Source: Sphingomonas astaxanthinifaciens DSM 22298 (lineage in GTDB: Bacteria; Pseudomonadota; Alphaproteobacteria; Sphingomonadales; Sphingomonadaceae). Taken from it: a DNA stretch of 64,000 nucleotides. Shown one piece after another: positions 1 through 64,000 of the stretch. Where the stretch lies: the NCBI RefSeq assembly GCF_000711715.1, contig NZ_JONN01000001.1, positions 1,240,001 through 1,304,000 on the forward strand. The letters are read 5' to 3'. Position 1 is the first letter of the stretch, and every line of letters begins with the position of its first letter. The notes under the pieces were generated by a model. That model made no database searches and was not told the DNA's origin. It was given only the letters and a program-made list of their open reading frames with translations. The position numbers were made by a program, and so were the translations under genes.

Positions 1-32
1 CCCCGGGGACAAGTGGAACTAGGAGACCGGAC

Positions 33-197
33 ATGACCAATTTCATCAAGATGCTGAACAACGAAGATGGTGCCACCGCGATCGAGTACGGCCTGATTGC
101 CGCCCTCATCGCCGTTGCCGCGATCACCGCGCTCACCAACATCGGCGGCAACCTGAACAAGACGTTCTCGAACGTCGCTTCGAACCTGAACAAGTAA
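33..197 (+). CDS. Flp family type IVb pilin (copy 1)
   Basis: This 54-aa protein is a prepilin of the Flp/Tad class, the major subunit of adhesive type IVb pili that are processed by a TadV/CpaA-type peptidase and assembled at the inner membrane. After a short polar N-terminus with acidic residues it carries the typical stretch GATAIEYGLIAALIAVA, with the Glu-Tyr pair of Flp pilins inside the hydrophobic helix. The ATG follows an AGGAG at positions 21-25. The gene is nearly identical to the pilin at 403-567, so the two are recent or concerted duplicates. The rest of the tad locus is not visible in this window and may lie upstream of position 1. Confidence 0.93.
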   Translation: MTNFIKMLNNEDGATAIEYGLIAALIAVAAITALTNIGGNLNKTFSNVASNLNK

Positions 198-214
198 GCT
201 TCAGGTCAGCAAAA

Positions 215-267
215 GGGGCCCCGTCGCTCACCTCCCGCGCGGAGGTGAGGGCGGGGCCTTCCTGTTT
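215..267 (+). terminator. Intrinsic terminator after first Flp pilin
   Basis: A long GC-rich stem pairs GGCCCCG and CTCACCTCC with GGAGGTGAG and CGGGGCC. It is followed by TTCCTGTTTTC. It separates the two pilin genes, so the second pilin probably has its own promoter. Confidence 0.75.
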
Positions 268-402
268 TCGGCCTTGGCCGAAAAATCAGTTGCGTTGCGT
301 TTACCGAATGGGAAGCATTGGCATCCATCATTGATGCCCTGGGACGCGGGGAGCGTGTAAGGGTAAGCTCGAAGGCCTGCGATCCTCTCGGGAGATTGCA
401 CG

Positions 403-567
403 ATGACAAGCTTTATCAAGCTGCTGACCAACGACGACGGCGCCACCGCCATCGAATATGGCCTGATCGCCGCGCTCATCGCGGTTGCCGCGATCACCGC
501 GCTGACCAGCATCGGCACCAACCTCAACACCACTTTCAGCAACGTCGCCAGCAACCTCAACAAGTAG
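403..567 (+). CDS. Flp family type IVb pilin (copy 2)
   Basis: This is a second 54-aa Flp prepilin with the same GATAIEYGLIAALIAVA core as copy 1. It differs mainly at the polar positions near the N-terminus (for example SFIKLLTNDD instead of NFIKMLNNED) and in a few residues of the C-terminal tail. The ATG is preceded by GGGAGATT at 389-396. Having its own upstream gap and its own terminator suggests the two pilins are transcribed separately, which would allow them to be expressed at different levels. Function is inferred from the family; no assembly genes are visible here. Confidence 0.93.
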   Translation: MTSFIKLLTNDDGATAIEYGLIAALIAVAAITALTSIGTNLNTTFSNVASNLNK

Positions 568-596
568 GCTGGCGTCCGCGTCGAGTGGACAAGTGG

Positions 597-628
597 GCGG
601 CGCCGCGTACTGGCGCCGCTTTCTTTTT
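597..628 (+). terminator. Intrinsic terminator after second Flp pilin
   Basis: A perfect 8-bp stem GCGGCGCC/GGCGCCGC with a 7-nt loop is followed by TTTCTTTTT. This is a textbook Rho-independent terminator. Confidence 0.9.
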
Positions 629-700
629 GCGGGAAGCCGCCAAGAGGCAACAAAGGGGTTGGCAGCGGCCGAATGACCCCCTAAAGGCCGCCGCGGACAA

Positions 701-776
701 GGGGCCGTAGCTCAGCTGGGAGAGCGTCGCAATGGCATTGCGAAGGTCAGGGGTTCGATCCCCCTCGGCTCCACCA
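701..776 (+). tRNA. tRNA-Ala (anticodon GGC)
   Basis: The 76-nt cloverleaf begins GGGGCCGTAGCTCAGCTGGG and ends with a genome-encoded CCA. The anticodon stem TCGCA/TGCGA encloses the loop ATGGCAT, giving anticodon GGC. The T arm contains GGTTCGATCCC. It reads Ala GCC/GCU codons, with GCC very common in this GC-rich sequence. Confidence 0.97.
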
Positions 777-784
777 TTGTCCTG

Positions 785-813
785 AAAGGCTCGCCGAACG
801 GCGGGCCTTTTTG
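785..813. terminator. Terminator between tRNA-Ala and a convergent gene
   Basis: The stem AGGC-T-CGCC with loop GAAC pairs to GGCG-G-GCCT and is followed by TTTTT on the plus strand. It ends the tRNA-Ala transcript and lies directly after the stop codon of the convergent minus-strand gene. Confidence 0.7.
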
Positions 814-1347
814 CTATCGGCCTTCCTCGGGCGGAGCGCTGCCGGTCTCCTCAACCTCGCGCTCGCGCTTCAGCAGCTGGTAGATCTCATATTCGGTGAG
901 CTCGTGCCCGGTCTGGAGGATCTTGCCGACATCGCCCCCGGTCGCGAGGGCCTGCGCTACCGCCACCGCCGTGGCCGCCGCGCCGACGACGTTGATGGTC
1001 GGCTGGTTGATGCAGCCCATCGGACCCACGACCTGGCAGCTCGTGTCAACGAAGCGCTCGGGGCCACGCGGCGCGCTCTGGTTCTTCACCATCTTGCGCG
1101 CGGCCATCACGTCGGGGTCGATGCGATAATCCTGCCGCTTGCCGCAGACGAGGATCACCCCCGGCTCGACCGCCTGGCTGAGGCACGGGTCGCTCGCGGC
1201 CGACGTCACGGGCTTCTTCTTCGGCGCCTTGGGTTCGACCGGGCCATAATCGGTCGTCGCGGCGGATGCGGCCTCGGGCTCGGGCGCCGACGGTACCGCC
1301 GCGACACTTTGCGCGAACAGCAGCAGGGACAGGAGCGGGCCGGCCAT
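814..1347 (-). CDS. Hypothetical exported protein
   Basis: I do not recognise this 177-aa protein. The chosen ATG (minus strand, 1347) gives a clean signal peptide, MAGPLLSLLLFAQSVAAVPS. A longer reading frame runs upstream, but its extra residues do not look like an export signal. The mature part starts with a Pro/Glu/Ala-rich linker, then has a conserved-looking core with four Cys (DPCLSQ, LVCGK, DTSCQ, MGCIN) that could form disulfides in the periplasm. A hydrophobic Ala/Val stretch and a charged C-terminal helix follow. It is convergent with tRNA-Ala. Function unknown. Confidence 0.7.
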   Translation of the reverse strand: MAGPLLSLLLFAQSVAAVPSAPEPEAASAATTDYGPVEPKAPKKKPVTSAASDPCLSQAVEPGVILVCGKRQDYRIDPDVMAARKMVKNQSAPRGPERFVDTSCQVVGPMGCINQPTINVVGAAATAVAVAQALATGGDVGKILQTGHELTEYEIYQLLKREREVEETGSAPPEEGR

Positions 1348-1457
1348 CCCTCCCCTGATCCCGTCCAGCGGCTGAACGCCAGCCGAACGGGTGCTCACAC
1401 GAAAAAGGGCGGAAGCCTTGCGGCCCCGCCCCTCTTCTTCAATCGCGTCAGAAGCGA

Positions 1458-1787
1458 CTAGAGATTTTCTTCGTCGTCGCTCGCCGCCTCGACCCCGAGG
1501 TCGTCGTCGCCGGTCGACAGATCGACCTCATCGTCGGCGCTGGGCTCCTCGTCCTCGTCGGGCAGGGCCAGATCCTCGGCACCGAGATCGCTGTCCGCCT
1601 GCTGGGCCGGGGCCGCGGTGGTCGAGACCTGCTCGAACGGCATCGGCTGCTTGGACTTGAGCACGGGCTCGGGAACGAAGGTCGTGCCGCACTCGATGCA
1701 GGTGACCGGGTCATCCTTGCCGAGGTCGTAGAAACGAGTGGCACATTTGGGGCAGGTGCGCTTGGCGCCCCACTCGGGCTTCACCAT
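1458..1787 (-). CDS. TIGR02300 / FYDLN-acid domain protein
   Basis: The 109-aa protein begins with a small zinc-ribbon-like module: CPKCATRFYDL and, after a short gap, CIECG, so two Cys-x2-Cys pairs surround the FYDL signature. The second half is a very acidic, low-complexity tail rich in Asp and Glu. This matches the alphaproteobacterial FYDLN_acid family, whose function is unknown. The ATG at 1787 has a GGAG Shine-Dalgarno upstream and matches the family's usual start (MVKPEWGAKR). The gene diverges from cmk. The acidic tail suggests a protein- or nucleic-acid-binding role, but that is inference. Confidence 0.88.
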   Translation of the reverse strand: MVKPEWGAKRTCPKCATRFYDLGKDDPVTCIECGTTFVPEPVLKSKQPMPFEQVSTTAAPAQQADSDLGAEDLALPDEDEEPSADDEVDLSTGDDDLGVEAASDDEENL

Positions 1788-1889
1788 GGACTGATGATCT
1801 CCAACTGAAATGAGGCCGGCGGCATGACTGCCCCGGCCGGTTCGGGGCGCGCCTTGCCATAGCGGGGGGTGGCTGTCAAAGCCCGCCCC

Positions 1890-2528
1890 ATGTCCGATCG
1901 CCCGCTCGTCATCGCCGTGGACGGCCCCGCCGCCAGCGGCAAGGGGACCATCGCCAAGGGCCTCGCCCAGCATTTCGGCCTGCCCCATCTCGACACCGGC
2001 AAGCTCTATCGCGCGGCCGCGCTGGCGCTGCTGCGCCACGACGGCGACCCCGAGAGCGAATTCTCCGCGGTCCGTGCGGCACAGGACATCGCCGGCCTGC
2101 TCGACGATCCCGAGCTCAAGAGCGAGATGGTCGGCGGGATCGCCAGCCGGATCAGCGCCTACCCCGCGGTCCGCGCCGCCCTGCTCGAGCGGCAGCGCGA
2201 ATTCGCGGCGCAACCCTCGGGCGCGGTCCTCGACGGGCGCGACATCGGCACCGTCATCGCGCCGGATGCGACCGCCAAGCTGTTCGTCACCGCCTCCTCG
2301 GAGGAGCGCGCCCGCCGCCGCCACGCCGAGCTCTCCGCCAGCGGCCTACCCGTCCATCTCGCCGACGTGCTGATCGACATCCGCGCCCGCGACGAGCGCG
2401 ACTCGCACCGCTCGGCCGCGCCGCTGGTCCAGGCCGGGGACGCGCTTCTTCTCGACACCACCAGCCTCGATCCCGCCGCCGCGCTGGCCGAGGCGATCCG
2501 GCTGGTCGAAAGCCGCCTTCGCTCCTAA
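1890..2528 (+). CDS. cmk: Cytidylate kinase
   Basis: CMP kinase transfers a phosphate from ATP to CMP or dCMP in pyrimidine salvage and nucleotide synthesis. The 212-aa protein has the P-loop IAVDGPAASGKGTIAKGLA near the N-terminus, the HLDTGKLYRAAA substrate motif, the GRDIGTVIAPDA motif of Cmk, and the lid segment with RARRRHAEL and RDERDSHRSAAPL. Length is normal for the family. I chose the ATG at 1890; an in-frame GTG at 1869 would add seven residues without homology. The next gene starts 9 bp after the stop, so the two are probably co-transcribed. Confidence 0.95.
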   Translation: MSDRPLVIAVDGPAASGKGTIAKGLAQHFGLPHLDTGKLYRAAALALLRHDGDPESEFSAVRAAQDIAGLLDDPELKSEMVGGIASRISAYPAVRAALLERQREFAAQPSGAVLDGRDIGTVIAPDATAKLFVTASSEERARRRHAELSASGLPVHLADVLIDIRARDERDSHRSAAPLVQAGDALLLDTTSLDPAAALAEAIRLVESRLRS

Positions 2529-2537
2529 GGAGCGGGC

Positions 2538-4208
2538 ATGACCACAACTTCCTTGCGCACCGGCGGCCGGATCCTCGTCGACCAGCTTCGCCGCCAGGGC
2601 TGCGACCGCCTCTTCACCGTGCCCGGCGAAAGCTTCCTCGCCGTCCTCGATGCGCTCCACGACACGCCCGAGATCGAGACAATCGTCTGCCGCCAGGAGG
2701 GCGGTGTCGCCTATATGGCCGAGGCTGATGGCAAGATGACCGGCCGCCCCGGAGTCGCTTTCGTGACCCGCGGCCCCGGCGCGACCAATGCCTCGGCCGG
2801 CGTCCACGTCGCCTTCCAGGATTCCACCCCGATGATCCTGTTCGTCGGCGACCTCGACCGCCGCGACAAGGACCGCGAGGGCTTCCAGGAGATCGACTTC
2901 CCGGCCTTCTTCGGCCCCATCGCCAAATGGGCCGCGCGGATCGACGATGCGCGCCGTATCCCCGAATATGTCGCCCGCGCCTGGCGAGTCGCCACGGTCG
3001 GCCGCCCGGGCCCCGTGGTCCTCGCGCTCCCCGAGGACATGTTGCGGGACGAGGTCGAGGCGCTCGACCGCCCGCCGGTGCCGCCGCTGGTCGAGCACCC
3101 CGACCCCGCCGCCATCGCCACCCTCTACGAGCTGCTCAAGGACGCCGCCGCTCCCCTCGCCATCGTCGGCGGGGCCGACTGGAGCCCGTGCGCCGCGCAT
3201 CATTTCGCCGCCTGGGCGAGCCGCATCGGCCTGCCCACCGCCGCCGCCTTCCGCCGCCAGGACGCGATTCCCAACGATTGCCCGGTCTATGCCGGCAACC
3301 TCGGCTACGGCCCCAACCCCAAGCTCCTCAGCCGCGTCCGCGACGCCGACCTGCTGCTGGTCGTCGGCGCCCGTCTCGGCGAATCCACCACCGAGGGCTA
3401 TACCCTCGTCACCCCCGACCATCCGGGCCAGACGATCGTCCACGTCCACCCCGACCCCAACGAGCTCGGCCGCGTCTATCATGCCGACCTCCCCATCTGC
3501 GCCGACATGGGCGAGTTCGCGCAGGCGCTCGACAGCTGGGAGGATCCCGACCTCCTCCCCTTCGGCGCCGGCCGCGAAGCCCATGCCGATTATCTCGAAT
3601 GGACCACGCCGGCCCCGCGCGAGGGCGTGACGCTCGACCTCGGCCCCTGCGTCGCCCTCCTCCGCGACAAGCTGCCGAAGGACACCATCATCTGTAACGG
3701 CGCGGGCAATTTCTCGGGCTGGTTCCATCGCTACTGGCGCTACGCCGCCATGCCGACCCAGCTCGCCCCGACCAGCGGCACCATGGGCTATGGCCTCCCC
3801 GCCGCGGTCGCCGCCGCGATCCGCTTCAAGGACCGGCAGGTGCTGTGCGTCGCGGGCGACGGCGACTTCCTGATGAACGGGCAGGAGCTCGCCACCGCCG
3901 CCCAATATGGCGCCGACCTTCTCGTCATCGTCGTCGACAACGGCAGCTACGGCACCATCCGCATGCACCAGGAGCGCGACTATCCCGAGCGGCTGTCGGC
4001 GACGACTTTAGTCAATCCCGACTTCGCCGCCCTCGCCCGCGCCTTCGGCGGCTGGGCCGCGACGGTCGAGACCACCGAGGAGTTCGGCCCCGCCATCGAC
4101 GAAGCGCTCGGCAGGAAGGGCATCCGCCTCCTCCACTGCAAGACCGACGTCGAGGTCATCACCAACCAGACGACGATCAGCGCGCTGCGGGCCAAGGCGA
4201 AGGGCTGA
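2538..4208 (+). CDS. Thiamine diphosphate-dependent enzyme, acetolactate synthase-like
   Basis: The 556-aa protein has the three-domain layout of the acetolactate synthase/2-oxoacid decarboxylase family. The N-terminal PYR domain holds the probable catalytic Glu54 in the segment CRQEGG, and RGPGATNA follows. A middle domain follows, then a C-terminal PP domain with the ThDP motif starting GDGDFLMNG near residue 439 and ending VVDNGSYG. The start ATG has AAGGAG upstream and lies 9 bp after cmk. Acetohydroxyacid synthase itself is normally followed by its small subunit (ilvH), which is absent here, so a catabolic 2-oxoacid decarboxylase or another carboligase is at least as likely. The exact substrate is not determined. 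Confidence 0.87.
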   Translation: MTTTSLRTGGRILVDQLRRQGCDRLFTVPGESFLAVLDALHDTPEIETIVCRQEGGVAYMAEADGKMTGRPGVAFVTRGPGATNASAGVHVAFQDSTPMILFVGDLDRRDKDREGFQEIDFPAFFGPIAKWAARIDDARRIPEYVARAWRVATVGRPGPVVLALPEDMLRDEVEALDRPPVPPLVEHPDPAAIATLYELLKDAAAPLAIVGGADWSPCAAHHFAAWASRIGLPTAAAFRRQDAIPNDCPVYAGNLGYGPNPKLLSRVRDADLLLVVGARLGESTTEGYTLVTPDHPGQTIVHVHPDPNELGRVYHADLPICADMGEFAQALDSWEDPDLLPFGAGREAHADYLEWTTPAPREGVTLDLGPCVALLRDKLPKDTIICNGAGNFSGWFHRYWRYAAMPTQLAPTSGTMGYGLPAAVAAAIRFKDRQVLCVAGDGDFLMNGQELATAAQYGADLLVIVVDNGSYGTIRMHQERDYPERLSATTLVNPDFAALARAFGGWAATVETTEEFGPAIDEALGRKGIRLLHCKTDVEVITNQTTISALRAKAKG

Positions 4209-4218
4209 GCGGCTGGAC

Positions 4219-4644
4219 GTGTCGCCCTCCATGCCGCTCGAACAAGGCTATGCGGCGGCACTCGGCCGCGCGGTCTTCTGCTTCGCGAGCCTTGAATGGA
4301 CGGCCGTGCGCTGCTGCGAGCGATTGCAGCCGGGCTGCATGGACGACCTTTCCGAACGGACCGCGGGGCGGATCGCCGACACCTTGATCCACCTCATCAA
4401 GCGCTGGCCGGCCTCGGCGGAGCATAGCGCGCTTCACGAAGCGGCGCGCGACTTCGAGGCGCTTGTTGGCACCCGCAACAACCTCGTCCACGCCAAGCCC
4501 GGCCGGACCGCCGAAGGGACGCAGGCCCTGTTCCGGCATGGCGACCAGTGGCTGCTGGAGGAGCTGGAGCGGGTCGCCGACCGGTTCACCGACTGCAGCC
4601 GGAAACTCGAGGAGGCCTTGGCCGCGCTCCTCGCCGGGGGTTGA
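4219..4644 (+). CDS. Hypothetical protein with HEPN-like RNNLVH motif
   Basis: I do not recognise this 141-aa, mostly helical protein. It has FASLEW near the N-terminus and RNNLVHAKPG around residue 88. An Arg, four residues, then His (R-x4-H) is the signature of HEPN domains, many of which are RNases or nucleotidyltransferase partners, but also of non-toxic helical proteins. The annotated start is a GTG at 4219; an ATG at 4231 would also keep the conserved part. It follows the ThDP enzyme by 10 bp and is convergent with thiG. No adjacent antitoxin-like or nucleotidyltransferase gene is visible, so I leave the function open. Confidence 0.65.
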   Translation: MSPSMPLEQGYAAALGRAVFCFASLEWTAVRCCERLQPGCMDDLSERTAGRIADTLIHLIKRWPASAEHSALHEAARDFEALVGTRNNLVHAKPGRTAEGTQALFRHGDQWLLEELERVADRFTDCSRKLEEALAALLAGG

Positions 4645-4654
4645 GCCCGGCCGC

Positions 4655-5446
4655 CTAGATCAGCCCGGCCAGCGGGCTCGACGGATCGGCATACATGCGC
4701 TTGCCCATCCGCCCGGCGCGATAGGCGAGGCGCCCGGCTTCCACCGCGGCCTTCATCGCCCGCGCCATCAGGATCGGGTCCTTGGCCTCGGCGATGGCTG
4801 TGTTCATCAGCACGCCGTCGCAGCCCAGCTCCATCGCCGCCGCCGCGTCGCTCGCCGTGCCGACGCCCGCATCGACCAGCACCGGCACCTTCGCGCCCTC
4901 GACGATCAGCCGGATGGTCACCGGGTTCTGCACCCCGAGCCCCGAGCCGATCGGTGCGCCCAGCGGCATGATCGCCACCGCGCCCGCGTCCTCGCAGCGC
5001 CGCGCCATGATGGGATCGTCGGTGCAATAGACCATCACTTCGAACCCTTCCTTAGTCAGGAGCTCGGTCGCGCGGACGGTCTCGATCATGTCGGGATAAA
5101 GCGTCTTGGCCTCGGCCAGCACCTCGAGCTTGACCAAGGTCCAGCCCCCAGCCTCGCGCGCCAGCCGGAGCGTCCGGATCGCTTCCTCGGCGGTGAAGCA
5201 GCCCGCGGTGTTGGGCAGGTAGGTCGTCACCTTGGGATCGATATAGTCGGTGAGCTTGGGCGCATTGGGGTCGGTGAGGTTCACCCGCCGCACCGCGACC
5301 GTGACGATCTCCGCCCCGCTCGCCGCCACCGCCGCCGCATTCTGCTCGAGGCTCTTGTACTTGCCCGTGCCGACGATCAGCCGCGAGGTGAAGTTGCGCC
5401 CCGCGACACTCCAGCCGTCCTTGTCGATCTGCGCGTGCGCGTTCAC
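4655..5446 (-). CDS. thiG: Thiazole synthase
   Basis: ThiG condenses 1-deoxy-xylulose 5-phosphate, dehydroglycine and sulfur from ThiS thiocarboxylate to make the thiamine thiazole. The 263-aa TIM barrel shows [10 protein letters not shown] near the N-terminus, [25 protein letters not shown] with the Schiff-base Lys, and [27 protein letters not shown]. The start is a GTG directly after the thiS stop TGA, with no gap, indicating translational coupling. No TPP riboswitch fits in the short spacer upstream of thiS. Confidence 0.96.
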
Positions 5447-5665
5447 TCAACCACCTCCAACGAAATGCACGATCTCGTAATCGTCGCCATCCTCAACCTT
5501 CACATCCCCGAGCGTCGAGCGCGGCACGATCTCGAGATTGCGCTCGACCGCCACCCGCGCGGGATCGAGCCCGAGTTCGGCGACCAGTCCGGCGACAGTC
5601 ATGCCGGCCGCCACGCGCCGGTGCTCGCCGTTGACGCTGATGCTGTGGGTTTCGGTCTCGCTCAT
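5447..5665 (-). CDS. thiS: Sulfur carrier protein ThiS
   Basis: This 72-aa ubiquitin-fold protein carries sulfur as a C-terminal thiocarboxylate to ThiG. It has the family pattern ISVNGEHRRV, the hydrophobic LGLDPARVAVERN segment and the essential C-terminal glycines (VHFVGGG). The ATG at 5665 is 38 bp from the divergent aroQ start. The upstream in-frame residues of a longer reading frame are not family-like. It forms a two-gene operon with thiG. thiF, thiO, thiE and thiC are not in this window. Confidence 0.95.
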   Translation of the reverse strand: MSETETHSISVNGEHRRVAAGMTVAGLVAELGLDPARVAVERNLEIVPRSTLGDVKVEDGDDYEIVHFVGGG

Positions 5666-5703
5666 TTGACTAGCGCATCTAGGTGGCGGAAGGGTGCGGA
5701 GCA

Positions 5704-6135
5704 ATGCGCAAGGTTCTTGTTCTGAACGGCCCCAACCTCAACCGGCTCGGCACCCGCGAGACCGAGGTCTACGGGTCCGACACGCTCGACGACATCGCCG
5801 CCATGCTCCACGAGCGGGCGGGGCCGCTCGAAGTCGAGCTCGACGTCCGCCAGTCGAATCACGAGGGCCACCTCATCGACTGGCTGCACGAGGCGGCCGA
5901 CACCGGCGTCCACGCCGTGCTCCTCAACGCGGGCGGCCTCACCCACACCTCGGTCGCGCTGCGCGACGCCATTTCGGCGATTGCCGTGCCGGTGATCGAG
6001 GTCCACCTCTCCAACCCCGCGGCCCGCGAATCCTTCCGGCGCCGGAGCCTGATCTCGGGCGTTTGCAAGGGGATCATCAGTGGCTTCGGCGCGCATGGCT
6101 ATGCGCTTGCGCTGGACGCCGCCGCCCGGCTCTGA
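5704..6135 (+). CDS. aroQ: Type II 3-dehydroquinate dehydratase
   Basis: AroQ dehydrates 3-dehydroquinate to 3-dehydroshikimate in the shikimate pathway. The 143-aa protein has the family landmarks in order: [13 protein letters not shown] with the catalytic-loop Arg, the [14 protein letters not shown] segment, [10 protein letters not shown], the catalytic His in [11 protein letters not shown], and the closing [13 protein letters not shown]. Its length is standard for the dodecameric type II enzyme. The ATG at 5704 is preferred to an upstream alternative at 5683 because the protein then begins directly with [11 protein letters not shown]. It lies 35 bp upstream of accB. Confidence 0.96.
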
Positions 6136-6170
6136 CAAGGGCCGCCGCGACAGATTGCAGGGAAGTTTCC

Positions 6171-6650
6171 ATGTCCGACGAACACAAGCAGATGCGGATC
6201 GACGCCGGCCTCGTGCGCGAGCTTGCCGAGCTGCTGAGCGCCAATGAGCTGAGCGAGATCGAAGTCGAGGACGGCGACCGCAAGATCAAGGTCAAGCGCG
6301 AGCTGACCGTGGCCCAGGCGCCCGCGCAGCATTTCGTCGCGGCCGCCCCGGCCGCCGCCGCGCCCGCCGCCGCCGCTCCGGTCGCCGACAGCGCACCCCA
6401 GGCGCCCGCCGTCAGCGGCGAGGCCGTGCGCTCGCCGATGGTCGGCACCTGCTACCTCGCCGCCGAGCCCGGCTCGCCGCCGTTCGTGTCGGTCGGCGAC
6501 ACGGTGAAGGTCGGCGACACCCTCCTCATCGTCGAGGCGATGAAGGTGATGAACCCGATTGTCGCGACCAAGGGCGGCAAGGTCACGCAGATCCTCGTCG
6601 CCAACGCCCAGCCCGTCGAGTTCGACCAGCCCCTGGTGGTCATCGACTAG
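6171..6650 (+). CDS. accB: Biotin carboxyl carrier protein of acetyl-CoA carboxylase
   Basis: AccB carries the biotin that shuttles CO2 from AccC to the carboxyltransferase in the first step of fatty acid synthesis. The 159-aa protein has an N-terminal helical domain, a flexible Ala/Pro linker at about residues 52-82, and a biotinyl domain with EAMKVMN, in which Lys125 is the biotinylation site. The family 'thumb' is seen around [17 protein letters not shown]. The last base of its stop codon is shared with the accC start. An aroQ-accB-accC arrangement is common in proteobacteria. Confidence 0.97.
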
Positions 6651-8005
6651 TGGGCAAGATCAACAAGCTGCTAATCGCCAACCGCGGCGAGATCGCGCTG
6701 CGCATCCTGCGCGCGGCCAAGGAACTGGGTATCAAGACCGTCGCGGTCCACTCGACCGCCGACGCCGACGCGATGCACGTGCGTCTCGCCGACGAGGCGG
6801 TGTGCATCGGCCCGCCCGCCGCGCGCGACAGCTACCTCAACATCCCCAACATCATCTCGGCCGCCGAGATCGTCCACGCCGATGCCATCCACCCGGGCTA
6901 CGGCTTCCTCTCGGAGAACGCCCAGTTCGCCGAGATCGTCGAACTCCACAACATCATCTGGGTCGGCCCCAAGCCCGAGCACATCCGGATCATGGGCGAC
7001 AAGGTCGAGGCCAAGCGCACCGCCGCCGCGCTCGGCCTGCCGCTTGTTCCCGGTTCGCCCGGGCCCCTCGACAGCGTCGAGGAAGCGAAGAAGATCGCCG
7101 ACGAGATCGGCTATCCGGTCCTGATCAAGGCCGCCTCGGGCGGCGGCGGACGCGGCATGAAGGTCGTCCCCGAGCCCGACCAGCTCGAGACCCTGATGGC
7201 GCAGGCGTCGTCGGAGGCGAACGCCGCCTTCGGTGACCCCACCGTCTACATGGAAAAATATCTCGGCGATCCCCGGCATATCGAGTTCCAGGTGTTCGGC
7301 GACGGCGACGGCCAGGCGGTCCACCTCGGCGAGCGCGACTGCTCGATCCAGCGCCGCCACCAGAAGGTCATCGAGGAAGCTCCCTCGCCGGTCATCTCGG
7401 CCGAGCAGCGCGCGCAGATGGGCGAGCGGGTCCGCAAGGCGATGGCCGACATGGGCTATCGCGGCGCCGGCACGATCGAGTTCCTCTACGAGGACGGCGA
7501 ATTCTACTTCATCGAGATGAACACCCGGCTCCAGGTCGAGCATCCGGTGACCGAGATGATCACCGGCCTCGACCTCGTCGCCGAGCAGCTCCGCATCGCG
7601 GAAGGGCGCGGGCTGAGCGTCACCCAGGACGAGGTCCGGCTGTCGGGCCACTCGATCGAGTGCCGGATCAACGCCGAGGATCCCGAGACCTTCGCCCCCT
7701 CGCCGGGGCTGGTGAAGAATTTCGTCGCCCCCGGCGGGCTCCAGACCCGCGTCGATAGCGGGCTCTATTCGGGCTACAAGGTGCCGCCTTACTACGACAG
7801 CATGATCGGCAAACTGATCGTCTGGGGCGAGGACCGGCCGCAAGCCATCGCCCGCCTCCGCCGCGCGCTCGAGGAATTCGTGGTCGATGGCCCGAAGACC
7901 AACATCCCGCTCCACCAGCGCATCCTCGCCGAACCGGCCTTCGCCGCCGGCGACTATACGATCAAGTGGCTGGAGCGCTGGCTGGAAGAGCAGCGCGACT
8001 CCTGA
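6650..8005 (+). CDS. accC: Biotin carboxylase of acetyl-CoA carboxylase
   Basis: AccC uses ATP and bicarbonate to carboxylate the biotin on AccB. The 451-aa protein begins [17 protein letters not shown] and has [10 protein letters not shown], the ATP-grasp glycine-rich loop [12 protein letters not shown], the [20 protein letters not shown] segment, and [18 protein letters not shown]. The start is a GTG whose G is the last base of the accB stop TAG, so translation is tightly coupled. The length is normal. Genes for the carboxyltransferase subunits AccA and AccD are not in the window. Confidence 0.97.
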
Positions 8006-8006
8006 C

Positions 8007-8085
8007 CCGTCGTCCCGGCGCCGGCCGGGACCTCAGGCAGCGAGGTGCAAGCCTCACCAGGTCCCGGCCTGCGCCGGGAAGACGG
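8007..8085. repeat. Paired REP-like inverted repeat (BIME-like)
   Basis: Two 28-nt arms, 8007-8034 and 8058-8085, are reverse complements of each other at 25 of 28 positions. Each arm itself contains a CCCGGC...GCCGGG-type palindrome. They flank a 23-nt spacer directly after the accC stop. The layout resembles the bacterial interspersed mosaic elements built from two REP units in opposite orientation. Confidence 0.7.
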
Positions 8086-8128
8086 ACGGGGTGTATCCCT
8101 TGCCGCCCTCCCGCGTTACCCTCGCGCG

Positions 8129-8818
8129 ATGAGCGCCCGGCTCGACCTCAACCTGCTGCTGCGTGGCTATGCCTCGGGGGTCTTCCCCATGGCCGACAGC
8201 CGCGACAGCGACGAGCTCTTCTGGGTCGAGCCCCGCACCCGCGCGATCATCCCGCTCGACCGCTTCCACGTCTCGCGGAGCCTCGCCAAGCGCCTCCGCT
8301 CGGGTCGCTTCACCGTCACTGCCGACCGCGATTTCGCCGGGGTGCTGCTCGGCTGCGCGGACCGCGAGGAGACGTGGATCAACCGCCCGATCGAGCAGGC
8401 GATGATCGGCCTGTTCGAGCGCGGCCAGGCCCATTCGGTCGAGGTGTGGGAAGAAGATCGCCTCGTCGGCGGGGTCTATGGCGTCGCCTTGGGTCGCGCC
8501 TTCTTCGGCGAGAGCATGTTCAGCCGCGCCACCGACGCCAGCAAGGTCGCGCTCGCCTTCCTCGTCGCGCGGCTGCGCGCCGGCCACTTCACCCTGCTCG
8601 ACTGCCAGTTCATGACCAGCCACCTCGCCAGCCTCGGCGCGGTGGACGTGCCCCGCGCGTCCTACGTCGGGTTGCTGGGCGACGCGCTCGGCTCGGCCTC
8701 GGTCCCGCCCGAGCCCGACTGGCGCTCGCTCGACGGGCTGCTGTCGTCGCTCAAGGAGCCGGCTTCCTCGGCGGCCGCCGGGAAGTTCATCTCGCAGCTC
8801 CTGGGCCAGACGTCATAG
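8129..8818 (+). CDS. aat: Leucyl/phenylalanyl-tRNA--protein transferase
   Basis: Aat adds Leu or Phe from aminoacyl-tRNA to proteins with N-terminal Arg or Lys, marking them for ClpS/ClpAP degradation. The 229-aa protein has the family signatures [65 protein letters not shown] and [14 protein letters not shown]. The ATG at 8129 gives a start typical of the family. The last 157 bp overlap, on the opposite strand, the 3' end of the DUF2155 gene, so both C-termini are encoded by the same DNA. Confidence 0.96.
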
Positions 8819-9228
8819 ACCCGGTGCTCGACCGTGTTGAGTGACGGGCTTTCCTTGTAGAGCCAGCCCGAGAAGACGCGGTCCCACGTATCGTCGGGCT
8901 GCCGCACGTCGACCTGCACGAAGGCGCCGGTCAACTGGTCGAACTCCCACGGCGGGGTCTTCTCGCACGCCCGCAGCCGCACGATCAGGTCGTTCATCCG
9001 CACCGCTTGGCCCGGCTTGAGCCGAATGTCGCGGGCGATTCCGTTGCGCTTGTTGAGGACGCCCAGCACCGCCACCCGCTCGTTCATCGGCGTGGTGCCG
9101 GGCGGCGGCGGCGCGGGCTTCTCGGCCTGCGCGGCCTTGTTCTCGTCCTGCCCCTTGCCGCCAGGCAGCCGGTCGCAGCCCGCGCCGAGCAGGCCGAGGC
9201 AAAGCATGGCGGCGACGCGCCAGCGCAT
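8662..9228 (-). CDS. DUF2155 domain lipoprotein
   Basis: This 188-aa protein begins with a lipoprotein signal (lipobox LGAGC, Cys18). After a Pro-rich linker comes the DUF2155 core with [40 protein letters not shown] and [14 protein letters not shown]. The family is found in Alphaproteobacteria and its function is unknown. The C-terminal 40 or so residues are a Ser/Glu-rich low-complexity tail, and this tail together with the end of the core overlaps the aat gene antisense. The ATG lies 2 bp after the stop of the NDUFA12-like gene, so the two are surely co-transcribed. Confidence 0.88.
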
Positions 9229-9230
9229 GC

Positions 9231-9614
9231 TTATTCGGGAGTCCAGGCCTGGTAGTCGCCGGTCGCCGCAGCGCGCTTGCCGCCACGCGAGAGCGAGCCC
9301 GCCGGCCGGTAGGTTTCGCCGGTCCCCGACAGGTTGGGCATCGCCGGCTTCTCGAACGAGCGGCGCGGCGGAAGCGACTTCTCGGGCACGTCGTCGATCT
9401 GCCCGCGCAGCCAGCTCTGCCACTGCGGCGGGGCGCGGCTGGCGTCGTTGGGACCGTTGTAGATCACCCAGCGCCGGCGCGGATCGTCCTTGTGCTGGTA
9501 ATAAAGATTGCCCAGCTCGTCGCGCCCGACCTCGCGGCCGTGCCGCTTGGTGAAGCGCCGGGTGGTCATGCCCGCGCCGTTCCACCAGGTGAAGATGTTC
9601 GCCAGTAAACCCAT
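9231..9614 (-). CDS. NADH:ubiquinone oxidoreductase subunit NDUFA12-like
   Basis: The 127-aa protein is the bacterial counterpart of mitochondrial complex I accessory subunit NDUFA12 (B17.2), present in Alphaproteobacteria. Family features are FTWWNGAGMTTRRFT near the N-terminus, GRDELGNLYYQ, RRWVIYNG and PPQWQSWLRG. The C-terminal part is Pro/Arg-rich. It is thought to sit at the matrix-arm interface of complex I. The ATG at 9614 yields the usual N-terminus. It is the upstream partner of the DUF2155 lipoprotein, a pairing I believe is common in this order. Confidence 0.93.
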   Translation of the reverse strand: MGLLANIFTWWNGAGMTTRRFTKRHGREVGRDELGNLYYQHKDDPRRRWVIYNGPNDASRAPPQWQSWLRGQIDDVPEKSLPPRRSFEKPAMPNLSGTGETYRPAGSLSRGGKRAAATGDYQAWTPE

Positions 9615-9675
9615 GGCCGAGCGCCCTAGCGGGAGAGGGCCCGAGGGTGCAACCACCTTCGGCCCCTCGACCCCG

Positions 9676-10161
9676 TCACTTCGAATGGACCCACTCGACC
9701 TTGTCGCCGACCTTGATCCCCAGTTCGGCGCTGCGGCCCCCGGCGATCTCGAGCACCGCGCCGACCGGTTCGAGGCTGGCGACCGGCTCGAGGCTCAAGG
9801 GCACCGTATTCTCGGCGATGCTGCTGATCGTCCCGTCGGCGCGGACGAAGATCATGTCGAGCGGGATCAGCGTGTTCTTCATCCAGAAGCTCGCCGCCTT
9901 GGGGGGCTCGTAGGGAAAGATCATGCCTCGGTCGGGGGCGAGGCTCTGGCGGTTCATCAGTCCCTGCTCCTGCTCGGCCGGACTGGCCGCGACCTCGACG
10001 GTGAATTTGTGAACCTGCCCGCCGGCGGTGCGGATGGTAAGCGGGACCTGCGCCAGTCCCGCGGCCGATTTCTCGAGCGGCGCGCTGTCGCTCTGGTTCG
10101 AGGTGCATGCCGCCATGCCCAGCGCCAGCGGCAGCGCCGCCAGCAGCGCCAGCCGGCTCAG
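9676..10161 (-). CDS. DUF192 domain lipoprotein
   Basis: The mature protein has the DUF192 fold with [44 protein letters not shown] and [18 protein letters not shown]. The function of the family is unknown. The leader [16 protein letters not shown] is a lipoprotein signal, but there is no ATG, GTG or TTG upstream of it in frame near this point. I place the start at a CTG at 10161 that overlaps the stop of the cold-shock gene. The first ATG (10116) would remove the signal peptide. The start is therefore uncertain; the body of the gene is not. It is probably co-transcribed with the cold-shock gene. Confidence 0.82.
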
Positions 10162-10745
10162 TCCGCGCGCAGGTCGACCGCGGTCAGCCCCTTGCGGCCT
10201 TCCGCAATCCGCGCCGAGACCCGGTCGCCCGGCTGAAGGTCGCCGAGCCCCGCCCGGCGCACCGTCTCCATGTGCAGGAAGATGTCCTGATCCGGAGTCT
10301 CCGCCCGATTGACGAAGCCATAACCCTTGACGCGATTGAACCACTTGACCTCCACCGGTTCGAACGGCCCAGCGCCGTCGAGCAGGCCCGACCGGTCCGA
10401 CCGATCCTCGCTCGGGCTCGCCGGCGCCCGCACGGGCACCGCCTGGCTGAGATCGATGGAGACCACCTGGGTCGCCTGCAGCCCGCGATCCTGCCGCAGC
10501 ACGTCGCAGGTCACAACCGCTCCTTCGGGAAGCGACCGCCGCCCATGCTCGCGAAGGAGGGAGAAATGGATGAGGACGTCGCCCTCGATGTCGTCGCTGA
10601 CGAGGAAGCCGAAACCCCGAGTCGCGTCGAACCACTTGACCCGGCCGGTGACGCGGACGCCAGAACCGGGGCCTGCGTCCGCCGCAGGGCCTGCAGCGCC
10701 CGAACCCTCGTCGTCCACCGACACCGACGCATACTCCCGTTGCAC
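10158..10745 (-). CDS. Twin cold-shock-domain protein
   Basis: The protein has two cold-shock domains, an RNA/ssDNA-binding OB fold. The first, at about residues 31-100, contains [16 protein letters not shown] and [15 protein letters not shown]. The second, at about 130-195, contains [17 protein letters not shown] and [14 protein letters not shown] charged Ser/Asp/Arg linker joins them. Single-domain Csp proteins are about 70 aa, so this 195-aa form is a duplication typical of Alphaproteobacteria. The frame opens with GTG at 10745, but a GTG at 10724 has a GGGAG Shine-Dalgarno at good spacing and may be the true start. The stop overlaps the DUF192 reading frame. Confidence 0.9.
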
Positions 10746-10792
10746 GATGCTACGAATAACACAGAGTGCCGGGCAGAGGAAGTTACGTCGGC

Positions 10793-11392
10793 TTAACGAC
10801 TTTCATCAATCTCGGTTAATATTTCGTTTAATTGACTGGGCGTCGCAGCCACCACCCGGCGGGCCAGGTCGAACGAATGGCCGGCCCTGATCATCGCCCC
10901 GATCGCCTTTTCGCGCGCCGCCGGATCGTGCATCGGGGCGGTCGCATAGGGCCCGATCCGCTTGCGCTCGGCGAAGCGCAGCGCCGCCGCAAGCGCTTCC
11001 GTCTCGGCCCGCTCCAGCGCCTCGGCCCCGTCCTCCTCGCCGATCCCGCTCGCCGCGAGGGTCGCGCGGACGCGTCCGCGGCCATAGCCGCGGCGCAGCA
11101 GGCTCGCGGTCTTCATTCCCGCAAAGGCGCGATCGTCGATGAACCCCAGCTCCCGGATCCGGTCGACGAGCCGGTCGAGGTCGGGCTCCGTTTCGCCCGA
11201 CCACCCCCGCTCGCGCAGCTTGCGCCGGCAATAGGTCAAGAGCTTCGCCCGGCTGGTCGCGAAGCGCGCCACATAAGCCAGCGCAAGCTCGCGCAGCGCC
11301 TCCGGATCGAGCGGTCGCGGGGCCCGTCTGCGCCGCCCGCCGCTGCCTTCGCGCTCCTCGTCCCCGCTGCCCACGCCTTCTTTGTGCCACAC
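10793..11392 (-). CDS. recX: RecX family regulatory protein
   Basis: RecX proteins bind RecA filaments and limit their extension and activity. The helical repeats are seen as [29 protein letters not shown], then [40 protein letters not shown] as separate three-helix units. A further unit with [12 protein letters not shown] follows. At 199 aa it is in the family range, with a basic N-terminal extension. The frame opens with GTG at 11392; a GTG at 11374 preceded by AAAGAAGG is an alternative. recA is not nearby. Confidence 0.83.
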
Positions 11393-11479
11393 TCAACCGC
11401 GAACAACCACGGTCAACATGGGAGTGGCGTGCGCGCCCGCTCCCGGCTCGAACAAGACCAGATACAGGACCAGAACAAC

Positions 11480-13246
11480 GTGATCGACGTCATGGAACAG
11501 GCCCCCATGCTCAGCCCGCTGGGCGCCACCCCGACGCTCGACGACCTGCCGCGCCGGATGGCCGACTTCGCCACTCTCGGCGACGCGCTCGACTATGCCG
11601 CCAAGGGCAAGAAGGGTCTCAACTTCCACGATCCGCGCGGCACCCTGACCCGCGCCTACACCTATGCCGAAATGCGCGAGGACGCGCTCGCCAATGCCCG
11701 TCGCCTGATGGGCATGGGCTTTCAGAAGGGCGACCGCATCGCGCTGATTGCCGAGACCGGGCCCGAATTCGCGGCCGGCTTCTTCGGCGCGGTCTATGCC
11801 GGGCTGTGGCCGGTGCCGCTTCCGCTCCCGACCAGCTTCGGCGGGCGCGAGGCCTATGTCGAACAGCTGACGGTCATGCTGACGAGTTCGGACCCCGCGC
11901 TGTTCCTCTACCCCGAGGAGCTGGCCGACTTCTGCGTCGAGGCGGGTGCCCGTCGCTCGGTCCGCGCGATGAGCTGGAACGCGCTCGCCGCCGAGCCCTT
12001 CGATCCCGCCGCCGCCCTTCCCGAGGCCAGCCCCGACGAGATCGGCTACCTCCAATATTCGAGCGGCTCGACCCGCTTCCCGCACGGGGTCGCGGTCACC
12101 CACCGCGCGCTGCTCCACAATCTTCGCGGCCACGCGCTCGGCCTCCAGATGCAGGACAGCGACCGCGTCGTCAGCTGGCTGCCCTGGTACCATGACATGG
12201 GCCTCGTCGGCTGCTTCCTCTCGCCGGTCGCCAACCAGATCAGCACGGACTATATGAAGACCGAGGATTTCGCCCGGCGGCCGCTCGCCTGGCTCGACCT
12301 CGTCAGCCGCAACCCCGGCACCACCCTCTCCTATTCGCCGACCTTCGGCTACGACATCTGCGCCCGCCGCATGTCGAGCCAGATCAAGGCCAGCGAGCGC
12401 TTCGACCTGTCGCGCTGGCGGATCGCGGGCAATGGCGCCGACATGATCCGTCCGGACGTCATGCAGGCCTTCGTCGACGCCTTTGCCGACGCCGGTTTCA
12501 AGGCCAATGCCTTCTGCCCCTCCTACGGCCTCGCCGAAGCGACGCTGGCGGTCAGCCTGATGCCGCCGGGCGAAGGCATCCGCCTCGAGCTGGTCGAGGA
12601 AAGCCAACTGTCGGGCGCCGCTGCCGAGGACGGCGAGGACCGCCCCAAGCGCTATCGCGCCATCGTCAACTGCGGCCGTGCGCTCGAGGGCATGGAAATC
12701 GAGATCCGCGACGGCGCGGGCAACGTCCTCCCCGACCGCGAGATCGGCAAGGTCTGGACCCGCGGCCAGAGCCTGATGGTCGGCTATTATCGCGATCCCG
12801 AGGCCACCGAGGCCTGCATGAAGGACGACTGGCTCGACACCGGCGACATGGGCTACCTCTCGGGTGGCTACATCTTTATCGTCGGCCGCGCCAAGGACAT
12901 GATCATCATCAACGGCCGCAACCACTGGCCGCAGGACATCGAGTGGGCGGTCGAGCAGCTCCCCGGCTTCAAGTCGGGCGACATCGCCGCCTTCGCGATC
13001 ACCGGGCCCTCGGGCGAGGAGCAGCCGGCGGTGCTCGTCCACTGCCGCGTCTCCGACCTTCAGGAGCGCAGCCGCCTCAAGGACGACATCAAGGAGCGGG
13101 TCCGCGCGATCATCGGCATGAGCCCGGTGGTCGAACTGATTCCGCCGCGCTCGCTGCCCCGCACCAGCTCGGGCAAACTGTCGCGGACCAAGGCGCGCAA
13201 TCTCTACCTTTCGGGCGAGATCGTCCCCCTCGACATCGCCGCCTGA
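11480..13246 (+). CDS. Fatty acyl-AMP ligase (FAAL)
   Basis: FAALs activate fatty acids as acyl-adenylates and pass them to acyl carrier proteins instead of CoA. The 588-aa protein has the adenylation core motif YLQYSSGSTRFPHGVAVTH, SWLPWYHDMGLVG, FCPSYGLAEATLAVS, a GDMGYLSGGYIFIVGRAKD segment, the FAAL-typical INGRNHWPQDIEW, and a C-terminal TSSGKLSRTKAR with the catalytic Lys. I prefer the GTG at 11480 because AGGAC lies about 9 nt upstream; an ATG four codons later is possible. No acyl carrier protein or polyketide synthase gene adjoins it. The neighbour is a membrane hydroxylase, so lipid modification is plausible. Confidence 0.9.
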   Translation: MIDVMEQAPMLSPLGATPTLDDLPRRMADFATLGDALDYAAKGKKGLNFHDPRGTLTRAYTYAEMREDALANARRLMGMGFQKGDRIALIAETGPEFAAGFFGAVYAGLWPVPLPLPTSFGGREAYVEQLTVMLTSSDPALFLYPEELADFCVEAGARRSVRAMSWNALAAEPFDPAAALPEASPDEIGYLQYSSGSTRFPHGVAVTHRALLHNLRGHALGLQMQDSDRVVSWLPWYHDMGLVGCFLSPVANQISTDYMKTEDFARRPLAWLDLVSRNPGTTLSYSPTFGYDICARRMSSQIKASERFDLSRWRIAGNGADMIRPDVMQAFVDAFADAGFKANAFCPSYGLAEATLAVSLMPPGEGIRLELVEESQLSGAAAEDGEDRPKRYRAIVNCGRALEGMEIEIRDGAGNVLPDREIGKVWTRGQSLMVGYYRDPEATEACMKDDWLDTGDMGYLSGGYIFIVGRAKDMIIINGRNHWPQDIEWAVEQLPGFKSGDIAAFAITGPSGEEQPAVLVHCRVSDLQERSRLKDDIKERVRAIIGMSPVVELIPPRSLPRTSSGKLSRTKARNLYLSGEIVPLDIAA

Positions 13247-13318
13247 TCGCGGACGGGCGGGCCGTCTCGTTAATAAGATTTATACCTCACTGGCGCAGTT
13301 CCTGGCTGCAAAGGGAGG

Positions 13319-14167
13319 ATGGCGTTGATCGTCGAGCAGCTGCGTGGAATCCCGGGCGTCATCTTCTCGACCGGCTATCTGATCCTCCTCTGCACGATCG
13401 CTGAGATGGTCAGCCAGCAGGAGCCATTCCGCTGGCGGGTGCGCTGGCCGGGCGTCATGTTCGGACTGATGGTCCCGGTCTTCGCCGTGGTCGTCTCGAC
13501 CCCGCTCAACTGGCTGTGGGGCCACCTTGGCATCGGGCCGCTCATCAGGCTTCCGACGCAGCAGGTCGGCAGCGTCGGCGCCGTGCTCGCGATGCTGCTC
13601 GTGACCGATTTCCTGATGTACTGGGAGCACCGCTTCGAGCACCGATTCCTCTGGCCGGTCCATGCCGTCCATCATTCGGTCGAGCACCTCAGCGCGGCCA
13701 CGAGCATCAGCCATCCCCTCCAGTTCGTGCCAATGTTCCTGTTCGTCGCGATCCCGCTCTCGTTGATCGACTTCGGCTCGTACGCCATGCCCTCGATGGT
13801 CGTCATCGTGACGTCCTTCCTGCTCCTCTTCATCCACTCTCCGGTCAGGACGGGGTTCGGTCCGCTTCGCCATCTCCTCGTCGAGCCAGCCTTTCACCGG
13901 ATCCACCACAGCCTCGAGGAGCGGCACTTCGACCGCAATTTCTCGATCCTCTTTTCCTTCTGGGACCGGTTGTTCGGGACCTGCGTCATGCCCCGGCCCG
14001 GCGAGTGGCCGAAGACCGGGATCCACGAGGCGCCCTCGCCCCGCAGCCTTGCCGAGCTCCTCGCCTTTCCCTTCCGCCTGTGGCGCCGCGAACAGCCCCC
14101 GGCACCGATCGTCGACTCGACCGCCTTGCAACCGGCAGTCCCTGACGCTAACCGGCAGGCGGCCTAG
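13319..14167 (+). CDS. Sterol desaturase / fatty acid hydroxylase family protein
   Basis: This is a 282-aa di-iron membrane oxygenase-type protein. It has several hydrophobic segments in the first 180 residues and the histidine clusters HRFEH, HAVHH and HRIHH that coordinate the metal centre. Members hydroxylate or desaturate lipid acyl chains, sterols or carotenoids; the substrate here is unknown. The ATG at 13319 directly abuts a GGGAGG, too close for efficient initiation. A TTG two codons later has ideal 6-nt spacing and may be the real start. The stop codon TAG at 14165-14167 overlaps the first two bases of tRNA-Trp. Confidence 0.88.
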   Translation: MALIVEQLRGIPGVIFSTGYLILLCTIAEMVSQQEPFRWRVRWPGVMFGLMVPVFAVVVSTPLNWLWGHLGIGPLIRLPTQQVGSVGAVLAMLLVTDFLMYWEHRFEHRFLWPVHAVHHSVEHLSAATSISHPLQFVPMFLFVAIPLSLIDFGSYAMPSMVVIVTSFLLLFIHSPVRTGFGPLRHLLVEPAFHRIHHSLEERHFDRNFSILFSFWDRLFGTCVMPRPGEWPKTGIHEAPSPRSLAELLAFPFRLWRREQPPAPIVDSTALQPAVPDANRQAA

Positions 14168-14241
14168 GGGTATAGCTCAGTTGGTAGAGCATCGGTCTCC
14201 AAAACCGAGGGTCGTGGGTTCGAGTCCCTCTGCCCCTGCCA
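14166..14241 (+). tRNA. tRNA-Trp (anticodon CCA)
   Basis: The 76-nt cloverleaf begins AGGGGTATAGCTCAGTTGGT, has an anticodon loop CTCCAAA with anticodon CCA, a T arm GGGTTCGAGTCCC and an encoded 3' CCA. The acceptor stem AGGGGTA pairs with TGCCCCT. It lies upstream of secE-nusG, the usual alphaproteobacterial order. Its first two bases belong to the stop codon of the preceding gene. Confidence 0.97.
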
Positions 14242-14260
14242 GGCCGCAGCGAGGCGCGTA

Positions 14261-14353
14261 GCGAAGCAGCGCGCCGCTCCGCGAAGCGGACGCGAAGCCG
14301 CCGGCCGGGCTCGCGAAGCGAGCGTCGACGTCGGCGAATTCACTTCGCCGACG
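14261..14353. repeat. Cluster of GCGAAGC mini-hairpins and a 10-bp hairpin
   Basis: Four copies of GCGAAGC occur at 14261, 14281, 14292 and 14313. Two of them have extended flanking stems (CCGCGAAGCGG and CTCGCGAAGCGAG). They are followed by a 10-bp perfect stem, CGTCGGCGAA (14329-14338) pairing with TTCGCCGACG (14344-14353). GCGAAGC is known to form an unusually stable mini-hairpin as a single strand. The cluster fills the space between tRNA-Trp and secE. Confidence 0.6.
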
Positions 14354-14399
14354 GCTCGCCTTGAACCTTCGCGGCGACCACGCTACATGCCGCTTCAAC

Positions 14400-14435
14400 C
14401 GAGGTCCGGCGGAGCCATCCGCGGACCTCGTTTTT
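14400..14435 (+). terminator. Terminator or attenuator between tRNA-Trp and secE
   Basis: The stem CGAGGTCCG/CGGACCTCG is perfect over 9 bp, with a 13-nt loop, and is followed by TTTTT. It lies 24 bp upstream of the secE start. It may end tRNA-Trp transcription or act as a leaky terminator for read-through into secE-nusG. Confidence 0.8.
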
Positions 14436-14458
14436 CTATCACGTGAAGGGTGCCTGCA

Positions 14459-14656
14459 GTGGCCAAGACATCCCCCGGCGAATTCATCCGCCAGGTCCGC
14501 TCCGAAGCCGGCAAGGTCGTCTGGCCGACCGGCAAGGAAACCTGGGTCACCGCCGTCATGGTGTTCATCCTGACCGCGATCCTCGCTCTCTTCTTCTTCG
14601 CGGTCGACAGCATCTTCGGCAAGATCGTCGAGTCGCTGCTCGGCCTCCTGGGGTAA
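14459..14656 (+). CDS. secE: Preprotein translocase subunit SecE
   Basis: SecE clamps SecY in the inner-membrane protein translocation channel. The 65-aa protein is the short single-span form: KTSPGEFIRQVRSEAGKVVWPTGKET is split here as an amphipathic helix, with the conserved VVWPT motif, followed by one membrane helix (VFILTAILALFFFAV). I chose the GTG at 14459 because AAGGG at 14446-14450 is well spaced from it. An in-frame GTG three codons upstream is less likely. nusG starts 9 bp after the stop. Confidence 0.95.
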   Translation: MAKTSPGEFIRQVRSEAGKVVWPTGKETWVTAVMVFILTAILALFFFAVDSIFGKIVESLLGLLG

Positions 14657-14665
14657 AACAGAACC

Positions 14666-15205
14666 ATGTCCCGCTGGTACATCATCCACGCTTATTCGGG
14701 CTTCGAGAACAAGGTCCGCGAGTCGATCCTGTCGGAAGCCAAGCGCCTCAACCTCGAGCCGCTGGTCGAGGCGGTCGAGGTCCCGACCGAGAAGGTCACC
14801 GAGATCCGCCGCGGCAAGAAGGTCACGAGCGACCGCAAGTTCTTCCCCGGCTACGTGCTCGCCAAGCTCGGCATGAACGACGACGTCTACCACCTCGTCA
14901 AGAACACACCCAAGGTGACCGGCTTCCTCGGCCCCAACGGCAAGCCGCAGGCGATCAGCGAGGCCGAGGCCGCGCGCATCCTCAACACCAAGGAGGAAGC
15001 CGCCGCCGCCGCGCCCAAGGCGAAGATCAACGTCGACTATGAGATCGGCGACAGCGTCAAGGTCCTCGACGGTCCCTTCGCGAGCTTCAACGGCCTGGTC
15101 GAGGAACTCGATTTCGATCGCGGCCGGGTCAAGGTCGGCGTGTCGATCTTCGGCCGCGCCACCCCGGTCGAGCTCGAGTTCGAGCAGGTCGAACGCGTCA
15201 AGTAA
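14666..15205 (+). CDS. nusG: Transcription termination/antitermination protein NusG
   Basis: NusG binds RNA polymerase and links it to Rho or to the ribosome. The 179-aa protein has the NGN domain (RWYIIHAYSGFENKV, FFPGYVLAKL, TPKVTGFLG) and the C-terminal KOW domain (GDSVKVLDGPFASFNGLVEEL, RVKVGVSIFGR). Length and ends are typical. It forms a two-gene unit with secE and is closed by an intrinsic terminator, so it is not co-transcribed with rplK, which lies 9 kb downstream. Confidence 0.97.
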   Translation: MSRWYIIHAYSGFENKVRESILSEAKRLNLEPLVEAVEVPTEKVTEIRRGKKVTSDRKFFPGYVLAKLGMNDDVYHLVKNTPKVTGFLGPNGKPQAISEAEAARILNTKEEAAAAAPKAKINVDYEIGDSVKVLDGPFASFNGLVEELDFDRGRVKVGVSIFGRATPVELEFEQVERVK

Positions 15206-15238
15206 TTCGCTCTCCCCGCGGGGAGGGCACAAGACGAC

Positions 15239-15274
15239 AAACGGCCCGCCGGGGAGGACTCGGCGGGCCGTTTC
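15239..15274 (+). terminator. Intrinsic terminator of secE-nusG
   Basis: A perfect 13-bp stem, AAACGGCCCGCCG pairing with CGGCGGGCCGTTT, has a 9-nt loop and its 3' arm ends in TTT. A shorter CTCCCC/GGGGAG hairpin precedes it at about 15212-15225. The AAAC/GTTT ends also make it usable from the other strand. Confidence 0.75.
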
Positions 15275-15315
15275 CGTCTGCCCATCACGCGGCAGACGAT
15301 AGGGGACGATCAGGC

Positions 15316-15987
15316 TTAGTCGTCGCGCGAGACGCGGGCCTCGCCCTGGGCCGAGCCGCTCGCCTGGCCCGAAGCATTGAGGCTTCCGCCCGCCGAACGG
15401 GTGGCGGCCAGCGCTCCGTTGAGCATGCCCGTGGCCTGGCCCTCGGCCTGCCCGCGCACCGCGCCCGCCTGCTCACGCGCCGCCGCGACCTGGCCGCGCG
15501 CCATGCCCGCGGCGCTGCCCGCGACCGAGGCGACCGTGTCGGTGCCGACGCCCTGCAGACCGAAGCTGGCGCTCTTGCTGCCCGAGGCATTGCCCGAGAG
15601 GCTGCCGGCAAGCCCGCCCGACTGGCCCGCGCCGGTCCCCGCCAGCGCGCCCTCGGCCGCGCCCGCGAGGCTCCCGGCGAGGCCCACGTCGCCGCTCGCC
15701 GAACCGCTGCGGGTATCGACCGAGCGGCTGCCGGTCAGCGATCCCGTGCCCGCGACGCTGCCCGTGACGCTCTTGGTGACGCTGCCGCTGACGCCATTGA
15801 GCGTGCCCGACAGCGCGCCATTGCCGCCAAGCGCGCCGCCGATGGTGCCGCCGAGCGAATTGCTGCCGTTCACGGTCCCGCCAACGACCCCCCCAAGGGT
15901 GCCGCCGACATTGCCGAGGAGCTGGGCCGAAGCGGGAGCAGCGGCGGTGCCGGCGACCAGCGCCAGCGCAAGGGTGAGACGGATCAT
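15316..15987 (-). CDS. Secreted Gly/Ser/Ala-rich low-complexity protein
   Basis: I do not recognise a domain. The 223-aa protein starts with a clear signal peptide (MIRLTLALALVAGTAAAPASAQ) and an AAGGA Shine-Dalgarno precedes the ATG at 15987. The mature part is built of short imperfect glycine repeats, such as LGGTIGGALGG and GSVTGS-type units, with Ser, Thr and Asn and almost no aromatic residues. Towards the C-terminus it becomes Ala/Gln/Arg-rich and helical (MARGQVAAAREQ). This composition suggests an extended or surface-associated protein rather than an enzyme. It lies just downstream of the secreted subtilase gene on the same strand and could be co-expressed, although about 100 bp separate them. 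Confidence 0.75.
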   Translation of the reverse strand: MIRLTLALALVAGTAAAPASAQLLGNVGGTLGGVVGGTVNGSNSLGGTIGGALGGNGALSGTLNGVSGSVTKSVTGSVAGTGSLTGSRSVDTRSGSASGDVGLAGSLAGAAEGALAGTGAGQSGGLAGSLSGNASGSKSASFGLQGVGTDTVASVAGSAAGMARGQVAAAREQAGAVRGQAEGQATGMLNGALAATRSAGGSLNASGQASGSAQGEARVSRDD

Positions 15988-16087
15988 GTCAGGTCCTTTC
16001 CTGTCGTTCTCTTGAATCCATGCAGCCCCGGGGGGCTTGCCTGTTGAGAACGACACGCCTTGCGCGCTTCATCCCCGCCCGCGCTTT

Positions 16088-17428
16088 TTATTTCGCGCCG
16101 ACGATCCTCGGGTCGGTGCGGCAGGTCCGGCAGACGATTCCGCGCCCGATCTTGCCGCTGCCGCGCGACAGCTCGCGGTCCAGCGCCTGTGTCGAGCCCG
16201 TGGCCGCCAGCCGCGCGGCGACCAGCGGGGTGGCGAAGCTCGTCCCGCGTACCTTGGCATAGCCCCTTCCCGGAAGCGCCGCCGCCATGTCCGCGCCGGG
16301 CGCGGCGAAGTCGAGGCGCGCCGCCCGCCCTGCCTCGGGGAGCGCCCGGTCGCGCGCGTCGACCGCGGTCACCGCCGTCACCCCGTCATAGGCCGCCGGA
16401 TACTGGATCGGCGCCGCCGGCCCGTCATTCCCGACCGCCGCCACCATCCGCACGCCGCGCCGGGCGAGGATCGCCACCGCGCGCTGGAGGAGGAGATTGC
16501 TCGGGCCGACGAGGCTGATGCTGATCGCGTCGGGCTGCTTCGACGCCGCCCAGGCCAAAGCGCGGACGATCGCGCTCGCGCTCCCCGCCGCCGGGCTCCC
16601 GCCATAGATGTCGGCGACATAGAGCCTGGCCCCGTCGGCCGCGCCTCGGAAGGCGCCGTCACGGCCGACCAGGAGGGACGCGACGGCGGTCCCGTGCCCG
16701 GTGGCCTTGGCCGGCCCGGCAAAGCCCTGCTGGACGATCGCCGCATTCTTGAGGCTGGCATGCGCCGCGACCCCGCCGTCGATCATCACGATCGATCGTC
16801 CGGCGGGCATCGGCGGCGGGCTCGCCCCCGCCAGCACCGCGCCCGCGACCGGCAGCAGCGCCCCGCCCGCGGGCTCGTAGATAGGGTCGTAATCGGCCGC
16901 GAGGCCGGGCGCGGCCGCCTTGAGCCGCTTCATCGCCGCCTTGCCCGACAGCCGCCCCGGCGCGCGCAGGGTCACGCTGACGAGGCCGCCGAGATCGTCG
17001 CGCCGCTCGACCGTGAAGCCGGCCGCGGCCACGCTCCGCAGCTGGGCATCGGTCGGGTCGATCGCGATCAGCACCCCGCGCCGCACCGGCACGCCGTCGG
17101 GCCCCGACTCGAGCTGCGCCGGATTGGCGCGGATGAGCTCGCCCAGCCGAAGCTTGCGGAGTTCGGCGAGCGACGCCTGGCCGAGCTCGCCCACCCCCTG
17201 CGCCACCCCCAGCCGGTCGAGGCTCGGCAGGGTCGCGGCCTGGCGCTGGGCCGGTGACAGCGGCGCGAGGAGGTCGCCCACCACCGTCACATTGCGCACC
17301 GCGCTCGGCAGCGGCAGCCCGCCGACCGGCAGCGAGGGCAGCAGCTGCGCCCGCGCCGCGCTCCCGGCGGCGGCGAGCGCGGCACCGGCCATCAGCAGCG
17401 CGGCAAGGGCGGAAGAGCGTCTGGACAT
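16088..17428 (-). CDS. Secreted S8 (subtilisin-like) serine peptidase
   Basis: The 446-aa protein has a signal peptide (MSRRSSALAALLMAGAALAAA...), a propeptide-like region to about residue 205, and a subtilase domain with the complete catalytic triad. Asp217 lies in VMIDGGV, His245 in GHGTAVAS, and Ser397 in GTSFATPLVA. The oxyanion Asn334 lies in VGNDG. The C-terminal segment carries two Cys (VCRTCR). It is divergently transcribed from an ECF sigma/anti-sigma pair across 75 bp, which suggests that it is a target of that sigma factor or a protease acting on the anti-sigma factor. Those roles are inference; the enzyme class is clear. Confidence 0.92.
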   Translation of the reverse strand: MSRRSSALAALLMAGAALAAAGSAARAQLLPSLPVGGLPLPSAVRNVTVVGDLLAPLSPAQRQAATLPSLDRLGVAQGVGELGQASLAELRKLRLGELIRANPAQLESGPDGVPVRRGVLIAIDPTDAQLRSVAAAGFTVERRDDLGGLVSVTLRAPGRLSGKAAMKRLKAAAPGLAADYDPIYEPAGGALLPVAGAVLAGASPPPMPAGRSIVMIDGGVAAHASLKNAAIVQQGFAGPAKATGHGTAVASLLVGRDGAFRGAADGARLYVADIYGGSPAAGSASAIVRALAWAASKQPDAISISLVGPSNLLLQRAVAILARRGVRMVAAVGNDGPAAPIQYPAAYDGVTAVTAVDARDRALPEAGRAARLDFAAPGADMAAALPGRGYAKVRGTSFATPLVAARLAATGSTQALDRELSRGSGKIGRGIVCRTCRTDPRIVGAK

Positions 17429-17458
17429 TGCAATCGATCCTAATCAGTTCGTCGTCGG

Positions 17459-17490
17459 GGATGAAACGGTGCAGCCGCGTCGTTTCATCC
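17459..17490. promoter_or_regulatory. Perfect inverted repeat between subtilase and ECF sigma gene
   Basis: GGATGAAACG (17459-17468) and CGTTTCATCC (17481-17490) are perfect 10-bp arms separated by 12 bp, within the 75-bp divergent spacer. Arm spacing of about two helical turns fits a dimeric DNA-binding protein. The GAAAC core also resembles ECF -35 elements, but I could not fit a matching -10 at normal spacing. Confidence 0.6.
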
Positions 17491-17503
17491 CGCATGGAGC
17501 CCG

Positions 17504-18010
17504 ATGACCGCCAACGACGAATTTGCCGACGCGCTGGGAATGATGCTGCCGCGATTGCGGCGCTTTGCCTTTTCGCTGTCGCGCAGCCCGGCCGATGCCG
17601 ACGACCTCGCCGCGCAGGCGGTCGAGCGCGCGTTGCGCAGCCGGGCGCAGTTCATGCCCGGTACGCGACTCGACAGCTGGCTGTTCCGGATCACCCGCAA
17701 CCTGTGGATCGACGAGGCCCGCAGCCGCCAGCGCAAGGCGGCCTGGGAAGCGCCTCCGGAAGAGGGCGAGCGCCAGGGTTTCGATGGCGCGGCGGCGATC
17801 GAGCAATCGGCCGAGCTTGCGACCGTGATGCGCGCGATGGGACAGCTTCCCGACGAGCAGCGCGAGGTCGTCGCCCTGATCATGATCGAGGGCCTCGGCT
17901 ATCGCGAGGCGGCCGAAGCGCTCGGCCTTCCGATCGGCACCGTCTCGAGCCGCCTCGTGCGCGGCCGCAACGCCTTGCTGGCCTCGCTTGGGGCAGGAGC
18001 TGACACATGA
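17504..18010 (+). CDS. ECF-type RNA polymerase sigma factor
   Basis: The 168-aa protein has sigma region 2 (LRRFAFSLSRSPADADDLAAQAVERAL, shown here as separate helices, and LDSWLFRITRNLWIDEAR) and region 4 (LPDEQREVVALIMIEGLGYREAAEALGLPIGTVSSRL split across a helix-turn-helix). There is no region 1 or 3, as expected for the extracytoplasmic function class. The ATG has GGAG five bases upstream. The stop overlaps the anti-sigma start as ATGA. It directs transcription of an unknown regulon, probably its own operon and perhaps the divergent subtilase. Confidence 0.93.
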   Translation: MTANDEFADALGMMLPRLRRFAFSLSRSPADADDLAAQAVERALRSRAQFMPGTRLDSWLFRITRNLWIDEARSRQRKAAWEAPPEEGERQGFDGAAAIEQSAELATVMRAMGQLPDEQREVVALIMIEGLGYREAAEALGLPIGTVSSRLVRGRNALLASLGAGADT

Positions 18011-18699
18011 CCGACGACCCCGATTTCTACGCCTGGCTCGACGGCGAGCTCGCCGAGCCCGCGGCCTCGGCGATGGCCGCCAAGGTCGCCGCCGATCCCG
18101 AGCTCAGCGCCTTGGCCGCAGAACATCGCGCCCTCGCCGCGCGCCTCTCCGCCGCCTTCGCGCCCATCGCCGCCGCGCCCGTGCCCGAGCGCCTCGCCGC
18201 GGCCGCCCGCCCCACCGCCGAGGTCGTCGACTTCGCCGCCGCCCGCGCCTCGCGCCGCCGGTGGAGCGTCACCGGCCTCGCGCTTGCTGCCAGCCTCGCG
18301 CTCGGCCTCACCATCGGCGTCGCCCTGCCCCGCGGCGGCAGTGGCCCGTTCGAAAGCCGCGACGGCCAGCTCGCCGCCACCGGCCCCCTTGGCCACGCGC
18401 TCGACCGCCAGCTCGCCAGCGCGGGCGAGCAGGACGGGATCCGCATCGGGCTCAGCTTCAAGGACCAGTCGGGCCGCTTCTGCCGCAGCTTCTCCGCCGC
18501 CACCCAGAGCGGCATCGCCTGCCGCGCCGGCGAGGGCTGGGCGGTCGAGGGACTGGTGGCGGGTCAGCCGGGCCAGGGCGACTATCGCATGGCCGCCGGG
18601 CCCGATCCGGCGCTCGGCGCGCTCATCGACAGCCGCATCGCGGGCGAGCCGCTCGACCCCGCGGCCGAGCAGGCGGCGGCCAAGGCAGGCTGGCGCTGA
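18007..18699 (+). CDS. Membrane-anchored anti-sigma factor
   Basis: The 230-aa protein begins with a short zinc-free anti-sigma-like helical segment (FYAWLDGELAE... with repeated Ala/Glu helices). It has one membrane helix at about residues 86-108 (WSVTGLALAASLALGLTIGVAL) and a periplasmic domain of about 120 residues. The periplasmic part has two Cys (GRFCRSF and GIACRAG) that could form a disulfide. It overlaps the sigma gene by 4 bp, the usual sign of a cognate pair. I infer that it holds the sigma factor inactive until an envelope signal triggers release. Confidence 0.87.
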   Translation: MTDDPDFYAWLDGELAEPAASAMAAKVAADPELSALAAEHRALAARLSAAFAPIAAAPVPERLAAAARPTAEVVDFAAARASRRRWSVTGLALAASLALGLTIGVALPRGGSGPFESRDGQLAATGPLGHALDRQLASAGEQDGIRIGLSFKDQSGRFCRSFSAATQSGIACRAGEGWAVEGLVAGQPGQGDYRMAAGPDPALGALIDSRIAGEPLDPAAEQAAAKAGWR

Positions 18700-18873
18700 C
18701 TAACCGGCGAGGATCGCCGCGGCGACTTCCTCGATCGTGCCCGCCACCTGGATCGGCTCGCTGCCGATGATCCCGATCTTGGTCTGGCCGTTCTCGTGCG
18801 CGCGCAGCCAGGCGACGTTCTGGGCGATGACGAGATAGTCCCCGCCATGCGACTTCAGCAGTACGAATTTCAT
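18700..18873 (-). CDS. Small FlbD-like protein, 57 aa
   Basis: This is a short but clean gene: ATG at 18873, stop TAG directly adjoining the anti-sigma stop on the other strand. It encodes a 57-aa protein beginning MKFVLLKSHGGDYLVIAQNV and ending GTIEEVAAAILAG. The pattern of an N-terminal beta strand, a 'G-x-x-Y/F-V-I' strand, a central I-G-I-I strand and a final IEEVAAAI helix recalls FlbD/SwrD-type small proteins, although no flagellar genes are near. The match is by eye only. It is too short for many gene finders. Confidence 0.7.
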   Translation of the reverse strand: MKFVLLKSHGGDYLVIAQNVAWLRAHENGQTKIGIIGSEPIQVAGTIEEVAAAILAG

Positions 18874-18937
18874 GGCCGGGCTTCCTATGGTGAAGCCACT
18901 CCCTAGGCCCGATAGCCTCGAGTCCCGTTAATGCCGC

Positions 18938-19540
18938 TCAACCCTTGTAGAGCGCCGGATAGCGCCTCTTCAGCGCCGCCACCTTCTCCACGTCATTGGC
19001 GAGGATATAGGGGTGGCGCGGGTTTCGGGCCATGAAGTCCTGGTGATAGCCCTCGGCCGGGTAGAAGCCGCCCTGCTCGATCTTCGTCACGATCGGCCGC
19101 TTGTACGCGCCGGACCTGGCGAGGCTGGCCATGAAGGCCCTGGCCTGCGCCAGCTGTTTCGGGCTCTGCGGGAAAATCGCGCTGCGATAGCTAGGCCCAC
19201 TGTCGGGCCCCTGCCGGTTCAATTGCGTCGGATCGTGCGCGACCGTGAAATAGACCTGCAGCAACTGGCCGTAGCTCACCTTGGCCGGATCGAAGCGGAT
19301 CCGAACCGCCTCGGCATGGCCGGTGGTCTCGCTGCTGACCTTGTCATAGGTCGCGTCGGCCGCGCTTCCACCGGCATAGCCCGAGGTCACGTCGCTGACC
19401 CCGCGGACATGCTCGAACACGCCCTCCATGCCCCAGAAGCAGCCGCCCGCGAACACCGCCGTCTCCTCGGCCGCCGCCGCCGGCGAAGCCGCGCCCACCA
19501 GCGCCAGCAGCGCCGCTCCGATCAACCGCTTGCGCATCAT
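18938..19540 (-). CDS. msrA: Peptide-methionine (S)-S-oxide reductase, exported
   Basis: MsrA repairs the S epimer of methionine sulfoxide in proteins. The 200-aa protein has a signal peptide (to about residue 24), the active site AGGCFWGMEGVF with catalytic Cys34, VTSGYAGGSAADATYDKVSSETTGHAE in separate motifs, FTVAHDPTQLNRQGPD and GPSYRSAIF. The ATG overlaps the msrB stop, so the two are translationally coupled. Export implies that it works in the periplasm. It is the last gene of a minus-strand string that begins with the fasciclin protein. Confidence 0.96.
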   Translation of the reverse strand: MMRKRLIGAALLALVGAASPAAAAEETAVFAGGCFWGMEGVFEHVRGVSDVTSGYAGGSAADATYDKVSSETTGHAEAVRIRFDPAKVSYGQLLQVYFTVAHDPTQLNRQGPDSGPSYRSAIFPQSPKQLAQARAFMASLARSGAYKRPIVTKIEQGGFYPAEGYHQDFMARNPRHPYILANDVEKVAALKRRYPALYKG

Positions 19541-20034
19541 GCCGCTCCCGCCCTGAAGGTCATCGCCAGCCCGTTCATGCAATAACGCAGGCCCGTCGGC
19601 GGGGGCCCGTCGTCGAACACGTGGCCCAAGTGCCCGCCGCAGCGCCGGCACAGGACCTCGGTCCGCTTCATGCCGAGGCTGAAATCGCTCTTGGTCACCA
19701 CCGCATTGGGCAGCGCGCGCCAGAAGCTCGGCCAGCCGGTCCCGCTGTCGAACTTGGTCGCCGAGGAATAAAGCGGCAGCGCGCAGCCCGCGCAGTCGAA
19801 CACGCCCTTGCGATGTTCCTTGTTGAGCGGGCTCGAGAACGGCCGTTCGGTCGCGGCCTCGCGCAGGATCGCATAACGCTGCGGCCCGAGCTGCGCCCGC
19901 CACTGGGCCGGGCTCTTCTGGACCTGGAAGGCCGCATCGGCCCGGCCGCCAAGGCCCGTCCCCACCGCCACCGCGATTCCCGCCAGACCGGCCCCCGCGA
20001 GGACGGTTCGTCGATCGATCTGCGCCGTCATCAT
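19537..20034 (-). CDS. msrB: Peptide-methionine (R)-S-oxide reductase, Tat-exported
   Basis: MsrB reduces the R epimer of methionine sulfoxide. The 165-aa protein starts with a twin-arginine signal (DRRTVLAGAGLAG). It then has the MsrB core with zinc-binding Cys pairs CAGC (81, 84) and CRRC (129, 132), GTGWPSFW, RCGGHLGHVF and the catalytic Cys152 in RYCMNG. It is followed by msrA with a 4-bp overlap. Both enzymes being exported points to repair of oxidised periplasmic proteins. Upstream lies the RskA-like anti-sigma gene. Confidence 0.96.
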   Translation of the reverse strand: MMTAQIDRRTVLAGAGLAGIAVAVGTGLGGRADAAFQVQKSPAQWRAQLGPQRYAILREAATERPFSSPLNKEHRKGVFDCAGCALPLYSSATKFDSGTGWPSFWRALPNAVVTKSDFSLGMKRTEVLCRRCGGHLGHVFDDGPPPTGLRYCMNGLAMTFRAGAA

Positions 20035-20088
20035 TGGCTCTCCTTGCGCTTCCGCTCAGATACGGCCCGTGAACGCCGCCGGATGCAC

Positions 20089-20799
20089 TCAGGTCGTCTC
20101 GAGCTTGCCGGCCGCCACCACCGGCCCGGTCGGCAGGCCGCTCTTCGATCCGCCCAGCGGCTCGACCGACACGGCCATGGTCGCCCCCGCCTGGAGCAGC
20201 CGCGCCTGCTCGGGCGTCAGCTCGCCATGCATCTTGCCATTGCCCGGCATGACCCCGAGCGAATGCGGCTTGCCGTCGGCCGGGATGACCCACAATTCGT
20301 GGCTGTGCGGCCCGGGATCGCCCACCGCGGTCGCGGCCGCCACCACCAGGCTGCGCCGCGCCGGATCCCAGGTCGCGACCAGCCGCAGCGGGCTTCCCTC
20401 GGCGCTCATGGCGGCGACCATCGGCGGCACGGTCGGAAGGGTCGCGGGGGCCGGCACCGGCGGCGCGGGACGCACCGCGATGAACAACGCCAGCGCCGCC
20501 GCCACCGCGGTCGAGGTCATCGACCAGCCCCGCCAGAAGCGCAATTTCGCCCCGCCTTCATTATCGTTGGCGTATTGCCGCTCCGGCAGCAGCCGCTCGA
20601 CCAGCCCCGGCGGAGGGGCGACCGGCTCGACCTCGTCGAGCAGCGGCGCAAGCCTCGCCGACCAGCGCCGAACCGCAGCCGCGAAGTCGGCATCGCTTGC
20701 CGCCAGCCGCTCGGCCTCGGCGCGTTCGGCCCCGTCGAGGAGCCCCATCGCCAGTTCGGCGGCCAGCGCGTCGCGCCCGCTTTCGTCTCTCCCGCTCAT
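20089..20799 (-). CDS. RskA-family anti-sigma factor
   Basis: The 236-aa protein has an N-terminal anti-sigma domain (LAAELAMGLLDGAERAEAERL..., and WSARLAPLL), one membrane helix at about residues 93-112, and a C-terminal RskA periplasmic domain. That domain is marked by AATAVGDPGPHSHELWVIP, GKPHSLGVM and VSVEPLGGSKSGLPTGPVV. RskA proteins bind SigK-type ECF factors and release them after regulated proteolysis. The ATG overlaps the sigma gene stop as ATGA, marking a cognate pair. Its neighbours are a fasciclin protein upstream and MsrB/MsrA downstream. Confidence 0.94.
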   Translation of the reverse strand: MSGRDESGRDALAAELAMGLLDGAERAEAERLAASDADFAAAVRRWSARLAPLLDEVEPVAPPPGLVERLLPERQYANDNEGGAKLRFWRGWSMTSTAVAAALALFIAVRPAPPVPAPATLPTVPPMVAAMSAEGSPLRLVATWDPARRSLVVAAATAVGDPGPHSHELWVIPADGKPHSLGVMPGNGKMHGELTPEQARLLQAGATMAVSVEPLGGSKSGLPTGPVVAAGKLETT

Positions 20800-21446
20800 C
20801 CTTCCATGCACCCCTTCAGCCGCATGAGCCCGCGCCGTATCCAGCTCTTCATCGTCCCCAGCGGCACCCCTTCGCGCGCCGCGAGCTCGGGATAGGTCAG
20901 GCCGTCGAGGAAGGCCGCGCGGATCATCGTCCGCGCCTTTTCGTCGAGCCCGTCGAGGCAATGGTGGAGACGCGCCTGTTCGTCGGCGCTGGCCGCGAGC
21001 TCATCGGCCCCGGCCGAGAGATCCGGCACCTCGCCCGCCGCCTCGATCGGCTCGGCCGCGAGCGTGCGCCGGCGGCGGCGCTGGTCGATCGCCCGGCTCT
21101 GCGCGATCAGCGCCAGCCAGGTGATCGGGCTCGCCCGTCCGCCGTCGAAACGCCCGGCCTTCCGCCAGACGGTGAGATAGGCCTCCTGCAGGGCTTCCTG
21201 CGCCTCGGCCTCGCTGCCGAGGATCCGCAGGCAGATGCCGTAGAGCTTGGCGCTGGTCCGCTCATAGACCTCGGCCAGCGCCGCCCGCTCGCCAGCCGCG
21301 ACCCGGCCCAGCAACGCGGCCAGTTCCTGCCGAAGCAGCGTGGAAGTCGAAGCGGGCCGGTCCATCGCTCGTTTCATGGCAGGGGCGGCGGACGCTGGAA
21401 AGGGAAACCCGGCGGGGGCCTGGCCGACCGTCAGCACGTTGGTCAT
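20796..21446 (-). CDS. ECF sigma factor, SigK-like partner of RskA
   Basis: The 216-aa sigma factor has region 2 (YERTSAKLYGICLRILGSEAEAQEALQEAYLTVW in parts, and SPITWLALIAQSRAIDQRRRRR) and region 4 (LDEKARTMIRAAFLDGLTYPELAAREGVPLGTMKSWIRRG in parts). The ATG at 21446 has GGGAG nine bases upstream, giving an N-terminal extension of about 27 residues. Inner ATGs at 21377 and 21365 are alternatives. Pairing with RskA places it in the SigK-type ECF group. It probably controls its own operon and, by context, fasciclin and Msr expression. Confidence 0.92.
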   Translation of the reverse strand: MTNVLTVGQAPAGFPFPASAAPAMKRAMDRPASTSTLLRQELAALLGRVAAGERAALAEVYERTSAKLYGICLRILGSEAEAQEALQEAYLTVWRKAGRFDGGRASPITWLALIAQSRAIDQRRRRRTLAAEPIEAAGEVPDLSAGADELAASADEQARLHHCLDGLDEKARTMIRAAFLDGLTYPELAAREGVPLGTMKSWIRRGLMRLKGCMEG

Positions 21447-21521
21447 GGGCTTGGGCTCCCGCCGGGCGGCGCGCGGCGTACAGGGGGGCGAACCGCCGCG
21501 CGCCTGGGTGTGGCTCGAAAT

Positions 21522-22067
21522 TTACGGCAGCAGGACGCTGTCGATGACGTGGACCACGCCGTTCTTCTGGAAGACATTGGCCTGGGTCACGATCGACTTG
21601 CCGCCCTGGGCGTCGGTCAGCACGACCTTGCCGCCCGACAGGCGCGCGGTGAGCGTGCCGCCGGCGACCGTCTTGAGCGTCGCATGGCCCTTGCCCGCCT
21701 TGATCTTGGCGATGATGTTGGCCGCGGTCAGGCGGCCCGGCACCACGTGATAGGTCAGGACGCCCGTCAGCTGCCCCTTGTTCTCGGGCTTGAGGAGGGT
21801 GTCGACCGTGCCCGCCGGAAGCTTGGCGAAGGCGTCGTTGGTCGGCGCGAAGACGGTGAAGGGGCCCGGCCCGCTCAGCGTGTCGACCAGCCCCGCGGCC
21901 TTCACCGCGGCCACGAGCGTGGTGAGGTTGGGCGCGGTCGCGGCATTCTCGACGATGGTCTTGCTCGGGTACATGGCGGCCCCGCCAACGGTCGGCGTCT
22001 TCATGTGGGCGGCGGCGGGAACGGCGGCGGCGGCGAGGATGGCCGCGGTCAGTCGAACGAACTTCAT
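21522..22067 (-). CDS. Secreted fasciclin (FAS1) domain protein
   Basis: The 181-aa protein has a signal peptide (MKFVRLTAAILAAAAVPAAAH) and one FAS1 domain. The hallmarks are LTTLVAAVKAAGLVDTL, the H1 box GPFTVFAPTNDAFAKLP, LTYHVVPGRLTAANI and the final NGVVHVIDSVLLP. FAS1 domains serve in adhesion and extracellular protein interactions. It lies 75 bp upstream of the sigma-RskA pair on the same strand. This echoes the mycobacterial SigK regulon, in which FAS1 proteins are the main targets. Confidence 0.95.
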   Translation of the reverse strand: MKFVRLTAAILAAAAVPAAAHMKTPTVGGAAMYPSKTIVENAATAPNLTTLVAAVKAAGLVDTLSGPGPFTVFAPTNDAFAKLPAGTVDTLLKPENKGQLTGVLTYHVVPGRLTAANIIAKIKAGKGHATLKTVAGGTLTARLSGGKVVLTDAQGGKSIVTQANVFQKNGVVHVIDSVLLP

Positions 22068-22082
22068 GGCGTCGAAAACTCC

Positions 22083-22120
22083 CTTGTCTGTCGCAGCCCA
22101 TGGGGTGGCTGCACGACAAG
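22083..22120. promoter_or_regulatory. Imperfect inverted repeat upstream of the fasciclin gene
   Basis: CTTGTC...GCAGCC (22083-22098) pairs with GGCTGC...GACAAG (22107-22120), with a small asymmetric internal gap. It lies 16 bp upstream of the fasciclin ATG (minus strand). It could be an operator or a 5'-UTR hairpin. Confidence 0.4.
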
Positions 22121-22163
22121 CTACGGGAGCGTGCGCCGAGCGGATGCGGCTACGGACGAAAGG

Positions 22164-23738
22164 TCAGGGTGGGCCTCGCCCGGCGGCGGCGGGATAGGCA
22201 TAGACGACATAGCGCTCGTCGCTGATCGCGGGTCCGGTCACCGCGAGCCGCCGGGTCGCCGCGCGGAAGCGGGCATATTCGCCCGGATCGAGCAGCATGT
22301 CCTCCTCGAAGCCGGTGTCGGCGATCCTGCGCGCTGGCGGCGCATCGAGCGGGGTCAGGATCGCAATCACCACCGGCCGGCCCGTCCGCCGGTGCAGCCG
22401 CTCCACCTGGCCCAAAAGTTCGGCATAGCCGAAGTGCAGCCGCGCGGTCCGGGTCAGCGGGCTGACCCGCCCGAAGCGCTCCTGGCGGGTCAGCCAGACG
22501 TCGCGATCGAGCTGGTAGGCGATCGGCTCGAGCGCCGTGTCGGGCTGCCCCGTCACCACCGCATCGCCGAGCCCTTCGCGCCGCATCACCGCAACCAGGT
22601 CGCGTGCGCGGCTTTGCGGGACCTTGGCGAGCGCGAGGTTGAGAATGCTCGCGGTGAACAGCAGCTGGAGCACCAGCGTCGCGCCGAACACCGCCTCTCC
22701 CGCAAGCGCGATCGATCTCGACGCCCGCCCCCCGCCGCGTGCACGCCCGTCCGCGGCGCTCATCCAGGCGAGCGCAATCAGGAAAACGAGGAATTGCGTG
22801 CTGTGCCGATAGCTCGCCGGATAGACGAAGAAGAAGAACAGCCGGAACCCGACCAGCGCCGCCGCCGCCGCGACCAATGCCGGGCGATTGCGCGCGAACA
22901 TCGCCAGGCTCAGCGCTGCCAGCAGCAGTCCGCTCGCCCAACCATAGCCGAAGTCGAACCCCCGGCTCGGACTCGCCAGCGCCGCCACCGCCGCCTGCAC
23001 CCCGAACGGCCGCGTCGAAAGCGCCGACACGGCGTCGTTGGCGGGCGGATAGACGGTGAGGAAGCAGAGCAGCGCTCCAGCCAGCAGGATCGACCCGTTG
23101 ACGACCAGCATGCGCATCTGCCGGGTCCAAGCCATTCCCTGCTCTGCCAGCACGGTCAGCGCGCGATAGAGAAAGAGCCCGCCCGCGAGGAAGATCGTCG
23201 GCACCGCGCTGTTGCACAGGAGCAGCAGCGCCACCCCGAACCAGGGGCTGTCGCGCAGCCGCGGCCACCAGGCGGCCAGCGGGAACATGATGAGCGCGGC
23301 CAGCCCGTAATTTCGCGCGACGACATTGTGGTGGAACAGCAAAAAGGCGCTGAAAAGCACGGCGACAAGGATCGGCAGCCGGAATGGCGCGCGAAATGCG
23401 AACAGCGCCGCCGCCGATATTCCCACCATCAGGCCCGCCACCGGCAGCACCAGCGGCGAGGGCCAAAGGTCGTGGAGCGCGCGCAGGATGACATACCAAA
23501 GCGCGGGATGACCCTCGCCATGGATCGCCCGGAGCATCGCCGCCCAGTCGCCGCCGACGGTCGCCAGCGCATAGGCCCGCGCCTCGTCCTTCCACGGCAC
23601 GTGCGGGATGGCGAGCCAGGCAACCAGGATCAGCCACGTTGCGAACAGCATCGCCCGCGCCGGCCAGCCGACTGCCGTCTCGGGCACCAGCAGGCTCGCT
23701 GGCCACTTCCCGCCTGTGTCGTCCCGCTCCCCGCTCAC
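22164..23738 (-). CDS. Polytopic membrane protein, GT-C glycosyltransferase-like
   Basis: I recognise only the general type. The roughly 524-aa protein has about ten hydrophobic spans. In the first periplasmic loop it carries the acidic motif WKDEARAYAL, followed by GEGHPALWYVI, which resembles the catalytic loop of GT-C-fold mannosyl/arabinosyl-type transferases. The C-terminal 150 residues are soluble. I prefer a GTG start at 23738, though the frame stays open to a TTG at 23783 and neither has a good Shine-Dalgarno. It ends about 100 bp upstream of the fasciclin gene and lies in the interval between nusG and rplK. Function unproven. Confidence 0.72.
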   Translation of the reverse strand: MSGERDDTGGKWPASLLVPETAVGWPARAMLFATWLILVAWLAIPHVPWKDEARAYALATVGGDWAAMLRAIHGEGHPALWYVILRALHDLWPSPLVLPVAGLMVGISAAALFAFRAPFRLPILVAVLFSAFLLFHHNVVARNYGLAALIMFPLAAWWPRLRDSPWFGVALLLLCNSAVPTIFLAGGLFLYRALTVLAEQGMAWTRQMRMLVVNGSILLAGALLCFLTVYPPANDAVSALSTRPFGVQAAVAALASPSRGFDFGYGWASGLLLAALSLAMFARNRPALVAAAAALVGFRLFFFFVYPASYRHSTQFLVFLIALAWMSAADGRARGGGRASRSIALAGEAVFGATLVLQLLFTASILNLALAKVPQSRARDLVAVMRREGLGDAVVTGQPDTALEPIAYQLDRDVWLTRQERFGRVSPLTRTARLHFGYAELLGQVERLHRRTGRPVVIAILTPLDAPPARRIADTGFEEDMLLDPGEYARFRAATRRLAVTGPAISDERYVVYAYPAAAGRGPP

Positions 23739-24122
23739 CCGCCGACCATAGCGGGTGCCGCCCAAGACTTCCCAGCCTTGCAATGTAGGAGATTTTGCCT
23801 TTCTATGAACCGATATCTTTCAGACGGCACACTCCCGCCATTCCCGTTGCCCTATCTCGCCGGAAATCGCGGCAGCCCGGGCGCATCTGACCCGAACGCG
23901 ACTCGCGCACCCTGTGACCTTCGTGACCTTCGGGCTCGTTGCGACTCGCGCACCCCGTGACCTTTGTGACCTTTGCCACCTCTTCCCTCTCGCTCCGGCC
24001 TCTGCTAGGGGCGGCGCCTTCCAGCATCACTGGATTCGCCGCGGGAGGGTGTCCTCGGGCGCCCGCTTGTACCGCTAAACTTCGTGCCCTCCGCGTGCGG
24101 CGGGCCTTTAACGAGAGTGATC
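23739..24122. other. Gene-free spacer upstream of rplK
   Basis: About 380 bp without a gene I can support. It holds the start region of the minus-strand membrane gene, two direct repeat copies (listed separately) and the leader of rplK. A 51-codon plus-strand frame from 23804 exists but has no Shine-Dalgarno and runs through the repeats. The rplK promoter must lie here, but I could not single it out with confidence. Confidence 0.6.
23898..23973. repeat. Direct repeat, two 33-bp copies with 43-bp period
   Basis: Copies at 23898-23930 and 23941-23973 are identical at 31 of 33 positions and separated by 10 bp. Each ends in two direct copies of GTGACCTT spaced by one base. They lie 150-225 bp upstream of rplK. 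Confidence 0.8.
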
Positions 24123-24554
24123 ATGGCCAAGAAGATTACCGGCTATATCAAGCTGCAGGTGCCCGCAGGCGCCGCCAACCCGTCCCCGCCGATCGGCCCT
24201 GCGCTGGGTCAGCGCGGCGTCAACATCATGGAATTCTGCAAGGCGTTCAACGCCGCCACGCAGGAGCTCGAGAAGGGCATGCCGATCCCGACGGTGATCA
24301 CCGTCTATGCGGATCGCAGCTTCTCCTTCGCCACCAAGACCCCGCCTGCCTCGTTCCTGATCAAGAAGGCCGCTGGCCTCAAGTCGGGTTCGAAGGAGCC
24401 GGGCAAGGTCAGCGCGGGCAAGATCAAGCGCTCGCAGCTCGCCGAGATCGCCGAGACCAAGATGAAGGATCTCAACGCCAACGACATCGAGGCCGCGACC
24501 AAGATCATCGAAGGCAGCGCCCGCGCGATGGGCCTCGAAGTGGTGGAGGGTTAA
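24123..24554 (+). CDS. rplK: 50S ribosomal protein L11
   Basis: L11 forms part of the GTPase-associated centre of the large subunit together with L10-L12. The 143-aa protein begins [20 protein letters not shown] and contains [22 protein letters not shown] (in two adjoining motifs), [13 protein letters not shown] and the C-terminal RNA-binding domain with [22 protein letters not shown] in parts. Start ATG 24123 follows GAGAG. rplA begins 4 bp after the stop. secE-nusG, usually just upstream, is 9 kb away. Confidence 0.98.
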
Positions 24555-24558
24555 GACC

Positions 24559-25254
24559 ATGGCCAAGCTGACCAAGAAGCAGAAGAGCCAGGCCGACCAG
24601 GTCGACCGCGAGAAGCTGTACAACGTCGACGAGGCGATCGCGCTGGCCAAGAGCCTCGCCACCGCCAAGTTCGACGAGTCGATCGAGGTTGCGCTCAACC
24701 TCGGCGTCGATCCGCGCCACGCCGACCAGATGGTCCGCGGCGTCGTCAACCTGCCCAAGGGCACCGGCAAGACCGTCCGCGTCGCCGTCTTCGCCAAGGG
24801 CGCCAAGGCTGACGAAGCCACCGCTGCTGGCGCCGACCGCGTCGGTGCTGAGGACCTGATGGAAGAGATGCAGGCCGGCAAGCTCGACTATGACCGCGTC
24901 ATCGCGACCCCGGACATGATGGGTGTCGTCGGCCGTCTCGGTAAGGTGCTGGGTCCCAAGGGCCTGATGCCGAACCCGAAGCTCGGCACCGTCACCATGG
25001 ACGTCACCAAGGCCGTCACCGACGCCAAGGCCGGCCAGATCGAGTTCCGCGTCGAGAAGGCTGGCATCATCCACGCCGGCATCGGCAAGGCGAGCTTCGC
25101 CGCCGAGGACCTGCGCGCCAATTATGACGCGTTCGTCGACGCCATCACCAAGGCGAAGCCCGCCGGCGCCAAGGGCAAGTATCTCCGCAAGGCGGCGATC
25201 AGCTCGTCGATGGGCCCGGGCATCAAGGTCCAGCTCGAAGAGACTGCGGCCTGA
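24559..25254 (+). CDS. rplA: 50S ribosomal protein L1
   Basis: L1 forms the mobile stalk at the E site and represses translation of its own operon by binding the mRNA. The 231-aa protein has the expected [55 protein letters not shown] and the C-terminal [14 protein letters not shown]. It is 4 bp downstream of rplK and is followed by a terminator, so rplK-rplA is a closed two-gene operon here, separate from rplJ-rplL. Confidence 0.98.
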
Positions 25255-25279
25255 GGCCGTCGACCTTTGAGGGAAATGA

Positions 25280-25309
25280 GGGGCCGCGGCGGAAACGTCG
25301 CGGCCCTTC
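25280..25309 (+). terminator. Intrinsic terminator of rplK-rplA
   Basis: The stem GGGCCGCG-GCG pairs with CG-CGCGGCCC around a GAAA-containing loop and is followed by TTCTC. It closes the rplK-rplA operon. Confidence 0.7.
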
Positions 25310-25340
25310 TCACGTTGGGAGGGCAAGAGGAGACATGATC

Positions 25341-25565
25341 ATGACCGACCGCCCCCGCGACGAAGACCGCCTGCTCGACGCCGAGGAAGAGCATTTCAGC
25401 AACGACCACCCCCTCGCCTCGCCCAACGAGCTCGCCGGTGACGCGCAGAGCGGGGTCGAGATGGAATTCCTTGCCCGCGACATCGCCGACGCCGAAGGCG
25501 CGGCCAGCGGCGCCGCGCTCGAGGATGGCGAGGAAGTCGACACCTTGCCGCTCGAAGGCGAGTAG
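25341..25565 (+). CDS. Small acidic hypothetical protein
   Basis: I do not recognise this protein of about 74 residues. It is strongly acidic (many Asp/Glu), starts MTDRPRDEDRLLDAEEEH and has NDHPLASPNELAGD in the middle and DTLPLEGE at the end. There is no signal peptide or membrane helix. The ATG at 25341 is better spaced from GAGGAGA (25327-25333) than the ATG two codons earlier. The stop TAG is followed after one codon, in the same frame, by the FAD enzyme at 25569. A similar small acidic protein starting MTDQNRDTP follows that enzyme. Confidence 0.7.
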   Translation: MTDRPRDEDRLLDAEEEHFSNDHPLASPNELAGDAQSGVEMEFLARDIADAEGAASGAALEDGEEVDTLPLEGE

Positions 25566-25568
25566 TCG

Positions 25569-26753
25569 CTGACCCGGGGGGCCCGCCAGTTTGACGCGAT
25601 CATCCTCGGCGCCGGTGGCGCCGGGCTGATGTGCGCCGCCATCGCCGGCCAGCGCGGCCGGCGGGTGCTGGTCCTCGACCATGCGCCCGAGCCGGGCCGC
25701 AAGATCCTGATCTCGGGCGGCGGCCGGTGCAACTTCACCAACCTCCAGGCGGTCCCCGACCGCTATCTGTCGGCCAATCCGCATTTCGCCCGCTCGGCCA
25801 TCGCCCGCTACACCCCGCGCGACTTCCTCGGCCTTGTCGAGAAGCACCGCATCGCCTGGCACGAGAAGACCCTCGGCCAGCTCTTCTGTGACGGCTCGGC
25901 CCGGCAGATCGTCGCCATGCTCCTGGAAGAATGCCGCGCCGGCGGGGTGACCCTGGGCCTCGACGCGCCGATCCGGTCGGTCGACCATGCCGACGGCCGC
26001 TTCCGGGTCGAAGCGGGAAGCTGGAGCGCCGAGGCCCCGGCCCTCGTCATCGCCACCGGCGGCCCTTCGATCCCCAAGCTCGGCGCGACCGGCTTCGCCT
26101 ACGACCTCGCCCGCCAGTTCGGCCTCAAGGTGGTCGAGCCCCGCCCCGCCTTGGTGCCGCTGACGCTCGGCGGCGAGGAAGCGCTGTTCCGCGAGCTGTC
26201 GGGCGTCGCCGCCCCGGTCGAGGCGCGCTGCGGCAAGGCCGCGTTCCGCGAGGCCGCGCTCTTCACCCACAAGGGCATGAGCGGCCCGGCGATCCTCCAG
26301 GTCTCGAGCTACTGGCGCCACGGCCAGGCGATCGCGATCGACTTCCTTCCGACGGCCGGCACCGACTGGCTTCGCGAGGCCAAGCGCCAGCGCCCCCGGG
26401 CAAAGCTCGCGACCGTGCTCGGCGAGCATCTGCCGGCGCGGCTCGCCGACACGCTGGCCGAACGGCTCGGCGTCGCTGGCGAGCTCGGCAATGCCTCCGA
26501 CAAGCTGCTGGCAGCGGCCGAGCAGCGGCTCGCGGGCTGGCCCTTCCAGCCGAGCGGGACCGAAGGCTTCGCCAAGGCCGAGGTGACGGTCGGCGGGATC
26601 AGCACCGCCGAATTGTCCTCGCAGACCATGGCCGCCCGCAAGCTTCCCGGCCTTTACGCCATCGGCGAGGCGGTCGACGTCACCGGCTGGCTCGGCGGCT
26701 ACAATTTCCAGTGGGCCTGGGCGAGCGGCTGGGCGGCGGCACAGGCCTTGTGA
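25569..26753 (+). CDS. NAD(P)/FAD-dependent oxidoreductase, HI0933/YhiN family
   Basis: This flavoprotein of about 394 residues has the N-terminal dinucleotide motif FDAIILGAGGAGLMCA, then RKILISGGGRCNFTN, the ATGGPSIPKLGATGFAYDLA segment and the C-terminal GEAVDVTGWLGGYNFQWAWASG. These are the landmarks of the HI0933-like family, whose reaction is not well defined. The first ATG in frame (25629) falls inside the FAD-binding loop and would destroy it. The only plausible initiator upstream is a CTG at 25569, preceded by AAGGCGAG. The start is therefore non-canonical or the sequence has an error; the coding body is sound. Confidence 0.88.
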   Translation: MTRGARQFDAIILGAGGAGLMCAAIAGQRGRRVLVLDHAPEPGRKILISGGGRCNFTNLQAVPDRYLSANPHFARSAIARYTPRDFLGLVEKHRIAWHEKTLGQLFCDGSARQIVAMLLEECRAGGVTLGLDAPIRSVDHADGRFRVEAGSWSAEAPALVIATGGPSIPKLGATGFAYDLARQFGLKVVEPRPALVPLTLGGEEALFRELSGVAAPVEARCGKAAFREAALFTHKGMSGPAILQVSSYWRHGQAIAIDFLPTAGTDWLREAKRQRPRAKLATVLGEHLPARLADTLAERLGVAGELGNASDKLLAAAEQRLAGWPFQPSGTEGFAKAEVTVGGISTAELSSQTMAARKLPGLYAIGEAVDVTGWLGGYNFQWAWASGWAAAQAL

Positions 26754-26807
26754 GGTAGCGCGCATCCCGACGCCGCGCGGTTCGTTGGGGGCGGGAAGGA
26801 GACCAGC

Positions 26808-27002
26808 ATGACCGACCAGAACCGCGATACCCCCGTCATCCCCGAGCCGACCGATTTCGCCACCGCCCGCGAGGACGGCGTCGCCGACCGCATCGCCAGC
26901 GCCGACACCGAGGGCGGGACCGACCAGTTCACCCCGTCCGACGAAGCGCATTCCTCGACCGACGAACGTCGCACCAGCGACGGCAAGGTCAGCAGCCTCT
27001 AA
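26808..27002 (+). CDS. Small acidic hypothetical protein
   Basis: I do not recognise this 64-aa protein. It begins MTDQNRDTPVIPEPTDFATA and is rich in Asp, Glu, Thr and Ser, with no membrane helix. A strong Shine-Dalgarno (GGGAAGGAG) precedes the ATG. It follows the FAD oxidoreductase by 54 bp. Its N-terminus resembles that of the small acidic protein at 25341, so the two may be distant relatives flanking the enzyme. Confidence 0.7.
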   Translation: MTDQNRDTPVIPEPTDFATAREDGVADRIASADTEGGTDQFTPSDEAHSSTDERRTSDGKVSSL

Positions 27003-27206
27003 ACTAAGCAGAAAATCGAATGGCGGGAGCGGTTCCACGGGCCGTTTTCCGCCGTTCGCCGACAGGTCGAGTCCCATCGGTCGTCTGCCCGGGGGTCGAC
27101 CGGCGGCGGCGGCAAGTCGAACCTCGCGCGCATCGCGCCGCCCCCATGCCTATGCCCCAATCAGCCCGGTGGGATCGTCCCGCCGGCCTGACCAGGGGTT
27201 TTGACC

Positions 27207-27632
27207 ATGACCAAACAGATCAAGAGTACGGGCCTTGCCGCCCTTGCGTTTTCGGTATCGCTCGGGCTCGTCGGCCTGACCGTCGCCCAGCCGGCCTCGG
27301 CCGCCAATGGCCCGAACGAATATCGCGTGATCGCGCCGAGCGAGGATACGGTGCTGACCAAGACCGTCCGCGTCAGCGACCTCGACCTTGCCAATCCGGC
27401 CGACTTCCGCCGCCTCGAGTTCCGCATCAGCGCAGCCAGCCGCTTCGTCTGCGCGCCGCTCAGCAACGGCCAGGTCACGCCGGCCGAAGCCAAGTGCCGC
27501 GCTTACGCCAAGGGTTCGGCCAATCGCCAGGTCGCTTCGCTCCTCGAGCGCGCCGACAAGCTGGCCGCCGCCGGTCTCCCCAGCCGCTTCGACGCCGTGC
27601 TGACGGTGGTCGCGCCCGACAGCGGCGAGTGA
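27207..27632 (+). CDS. UrcA family protein
   Basis: The 141-aa exported protein has a signal peptide to about residue 33 (ALAFSVSLGLVGLTVAQPASAA). It then has the UrcA signature VRVSDLDLANPADFRRLEFRI, followed by AASRFVCAPL and a second Cys at AKCRAYA, probably a disulfide. UrcA proteins occur in sphingomonads and Caulobacter and have no known biochemical role. The ATG at 27207 is preferred to an in-frame TTG two codons upstream. A long inverted repeat follows the stop. Confidence 0.87.
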   Translation: MTKQIKSTGLAALAFSVSLGLVGLTVAQPASAANGPNEYRVIAPSEDTVLTKTVRVSDLDLANPADFRRLEFRISAASRFVCAPLSNGQVTPAEAKCRAYAKGSANRQVASLLERADKLAAAGLPSRFDAVLTVVAPDSGE

Positions 27633-27649
27633 TCCTTGCGGCTCGGCAC

Positions 27650-27688
27650 AAGGCCATGCGCGTCGCCCCCGGGCCCGCGCATGGCCTT
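27650..27688 (+). terminator. 13-bp inverted repeat after the UrcA gene
   Basis: AAGGCCATGCGCG (27650-27662) and CGCGCATGGCCTT (27676-27688) are perfect 13-bp arms with a 13-nt loop. There is no good U-run, so it may be a weak terminator or an mRNA-stabilising hairpin. It separates urcA from the trp leader. Confidence 0.6.
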
Positions 27689-27743
27689 CCTGCCGTCGTC
27701 AAGGGGCTTGACCTCTTGGAAAGTTTCCGGTTTTCCTGAGGCC

Positions 27744-27821
27744 ATGGTTCGCAGCCTCCTCACGTCAAACCTACGCCATTGGTGGCGCTGGCAGACCCTT
27801 GAGCGGCGTGCCGGCCACTAG
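27744..27821 (+). CDS. trpL: Tryptophan leader peptide
   Basis: A 25-codon frame, ATG to TAG, encodes MVRSLLTSNLRHWWRWQTLE and five further residues. Three of four consecutive codons (27780-27791) are Trp, a rare amino acid, in a peptide of only 25 residues. It lies 30 nt upstream of a strong terminator and 110 nt upstream of the DAHP synthase gene that opens aroF-trpE-trpG. A short GAGG lies just before the ATG. This is the classical arrangement for ribosome-mediated attenuation: stalling at Trp codons when Trp-tRNA is scarce would favour the antiterminator. Confidence 0.85.
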   Translation: MVRSLLTSNLRHWWRWQTLERRAGH

Positions 27822-27850
27822 CGCGATCTTTTTCCAGCGCTGACTGCCCG

Positions 27851-27877
27851 ACCCGCCGTGCCCCGGCGGGTTTTTTG
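27851..27877 (+). promoter_or_regulatory. Trp attenuator terminator
   Basis: The stem CCCGCC(G)/(C)GGCGGG is followed by six T residues, 54 bp before aroF. Upstream, CGGCG near 27802-27806 can pair with CGCCG of the terminator's 5' arm to form a competing antiterminator. GCGCT after the Trp codons can pair with AGCGC just after the leader stop, giving the alternative 1:2 pairing. Pairings were judged by eye. Confidence 0.8.
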
Positions 27878-27930
27878 TGGTCGCGAAATGTCCTGCCGGC
27901 TCCCCGATCCCCGACCGACAGGATTTGAAG

Positions 27931-28944
27931 ATGATCATCGTTTTAAAGCCCGAAGCGCCCGCCGACAGTGCCGAGCGGCTGATCGCCAAGATTGCCGACG
28001 CCGGCCTCAAGCCGCTTCACATGCCCGGTGCCGAGCGAGTCGTCCTCGGCGCGCTGGGCGACGAGCGCGTGCTTGCCGAGCTGGCGCTCGACAGCGACCC
28101 CGCGGTCGAGAGCGTCAAGCCGATCCTCGCGCCCTACAAGCTCGTCAGCCGCGAGCTTCAGGCGCACGATACGGTGGTCGAGGTCGGCGGGGTCGCCATT
28201 GGCGGCGACCGGCTGGCGGTGATCGCCGGCCCCTGTGCGGTCGAGAGCCCCGAGCAACTTCACGAGACCGCCAGCGCGGTGAAGAAGGCCGGCGCGACGC
28301 TGCTGCGCGCCGGGGCGTACAAGCCGCGCACCTCGCCTTATGGTTTCTCGGGCCACGGGCTCGAGGGCCTGAGGATCCTGCGCGAGGTCGGCGACGATCT
28401 CGGCCTTCCCGTCGTTACCGAAGTGATGGACACGGCCGATGTCGCCGCGGTCGCCGACGCCGCCGACTGCCTCCAGATCGGTGCGCGCAACATGCAGAAT
28501 TTCGCGCTGCTGCGCGCGGTCGGCGCGGCCGGGCGACCGGTGCTGCTGAAGCGCGGCCTGTCGGCGACGATCCAGGAATGGCTGCTGGCGGCCGAATATC
28601 TGATGGCCGCGGGCAATGCCCAGGTGATCCTGTGCGAGCGCGGCATCCGGACCTTCGAGCCGGCGACCCGCAACACGCTCGACCTCAATGCCGTGCCCTA
28701 CGTCAAGAACAAGACCCACCTGCCGATCATCGTCGATCCCAGCCACGGGACGGGCGCCCGCGACCTCGTCCCGCCGATGAGCCTCGCAGCGACCGCGGCG
28801 GGGGCGGACGGCCTGATGATCGAGGTCCACCGCGATCCCGCAGTTGCCATGTCCGACGGCGCACAGTCGCTCTATCCGCACCAGTTCGAGGCGCTGATGG
28901 CGGCGCTGGCCCCCGTCGCGGCGGCGATCGGCCGCCAGCTGTGA
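27931..28944 (+). CDS. aroF: 3-deoxy-7-phosphoheptulonate (DAHP) synthase, type I-beta
   Basis: DAHP synthase joins phosphoenolpyruvate and erythrose 4-phosphate, the first step of the shikimate pathway. The 337-aa protein has an N-terminal ferredoxin-like regulatory domain (about residues 1-75, as in Thermotoga-type enzymes). It is followed by the barrel with [51 protein letters not shown] and [12 protein letters not shown]. The ATG has AGGA 8 nt upstream. The stop overlaps the trpE GTG. Placement behind a Trp leader implies control by tryptophan supply. Confidence 0.96.
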
Positions 28945-30434
28945 AGGTCGAGGCACGGGTGCTCGCCCGGCGCCTGCCCGCCGGGCTCGATCCTTTGGGC
29001 GCCTATCGCGCGCTGACCGGCGGGGGGAGCGCGACCGGGCTGTTCGAAGCGCCCGACGGGCAGGTCCTGGTCATGGGCCGCGCCTGCGTCAGGGCCGAGG
29101 CCCGCGAGGGCATGGTGGTGGTCGAGGCGCTGAACGCCAATGGCGAGGCGCTGCTGGCCGCCTTCGATTCGCCCGCGATCGTCGAGCGGCGGATCGACCG
29201 GCTGCTCCTCGCCTACAGCCAGCCCGAGAGCGAGGATGCGACCGAACGCCTGCTCGGAGCGCAGCCGCTCCACGCGCTGCGCGGCCTGCTCGACGCCGCC
29301 GCGGCGCCGCGCGGCGAGCCGTTCGGCGCGGTGCTGCTCGGGGTCGCGGGGTTCGACCTCGCGGGTTGGGGCGAGGAAATGCCGGCCGCAGCGGCGGCCG
29401 ACTTCCCCGACTTCCTGTTCTACGTCCCCGACACGTTGCTCACCATCGCGCCGGGCGGCGCGGCGCGGCTGCTGTGCAGCGCCTTCGGGCCGGACGAGCG
29501 CCACGCCCATGACGCGGCGCGGCGGCTGGAAGAGGGGCTGGCCGCCCTCGCCGCGCCCCGCGAGGTCGCGCAGGACCGGCCGGCCGCGCCGTCGACGGGG
29601 CCGAAGGCCTTCACTCCCGATCTCGACGATGCCGCCTTTGCCGCGCTGGTCGTTCGGCTGAAGGAAGAGATTGCGGCGGGCGAAGTCTATCAGATCGTGC
29701 CCAGCCGCACCTTCCGCGGCCCCTGCCCCGATCCGCTCGGCGCTTACGCCCGGCTGCGGCTGGCCGAGCCCGCCAGCTATCGCTTCTTCCTCGCGGGCGA
29801 GCGCTGGACCCTGCTCGGCGCCAGCCCCGAAACCAGTGTGCGGCTGTCCTCGGGCGGCCCCGGCGGGCGGACGGTCGAGGTCAAGCCGATCGCCGGCACG
29901 CGGCCCCGCGGGACCACCGCCGACGCCGACGACCGGCTCGAGGCCGAGATGCGGCTGGATGGCAAGGAGCTGGCCGAGCACATGATGCTGGTCGACCTTG
30001 CCCGCAACGACGTGGCGCGGGTGTCGCTGCCGGGGACGCGACGGGTGGCGAAGCTGCTGACGGTCGAGCGCTTCGCCCGGGTCATGCACCTCGTCTCCTC
30101 GGTCACGGGGACGCTCCGCCCCGGCCTCGACGCCTTCGACGCGCTCGCGGCCTGCCTCAACGTCGGGACCTTGGTTGGCGCGCCCAAGATCCGCGCGATG
30201 CAATTGCTTCGCGCCGCCGAGGCGACCCGCCGCGGGCCCTATGGCGGCGCCATCGGCTGGGTCGCGGGCGATGGCCGGATGGATACCGCAGTGGTGATCC
30301 GCTCGGCCCTCGTCGAGGACGGGATCGCCGCCGTGCGCTCCGGCGCGGGCGTGGTCCATGACAGCATCCCCGAGGCCGAGGCGGCGGAGACGCGTGCCAA
30401 GGCCTCGGCCCTTCTCGGAGTCCTCGGCGCATGA
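28941..30434 (+). CDS. trpE: Anthranilate synthase component I
   Basis: TrpE converts chorismate to anthranilate, using ammonia supplied by TrpG. The 497-aa protein has the chorismate-binding signatures [70 protein letters not shown] and [14 protein letters not shown]. The GTG start overlaps the aroF stop by 4 bp. The N-terminal feedback-binding motif, usually LLES, reads LFEA here, so tryptophan inhibition may be altered. PabB is the alternative, but the Trp leader and the trpG neighbour favour TrpE. Confidence 0.93.
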
Positions 30435-31003
30435 GGCCGGTCCTGCTCATCGACAATCTCGACAGTTTCACCTTCAACCTGGTGGAAAGCCTCGAGCGAC
30501 TGGGCGCGCGGGTCACGGTTCGTCGCAACCGGGTCGTCGCCGCCGAGGCGCTGGCCGAAGCCCAAGCAATGGGCGCGGTCCTGATGATCTCGCCGGGGCC
30601 GGGCTCGCCAGCGCAGGCCGGCTGCATCCTCGAGCTGATCGCGATCGCGAAAGGCCGGGTCCCGCTGATCGGCATCTGCCTTGGGCACCAGGCGATCGTC
30701 GAGGAAGCGGGCGGCACCGTCACCCGCGCCGACCTCCCCGTCCACGGCAAGTCGATGCTGCTCGAGCATGACGGCGCCGGTCCGTTTGCGGGGATCGAAA
30801 GCCCGGCTCGGGTCGGGCGTTACCATTCGCTTTGCACCCGCGACCTGCCCGCTCGTTTCACCGTCCACGCCGAGGTCGACGGCATGGCCATGGCCTACAG
30901 CGATCGGGTGGCGCTTCAGGCCGGGCTGCAATTCCATCCCGAAAGCATCCTCACCACCCACGGCGACGCGATGCTGGCGAACCTGCTCGCGATATTCGAT
31001 TAG
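30431..31003 (+). CDS. trpG: Anthranilate synthase component II (glutamine amidotransferase)
   Basis: TrpG hydrolyses glutamine and passes ammonia to TrpE. The 190-aa class I amidotransferase begins VLLIDNLDSFTFNLVE, has the oxyanion segment MISPGPGSP, the nucleophile Cys in GICLGHQAI, RYHSL, and the catalytic His-x-Glu in LQFHPESILT. The ATG overlaps the trpE stop as ATGA, so aroF-trpE-trpG is one coupled operon. trpD and trpC, which often follow, are absent; the next gene is a GNAT acetyltransferase. Confidence 0.95.
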   Translation: MRPVLLIDNLDSFTFNLVESLERLGARVTVRRNRVVAAEALAEAQAMGAVLMISPGPGSPAQAGCILELIAIAKGRVPLIGICLGHQAIVEEAGGTVTRADLPVHGKSMLLEHDGAGPFAGIESPARVGRYHSLCTRDLPARFTVHAEVDGMAMAYSDRVALQAGLQFHPESILTTHGDAMLANLLAIFD

Positions 31004-31059
31004 GGCGGCGGCGAGCACTTCACCTTGGCAGGGCGCGCGGCGGCGGCCATGCCACGCGC

Positions 31060-31578
31060 GTGCAACCCGTCATCCGCCCTTACCGGCCAGGCGACGCCAC
31101 CGCGCTTGCCGCCATCTATGCGCATCACGTCGCCCACGGCACCGCCTCCTACGAGACCGAGCCGCCCGGCGAGGCGGAGATGGCGCGGCGGCTGGCGACG
31201 GTGGTCGAGGCGGGCTGGCCGGCGCTGATCGCCGAAATTGGCGGCCGGGTCGCGGGCTATGCCTATGCGACCCAGTATCGCCCGCGCCCGGCCTATGCCT
31301 ACGCCTGCGAGGACAGCATCTATGTCGACCAGGCGCTGGTCGGCCGGGGGGTTGGCAAGGCGCTGCTGGCCGCGCTGATCGAGGCGTGCGCGGCCTTGGG
31401 CTTCCGGCAGATGGTGGCGGTGGTGGGCGGGGCCGAGCCGGCCTCGATCGCCCTTCACGAAGCGCTCGGCTTCCGCGAGGTCGGGCGCCTGCCCGGCCTT
31501 GGCTGGAAGCATGGCCGCTGGCTCGACAGCGTCTATCTCCAGCGTCCGCTCGGGGTCGGCACCGGCTCCCCGCCTTGA
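31060..31578 (+). CDS. GNAT family N-acetyltransferase
   Basis: This 172-aa protein has the GNAT fold in order: N-terminal [17 protein letters not shown], the acceptor-site segment [32 protein letters not shown] in parts, the acetyl-CoA loop [17 protein letters not shown] and the final [27 protein letters not shown] segment. The pattern is that of phosphinothricin/methionine sulfoximine acetyltransferase-like proteins, which acetylate small amino-acid analogues. The GTG start at 31060 is the only suitable initiator near the first strand. It lies 56 bp after trpG. Confidence 0.88.
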
Positions 31579-31846
31579 TCTCCCGGCACTTTCTGCTATT
31601 GGCCCGCCCGTGCCGGGTTCGCCCGGCCGCCGTCCGAGACAGCTGGTGGGGCCTCGCCCCTTAATTTCCGGCCTAGACGGGGAAGAGAGTTTCAGGCGGG
31701 TCCACCCGCCCCTGTCGTGCGTGGGCTTACCCTCGTACGCCGCCTCCCAACCCCACGGACATGAGCTCCCGCCCGGCCCCGGCCGAGCGGGTCATGAAGC
31801 CGGTCGTTCGTCCCTCGGGACAGACGGCCATTTGTTTGGAGTTGGC
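31579..31846 (+). promoter_or_regulatory. Leader region of rplJ-rplL
   Basis: This 268-bp gene-free stretch precedes rplJ. It contains a possible promoter (TTGATC at 31575, TATTGG at 31597) and several hairpins, including GGCGGGT/ACCCGCC near 31695-31711. Bacterial rplJ leaders usually bind the L10-L12 complex for autoregulation; I infer that here from position, not from a matched consensus. Confidence 0.5.
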
Positions 31847-32359
31847 ATGGATCGCAACGAAAAGGCGGATCTGGTTGCCGAACTGAAGCAGGTCTTTTCC
31901 GAGACCAGCGTGGTGGTTGTCACCCGCAATCTCGGTCTGACGGTGGCCCAGTCCACCGATCTCCGCCTGCGGATGCGCGACGCCGGAGCCCAGTTCAAGG
32001 TTGCGAAGAACCGTCTCGCCCTCATCGCGCTCGATGGCACCCGCTATCAGCCGATCGGCGAGCTGCTCAAGGGCCCGACGGCCCTCGCCACGTCCATCGA
32101 TCCCGTCGCGGCCGCCAAGGTCGCGGTGGACTTCGCCAAGACCACCGACAAGTTCGAGGTTCTTGGTGGCGCGATGGGCGATACCGTTCTTGACCTCGCT
32201 GGGGTCAAGGCGCTGGCCGAGCTGCCCAGCCTCGATGAACTCCGCGGCACCCTCATCGGCCTCATCCAGGCGCCGGCGAGCAAGATTGCCCGGACCATCA
32301 ACGAGCCGGGCGCCATGCTCGCGCGCGTGTTCGGCGCTTACGCGGCCGAAGCGGCTTAA
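31847..32359 (+). CDS. rplJ: 50S ribosomal protein L10
   Basis: L10 anchors the L12 dimers of the ribosomal stalk. The 170-aa protein begins [17 protein letters not shown], shows the RNA-binding N-domain with [16 protein letters not shown] and [22 protein letters not shown], and the C-terminal helix that binds L12 ([11 protein letters not shown]). The ATG at 31847 has TTGGAG upstream. rplL follows after 63 bp with its own AAAGGAG Shine-Dalgarno. Confidence 0.97.
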
Positions 32360-32422
32360 GGTTCTTCGTTTCAATACCCGCACGACAATCTGGGGCCGAC
32401 GAGCCCCGCAAAGGAGTATCAA

Positions 32423-32797
32423 ATGGCTGACATCACCAAGCTCGTCGACGACCTGTCGGCGCTGACCGTCCTCGAGGCCGCCGAGCTGGCCAAGGCCCTC
32501 GAAGAGAAGTGGGGCGTTTCGGCCGCCGCTGCCGTCGCCGTCGCCGGCCCGGCCGCTGGCGCTGCCGCTCCGGCCGCCGAAGAGAAGACCGAGTTCGACG
32601 TGATCCTCACCGGCGACGGTGGCAAGAAGATCAACGTCATCAAGGAAGTCCGCGCCATCACCGGCCTGGGCCTCGGCGAAGCCAAGGCGCTGGTCGAGGG
32701 CGCTCCGAAGGCGCTCAAGGAAGGCGTCAACAAGGACGAGGCCGAGAAGATCAAGAAGCAGATCGAGGAAGCCGGCGGCACCGTCGAGCTCAAGTAA
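32423..32797 (+). CDS. rplL: 50S ribosomal protein L7/L12
   Basis: L7/L12 forms the flexible stalk that recruits translation GTPases. The 124-aa protein has the N-terminal dimer domain ([21 protein letters not shown]), an Ala/Pro hinge and the C-terminal domain with [31 protein letters not shown] and [14 protein letters not shown] strong terminator follows, so rpoB is not simply co-transcribed; a convergent 1.5-kb gene lies between. Confidence 0.98.
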
Positions 32798-32840
32798 GCT
32801 TCTGCTGAGTTTGCGGGTGTCTTGAAGCGCCCGCGGACGG

Positions 32841-32874
32841 AAGGGGCGGCCTCGCAAGAGGTCGCCCCTTTTTG
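32841..32874 (+). terminator. Intrinsic terminator of rplJ-rplL
   Basis: The stem AGGGGCGGCCTC pairs with GAGGTCGCCCCTT around a GCAA tetraloop and is followed by TTTTT. It separates rplL from the convergent membrane-protein gene and from rpoB. Confidence 0.92.
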
Positions 32875-32878
32875 CGTG

Positions 32879-34348
32879 TCAGCTGTTCGCCCGGACGAAG
32901 ATGGTCGCGTTCCTGTCCTCGGCGAAGACCCGCCAGCCCGGCTCGCGCTTGAGCTTGGGCAGCAGCGCGTCGTCATATTCGAGGACGACCCAGCCGATAT
33001 GATAGCGCGCGGCGTCCTCGCGGAACTTGGCGATGTCGCCGGCGGTGATCGCCTTGGCGCGGAAGGTGAAGTCGTCGCCGTACATGTCGGCGCGGCCGTC
33101 GATGTAGGGCCGGACGCCGATCATCACGAGCGGGCCGCCCTGGCTATATTCGTTGTAGACCGGCTGGCGGCGGATCTCCTCCGGCACCTTGGCCAGCAGC
33201 GACAGCGGATAGGTGCTGTGCTCCTGGAACTGATAGGGCACCGCAAGCCGCACCGCGATCAGCAGCGTCAGCGCCGGGACCATCCACGCGGTCCGCTTCA
33301 GCGCCGGGCGGGGGGTCCGCGAAGGCTGGAGCAACGGCAGCACCACCAGCAGCCCGACGATCGCGAACAGCATCTGGTGGCGGGCGTGGAGGATCGCCAT
33401 GACCGACAGTCCGGCAAGCAGCAGCACCCTGAGCGGCGGGAGCGTCCGCCAGCGCTTCGCGGCAAGCAGCAGCAGCCCCCCGAGGCAGGTGTAGAACAGA
33501 AAATCGGCCGGGAGCGTCGAGCGGCGCCACTCGCCGATCACCGACAGCGCCTTCATCCCGCTGACTTGGAAGGGATAAAGGAAATGCTCGGCGCCGAAGG
33601 GCGTGGCCAGCACCGCAATCGCCAGCGACAGCGCGCCGAACGCGATCCAGCGGCCGAGGAGCTTGCGGTTCCGCGGATTCTCGATCAGCGATTCAAGCCC
33701 GAACAGCCCGGCGAGGCCGAAGGCGACGATGTAGCTCGCATGAAGATTGGCCCAGACCGCCATCAGCAGCGCCGCGGCGAGCGGCGGGGCGGCGCGGGCC
33801 TCGCGGGCACGAAGCAGGATCAGCGTCCACCAGGCGAGCAGCGACCAGGCGAGCATGTGCGGCCGGGCGAGCGCGAAGGGGAACAGGATGCCCGCCGCGA
33901 CCGCGACCGCGACCACCGCCAGCCGGGCGGGAAGGAAGCGGAAGGCCTCCCGGGCAAGGAGCCAGAAGGTGAAGGCGGCCGACAGGGCGAACAATGCCGC
34001 AAGGCCACCCCAGCCGCGCAGCCACTCGGCACCGACCATGACCACCTCGGCCAGCCATTCGTGCGCCATCCAGGCCTTGCCCGGCATGGTGTGGCTGAAG
34101 GGATCGACCAAGGGCACGGTCCGGTTGGCGACGATCCAGTGGCCCGCACCAAGGTGCCAGCCGGTGTCACCGTCCATGAAGAGATTGACCGGGAAGGCGA
34201 TCAGCAGCGCGAGGAACAGTGGGAGCGCCGACTGGAGCGCGCGGGCATGGGCGTCGAGCCGGTCGGGCGCGAAATGGTCGGTGCCGTCGTCGGCGCGCAG
34301 CCTCGCCCGGGTCCGTTCCCACCAGCCCGCCGTCGCCGCACTTGCCAT
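32879..34348 (-). CDS. Polytopic membrane protein, GT-C-like
   Basis: I recognise only the type. The 489-aa protein has roughly ten to eleven hydrophobic spans. The first extracytoplasmic loop carries [18 protein letters not shown], with an acidic DxD-like pair as in GT-C glycosyltransferases, then [10 protein letters not shown] soluble C-terminal segment of about 110 residues includes [28 protein letters not shown] in parts, a pattern seen in bacterial membrane proteins of unknown role. It is convergent with rplL and sits between rplJL and rpoBC, interrupting the usual cluster. Compare the similar protein at 22164-23738. Confidence 0.75.
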
Positions 34349-34434
34349 TCCGCTTCGCTCCCCGTGCCGCGCGTCGCGGCCATTGCCGGGGTCATGCCTA
34401 GCGTCCGAGCGTCACAAGATAGTTAACGCGGCGC

Positions 34435-34608
34435 TCAGGCGGGCGGCGTGGCGGGATCATCCTCGTCGCGCTCGCCCGGGGCCGCGGCGAGAACGCCGGG
34501 ACGGCTCGCCTCGCCCGCCACATCGGGCAGTGGTCCCCGCGCTTCGGCCGAGGCCGATCCGAGAACCGCGAGAAGCACGAACGCAGGAGAGACGAGCATC
34601 AGGCGCAT
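34435..34608 (-). CDS. Small exported hypothetical protein
   Basis: I do not recognise this 57-aa protein. The ATG at 34608 is preceded by GAGGGGGTT and opens a good signal peptide ([21 protein letters not shown]). The mature peptide of about 35 residues is Pro/Asp/Glu-rich with no Cys. It diverges from the rpoB leader and lies upstream of the minus-strand membrane gene. Confidence 0.6.
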
Positions 34609-34674
34609 GGGAACCCCCTCTTCCACCAGGCGACCCGGATGAATGCGCGGAGCGGCAAATGGTTGCGTTCCCTC

Positions 34675-34702
34675 TTGCGAAGCAGGGGCGGAAGGTTATA
34701 TG
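34675..34702 (+). promoter_or_regulatory. Candidate promoter for rpoB-rpoC
   Basis: TTGCGA and TATATG with a 16-bp spacer resemble a housekeeping promoter. It is about 220 bp upstream of rpoB in a 311-bp gene-free region, implying a long 5' leader that contains several GC-rich hairpins. No transcript data support this; it is a visual match. Confidence 0.4.
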
Positions 34703-34919
34703 GGCTTCCTATCCGACAAACATACCGGCTCCGCCGCATGGGTTCCCATGCGCCTGGGGCCTTTCCTGCCCTCTCCGGGACAGGGTCCGAATAGCGCGCG
34801 GGCCGAACGAAGTGGAGAGACAGCGGGAGCAGCGCTCCACTATTTACGACCCCGGTTCGCGCCGGGGGACTACGGGAGCGCAGGCACGGCCTGTTCTCCC
34901 GTCCATCGCAGGGACGACC

Positions 34920-39089
<4,170 letters not shown>

Positions 39090-39157
39090 GGGCTCCGGCC
39101 CTCCTCCTTCCGCCACAAGATATGACCTCGAGGCCCTCCGGGGCTCAGGAGTAAAGT

Positions 39158-43429
<4,272 letters not shown>

Positions 43430-43467
43430 TCCCGGCCTTCCGGCCCGGAAGTCCTGACAAACGAAGA

Positions 43468-43498
43468 CCCCGTCGGCCCAGCGCCGGCGGGGTTTTTC
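43468..43498 (+). terminator. Intrinsic terminator of rpoB-rpoC
   Basis: The stem CCCCGTCGGC/GCCGGCGGGG with a 5-nt loop is followed by TTTTT. Confidence 0.92.
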
Positions 43499-43560
43499 GC
43501 ATGCGCGGGCTGGCATTGGCCACGAGACCGGGGCAGTCTCGACACGGGGGAGCGTGGCGT

Positions 43561-44838
43561 ATGTCTCTGGGGTCGTTTCAGACGGTCAAGCACCGCAGCA
43601 CGGGCTTCGGCCCCGGGATCCACTTTTTCGCGGACGAGGCGCTCGCCGCCCGGATGCCGCCGCTGGCCCTACCGCCGATGCGGGAAGAAGCGCGAGCGGC
43701 GTTCCGGGCCGCCATCGCCTTCCTTCGGCCGACCGGCAACGGCAGCCTCAAGGACCTGCTCAACCTGGCGCAGGCACGTGGCTACAGCGCCGATCCGCGT
43801 GACTGGGTGCCCGACGCCAAGCTCCTCGACCGCTCCCCACTCCTCTATCAGCCGTGGGTCGACTTCTTCTCGGAAGAGGGGCTGACGCCCTTCAACGAGG
43901 GGAATCGGCTTACCGGCGATAATTGGAAGTGCTGGAAGCCGAAGCCACGAAGCGCGGCCTTGTCGCGCATGGCGGCGTGGGACCCGGAGGCCTACACGCG
44001 GCTCGTGACCGACGTCGGGCCATCGCTGTCGGTCACCGACCGGCTGAGCCTGCTCAACCACCTGAATGCAGGCGCGTCGCATCGCGGTATTCTCCCTTGG
44101 CAGGTGCCGCTCATCCGGCGCTTCCTCGACGATCCCGCGGCCAAGGTCCGGGAGCAGGCGCAGGCCAAGCTCGATTCCATGGGTGGCATCGAGACCGAGG
44201 CCGACCACGCCGCGATCCTCGCCGGGCACCTCGCGGTGGAAAATGGTCGAGTCCGCTACGCCGAGCGTCCGGAGCCGAATACGTTTCCCTTCTGGGCGCA
44301 CTGGAAGAGCACCAGTTTTGCGGCGTTGGCGGCAGCGCTCGGCCTGACGCCGATCCAGCTCGCCCATGGTGCCGAACTCGACCTCCTCGACCAGAATTTC
44401 GTGATGCTCGCGATCCAGAGCGGCGATCGCGAGGTGCGCCACATCCTCGCGAAGCGCGAACTCGCCGGGGAGCGACCGGACGAGGTGCACCTCGCCTTGC
44501 TGCATGACGCCGAGCCGGGCCTCAGGCGCCGCGTCCTCGAGATGCTCTTCCAGGCGGTCTATTGGAACAGTGTGCAGGATTTCCTCGCGCCTGATCTCGG
44601 CAGCTTGCCGCCGTCGGACATGCACCGGATGTCAGCCTTTTCGGCGCTCGAGCCCTCGGTCGTCCTTGAGCGCAAACAGCGCAAGCTGCCGGTCAACACG
44701 AGCTACGATCCGCTCTGTGCGCTCGCCTGGTCGGTGAACAAGGAGGCCGCGCAGGAGGCGGTGGACGTCGCGCTCGCAGCGGGCATGAAGCCCGACAACT
44801 GGCGCCTCGCGCCGCTCCGCTTCAACCTCGCGCTCTGA
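43561..44838 (+). CDS. Hypothetical protein, helical-repeat type
   Basis: I do not recognise this 425-aa protein. It has no signal peptide. The N-terminal part has QTVKHRSTGFGPGIHFF, WVPDAKLLDRSPLLYQPWVDFF and NWKCWKPKP. From about residue 150 on, it is made of helix pairs such as LSVTDRLSLLNHLNAG, VPLIRRFLDDPAAKVREQA and EVRHILAKREL, which resemble HEAT-type repeats used for protein binding. The ATG at 43561 follows GGGGGAG; an in-frame upstream start at 43501 seems less likely. A terminator follows it, so it is a single-gene unit between rpoC and the entericidin pair. Confidence 0.75.
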   Translation: MSLGSFQTVKHRSTGFGPGIHFFADEALAARMPPLALPPMREEARAAFRAAIAFLRPTGNGSLKDLLNLAQARGYSADPRDWVPDAKLLDRSPLLYQPWVDFFSEEGLTPFNEGNRLTGDNWKCWKPKPRSAALSRMAAWDPEAYTRLVTDVGPSLSVTDRLSLLNHLNAGASHRGILPWQVPLIRRFLDDPAAKVREQAQAKLDSMGGIETEADHAAILAGHLAVENGRVRYAERPEPNTFPFWAHWKSTSFAALAAALGLTPIQLAHGAELDLLDQNFVMLAIQSGDREVRHILAKRELAGERPDEVHLALLHDAEPGLRRRVLEMLFQAVYWNSVQDFLAPDLGSLPPSDMHRMSAFSALEPSVVLERKQRKLPVNTSYDPLCALAWSVNKEAAQEAVDVALAAGMKPDNWRLAPLRFNLAL

Positions 44839-44847
44839 GGCAAAGAA

Positions 44848-44886
44848 AAGCCCCGCCGGCACGAGGCCGACGGGGCTTGTCTTTTC
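44848..44886. terminator. Bidirectional terminator
   Basis: AAGCCCCGCCGGC pairs with GCCGACGGGGCTT around ACGAG. It is flanked by AAAGAAA on the left and GTCTTTT on the right, so it works for the plus-strand gene and for the convergent entericidin-like gene. Confidence 0.85.
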
Positions 44887-44903
44887 GATCCTGGCGAAGC
44901 GCC

Positions 44904-45041
44904 TTAGCAGCGCGCCCCGTTGATCGTGTTCTCGGTGCAATTGGCGGCCGAGTTCATGTCGGCTGCCGCGCCCCGGACGGTGTTGCAGGCCGAAAGAGCC
45001 AGCGTGCCGCCGATCAGTGCCAGGGTAACGAACTTGCGCAT
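44904..45041 (-). CDS. Entericidin-like lipoprotein (copy A), 45 aa
   Basis: A 45-aa lipoprotein: MRKFVTLALIGGTLALSAC with the lipobox at Cys19, then NTVRGAAADMNSAANCTEN. The CNTVRG-AAAD pattern is that of the entericidin A/B family, small membrane lipoproteins linked to stress-induced lysis in enteric bacteria. Two extra Cys occur near the C-terminus (NCTE and GARC), which copy B lacks. ATG at 45041, stop TAA at 44904. It is convergent with the preceding gene and shares the terminator. Confidence 0.85.
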   Translation of the reverse strand: MRKFVTLALIGGTLALSACNTVRGAAADMNSAANCTENTINGARC

Positions 45042-45083
45042 GGGTTCACTCCGTTAAATAGGCGAAATGACCCATGGCCGATC

Positions 45084-45209
45084 TTAGGTGGCCTTGTCGA
45101 CCGCGTTCGCCGCCGAGTTCACGTCCGCCGCCGCACCGCGAACGGTGTTGCAGGCCGCGATGCTCATCGAACCGGCGATGAGAGCCAGAGTCATTACCTT
45201 GCGAAACAT
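45084..45209 (-). CDS. Entericidin-like lipoprotein (copy B), 41 aa
   Basis: A 41-aa lipoprotein with lipobox SIAAC and the same CNTVRGAAADVNSAAN core as copy A, ending AVDKAT. The ATG at 45209 is preceded on the minus strand by AGGAGAGAAG, a good Shine-Dalgarno. Copies A and B are tandem on the same strand, 42 bp apart, like ecnA-ecnB of enterics. Which copy, if any, acts as toxin or antidote cannot be told from sequence. Confidence 0.85.
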   Translation of the reverse strand: MFRKVMTLALIAGSMSIAACNTVRGAAADVNSAANAVDKAT

Positions 45210-45339
45210 GGTCTTCTCTCCTGTCTTGCGGCTGAACGAACGCCGGACTTCCGTTCCGGGTCCATGACGACCACGTTATTTTCGTCGCCCCCTGTGCGGC
45301 TTGACCGAGGGGCGTGCGGAGGGGCAAGCCTCGCCCCGC

Positions 45340-45425
45340 GCGGACGTGGCGGAATGGTAGACGCTGCCGACTTAAAATCGGCTTTCGGGAACGAAGTGCG
45401 GGTTCAAGTCCCGCCGTCCGCACCA
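45340..45425 (+). tRNA. tRNA-Leu (anticodon TAA)
   Basis: The 86-nt class II tRNA begins GCGGACGTGGCGGAATGGTA, has the anticodon loop with TAA in GACTTAAAATC, a long variable arm and an encoded CCA. The acceptor stem GCGGACG pairs with CGTCCGC. A TTGACC at 45301 could be its -35 element. Confidence 0.96.
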
Positions 45426-45489
45426 GCTTCGCCCGGCAATGCTTCCAGAATGGGCAATTTGTTAAGCCTTTGGCGCTTAACAGACATCA

Positions 45490-47106
45490 ATGTTCGGTAC
45501 CGGATCAGTCCTGTTCCCGCGGGTCAGCCGCGTTTCGGCGGCGCGCGCCGAATGGATCATCATCCTGTTCCTGATCTCGGCTGTCGCCGCCTTCATCTGG
45601 AACGGAAGCGGCCTCCTCCACCTCATCGCGCAGGACAAGGTCAGCGGGCTCGACCCAAGCGTCCAGGTCGCCGCCGCCGCGCTGGTCCTGAATGTTGCGC
45701 TGATCCTGTTCGGCTGGCGCCGTTACGCCGACCTCCAGCACGAGGCTGAGCTTCGCGCCGATGGCGAGCAGCGCGCCGCGCGCCAGGCCGCCACCGACAG
45801 CATTACCGGGCTCGCCAATCGCAAGGGCTTCGCCGACGGGGTCGAGCAATTGTGCGCGACCCGGATCGACAGCGACCACTGCCTCGTCATCATCTCGCTC
45901 CAGATGCAGCGTTTCAAGCGGATCAACGACCGCTTCGGCTATGACATGGGCGACGCCCTGCTGCGCGAGATCGCCGCGGCGATGCTCGCCGACGTGCCCG
46001 AGAACGCCGTCGTCGCGCGCCTGTCGGGGGACGAATTCGCGATCGCCGCCTGCGTTCGCACCGCCGAGCTCGCCGGTGCCGAAGCCCTCGCCGAGACGCT
46101 TCTGCGCGACGTCAGCCGCACCTATGACATCCACGGCACCTACGTGCAGGTCGGGGCGATTGCCGGGATTGCCAGCGCCGGGCCGGGCGTATCGTGCCGG
46201 GCGTCGGACCTCCTGCGCCGCGCCGACATCGCGCTCGACCATGCCCGAAGCGCCCGCGCCGCCCGCCCGACCTGGTTCGACAGCGGGATGGAGCGCGCGC
46301 TGATCGAGCGCAGCGAGCTCGAGCAGGCGATCCGGGTCGCCATCGACCACGGCCAATTCGTACCCTTCTTCGAGCCGCAGGTGGACCTGGCGACCGGCTG
46401 TCTGACCGGCTTCGAGGTGCTCGCTCGCTGGCGGCACCCCAATCGCGGCCTGCTCGCGCCCGAGATCTTCATTCCGGTGGCCGAGGAAATGGGACTGATC
46501 GGGCCCCTGTCCGAGGGCCTCATCGCCGAGGCGCTCGAGCAGGCGCGCGACTGGGACGCAGACCTGTCGCTTTCGATCAATATCTCGCCCAGCCAATTGT
46601 CCGACCTGTGGCTCGCGCAGCGGCTCGTGCGGTTGCTGACCGAGCGCAACTTCCCGGCCGAAAGGCTGATCGTCGAGGTGACCGAAAGCTCGCTCTTCGC
46701 CGACCTCGACCTGGCGAAGAACCTCGTCGTCAGCCTTAAGAACCAGGGGGTGCGCCTCGCCCTCGACGATTTTGGCACGGGCTTCTCGAGCCTGTCGCAC
46801 CTGCGCCTGCTGCCGCTCGACATGATCAAGATCGACCGTAGCTTCACCGCCACCCTTCACGTGGACCGCGAGAGCGTGGCGATCGTCAAGGCGGTGACGA
46901 CGCTCGCCCAGGCGCTCGATATTCCCGTCACCGCCGAGGGGCTTGAGGACGCCGCGACTTTCGAGACGGTGCTCGGGCTCGGTGCCCGTACCGGGCAGGG
47001 CTGGTTCATCGGCAAGCCGATGGACGCCGAAGCCGTCGCCGATCTCCTCGCCCGCCGCCGGGTCGCCGCCGCGCCGAACGAGCCTGCCGCCCGCCGCATC
47101 GGCTGA
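45490..47106 (+). CDS. Membrane GGDEF/EAL protein with degenerate cyclase site
   Basis: The 538-aa protein has two membrane helices (about residues 22-38 and 60-76), a GGDEF domain and an EAL domain. The GGDEF motif reads SGDEF (179-183), and the metal-binding Asp-x-Asp before FKRIND reads QMQ, so cyclase activity is probably lost. The EAL motif reads EVL (309-311). The other EAL residues, such as SINISPSQLS, EVTES, DDFGTGFSSL, KIDRSF and TAEGLED, are intact, so it is probably a c-di-GMP phosphodiesterase with a regulatory GGDEF domain. It starts with ATG at 45490, 64 bp after tRNA-Leu. Confidence 0.93.
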   Translation: MFGTGSVLFPRVSRVSAARAEWIIILFLISAVAAFIWNGSGLLHLIAQDKVSGLDPSVQVAAAALVLNVALILFGWRRYADLQHEAELRADGEQRAARQAATDSITGLANRKGFADGVEQLCATRIDSDHCLVIISLQMQRFKRINDRFGYDMGDALLREIAAAMLADVPENAVVARLSGDEFAIAACVRTAELAGAEALAETLLRDVSRTYDIHGTYVQVGAIAGIASAGPGVSCRASDLLRRADIALDHARSARAARPTWFDSGMERALIERSELEQAIRVAIDHGQFVPFFEPQVDLATGCLTGFEVLARWRHPNRGLLAPEIFIPVAEEMGLIGPLSEGLIAEALEQARDWDADLSLSINISPSQLSDLWLAQRLVRLLTERNFPAERLIVEVTESSLFADLDLAKNLVVSLKNQGVRLALDDFGTGFSSLSHLRLLPLDMIKIDRSFTATLHVDRESVAIVKAVTTLAQALDIPVTAEGLEDAATFETVLGLGARTGQGWFIGKPMDAEAVADLLARRRVAAAPNEPAARRIG

Positions 47107-47228
47107 GCGCCCGCTCCGCGACGGCGGAGCGACCTTCCCCATCTGTCAGATTCCCGATCCGGGACAGGGGCAACCGTGTCGTCGCGACTCCCGTTTGTGC
47201 ATGGTAAAAATCGCGTTAAGGTTTTGCC

Positions 47229-47423
47229 ATGCGTCGCCTGTCGACACTTTCCCTTCCCGCATCGATCCGCCTCGGCGGACCGCATCCCCTGTCGTTCGGC
47301 ACCGGCCGCCGCTGGCTGCTGGAATGGGCGGAGCAATTGCCGGCCAGGTGGAGCGCGGACGCGAAACTCTTCGCCGGCGCCTATGTCGCCGGTTTCCTCG
47401 CGATCAGCCTGTTCATCGCCTGA
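47229..47423 (+). CDS. Small membrane-tail hypothetical protein
   Basis: I do not recognise this 64-aa protein. The N-terminal 40 residues are basic (RRLSTLSLPASIRLGG, GTGRRWLLEWAEQLPARW) and the C-terminus is a single hydrophobic helix (LFAGAYVAGFLAISLFIA), so it would be a tail-anchored inner-membrane protein. AAGG lies upstream of the ATG. It is convergent with the MFS transporter gene, with 3 bp between the stops. Confidence 0.6.
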   Translation: MRRLSTLSLPASIRLGGPHPLSFGTGRRWLLEWAEQLPARWSADAKLFAGAYVAGFLAISLFIA

Positions 47424-47426
47424 GGC

Positions 47427-48767
47427 TCAGGCGCAGCCCGCTTCGAGGCAGGCGAGGTGCAGCTTGCGCCCCAGCCAGGCCGAGACGATCGTTCCCGCCG
47501 CCACCAGCAGCAGGGTCTGCGCCACCGACACGCCGAGTTTCAGCAGGCCGGCCAGCAGCACCGCCGACAGGACCATCGCCCCGGCATTGACGATATTGTT
47601 CGCCGCCACGGTGCGGGCGGTCTCCGACTTGGGCACCGTGGTCGTCAAAAAGGCGTAGAGCGGGACCACGAACATGCCGCCGAAGGTCGCCACGCCGAAC
47701 AGGCTCAGCACCACCGGCCAGCCGGTCGGCTCCTCGAGGAATATGCGGGTTCCGACGAGCTCGGGATAAGGGGTCCAGCTGATGCTCAGGCCGTAGAGCG
47801 CGAGGACGCAGGCGCCCATGAGCAGCGCCGACATCGGCGCGAAACGGGCTGACACCTCGCCCTTGAGCAACCGGTTGATGATCACCGAGCCGACCGCGAC
47901 CCCGATCGAGAAGATGGCGAGGAACAGGGTCGCGACGCTTTGGTCGCCGCCGAACACATTCTTGACCAGCGGCGGGAACTGCGCCGCCAGCACCGCGCCG
48001 ATCGCCCAGAAGAAGCTGATCGCCATGATCGCGACGAACAGCCGCGGCACGTGCATGGTGGCCTTCACGAGATTGATCGAGGCGCGGACGATGTGCCAGT
48101 CGAGCCCCGGGCGCGGCAGGTCGGGATCGTTGAGCGTCCCGCTGTCCTCGGTGGAGGGCGGCGCGGCAGGGATGAACTGGCCGGCGATCCGACCGGCGAT
48201 GGCGACCAGCAGGACGCCCAGCGCCGCATATTCGGCATGGTAGCGCCCGTCCGGGTCCTGCACGACGAGCAGGCCGCCGAGGATCGTCCCGCCGAGGATC
48301 GCGATATAGGTGCCGGCCTCGACCAGTCCGGTCCCGCCGAGCACTTCGTCGCGCTCGAGATGCTGCGGCAGGATCGCATATTTGATCGGGCCGAAGAAGG
48401 TCGAATGGATGCCCATGGCGGTCAGCGCGACCAGCATCGCGGGGATGTTGAGGAAATAGAGCCCCGCCGCGCCGAACAGCATGATCACGATCTCGGCGCT
48501 CTTCACCGCCCGCGCGATCCGCGCCTTGTCATAAGCGTCCGCAAGCTGCCCCGACAGCGCCGAGAGGAGGAAGAAGGGCGCGATGAACAGCAGCCCGGCG
48601 ATCGCCGAGAACAACGCCTCCTGCTCCGCCGAGCGGTAGATGCCGTAGATCACCAGCAGCACCATCGCGGTGCGGAACAGGTTGTCGTTGAAGGCCCCGA
48701 GGAACTGCGTGACGAACAGCGGCACGAAACGCCGGGTCTTGAGCAGGTGGGTGACGTTCTGGATCAA
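47427..48767 (-). CDS. MFS transporter, lysophospholipid transporter (LplT)-like
   Basis: The 446-aa protein has about 12 membrane spans. The start, RRFVPLFVTQFLGAFNDNLFRTAMV, is typical of the LplT branch of the major facilitator superfamily, which flips lysophospholipids inward for re-acylation. Further signs are GQLADAYDKARIARAVK and GIHSTFFGPIKYAILPQHL. In many bacteria this domain is fused to or linked with an acyltransferase; here none adjoins, but pgsA, a phospholipid synthesis gene, is divergent with 112 bp between the starts. The substrate is inferred. Confidence 0.85.
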   Translation of the reverse strand: MIQNVTHLLKTRRFVPLFVTQFLGAFNDNLFRTAMVLLVIYGIYRSAEQEALFSAIAGLLFIAPFFLLSALSGQLADAYDKARIARAVKSAEIVIMLFGAAGLYFLNIPAMLVALTAMGIHSTFFGPIKYAILPQHLERDEVLGGTGLVEAGTYIAILGGTILGGLLVVQDPDGRYHAEYAALGVLLVAIAGRIAGQFIPAAPPSTEDSGTLNDPDLPRPGLDWHIVRASINLVKATMHVPRLFVAIMAISFFWAIGAVLAAQFPPLVKNVFGGDQSVATLFLAIFSIGVAVGSVIINRLLKGEVSARFAPMSALLMGACVLALYGLSISWTPYPELVGTRIFLEEPTGWPVVLSLFGVATFGGMFVVPLYAFLTTTVPKSETARTVAANNIVNAGAMVLSAVLLAGLLKLGVSVAQTLLLVAAGTIVSAWLGRKLHLACLEAGCA

Positions 48768-48879
48768 GGAGAAGCCTATTGGCGAGAAAGGGTTGCACCG
48801 GCCTTAGCCCGGCATCCCGCCTTCGCCAAATGCGCCGCTTTGGCAAAGCGCCCAAGCCGGGCTAGACAGGCCCGAAGCA

Positions 48880-49446
48880 ATGCTGTCGCTGCCCAACCTC
48901 CTCACCCTGTCCCGCATCTTCGCGGTGCCGATCCTGGTGTTCCTGCTGTGGACCCCGGCCCCGCTCGATTATGCGATCACCTTCGTCCTCTACTGCATCG
49001 TCGGGATCACCGATTATTTCGACGGCTATCTCGCCCGCGCGCAGGGGCGGATCAGCCGGCTGGGGCAATTCCTCGATCCGATCGCCGACAAGATCATGGT
49101 CGCCGCGGTCATCATGATGCTGGTCTCGACCCGCCAGGCGAGCGCCGAGCCGATCATCCACGGCCTCCACATCATCCCCGCGCTCGTCATCCTGCTGCGC
49201 GAGATCATCGTCTCCGGGCTGCGCGAATTCCTTGCCCCGCTCCATGTCTCGATGCCGGTGTCGCGGCTGGCCAAGTGGAAGACCACCTTCCAGCTGGTGG
49301 CACTGGGGGCGCTCATCCTCGCGGGGGCGGTGCCCGCGGCCGAGTGGGTCCACTGGACCGGCCTCGCCAGCCTGTGGGCCGCCGCGATCCTCACCGGCAT
49401 CACCGGCTGGGATTATCTGCGCATCGGCCTTCGCCACATGGATTGA
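48880..49446 (+). CDS. pgsA: CDP-diacylglycerol--glycerol-3-phosphate 3-phosphatidyltransferase
   Basis: PgsA makes phosphatidylglycerol phosphate, the committed step to phosphatidylglycerol and cardiolipin. The 188-aa membrane protein begins SLPNLLTLSRIFAVPILVFLL and has the CDP-alcohol transferase motif DGYLARAQGRISRLGQFLDP, with its four Asp (two in DYFDG, two in FLDPIAD), plus LREIIVSGLREF. Length is normal. It diverges from the LplT-like gene, which fits a lipid-metabolism pair. Confidence 0.95.
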   Translation: MLSLPNLLTLSRIFAVPILVFLLWTPAPLDYAITFVLYCIVGITDYFDGYLARAQGRISRLGQFLDPIADKIMVAAVIMMLVSTRQASAEPIIHGLHIIPALVILLREIIVSGLREFLAPLHVSMPVSRLAKWKTTFQLVALGALILAGAVPAAEWVHWTGLASLWAAAILTGITGWDYLRIGLRHMD

Positions 49447-49507
49447 CGCCGCTTCGGCGCTGCCGCTACCGCCTCACTGACAACTTTGTGAACAAGGAGC
49501 TCTCGAA

Positions 49508-49804
49508 ATGACCAAGCAGGAACTGGTGCAGAAGATGCAGGACGCGGGCGCCTTCGTGCCGGGCAAGAAGGTCAAGCTCCACTTCGGCGACGAAGGCGCG
49601 ATCATGCTCGACGGCCAGAACAGCCAGGTCACCGAGGACGACGGCGCCGCCGACACCACGCTCAAGGTCAGCTGGGCCGACTGGGAAGCCATGGCCGCAG
49701 GCCAGCTCGACGGCATGACCGCCTTCATGACCGGCAAGCTCAAGGTCGAGGGCGACATGTCCAATGCCATGCAGCTCCAGGGCGTGCTGGCGAAGCTTCG
49801 CTAG
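49508..49804 (+). CDS. SCP2 sterol-binding domain protein
   Basis: The 98-aa protein is a single SCP2 (sterol carrier protein 2) domain, a lipid-binding alpha/beta fold. The markers are KVKLHFGDEGAIMLDGQ, DTTLKVSWADWEAMAAGQLDGMTAFMTGKLKVEGDMSNAMQLQ in successive motifs. The natural ligand in bacteria is unknown; fatty acyl-CoA or other lipids are likely. AAGGAG precedes the ATG. It lies 61 bp after pgsA, so co-expression with phospholipid synthesis is possible. Confidence 0.92.
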   Translation: MTKQELVQKMQDAGAFVPGKKVKLHFGDEGAIMLDGQNSQVTEDDGAADTTLKVSWADWEAMAAGQLDGMTAFMTGKLKVEGDMSNAMQLQGVLAKLR

Positions 49805-49817
49805 GCCACAGCCTCAT

Positions 49818-49863
49818 CAAGGGCCGCGTCCGCTCCCGACCGGGACGGATGCGGCCCTTTTCG
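49818..49863 (+). terminator. Intrinsic terminator after the SCP2 gene
   Basis: AGGGCCGC pairs with GCGGCCCTT, extended by an inner GTCC...GGAC stem, and ends in TTTTC. It also separates the convergent LytTR gene. Confidence 0.85.
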
Positions 49864-50664
49864 TCAGAGCCAGCCGCGCTGGCGCAGCGCCGGGACCCGG
49901 TCCCGCGACACCGGGGCTTCGAGCCCCCCACCCAGCCGCAGGAAGAGCCGGCGCCCGTCGCGCCGAACCCCCTCGACGGCGGCGCGGGCGATCCACCAGC
50001 TGCGGTGCACGCGCTCGCCCTCCACCCCTGACAATTCGCGCTCGGCATCGGCCATCCGCATCAGCAGCAGGTGCGAGCGTCCTTGCGGCCCGTGTGCGCG
50101 GACATAATGGTCCTCCATCTCGAGCGCCCGGAGCTCGCCCCGCCAATCGGGAGGAAGGCGGTCGAGGAAGGCGGGCCGTGACACGGGCGCGATCGGCGGC
50201 TGAGGCGAAGGCTCGGCCGGCAGAACGACAGGGCGCTTCTCCAGCGCCACGAAGAGGCCGGTGACGAGGGCTCCGACGATCGCGACGTTGAGATAGAGCG
50301 GGGCCAGGCCGCCGAGCGGCGGCATCCCGCCGCGGAGCGCTCCGTTCAGCCACGCGATCGCGAGCGTCCCCGGCAGGGCGGCCACCAGCACGGCGGCGAC
50401 CAGTGCCCCGGCCCGCGGCAGGTCGAGCGAGCGCACCGCCCAGTCGGCGAGAAAGACGATCGGCCGGAAGACGCAAAAGCCGACCAGCACGGCCGCCAGC
50501 CAATAGCCGAGCCGGTCGACGAAGCTGCCGTTGGCGAAGCTGCCGAACGGCCCGAGCGCCGCGAGGACGAGCCCGACCAGCGCGACGACGGCGAGGCTGA
50601 CCAGCCCCTCGCGCAGCCACCCTTTCGCCCCTCCCGACCGGTTCACGCTTCGCAAATCGTCCAC
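49864..50664 (-). CDS. Membrane-bound LytTR-type transcriptional regulator
   Basis: The 266-aa protein has four predicted membrane helices in the first 145 residues, then a Pro-rich linker and a LytTR DNA-binding domain from about residue 165. That domain shows ALEMEDHYVRAHGPQGRSHLLLMRMADAEREL (in parts) and VHRSWWIARAAVEGVRRDGRR. Most LytTR proteins are response regulators; this type instead links the domain directly to a membrane sensor, without a receiver domain. The GTG start at 50664 is 106 bp from the divergent DUF2306 gene, its most likely target. Confidence 0.88.
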   Translation of the reverse strand: MDDLRSVNRSGGAKGWLREGLVSLAVVALVGLVLAALGPFGSFANGSFVDRLGYWLAAVLVGFCVFRPIVFLADWAVRSLDLPRAGALVAAVLVAALPGTLAIAWLNGALRGGMPPLGGLAPLYLNVAIVGALVTGLFVALEKRPVVLPAEPSPQPPIAPVSRPAFLDRLPPDWRGELRALEMEDHYVRAHGPQGRSHLLLMRMADAERELSGVEGERVHRSWWIARAAVEGVRRDGRRLFLRLGGGLEAPVSRDRVPALRQRGWL

Positions 50665-50769
50665 TTGCCACCCCCGGCGAAATCCACTGCACGGCTAACG
50701 CAATCGCGCTTGCCGGAACAGGTCGTGGCTTCGCATCTCGTGCCGATCTCGACCAGACGGGGATTTGCC

Positions 50770-51303
50770 GTGACCGCCGCCGCCTTTATTCGACCCACCG
50801 CTCCCGCTCGCCCGCTCGACGAACGAGGCTGGGTCCGCCTCCTCATCGCCCTGTCGGCGACGCTGCTGACGGCAGTGCTGGTCTACGGGCTTGTCCGCTG
50901 GCTCGCCGGGATGGCACCGCCGACGCCGTGGGTCCGCGAAACGGCACTCGCCATCCATCTCGCGACGGTCATCCCGGCAATGCCGCTCGGCGCCTTCGTC
51001 CTGCTGACCCGCAAGGGGACCATCCGCCATCGCTGGCTCGGCGGGCTCTGGCTCGCCCTGATGCTGATCACGGCGGGCGTCAGCATCTTCATTCGCAACC
51101 TCAATCACGGAAGCTTCAGCCCAATCCACCTGCTGACGCTGGTGACGCTCATCTCCATTCCGCGGGCGTGGGCCGCCGCTCGGCGGCGCGACTTTGCCGC
51201 GCACCGCCGCCACATGCTGATCTTCTATACCGGCTCGATGCTGATCGCCGGCTTCTTCACCTTCCTGCCGGGCCGGACCATGTGGCAGTGGGCATTCGCT
51301 TGA
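50770..51303 (+). CDS. DUF2306 membrane protein
   Basis: The 177-aa protein has about five membrane helices and the DUF2306 features ETALAIHLATVIPAMPLGAFVLL, TIRHRWLGGLW, IRNLNHGSFSPIHLLTL and RRDFAAHRRHMLIFYTGSML in parts. The conserved His residues could bind haem or metal, but the function is unknown. I place the start at the GTG at 50770, with GGGGA upstream; the frame is open further upstream to 50665. It is divergent from the LytTR regulator. Confidence 0.82.
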   Translation: MTAAAFIRPTAPARPLDERGWVRLLIALSATLLTAVLVYGLVRWLAGMAPPTPWVRETALAIHLATVIPAMPLGAFVLLTRKGTIRHRWLGGLWLALMLITAGVSIFIRNLNHGSFSPIHLLTLVTLISIPRAWAAARRRDFAAHRRHMLIFYTGSMLIAGFFTFLPGRTMWQWAFA

Positions 51304-51422
51304 CGGTCGTCGCCCTTGCCCTTGCCGCGTCGGCGGACCACTACGCCGGCGGTGACGCGGTCGGCCGGGAAGTTGAAAAGCGATTCAACTTTGCCTAGTC
51401 GGACGGCCGTTCAGGAGGGTTG

Positions 51423-52133
51423 ATGGCCAACAAGATCTATCCCGATGCCGCAAGCGCGCTCGACGGGCTGCTTCACGACGGCATGACCATCGCGGCGGGC
51501 GGCTTTGGCCTCTGCGGAATCCCCGAGCGGCTGATCGACGCGATCGTCGCGAGCGGCGTCACCGGCCTGACCGTCGCCTCCAACAATGCCGGGATCGACA
51601 ACGAGGGCCTCGGCAAGCTCCTGCGCACCCGCCAGATCGCCAAGATGATCTCGTCCTACGTCGGCGAGAACAAGGAATTCGAGCGCCAGTATCTCGCCGG
51701 CGAGCTCGAGGTCGAATTCTGCCCCCAGGGCACGCTTGCCGAGCGGATGCGGGCGGGCGGCGCGGGCATCCCCGGCTTCTACACCAAGACCGGCGTCGGA
51801 ACGAAGGTCGCCGAAGGCAAGGAAGTGAAGAGCTTCGACGGCGAGGACTATATCCTCGAGCGCGGGATCCGCGCCGACCTCGCCATCATCAAGGGCTGGA
51901 AGGCCGACGAGGCGGGCAATCTCGTCTTCCGCAAGACCGCGCGCAACTTCAACGCGCCCGCCGCCACCTGCGGCCGGATCTGCGTCGCCGAAGTGGAGGA
52001 GATCGTGCCCGTCGGCAGCCTCGATCCCGACGCCATCCACCTGCCTGGCGTCTATGTGAAGCGCCTCGTCCTGGGTGCGCCCTACGACAAGAAGATCGAA
52101 TTCCGCACCGTCCGCAGCCGGGAGACCGCGTGA
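51423..52133 (+). CDS. scoA: 3-oxoacid CoA-transferase subunit A
   Basis: This is the alpha subunit of a succinyl-CoA:3-ketoacid CoA transferase, which moves CoA from succinyl-CoA to acetoacetate or a related acid in ketone-body use. The 236-aa protein has [57 protein letters not shown] in parts, [25 protein letters not shown] in parts and [24 protein letters not shown] in parts. Start ATG 51423 is preceded by AGGAGGG. It overlaps scoB by one base (TGATG). Confidence 0.95.
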
Positions 52134-52768
52134 TGCCCTGGACCCGTGACGACATGGCCGCCCGCGCCGCCAAGGAATTGCGCGACGGCTTCTACGTGAA
52201 CCTCGGCATCGGCATCCCGACGCTGGTCGCCAACCACATCCCGCAGGGGCTCGAGGTCACCCTCCAGTCCGAGAACGGCATGCTCGGCATCGGCCCCTTC
52301 CCCTATGAGGACGAGGTCGACCCTGACCTCATCAACGCCGGCAAGCAGACGATCAGCGAGCTTCCCTCGTCGAGCTATTTCAGCAGCGCCGACAGCTTCG
52401 CGATGATCCGCGGCGGGCATATCGACCTCACGGTGCTAGGCGCGATGGAGGTCAGCGAAGGCGGCGACATCGCCAACTGGATGATCCCGGGCAAGATGAT
52501 CAAGGGCATGGGCGGGGCGATGGACCTCGTCGCCGGCGTCAAGAAGATCATCGTCGTGATGGAGCATAACGCCAAAGACGGCAGCCCCAAGTTCATCCCG
52601 GCCTGCACGCTTCCGCTGACCGGCAAGAACGTGGTCGACATGATCATCACCGATCTTGCCGTCTTCCAGCGCCCCGACCACGCCAGCCCCTTCCGGCTGA
52701 TCGAGACGGCACCGGGCGTGAGCGCCGACGAGGTCAAGGCCAAGACGACGGCGCATTACGAAGGCTGA
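52133..52768 (+). CDS. scoB: 3-oxoacid CoA-transferase subunit B
   Basis: This is the beta subunit of the CoA transferase. The 211-aa protein has [16 protein letters not shown], the catalytic Glu in [56 protein letters not shown] and [19 protein letters not shown]. Subunit A and B genes overlap by one base, so they are made in equal amounts. An S41-type peptidase gene follows after 22 bp. Confidence 0.95.
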
Positions 52769-52790
52769 CGGCCGCAAGGGGGCCGACGGG

Positions 52791-54287
52791 ATGACGGGCA
52801 ATGGCGGGAAGGCCGCACTGGCGCTGCTCGTCGGGGCGGCGCTCGCCGGGGCCGCTCCGCCGGCCGAGCGTGAATGGGGGGCGCTTCTCGCCAGTGACGC
52901 CAAGGCGCTCCACGACGACATCGCCGCCAACCACCCCGGCCCGGTCAACAGCCTCGACCCCGGCTTCGCCGCCAATAACGACCGCCAGCTTGCCATCGCG
53001 CTCGAGCGGGCCAGGACCGCGCGCTCCTACGCCGATTATTATTTCCCGCTGCGCATCTACGTCTCGTCCTTCGACGATGGGCACATGGGCTTCGGCGCGG
53101 TCGGCGACACGCCCAACGACCTTCGCTGGCCGGGCTTCGCCACCCGCTACGACGGGCGCGGCAGGATCGTGGTCGGGACCGACGAGCCCGGGCAGGCGGT
53201 GCCCAAGGGCGCCGAACTGCTGGGCTGCGATCGCCTGAGCGCGGCGGCCTATGCCGAGGCGACGCTGGGCAGGATGTGGGGGCGCTGGCAGCTCGAGGCA
53301 CAGCAGCAGCGCTTGGGCTACCTGCTCTTCATCGACGAAGGCAGCAACCTCGTTCCGATCGCCAAACAGTGCCGTTTCGCCGTCGCCGGCAAGGCGCGCA
53401 CCGTCGACCTCGACTGGCGTCCGCTACCGGTCGAGCGGATGGCCGGGCTGACCGAATTGCTTCGCGGGGCGGGCCGGCGCGACTTCGGCGCGCGCACGGG
53501 AGTCGGCGGCCTCCGCTGGCTCGCCATCCCGTCGTTCAGCGGATCGCCCGGCTCGGCCGCCGCCAAGGCGCTGCCGCCGCTCATCGAGACGCTCAAGAGC
53601 GAGCGGACGGCATGGCTCGCGGCGCCCGCCATCGTGCTGGACGTGCGCGGCAACGGCGGCGGCTCGTCCGACTGGTCGCGGCAGATCGCCGAGGCGATCT
53701 GGGGCAAGGACGCCCTCGCCGCCCTCCCGCAGGACGAGGACGTCACCACCGACTGGCGCGCCTCGCCCGCCAATCTCGCCGAAATCGCCGCTGCCTATGC
53801 CGAGCGCCGTGGCACCGACGGCTTTTCGCTCGAGGCCGACGGCTGGTTCCGCTCGGTAATCGCCGGGCTCGGCACCGCGATCGGCCGCAAGCAGCCGCTG
53901 TGGCGCTTCGCTGACATCGACGCCGCGCCCGCCGCCGCGCCGCCACCGACGCCGGTCCCGCCCCGGCCCGCGCCCTTGCCGCGCCCGGTCTATGTCCTGA
54001 CCGATTCCACGTGCGCCTCGGCCTGCCTCGACGCGGTCGACCTGTGGACCGCGCTCGGCGCCCTCCAGCTCGGCCGGCCGACCAGCGCCGACACGCTCTA
54101 CATGGAGATCCGCGACCGCACGCTACCCTCGGGCCTGACAAGCATCAGTGTGCCGATGAAGGTCTATCGCGGCCGGACGCGCGGGGCCAACCAGCCGGCC
54201 ATCCCCAAGGTCCGCTTCGCCGGCGACATCGCCGACACGCCCGCCCTCGAGCGCTGGGTGGCCGGCCTTGCCGCGAACCGCCGCTAG
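52791..54287 (+). CDS. S41-like serine peptidase, exported
   Basis: The 498-aa protein has a signal peptide (ALALLVGAALAGAAPPAE). The C-terminal half carries DVRGNGGGSSDWSRQIAEAI and the nucleophile region VYVLTDSTCASACLDAVD, in which the Ser of the CASAC segment fits the S41/C-terminal-processing peptidase pattern. There is no clear PDZ domain. The N-terminal 220 residues resemble the tail-specific protease core but are divergent. The substrate is unknown. It overlaps the small lipoprotein gene that follows by 20 bp. Confidence 0.82.
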   Translation: MTGNGGKAALALLVGAALAGAAPPAEREWGALLASDAKALHDDIAANHPGPVNSLDPGFAANNDRQLAIALERARTARSYADYYFPLRIYVSSFDDGHMGFGAVGDTPNDLRWPGFATRYDGRGRIVVGTDEPGQAVPKGAELLGCDRLSAAAYAEATLGRMWGRWQLEAQQQRLGYLLFIDEGSNLVPIAKQCRFAVAGKARTVDLDWRPLPVERMAGLTELLRGAGRRDFGARTGVGGLRWLAIPSFSGSPGSAAAKALPPLIETLKSERTAWLAAPAIVLDVRGNGGGSSDWSRQIAEAIWGKDALAALPQDEDVTTDWRASPANLAEIAAAYAERRGTDGFSLEADGWFRSVIAGLGTAIGRKQPLWRFADIDAAPAAAPPPTPVPPRPAPLPRPVYVLTDSTCASACLDAVDLWTALGALQLGRPTSADTLYMEIRDRTLPSGLTSISVPMKVYRGRTRGANQPAIPKVRFAGDIADTPALERWVAGLAANRR

Positions 54288-54564
54288 GCCGCTCGCCGCG
54301 GCGCTGGCGCTGCTGCTCGCCGCCTGCGCGCCCGCCGCGCCAACGGTCATCGACGGATCCTCGGCCGAACGATTCGCCGAGACGACCGAGCAAGCCCGCC
54401 GCGACCTGTCGGTGAGCGACCGGCTCGACTTCGATCGCGCGATCGCGACGGTGCCGACCCGCCGATTTTCTGCCCCCGACGCCGACCGATTGCGCCGCAC
54501 GACCTTCGACGGCATGACCGCCGCGCAGGTGGTCGAGGATTACCGCCGCCGGGGGAATCGATGA
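54268..54564 (+). CDS. Small lipoprotein, DUF6694-like
   Basis: The 98-aa protein begins with a lipoprotein signal (AAALALLLAAC) and then has TVIDGSSAERFAETTEQARRDLS and FDRAIATVP, ending with TFDGMTAAQVVEDYR. The IDGSS pattern resembles DUF6694, a family of small bacterial lipoproteins of unknown role. The TTG start at 54268 lies inside the end of the peptidase gene. The stop overlaps the GST start as ATGA. Confidence 0.72.
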   Translation: MPRTAARPLAAALALLLAACAPAAPTVIDGSSAERFAETTEQARRDLSVSDRLDFDRAIATVPTRRFSAPDADRLRRTTFDGMTAAQVVEDYRRRGNR

Positions 54565-55253
54565 AGCTCGTCATTGCCAACAAGAATTATTCCAGCTGGT
54601 CGCTGCGCCCGTGGGTGCTGATGACCGCGCTCGGGATCCCGTTCGAGGAAGAGCAGGTCCCCTTCGCCGGCCTCGACAATTACGACGAATTTCGCCGCTT
54701 CAGTCCCAGCGGGCAGGTCCCGGTGCTGATCGACGGTGCGCGCACGATCTGGGACAGCCTCGCCATCACGCTTTATCTTGGCGAGCGTTTCCCGGCCGTA
54801 TGGCCGAGCGACGCCGATGCCCGCGCCTGGGCGATGTGTGCCGCGGCCGAGATGCACGGCGGCTTTTCCGCGCTGCGGTCCGACTGCTGCATGAACGTCG
54901 GGGTTCGGGTCAGCCCGCGCCCGCCCCGCCCGGCCCTGCAGCGTGACGTCGCCCGCATCGCCGAGCTGTTCGAGGAGGGCCTGACCCGCTTCGGCGGCCC
55001 CTTCCTCGCCGGTGCCGACTTCACCGCCGCCGACGCCTTCTTCGCGCCCGTGGTCTTCCGGATCCGCACCTATGGCCTCGCCATGGGCCCGCTCGGGAGC
55101 GCCTGGGTCGAGCGGATGCTTGCCCTTCCCGCGATGCGCGCCTGGGAGGAAGCCGCGCTTGCCGAAACCTATCGCGAAGAGGGTCACGAGGACGAACTTG
55201 CCGCCGCCGGCCTCATCACCGCGGACTTTCGCACCACCACCCAGACCTGTTGA
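54561..55253 (+). CDS. Glutathione S-transferase family protein
   Basis: The 230-aa protein has a thioredoxin-like N-terminal domain beginning LVIANKNYSSWSLRPWVLM, with SGQVPVLIDG and the gamma-Glu-binding WDSLAITLYLGER, and an all-helical C-terminal domain with FLAGADFTAADAFFAPV. The SSWSLRPW start puts it in a bacterial GST branch that uses Ser near the active site. The role could be detoxification; no substrate is evident. It overlaps the lipoprotein gene by 4 bp and precedes a quinone oxidoreductase by 10 bp. Confidence 0.92.
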   Translation: MKLVIANKNYSSWSLRPWVLMTALGIPFEEEQVPFAGLDNYDEFRRFSPSGQVPVLIDGARTIWDSLAITLYLGERFPAVWPSDADARAWAMCAAAEMHGGFSALRSDCCMNVGVRVSPRPPRPALQRDVARIAELFEEGLTRFGGPFLAGADFTAADAFFAPVVFRIRTYGLAMGPLGSAWVERMLALPAMRAWEEAALAETYREEGHEDELAAAGLITADFRTTTQTC

Positions 55254-55263
55254 GGACCGACCT

Positions 55264-56259
55264 ATGAAAGCCCTTCTCTCCAACGCCCCCGGTGGTCCCG
55301 ACACGCTCGAACTCGCCGACCTTCCCGATCCCTCTCCGGGCAAGGGCGAGCTGCTGGTCCGCGTCCGTGCGGCGGCGATCAACTATCCCGACGTCCTCAT
55401 CATCGAGGACAAGTATCAGATGCGCCCGCCGCGCCCCTTCGCCCCCGGCGGCGAGATTGCGGGCGAGGTGATCGGGATCGGCGACGGCGTCGAGGGCTGG
55501 GCCATCGGCGACCGGCTGATCGCGGTCCCGGGTTTCGGCGGCCTCGTCGAACAGATCGTCATCCCCGCCAGCTCGGCCTTCCGACTGCCGGCCAGCCGCA
55601 GCTTTACCGAGGGCGCGGCGCTGCTGCTCACCTACGCGACCTCGATCCACGCGCTGTGGGACCGGGGGCAACTGAAGGCGGGCGAGACCCTGCTCGTGCT
55701 CGGCGCGGCCGGCGGCGTGGGCCTCGCGGCGATCGAGCTCGGCAAGGCCCGCGGCGCACGCGTCGTCGCCGCCGTCTCGAGCGAGGACAAGGCCGCCGCC
55801 GCGCGCGAGGCCGGGGCCGACGAGACCCTCGTCTATCCGCGCGGACCCTTCGACAAGGACGGCAGCAAGGCGCTCGCCGAGCAGTTCAAGGCCGCGGTCG
55901 GTCCCAATGGCGCCGACGTCATCTACGATCCGGTCGGCGGCGACTATTGCGAGCCCGCGCTGCGCGCGATCGCCTGGGAAGGTCGCTACCTCGTGGTCGG
56001 TTTCCCGGCCGGCATTCCGCGGCTTCCGCTCAACCTCACCCTGCTCAAGAGCTGCGACGTGCGCGGGGTTTTCTGGGGTGCCTTCGCGGCGCGGGATCCC
56101 CGCGCCAACCAGGCCCATGTCGAGGAATTGTTCGCGCTGTGGGACGCGGGCAAGATCGCGCCGAAGGTCAGCGCCACCTACCCGCTCGAGCGGGCCGGCG
56201 AGGCGATCGCGTCGCTTGCTGCGCGCCAGGTGATCGGGAAGGTGGTGGTCGAGGTCTGA
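55264..56259 (+). CDS. NADPH:quinone oxidoreductase family protein (zinc-less MDR)
   Basis: The 331-aa medium-chain reductase lacks the zinc-binding Cys/His set. It has AAAINYPDVLIIEDKYQ, FAPGGEIAGEVIGIGDGVEGWAIGDR in parts, the NADPH loop LVLGAAGGVGLAAIELGKARGARV in parts, and YDPVGGDYCEPALRAIAWEGRYLVVGFPAG in parts. These are the marks of quinone oxidoreductases and enone reductases of the QorA type. It starts with an ATG 10 bp after the GST gene, forming a possible redox operon. Confidence 0.93.
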   Translation: MKALLSNAPGGPDTLELADLPDPSPGKGELLVRVRAAAINYPDVLIIEDKYQMRPPRPFAPGGEIAGEVIGIGDGVEGWAIGDRLIAVPGFGGLVEQIVIPASSAFRLPASRSFTEGAALLLTYATSIHALWDRGQLKAGETLLVLGAAGGVGLAAIELGKARGARVVAAVSSEDKAAAAREAGADETLVYPRGPFDKDGSKALAEQFKAAVGPNGADVIYDPVGGDYCEPALRAIAWEGRYLVVGFPAGIPRLPLNLTLLKSCDVRGVFWGAFAARDPRANQAHVEELFALWDAGKIAPKVSATYPLERAGEAIASLAARQVIGKVVVEV

Positions 56260-56263
56260 GGGC

Positions 56264-56617
56264 CTAGCGACCCATCGGCTGGCCCTTGGCCGCCGCGGCT
56301 GCGTTCGCCCGAAGCGTCGTGATTGCGTCGATCACGCCCTGCCGCCCCTCGGCGATCCCGTCATCATATTCCTTCTGCGCCGCCGCCTTCTCGGCATCGG
56401 GGACCTTTTCGAGGATGCTCGCGAAGGCCGCGTCGAGGCCGGCCTTCTCCGCCCCGCACTGGCCGATCAGCGCGTCCGCCGCGGCTTCGGGACTGAGCTC
56501 CGCCGGCGCGGTCGCAAGCTTGCCGCGGATGCAGCCGCTGAAGGCCCTCGCGGCGTTCGCGATCGGCTCGGCCGGCGCGGACTGGGCGAGGGAGGCGGCA
56601 AGGAACAGGATCAGCAC
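56264..56617 (-). CDS. Hypothetical exported protein
   Basis: I do not recognise this 117-aa protein. A GTG start at 56617 with GGAGG upstream gives a short signal peptide (MLILFLAASLAQSAPAEP). The mature protein is helical, Ala/Glu/Lys-rich, with two Cys (FSGCIRG and GQCGAE) that may pair. It is convergent with the quinone oxidoreductase gene, with 4 bp between the stops. Confidence 0.7.
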   Translation of the reverse strand: MLILFLAASLAQSAPAEPIANAARAFSGCIRGKLATAPAELSPEAAADALIGQCGAEKAGLDAAFASILEKVPDAEKAAAQKEYDDGIAEGRQGVIDAITTLRANAAAAAKGQPMGR

Positions 56618-56743
56618 GGGACTTTCCTCCGACGCGGGGGTGGTCCCGTGTGTGGACCCCCTCCCCACCCCGTGCAAGCGCCCGCATTGCGCCAGCCACC
56701 GCGCCCGCCTATCTCGGCCCCATCAATATTGCGGGAGCAGCAT

Positions 56744-57070
56744 GTGACCACCTTCGACGATCGTGAACGCGCCTACGAAAGCAAGTTCGCGCATGACGAG
56801 GAGATGAAGTTCCGGGTCATCGCCCGGCGCAACAAGCTGCTCGGTCACTGGGCCGCCGGCCTGATGAAGCTCTCGCCGGTCGAGGCCGAGGCCTATGCCA
56901 AGGAAGTCGTCCGCGCCGAATTCGAGGAAGCCGGCGACGAGGACGTGATCCGCAAGCTGCTGGGCGACCTCACCGCCGCCAATGTCGAGATCGACGAGGC
57001 CGCGATCCGCCAGGCGCTCGAGGACAAGCAGGTCGAGGCCCGCCGCCAGCTGATGGAAGCGCAGGGCTGA
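56744..57070 (+). CDS. DUF1476 protein, F1-ATPase zeta inhibitor subunit
   Basis: The 108-aa helical protein starts TTFDDRERAYESKFAHDEEM and contains FRVIARRNKLLGHWAAGLM and AEAYAKEVVRAEFEEAGDEDV in parts. It matches DUF1476, the alphaproteobacterial zeta subunit that blocks ATP hydrolysis by F1-ATPase in Paracoccus. Whether inhibition is active in a sphingomonad is not known from sequence; its basic and acidic N-terminal segment is kept. GTG start at 56744 with GGGAG upstream. It precedes bolA by 4 bp. Confidence 0.92.
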   Translation: MTTFDDRERAYESKFAHDEEMKFRVIARRNKLLGHWAAGLMKLSPVEAEAYAKEVVRAEFEEAGDEDVIRKLLGDLTAANVEIDEAAIRQALEDKQVEARRQLMEAQG

Positions 57071-57074
57071 TTCC

Positions 57075-57311
57075 ATGCCAATGGCCGCCACCGAGATCGA
57101 AGCGCTGATCCGCGCCGCGCTGCCCGACGCGCAGGTCGAGATCCGCGACCTCGCCGGCGACGGCGATCATTATGCGGCGACCGTGGTGAGCGCGGCCTTT
57201 GCCGGCATGCCGCGCGTTCGTCAGCACCAACTGGTTTACCGGGCGCTCGGCGGGCGCATGGGGGGCGAACTGCACGCCCTCCAGCTGACCACCGCGACCC
57301 CGCAGGAGTAG
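57075..57311 (+). CDS. bolA: BolA family protein
   Basis: The 78-aa protein has the BolA fold: [20 protein letters not shown], then [29 protein letters not shown] in parts, with the conserved His in RQHQLVY. BolA/IbaG proteins pair with monothiol glutaredoxins to handle iron-sulfur clusters. The next gene, 5 bp downstream, is exactly such a glutaredoxin, so the pair probably works as a complex. Confidence 0.94.
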
Positions 57312-57316
57312 AAGAA

Positions 57317-57631
57317 ATGAGCGACGTGAACGAGCGCATCGACGCTTTGGTCAAGGGCAACGACGTAGTGCTCTTCATGAAGGGCACCGCGCTCTTCCCG
57401 CAATGCGGTTTCTCGAGCCGGGCGATCGCCATCCTCGAGCATTTCGGCGTCCCCTACGAGACCGTCGACGTGCTCCAGGACCAGGAAATCCGCCAGGGCA
57501 TCAAGGAATATAGCGACTGGCCGACCATCCCCCAGCTCTACGTCAAGGGCGAGTTCGTCGGCGGATCGGACATCATGATGGAGATGTTCGAGAGCGGCGA
57601 ACTCAAGAGCCTGGTCGGCGCGCCCGCCTGA
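57317..57631 (+). CDS. grxD: Monothiol glutaredoxin Grx4
   Basis: The 104-aa protein has [18 protein letters not shown], with the CGFS active site (Cys30) of class II glutaredoxins, [19 protein letters not shown] and the glutathione-binding TIPQ. Class II glutaredoxins bind [2Fe-2S] clusters and deliver them to partners such as BolA. It lies directly after bolA, and an inverted repeat at 57667 ends the operon. Confidence 0.97.
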
Positions 57632-57666
57632 TTGCGGCCACAGAAACGCGCTAGCCAGAAACAAGA

Positions 57667-57714
57667 AGGGGCGGCGAGACGGGACCAGAAACCGTCTTGC
57701 CGCCCCTCTGTTTG
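57667..57714 (+). terminator. Inverted repeat / terminator after grxD
   Basis: GGGGCGGCGAGACGG and CCGTCTTGCCGCCCC pair with one mismatch over 15 bp around a 9-nt loop and are followed by TCTGTTT. It closes the DUF1476-bolA-grxD operon. Confidence 0.8.
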
Positions 57715-57904
57715 GCGTGGAACCAAAGTGGACGCCATACAAGAAGCAGATGGCGTGCCAGTTTCTGTACAGCTTCGGTTTTCTGCGGTTTTTTGAAAAG
57801 AGGCTCTTCGTGACGCTCGGCAGGATGTCAACAATTCCGACAGGTTCGGCCCGGGCCGTCGCCGCGACCGGCACTTTGTCCGCGCTTGCGCATTGGGTGC
57901 GCGC

Positions 57905-59164
57905 ATGAATGCCGTGCCCCCGCCCCTGACGCCCGAGCGGCCGCTGCTGCTCGCCGACCTGACGCAGAGCTGGTCGGCGGTGGGTGGCGGCGTCGGCACC
58001 TATCTGCGCGCCAAGCGCGCGCACATCCTCGCCAACACGCCCCATACCCACCTGATGATCCTCCCCGGACCGCACGACGCGATCGAGGAGAGCGCCGGCG
58101 GCCGCGCGATCACCGTCTGGCTGAAGAGCCCGAGCGTGCCCTTCAGCCCCAATTACCGGCTGCTGCTCCGCAATGGCGCGGTCCGCCGTGCGCTCGCCAG
58201 CTTCCGTCCCGACCTGATCGAGTGCCAGGACGCATACAACCTGCCGTGGGCGGCGATCCGCCACCGCAAGGACTTCCCCGAGACCGCGCTCGTCGCCGCC
58301 TACATGACCGACTTTCCGACGGTCTATGTGGCCCGTCCCTTCGCCAAGGTGATGCCCAAGGCGATGGCCGATGCCGCCGGCCGGCTTTGCTACGATTATT
58401 GCGGGCGCCTCTATCGCCAGTTCGACCAGGTCTATGCCCTGTCGGAAAATGGCGGCGGCAAGCTGCTTCGCTCGCTCGGTGTCGAGGATGTCCGCCTGCT
58501 CCCGCTCGGCGTCGACCTCAGCGATTTCGGTCCCGAGCGCCGCGATCCCGAATTGCGCCGTTCGCTCGGCCTTACCGACGACCAGCCGCTGCTGATCTAC
58601 GTCGGTCGTCTCGACATCGAGAAGCGTCCCGACATCGTGGTCGAGTCCTTCCGCGCGCTCCCCGATGCCCTCGGCGCGAAGATCGCCATCCTCGGCCAGG
58701 GCCCGCAGAAGGAACAGTTCGAAGCGCTCGGCGACCCGCGAATCATCACCCCTGGTTTCGTGACCGACCGCGACGAGCTCGCCCGCTGGCTGGCGAGCGC
58801 CGACCTCTATGTCTCGGCCATGCCCAACGAGACGTTCGGCGTGTCGGTGATCGAGGCGCAGGCGTCGGGCCTCCCCGTGGTCGGGGTCGACGGCGGCGCC
58901 ATGCCCGAACGCGTCCTTCCCGGCATGGGCCTTCTCGGTCCCGTCGGCGACAGCGCGGCCATGACCGCCAACATCCTCGAGGTTCTCGGGCAGGACCATC
59001 GCGCGATGGGCGAGAAAGGCCGCGCCCATGTCGCCGGCGAATATAGCTGGGGGCACAGCATGGAGCAGCTGTTCGGCACCATCGTCCCCGCCGCCCTCGC
59101 CAAGCGCCGCGCAGCGCTCGGCCGTTCCTCCGTCGTCCCCACCGGTTCGCTGGTCGAAGCCTGA
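57905..59164 (+). CDS. Glycosyltransferase family 4-like
   Basis: The 419-aa protein is a GT-B fold transferase. The N-terminal domain shows SWSAVGGGVGTYLRAKRAH, the acceptor side, and DLIECQDAYNLPWAA. The C-terminal nucleotide-sugar domain shows LLIYVGRLDIEKRPDIV, IITPGFV, DLYVSAMPNETFGVSVIEAQASGLPVVGVDGGAMPE in parts, with the E-x7-E motif. Donor and acceptor sugars are unknown. An ATG at 57905 is chosen; a TTG four codons upstream is possible. The 270 bp upstream are AT-richer than the surroundings and probably hold its promoter. Confidence 0.92.
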   Translation: MNAVPPPLTPERPLLLADLTQSWSAVGGGVGTYLRAKRAHILANTPHTHLMILPGPHDAIEESAGGRAITVWLKSPSVPFSPNYRLLLRNGAVRRALASFRPDLIECQDAYNLPWAAIRHRKDFPETALVAAYMTDFPTVYVARPFAKVMPKAMADAAGRLCYDYCGRLYRQFDQVYALSENGGGKLLRSLGVEDVRLLPLGVDLSDFGPERRDPELRRSLGLTDDQPLLIYVGRLDIEKRPDIVVESFRALPDALGAKIAILGQGPQKEQFEALGDPRIITPGFVTDRDELARWLASADLYVSAMPNETFGVSVIEAQASGLPVVGVDGGAMPERVLPGMGLLGPVGDSAAMTANILEVLGQDHRAMGEKGRAHVAGEYSWGHSMEQLFGTIVPAALAKRRAALGRSSVVPTGSLVEA

Positions 59165-59238
59165 ACGCCCGTTCATCCGCGGTTTAACCGGGCGGCGGCA
59201 GTCCTCGTTTCAGGGACGCAACCATCAGGGGAATTGCC

Positions 59239-59715
59239 GTGCTCAATCTGCTCATGCTCGCCGCCGCCGTGCAGGCCGCGCCGCCGGCACCGCCGGCCGC
59301 GACCGGCCAGAAAGTCGTCAGCGAAGTCGTGGTCATCCGCAAGGATGACAAGGACGCGCCCAAGGAGAAGATGCGGGTCGAGGAGCGCAAGGTCGTCATC
59401 ATCCAGGGCGGCAAGGATGGCGCCGACGCAGCCACCCATGCCGAGCACATGGCGCACATGCACGGCGACCACGCGATGATCGTCGCCAAATGCAACGATG
59501 GGACCCAGGTCTCGTCCGACGCCACCGGCGAGAAGGACGGCAAGAAGACCGAGACCCGGATCATGGTCTGCGCCAAGGGCGAGAACCGCCTCGCCGCGCT
59601 GGAGCAGGCGCAGAAGAGAATCTCGGAAAACAAGGACATTCCCGACAATGTCCGTTCCAACGTCCTCGCGCAGCTCAGCGCCGAGATCGCGAGGCTCAAG
59701 GCCGACAAGAAATAA
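59239..59715 (+). CDS. Exported hypothetical protein
   Basis: I do not recognise this 158-aa protein. GTG start with AGGGGAA upstream; signal peptide to about residue 17 (LNLLMLAAAVQAAPPAP). The mature part begins with a beta-rich segment KVVSEVVVIRKDD and RKVVIIQGG, has a His/Met-rich stretch HAEHMAHMHGDHAMI that could bind metal, a Cys pair (AKCNDG, MVCAKG), and a C-terminal helix. The neighbours are a glycosyltransferase and an MBL hydrolase. Confidence 0.72.
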   Translation: MLNLLMLAAAVQAAPPAPPAATGQKVVSEVVVIRKDDKDAPKEKMRVEERKVVIIQGGKDGADAATHAEHMAHMHGDHAMIVAKCNDGTQVSSDATGEKDGKKTETRIMVCAKGENRLAALEQAQKRISENKDIPDNVRSNVLAQLSAEIARLKADKK

Positions 59716-59769
59716 CAGGGAGGGGCAGAGGAGTTGCCGTCAGGGCACTCCTCTGCTTTTCCTCGGCCG

Positions 59770-60603
59770 GTGACCCACGAGCCCGGCCGCCTCTACCCCC
59801 TCGCCGACGATCTCGCCCGGCTGCTCGCGCCCAACCCCTCGCCCTACACCGGGGAGGGGACGTGGGTGCACCTGATCGGAACCGACCGGCTCGCTGTCCT
59901 CGATCCCGGCCCCGCCGACCCCGACCATATTGCGGCGATCCTTGCCGCCATCGCCGGCCGACCGGTCGACGCCATCCTCGTCACCCACACCCACCGCGAC
60001 CACAGTCCTGGCGCCGCTCCCTTGCGCGCGGCGACCGGCGCGCCCCTCTGGGGCTGCGCGCCGCTGGTCATTCCCGGCAGCCAGGAAGCGGGCTTCGACG
60101 CCGATTACGCCCCCGACCGGGTGCTGACCGATGGTGAGCGGGTCGCGCTTGGCGGAACGACTATCGAGGCGGTCCACACCCCCGGCCACACCTCCAACCA
60201 CCTTTGCTTCGCGGCCGGCGAGCGCCTGTTTAGCGGCGACCATGTGATGGGCTGGTCGACTACCGTCGTGATCCCGCCCGACGGCCACATGGGCGACTAT
60301 ATGAAGAGCCTCGCCAAGCTCCAGGCGCGCCCCGAGACCATCTACCACCCGGCGCATGGCGAGCCGGTCGCGGACCCCCAGCGGCTTCTGCGCGGGCTTC
60401 TCACCCACCGGGTCCAGCGCGAGCGCCAGCTCCTCCGCCTGGTGGAGGAGCAAGCCGGTGACGTCGCTGCGCTGACCGCGCGCGCCTATCCCGCGCTCGA
60501 CCCCCGGCTGGTCCGCGCCGCCGAAGCAACTGCGCTCGCCCATCTCATCACGCTCGAGGAGCGCGGGGCCTTGTCCCGCGTTGGCGATACGTGGAAGGTC
60601 TAA
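59770..60603 (+). CDS. MBL-fold metallo-hydrolase, LACTB2-like
   Basis: The 277-aa protein has the metallo-beta-lactamase motif HTHRDHSPGAAPL, then HTPGHTSNHLCF, SGDHVMGWSTTVVIPPDGHMGDYMKSL in parts and HPAHGEP, followed by a winged-helix-like C-terminal domain. This layout is that of LACTB2-type hydrolases, some of which act on RNA or thioesters. The GTG at 59770 gives a sensible start. The stop lies 13 bp inside the next gene. Confidence 0.9.
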   Translation: MTHEPGRLYPLADDLARLLAPNPSPYTGEGTWVHLIGTDRLAVLDPGPADPDHIAAILAAIAGRPVDAILVTHTHRDHSPGAAPLRAATGAPLWGCAPLVIPGSQEAGFDADYAPDRVLTDGERVALGGTTIEAVHTPGHTSNHLCFAAGERLFSGDHVMGWSTTVVIPPDGHMGDYMKSLAKLQARPETIYHPAHGEPVADPQRLLRGLLTHRVQRERQLLRLVEEQAGDVAALTARAYPALDPRLVRAAEATALAHLITLEERGALSRVGDTWKV

Positions 60604-61298
60604 AACGCTACTGGCCCCTGCTGCTCCTCGCCGCGCTGCTGCTCGGCGGGATTGGTTGGTGGGTCAACCGCCAAGCCGAAAAGGCGCAGGTCGAGGAGGA
60701 GCTCGCGCAGGCGCAGGGCATCGTCCGGGTGCTGTCGGCGACCTTTGCCAACAAGGCCGCGCTCAAGGTCGGTGAGGTCAATGGCACGCTCGACGTGACC
60801 AGCGTCGACCCCGGCGCCATTCCCGCACTCCGCTCGGCGCAGAAGGCGACCATCCCTTACAGCGTCGGCTACACGCTTGATCTCTCGGCCCTCGGCGCCG
60901 ACGACTATCGCTGGGACCCGGCCAGCCGCACCCTGGTCATCCGCGTGCCTCTGGTCACCGCCGAGCCGCCCAACATCGATGAGGCGAAACGCTCCGTGCA
61001 CGGCACCAGCGGGATCTTCGTCACCCGCGGCGCCTCGACCAACCTCGCCCGCCGTGCCTCGCAGCTCGCCACCGCCGAAGCAGGCCGGATCGCCGCCGAG
61101 CCCAAGAATCTCGCCAAGGCCCAGGCCAATGCCGAGACGGTCGTCGCCGACCTCGCCAAGGCCCCGCTCGACGCCGCCGGACTTGGCCCCGTCACCGTTC
61201 GCGTCGTCACCCCCGCCTCGGGCGTTCGCGACGGTGAGCGCTGGGACGTCAGCCGTTCGATCGAACAGGTGCTCGCCGAGCGTCGCCAGGCCCGCTGA
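60591..61298 (+). CDS. DUF4230 domain protein
   Basis: The 235-aa protein has an N-terminal membrane anchor (YWPLLLLAALLLGGIGWWV) and a periplasmic DUF4230 domain with TIPYSVGYTLDLSALGADDYRWD in parts and TLVIRVPLVTAEPPNID, ending in a helical segment. The family is widespread and of unknown function. The GTG start overlaps the MBL gene by 13 bp, so the two are coupled. Confidence 0.85.
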   Translation: MEGLKRYWPLLLLAALLLGGIGWWVNRQAEKAQVEEELAQAQGIVRVLSATFANKAALKVGEVNGTLDVTSVDPGAIPALRSAQKATIPYSVGYTLDLSALGADDYRWDPASRTLVIRVPLVTAEPPNIDEAKRSVHGTSGIFVTRGASTNLARRASQLATAEAGRIAAEPKNLAKAQANAETVVADLAKAPLDAAGLGPVTVRVVTPASGVRDGERWDVSRSIEQVLAERRQAR

Positions 61299-61364
61299 CA
61301 ATTTGGTGGATTTGCGCTAAGGACTCGCGCGCGGCCGCAGGGGAGCGGCGTCAGGGGATTTTGC

Positions 61365-62099
61365 ATGGCAAGCAATGCGTATTCCGCCGCACCCGCGCGC
61401 GGGTTCATGGCCGATCAGGCGTTCTTCACCCGTTTCGCGGTGGCGCTGACGGCCTTCATCCTGTTCGGCTTCATCCAGTTCGAGCTGCGCGGCTTCGTCA
61501 ACATCATGACCGTGCCCTGGTTCCTGCACGTCCACGGGGCGCTGATGGTGACCTGGCTCGCCATGTACGTCCTCCAGTCGAGCCTCATTTCGGCCGGGCA
61601 GGTCGCGGTTCACCGCAAGACCGGCTGGCTCGCTTTGCTTCTTGCGGTCGGGGTAGTCGGCTTCGGCAGCTTCACCGGCATTAGCGCGATCCGCGTCGGC
61701 ATGGTGCCGCCCTTCTTCACCAATCCCTTCTTCCTCGCCCTGAACCAGGTCGGCATGATCGCCTTTGCCGGCGTGGTCGCCCTCGCGATCGTCAAGCGCC
61801 GGCAGGTCGAATGGCACCGCCGCCTGATGGTCGGCACCGGCATCATCGTGATGGAGCCCGCGCTCGGCCGTCTGCTGCCGATGCCGCTGATGGGCCAGAC
61901 CGCCGGCGAGCTTACGGCTGCGCTCATCCAGCTGCTCATGGTCGGGATCCTCGCCCGCCACGATCGCAAGGTCCTTGGCCGGGTCCACCCAGCCACGCTG
62001 ACCCTCGCGCTCGTGCTGGTGGTCAGCCACCTCGCCATCGAGCTTCTCGCGCGGACCCCGGCCTTCCAGGCGCTCGCCGCAAGCATTGCGGCGGGCTGA
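61365..62099 (+). CDS. Polytopic membrane protein of unknown function
   Basis: I do not recognise a named family. The 244-aa protein has about seven hydrophobic spans, including FAVALTAFILFGFIQFELRG, WFLHVHGALMVTWLAMYVLQ, and LVVSHLAIELLA. Conserved-looking His occur at LHVHGA, VAVHRKTGWLA and VEWHRRLMVG, the kind of pattern found in small membrane proteins of the DUF2306/haem-binding type. It precedes nadA by 21 bp and may share its transcript. Confidence 0.78.
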   Translation: MASNAYSAAPARGFMADQAFFTRFAVALTAFILFGFIQFELRGFVNIMTVPWFLHVHGALMVTWLAMYVLQSSLISAGQVAVHRKTGWLALLLAVGVVGFGSFTGISAIRVGMVPPFFTNPFFLALNQVGMIAFAGVVALAIVKRRQVEWHRRLMVGTGIIVMEPALGRLLPMPLMGQTAGELTAALIQLLMVGILARHDRKVLGRVHPATLTLALVLVVSHLAIELLARTPAFQALAASIAAG

Positions 62100-62120
62100 G
62101 GCCCCGCCTATCTCGGGGGC

Positions 62121-63131
62121 ATGTCCGCACCCCATGCAAGCCTCAAGGGCGTCGACCTGCTCGGCGAGATCCAGCGCCTCAAGAAGGAGCGGAACGCCGT
62201 CATCCTCGCCCATTACTACCAGAAGCCCGAGCTTCAGGACCTGGCGGACTTCGTCGGCGACAGTCTCGACCTCAGCCGCAAGGCGGCGGCGACCGACGCC
62301 GACGTCATCGCCTTCTGCGGTGTCCGCTTCATGGCCGAGACCGCCAAGATCCTGTCACCGCAGAAGACCGTCATCCTGCCCGACATGGACGCCGGCTGCA
62401 GCCTCGAGGACAGCTGCCCGCCCGATCAGTTCGCGGCCTTCCGCGCGGCCCACCCGGACCATATCGCGCTGACCTACATCAACTGCTCGGCCGCCGTGAA
62501 GGCGCAGAGCGACATCATCGTCACCTCGTCCAGCGCGGACATCATCCTCAGCCAGATCCCCAGGGAGCAGAAGATCATCTTCGGCCCCGACCGCCACCTC
62601 GGCGGCTATCTGGCGCGCAAGACCGGGCGGGAGATGCTGCTGTGGCCGGGCATCTGCATCGTCCATCAGGCGTTCAGCGAGACCGAACTCCTCAAACTAA
62701 AGGCGCAATATCCCGGCGCTCCGGTCGCCGCGCACCCCGAGTGCCCGCCGCACATCATCGACCATGCCGACCATGTCGGTTCGACCCGCTCGATCCTCGA
62801 TTTCGCCACCGCCAGCCCGGCCGAGGTCATTCTCGTCGCGACCGAGCCGCACATCATCCATCAGATGGAGAAAGCCGCACCCGACAAGACCTTCATCGGG
62901 GTCCCCGGGGGCGACGGCAACTGCAACTGCAACATGTGCCCGTACATGGCGCTGAACACGCTCGAGAAGCTGTACGTCGCCCTGCGCGACCTCGAACCCC
63001 GGATCGAGCTCGACGCCGACCTCATGGACCGCGCCCGCGTGCCGCTCGAGCGGATGCTCGAGATGGCCGGCCGCACCGTTGGCCAAGGCGATGTCGGCAA
63101 GCCGGTGATCGCCACCCCGTCGGGCGACTGA
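62121..63131 (+). CDS. nadA: Quinolinate synthase
   Basis: NadA condenses iminoaspartate with dihydroxyacetone phosphate to quinolinate in de novo NAD synthesis and needs a [4Fe-4S] cluster. The 336-aa protein has ILAHYYQKPELQDLADFVGDSLDLSR in parts, CGVRFMAETAKIL, YINCSAAVKAQSDIIVTSSSA in parts, FGPDRHLGGYLA, HPECPP and the CNCNMCPYM segment. The likely cluster ligands are Cys122, Cys208 and one of Cys268/270/273. ATG at 62121. nadB and nadC are not in the window. It is convergent with the TPR gene, with 4 bp between. Confidence 0.96.
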   Translation: MSAPHASLKGVDLLGEIQRLKKERNAVILAHYYQKPELQDLADFVGDSLDLSRKAAATDADVIAFCGVRFMAETAKILSPQKTVILPDMDAGCSLEDSCPPDQFAAFRAAHPDHIALTYINCSAAVKAQSDIIVTSSSADIILSQIPREQKIIFGPDRHLGGYLARKTGREMLLWPGICIVHQAFSETELLKLKAQYPGAPVAAHPECPPHIIDHADHVGSTRSILDFATASPAEVILVATEPHIIHQMEKAAPDKTFIGVPGGDGNCNCNMCPYMALNTLEKLYVALRDLEPRIELDADLMDRARVPLERMLEMAGRTVGQGDVGKPVIATPSGD

Positions 63132-63135
63132 CGCC

Positions 63136-64000
63136 TCACGCAGGGAAATTCATTCGCGCCACCAGCGCGGCGAAGCGGGCACTTCCGCGAAGGGGATCGA
63201 GGAACGGGTCGACCTTGAGCGCCAGGAGATCGGAATCGCGCACCTCGAAGGCGCGTTCGAGCGACTCCATCGCGCCGTCGACCTCGCCCAATTGGGCCTC
63301 GATCCGCGCTCTGACGGAATGAAGATTGGTACTCGCCGCGCTGAAGAAGCCGCGGACCTTCCCGGCACTGCGCTCCAGCTGCGCGAGACGCGCGAGGGCA
63401 TCGTCGCGCCGACCGGCCCGCGCCGCGATCAATGCCTGCCCCTCGACATTGTCGCCATAGGCCGCCGCCGCCTCTTCGGTCCTGCCGAGCATCAGCAGCG
63501 AGCGCCCGACAACTTCCGGAAAGCGGAACAGTTCGGGCGACCGGGCCTGCAGGCGCCGCGAATAGCTCACCGCCTCGGCGAACCGCCGGGCATTGGCCAG
63601 CGCCACCACATGCGCATAGTGCGACGCCCAGTTGAGCGGATCGAGAGCCTTGGCCTCGTCGACATAGCGCAACGCCTCGGCATGATTGGCATTGGCGGTC
63701 AGGGCGAAGCCGAAGTTGCGGATGACGTCGGGATCGCCGCTCGCCAGCGACACCGCGATGCGATGCTCGCGCAGGCTTTCCGCGACCTGGAGGGTGAGCG
63801 AATAAGCGAAGGCCAGCGCCGAGCGGGCGATCGGCAGCTTCGGCGCCAGCGCGAGCGCTTTCCGGGCATGGCCCTCCGCTTCCGCCCGTCCCTGCATCAG
63901 CGCCGCGGGCGACGGCGCGGACTGGCTGGCGAGGTTGTTGGCGACGAACGACTTGATCGCATAGGCCCGCGCATAATCGGGATCGAGCGCGATCGCCTGG
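63136..64000 (-). CDS. TPR-repeat protein (5' end beyond window)
   Basis: The coding frame is open through the right edge of the window, so the N-terminus is missing; an internal ATG at 63897 is not the start. The visible 287 residues are tetratricopeptide-type helix pairs, for example AIALDPDYARAYAIKSFVA, HARKALALAPKLPIARSALAF and RYVDEAKALDPLNWASHYAHVV. The C-terminal part ends DPFLDPLRGSARFAALVARM, as in TPR tails of adenylate-cyclase-like or winged-helix regulators in sphingomonads. The function depends on the missing N-terminal domain. Confidence 0.85.
   Translation of the reverse strand, partial: QAIALDPDYARAYAIKSFVANNLASQSAPSPAALMQGRAEAEGHARKALALAPKLPIARSALAFAYSLTLQVAESLREHRIAVSLASGDPDVIRNFGFALTANANHAEALRYVDEAKALDPLNWASHYAHVVALANARRFAEAVSYSRRLQARSPELFRFPEVVGRSLLMLGRTEEAAAAYGDNVEGQALIAARAGRRDDALARLAQLERSAGKVRGFFSAASTNLHSVRARIEAQLGEVDGAMESLERAFEVRDSDLLALKVDPFLDPLRGSARFAALVARMNFPA

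Follow-up and report, generated by a model that had tools for sequence, protein, structure and literature searches.

A putative tryptophan attenuator ahead of the aroF-trpE-trpG genes of Sphingomonas astaxanthinifaciens

Comparison with described leaders

Attenuation in response to tryptophan is a textbook form of control, which normally covers the tryptophan branch. DAHP synthase also starts the routes to phenylalanine, tyrosine, and the precursors of folate and quinones. Comparable leaders are given here as they appear in the available parts of the cited sources. In S. meliloti, the Trp leader trpL precedes anthranilate synthase, and its RNA begins at the leader ATG; only trpE(G) is attenuated, and rnTrpL reaches the trpDC mRNA in trans (PMC7298713). 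The trpL1 of S. lividans, located before trpE, is a leaderless Trp leader with WWW and a terminator (PMC8079986). A Streptomyces Trp leader before trpE was also predicted, as were candidate Trp attenuators before two trp operons of C. diphtheriae (PMC1262725). As for DAHP synthase genes, an attenuator leader peptide precedes that of C. glutamicum (aroR-aroF; PMC11802643), and uORFC-13-1 before aroF of Acholeplasma was proposed as a DAHP synthase attenuator (PMC8632094). The Trp-sensitive aroH and Tyr-sensitive aroF of Shewanella were listed with possible termination or attenuation (PMC2659441), and putative attenuators were placed before operons with aroA I-beta, e.g., in Bacteroides and Enterococcus (PMC1173090). 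In addition, a DAHP synthase gene adjoins trpA in marine metagenome contigs (PMC2395257).

In the window analyzed here (the whole stretch of 64,000 nucleotides of S. astaxanthinifaciens DSM 22298), a Trp leader precedes aroF, trpE and trpG. Like trpL of S. meliloti, as far as the latter is described in the source available, it is an alphaproteobacterial Trp leader before anthranilate synthase, and its transcript may also start at the leader ATG, as the spacing behind a -35-like sequence fits; in contrast to S. meliloti, the operon is led by aroF and trpD has a leader of its own. According to the available text, trpE behind the Streptomyces trpL1 is monocistronic and is not accompanied by DAHP synthase. 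The aroR peptide of C. glutamicum contains Phe-Tyr-Phe residues and stands apart from the trpL of its trp operon, whereas the leader of the window is a Trp leader. None of the Acholeplasma, Shewanella and Bacteroides/Enterococcus cases, in the portions of the sources available, joins a Trp leader to aroF-trpE-trpG. The marine metagenome trp operons likewise include DAHP synthase, with another gene order and no mention of a leader in the accessible text. In the accessible parts of the open-licence literature, neither an aroF-trpE-trpG operon under Trp attenuation nor a pathway divided between two Trp attenuators in the way described below was found to be reported.

The leader shares with the E. 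coli type represented by Rfam RF00513 (Trp_leader) a peptide with a Trp run and predicted antiterminator and terminator structures that exclude each other. It differs from this type in having DAHP synthase as the first structural gene, in an ORF that ends after element 2 (the 5' strand of the antiterminator), and in being probably leaderless. At Rfam gathering scores no leader was found in the window; only permissive scoring gave a match to RF00513 (19.3 bits, E 0.11), which does not reach the gathering score of 41. Among 13 other loci searched permissively with this model, 7 matched at E up to 1, including L053 (41.8 bits, the one locus above the gathering score), L074 (40.0 bits) and L056 (36.0 bits), and 6, the trpD leader of the same genome among them, remained unmatched.

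All features of the window described below lie on its plus strand unless stated otherwise. The first structural gene, aroF (27931–28944), encodes a DAHP synthase of type I-beta with an N-terminal ferredoxin-like domain; the protein passes both Pfam cut-offs (PF00793, 283.2 bits, cut-off 25.5; PF18152, 59.9 bits, cut-off 27) as well as that of NCBIfam PRK08673 (480.8 bits, cut-off 335). Its closest solved relative is 1rzm, the Thermotoga maritima enzyme, whose domain senses Tyr and Phe. The trpE gene (28941–30434), with a GTG start, encodes anthranilate synthase component I (PF00425, 259.7 bits, above the cut-off; closest solved relative 1i7q), although its product passes none of the 25 NCBIfam models listed, the best being PRK13564 with 464.5 bits against a cut-off of 471. 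The product of trpG (30431–31003) is anthranilate synthase component II (PF00117, 144.9 bits, above the cut-off; TIGR00566, 162.7 bits, cut-off 121.05). The aroF/trpE and trpE/trpG pairs overlap by 4 nt each; the coordinates and family matches agree with the order of aroF and overlapping trpE and trpG given in a preliminary description of this DNA, and the three genes are presumably co-transcribed. A UrcA-family gene is located upstream (27201–27632) and ends approximately 110 nt before the leader.

Leader ORF, terminator and modelled switch

The Trp leader ORF (27744–27821) comprises 25 codons plus TAG. The frame from the ATG at 27744 reads MVRSLLTSNLRHWWRWQTLERRAGH, followed by TAG at 27819–27821; the Trp residues are at codons 13, 14 and 16, so the three Trp codons in four positions reported earlier are indeed there. 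The control codons TGG TGG CGC TGG (27780–27791) constitute element 1, the proposed ribosome stall site, and adjacent Trp codons are found in all 36 aroF loci with upstream sequence. When the 300 nt upstream were subjected to dinucleotide shuffling, a short ORF of 8–50 codons with at least three Trp per four codons appeared in 2 of 5000 shuffles if an ATG start was demanded and in 5 of 5000 with any start codon. Elsewhere in the 64 kb of the window, such a Trp-cluster ORF occurs in one independent place, on the minus strand.

A -35-like sequence, TTGACC (27708–27713), lies 36 nt 5' of the leader ATG, which is a spacing of the leaderless kind. A frame-blind search of the 36 aroF leaders gave 34 with a start codon 34–39 nt behind TTGA, the other two having no such TTGA/start pair; each of these 34 starts shares the frame of the Trp run and is open to it, at ten different distances. 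The trpD leaders described below gave 38 of 38 in the same test, at nine distances. No likeness between clades was seen by eye 5' of the -35 at the aroF loci. Although the -10 is a weak one, matching at 4 or more of its 6 positions in 2 of 35 aroF leaders, the spacing between TTGA and the start indicates that the transcript is probably leaderless, with aroF transcription probably starting at the leader ATG or a few bases from it.

An intrinsic terminator (27850–27876) with a 9-bp stem (arms 27850–27858 and 27864–27872) and a subsequent T-run is located 28 nt past the leader stop, close to the 30 nt stated previously. It is the only terminator-like site in the region 26500–31500 (27850–27872), in which shuffles contain 2.5 on average; since such a number is expected by chance, the terminator alone is no evidence. 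The stretch 27744–27885 folds mildly better than its shuffles (z −1.86).

The antiterminator, predicted from folds in which the ribosome occupies the first Trp codon and from the comparison of stall and stop models, is one long imperfect hairpin of −24.4 kcal/mol. Its 5' strand, element 2 (27803–27815, the GCGGCGTGCCGG region), lies within the leader ORF and is predicted to pair with 27846–27859, the 3' strand, which overlaps the 5' arm of the terminator, bases 27850–27858 being common to both structures. At the tip there is a further hairpin (27819–27842; 27819–27824 with 27837–27842). Its arms vary among relatives and are still paired in the close clade, where they change on both sides (AGCGC/GCGCT, GAACGC/GCGTTC, ACTCGT/ACGAGT). 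In comparison with shuffles the tip hairpin gave a combined P of 2.4e-4 over the 36 aroF leaders, a value in which relatedness is not corrected for, and it reached P < 0.05 individually in 5 of the 36 aroF and 2 of the 38 trpD leaders. On these models, the pairings put forward in the preliminary description appear correct in substance: that of CGGCG with the 5' arm of the terminator is part of the predicted antiterminator, and that of AGCGC with GCGCT forms the hairpin at its tip.

In the fold model, the transcript was cut where RNA polymerase has just made the 5' arm and loop of the terminator, ribosome-covered bases were left unpaired, and the footprint was assumed to extend 12 nt beyond base 1 of the codon in the A site. 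For the 36 aroF leaders, the modelled pairing of the terminator 5' arm with upstream sequence averaged 0.775 for a ribosome stalled on the first Trp codon and 0.399 for one at the stop codon. The mean difference of 0.376 fell to 0.102 once the interval between the Trp run and the terminator was shuffled. In this in silico model the stall value exceeded the stop value in 35 of the 36 aroF leaders, as expected of structures that exclude each other and are switched by the position of the ribosome, and the difference was at least 0.3 in 18 of 36. The values for the window's own leader were 0.75 (stall) and 0.30 (stop), and those for the trpD leaders 0.748 and 0.245, with the stall value higher in 38 of 38. 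Without a ribosome the mean for the aroF leaders was 0.681; with the arm mostly paired even then, an untranslated leader is predicted by the model to allow read-through.

The duplex of element 2 with the terminator arm of the same aroF leader was better than those obtained by swaps between species (39 of 2000 permutations as good, z −2.18). Among the trpD leaders, in which element 2 and the terminators show hardly any variation, own element 2 was no better than foreign (795 of 2000 permutations as good, z −0.28). RNAalifold, applied to MAFFT alignments, recovered the terminator alone for the 36 aroF leaders and a partial terminator with a small hairpin for the 38 trpD leaders, and the antiterminator in neither set. 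Because MAFFT fails to align the variable middle of the leaders, folds of individual sequences were used. The leader stop lies 3' of element 2 in the clade of the window and 5' of it in G119; in the former position, a ribosome finishing the leader would mask element 2 directly.

The region before aroF-trpE-trpG is very probably a classical, ribosome-mediated Trp attenuator, and probably a leaderless one; the earlier reading as a Trp attenuator gains support from conservation, from conservation of the reading frame and from the modelled alternative structures. Points that speak against it are the low Rfam score of the window and the six loci unmatched by that model, the failure of RNAalifold to recover the antiterminator, the negative permutation result for the trpD leaders, the pairing of the arm in the absence of a ribosome, and the weak -10. 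The attenuator would respond to charged tRNA-Trp. With Trp in short supply, the ribosome would wait at the TGG codons and cover element 1 only, leaving the GCGGCGTGCCGG stretch to pair with 27846–27859, with the small hairpin at the tip. Since this antiterminator uses up the 5' arm of the terminator, RNA polymerase is proposed to proceed into aroF-trpE-trpG. With ample Trp, the ribosome would reach the TAG and mask element 2, and the terminator would form. We infer a response to Trp supply, which probably decides whether the entry enzyme, DAHP synthase, is made.

Conservation, second leader and alternative explanations

The AroF protein was detected in 36 of 71 genus genomes. A strong AroF match was present in 4 of 119 family genomes, two of them (G053, G044) outside the genus; the assignment of all 36 family-level matches to AroF was rejected, as none beyond the four genomes was better than E 1.7e-28. 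There are 38 aroF loci in all, and 36 of them, the window's own included, have enough upstream sequence, G181 and G183 being cut by contig ends. All 36 have a terminator and a leader in which two or more Trp codons are adjacent; a lack of conservation in close relatives, named in the preliminary description as a finding that would refute it, was thus not observed. In G181, the pattern of a Trp run plus terminator closes a different contig, and the sequence of that contig continues into the beginning of the one with aroF. In its strict form this pattern occurs in 43 of 71 genus genomes (the reversed pattern in 0), and a search of the whole own genome found it in two places, the aroF and trpD leaders.

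The second Trp leader, located before trpD (contig C1, 2010715–2010777), has a GTG start, the sequence VSKQWHQWWGPKAAARWRWR and its own terminator. It is followed by the co-directional genes trpD, trpC/F (a single frame with both domains), trpB, trpA, SDR, class II DAHP synthase, aroA and aroC. Of the seven junctions, six are overlaps or leave no more than 5 bases between the genes (where aroA begins is tentative), and no terminator-like site was found on the plus strand from trpC to aroC; the run from trpD to aroC is an apparent operon behind the second leader, although it may contain internal promoters. A search of the own genome for DAHP synthases revealed one class I gene (aroF) and one class II gene, and aroF was rejected as the sole gene of this kind. 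With 362 aa, the class II enzyme is short; it scores 334.5 bits where the cut-off is 614.7, and its activity is uncertain. The place of its gene in the run puts both detected DAHP synthase genes behind Trp leaders. The corollary drawn earlier, that phenylalanine and tyrosine synthesis would also be affected, is thereby shifted rather than removed: aroF does not stand alone, but the class II gene also follows a Trp leader.

A TrpD match was found in 65 of 71 genus genomes, and the region before trpD was examined in 41 of them. A leader with a terminator was present in 38 of 41 (not found in G142, G155 and G147), namely, in 20 of 21 genomes with aroF elsewhere and in 18 of 20 without aroF. The ends of the peptides contain AARWR in 34 of 38; this motif is written by the near-invariant element 2, which in the trpD leaders therefore includes additional Trp codons. 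In 13 of the other 24 genomes with a TrpD match, the trpD match lies 613–674 nt after the trpE match. In the eight of these 13 that were checked, trpG fills the gap, at 54–118 nt before the trpD match. No adjacent Trp codons were found between trpG and the trpD match in any of the eight, so that only the aroF leader can serve there.

Other explanations have to be weighed against cis attenuation. It is unlikely that the terminated leader RNA and the peptide act mainly in trans (cf. rnTrpL/peTrpL), with attenuation in cis merely making them. The likely leaderless start recalls trpL of S. meliloti, whose rnTrpL acts in trans on the trpDC mRNA according to the available part of the source (PMC7298713), but trpD has its own leader and terminator here, so trans control of trpD is not needed, and the leader peptides, compared by eye, differ widely between clades outside the Trp run and neighbouring residues. 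We find it highly improbable that Trp attenuation works but a further layer, e.g., a hairpin over the aroF ribosome-binding site, mainly sets aroF expression. In the clade of the window CCTGCCGG (27892–27899) can pair with CCGACAGG (27915–27922), and of the 19 aroF loci in which a Shine-Dalgarno sequence was identified, 18 have it paired with a value of at least 0.6; however, 17 of 36 aroF loci gave no such sequence, and the ribosome-binding-site stretch of the window folds no better than shuffles (z −0.2). Finally, there is hardly any likelihood that the terminator is constitutive or belongs to the upstream gene and the Trp codons are incidental. Chance alone would give terminator-like sites, and the distance of about 110 nt from the UrcA-family gene to the leader is short, which would favour this view; yet leader and terminator accompany aroF at all 36 loci and trpD at 38 of 41, and the modelled switch is sensitive to the interval that separates the Trp run from the terminator.

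Origin of the cassette and the aromatic pathway

Among 385 sampled genomes of the class, ten AroF matches were found at E up to 1e-60, i.e., the own protein and nine at 43–51% identity, and no relative above 51% besides the own protein. The flanks fetched for the nine (at most 1.5 kb) contained no trp-gene match and no Trp leader. The named aroF loci represent the best 80 of 593 matches, from which records of the window's genome or very near it were possibly left out. Within these best 80 of 593, trpE and trpG matches lie just downstream in four loci and upstream in one (L114), and the closest outside relatives are six at 58–64% identity: four gammaproteobacterial (58–62%), the deltaproteobacterial MAG L077 (64%) and the Methylomirabilota MAG L078 (61%). 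The order Trp leader-aroF-trpE-trpG is found in the gammaproteobacterial Enterovibrio (L074), Ferrimonas (L076) and a Kangiellaceae MAG (L079), and the contig of the fourth, MAG L075, begins just ahead of the terminator. No trpE match and no leader before aroF were found in L077 and L078. The GTGA and ATGA junctions of the window are common to L074 and L076.

The AroF tree was constructed from 33 of the 80 loci together with all 38 family loci but the incomplete G130 and G183, and it was rooted at the midpoint. The 36 family members form one group (100/95), which is adjoined by the group of the six close outside loci (99/92); the union of the two has a support of 100/99. From these comparisons we infer that leader-aroF-trpE-trpG was acquired as a regulated cassette, and its source and direction likewise.

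In the 35 of 71 genus genomes without aroF, no TrpE was detected by a search whose loose first look may have missed a gene. One PF00425 gene is present in 13 of them and none in 22, and the matches to the TrpE of the window are weak (E 1e-39 or worse); the second PF00425 gene of the own genome is PabB by TIGR00553. Genus genomes without aroF and TrpE may belong to Trp auxotrophs. The trpD leader is kept in 18 of the 20 genomes without aroF that were examined. In G120, G151 and G165, which have no aroF, such a Trp leader precedes a gene that resembles a permease and is a candidate importer; both of the genes tested with PF01925 are TauE/SafE.

Class II DAHP synthase occurs in 37 of 71 genus genomes, including 26 of the 36 with aroF. 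Three of the ten aroF genomes without it have an AroG-type candidate, confirmed by TIGR00034 in G169 and G170 and recognized by score only in G178. In the other seven (G135, G164, G166, G174, G181, G183 and G184), neither was detected. The additional, weak PF00793 proteins found in G135 and in G181 are KDO8P synthases. Three of the seven genomes, G135 (one contig, 100% complete), G164 (97%) and G181 (96%), are nearly whole, and no DAHP synthase other than aroF was detected in them by searches whose loose first look may have missed a gene.

The type of switch is classical, and its target, the aromatic entry enzyme together with the first Trp genes, is unusual. A wider, tentative reading, somewhat doubtful as a whole, is that charged tRNA-Trp is the transcriptional gate of the aromatic trunk, that Phe and Tyr are sensed only at the enzyme, and that the cassette was acquired from outside Alphaproteobacteria. 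In this wider reading, EPSP synthase, chorismate synthase and the Trp branch would lie behind paired attenuators, as would the two DAHP synthase genes detected, and the Trp-attenuated aroF would be the only DAHP synthase in some relatives. Phe and Tyr would be sensed via the regulatory domain of AroF, the three end products being split between two control levels. If Trp attenuation does cover the entry enzyme, a surplus of Trp would throttle all aromatics, unless another synthase, promoter or enzyme-level control compensates. The locus would offer a clean test case for how a branched pathway survives control by a single product, and a natural experiment is at hand in the relatives, which differ in having one attenuator or two and one DAHP synthase or two, and some of which have lost the cassette but kept the trpD leader.

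Surroundings of the aroF-trpE-trpG genes

The aroF-trpE-trpG neighbourhood (24084-32797), as read by eye, is located between rplK-rplA and rplJ-rplL and, together with aroF-trpE-trpG, contains genes for an HI0933-like flavoprotein and a UrcA-family protein and an acetyltransferase-like frame; the ribosomal and acetyltransferase names, assigned by eye, are putative. Downstream of the UrcA-family gene, a perfect 11-bp inverted repeat, GGCCATGCGCG...CGCGCATGGCC (27652-27686), was found without a T-run. In addition, a possible pairing of CCTGCCGG with CCGACAGG (27892-27922) would mask the aroF Shine-Dalgarno AGGA, and the close clade of this aroF locus is similar in this respect. Only one additional short frame in the window clusters its Trp codons as densely (three within four codons, WWRW; 63567-63692, minus strand), probably by chance.

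Other aromatic pathway genes in the genome and the genus

At only 362 aa, the class II DAHP synthase encoded elsewhere in the same genome (locus L065, 4117-5202) is a short protein, and profile positions 167-225 are missing from its matches to PF01474. It may be degenerate or else a small variant. The chorismate synthase frame of this locus (6485-7393; PF01264, 346 bits) is likewise short (303 aa).

Among the 71 genus genomes, 35 showed neither aroF nor TrpE; of these, 13 contain one PF00425 gene and 22 none, and a TrpD match is present in 30.

Trp leaders at other loci of relatives

In two relatives (L232 of genome G162 and L249 of G175), the Trp leader preceding trpD has trpG immediately upstream; no trpE match adjoins that trpG within the fetched stretch.

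A third Trp leader with a terminator precedes a permease-like gene in L260, L277 and L286 (genomes G120, G151 and G165, respectively), all without TrpE. The L260 and L277 genes match TauE/SafE (PF01925; 36.7 and 40.9 bits, cut-off 32.6), and that of L286 was assigned through likeness alone. These permease-like genes are candidates for a Trp-controlled importer.
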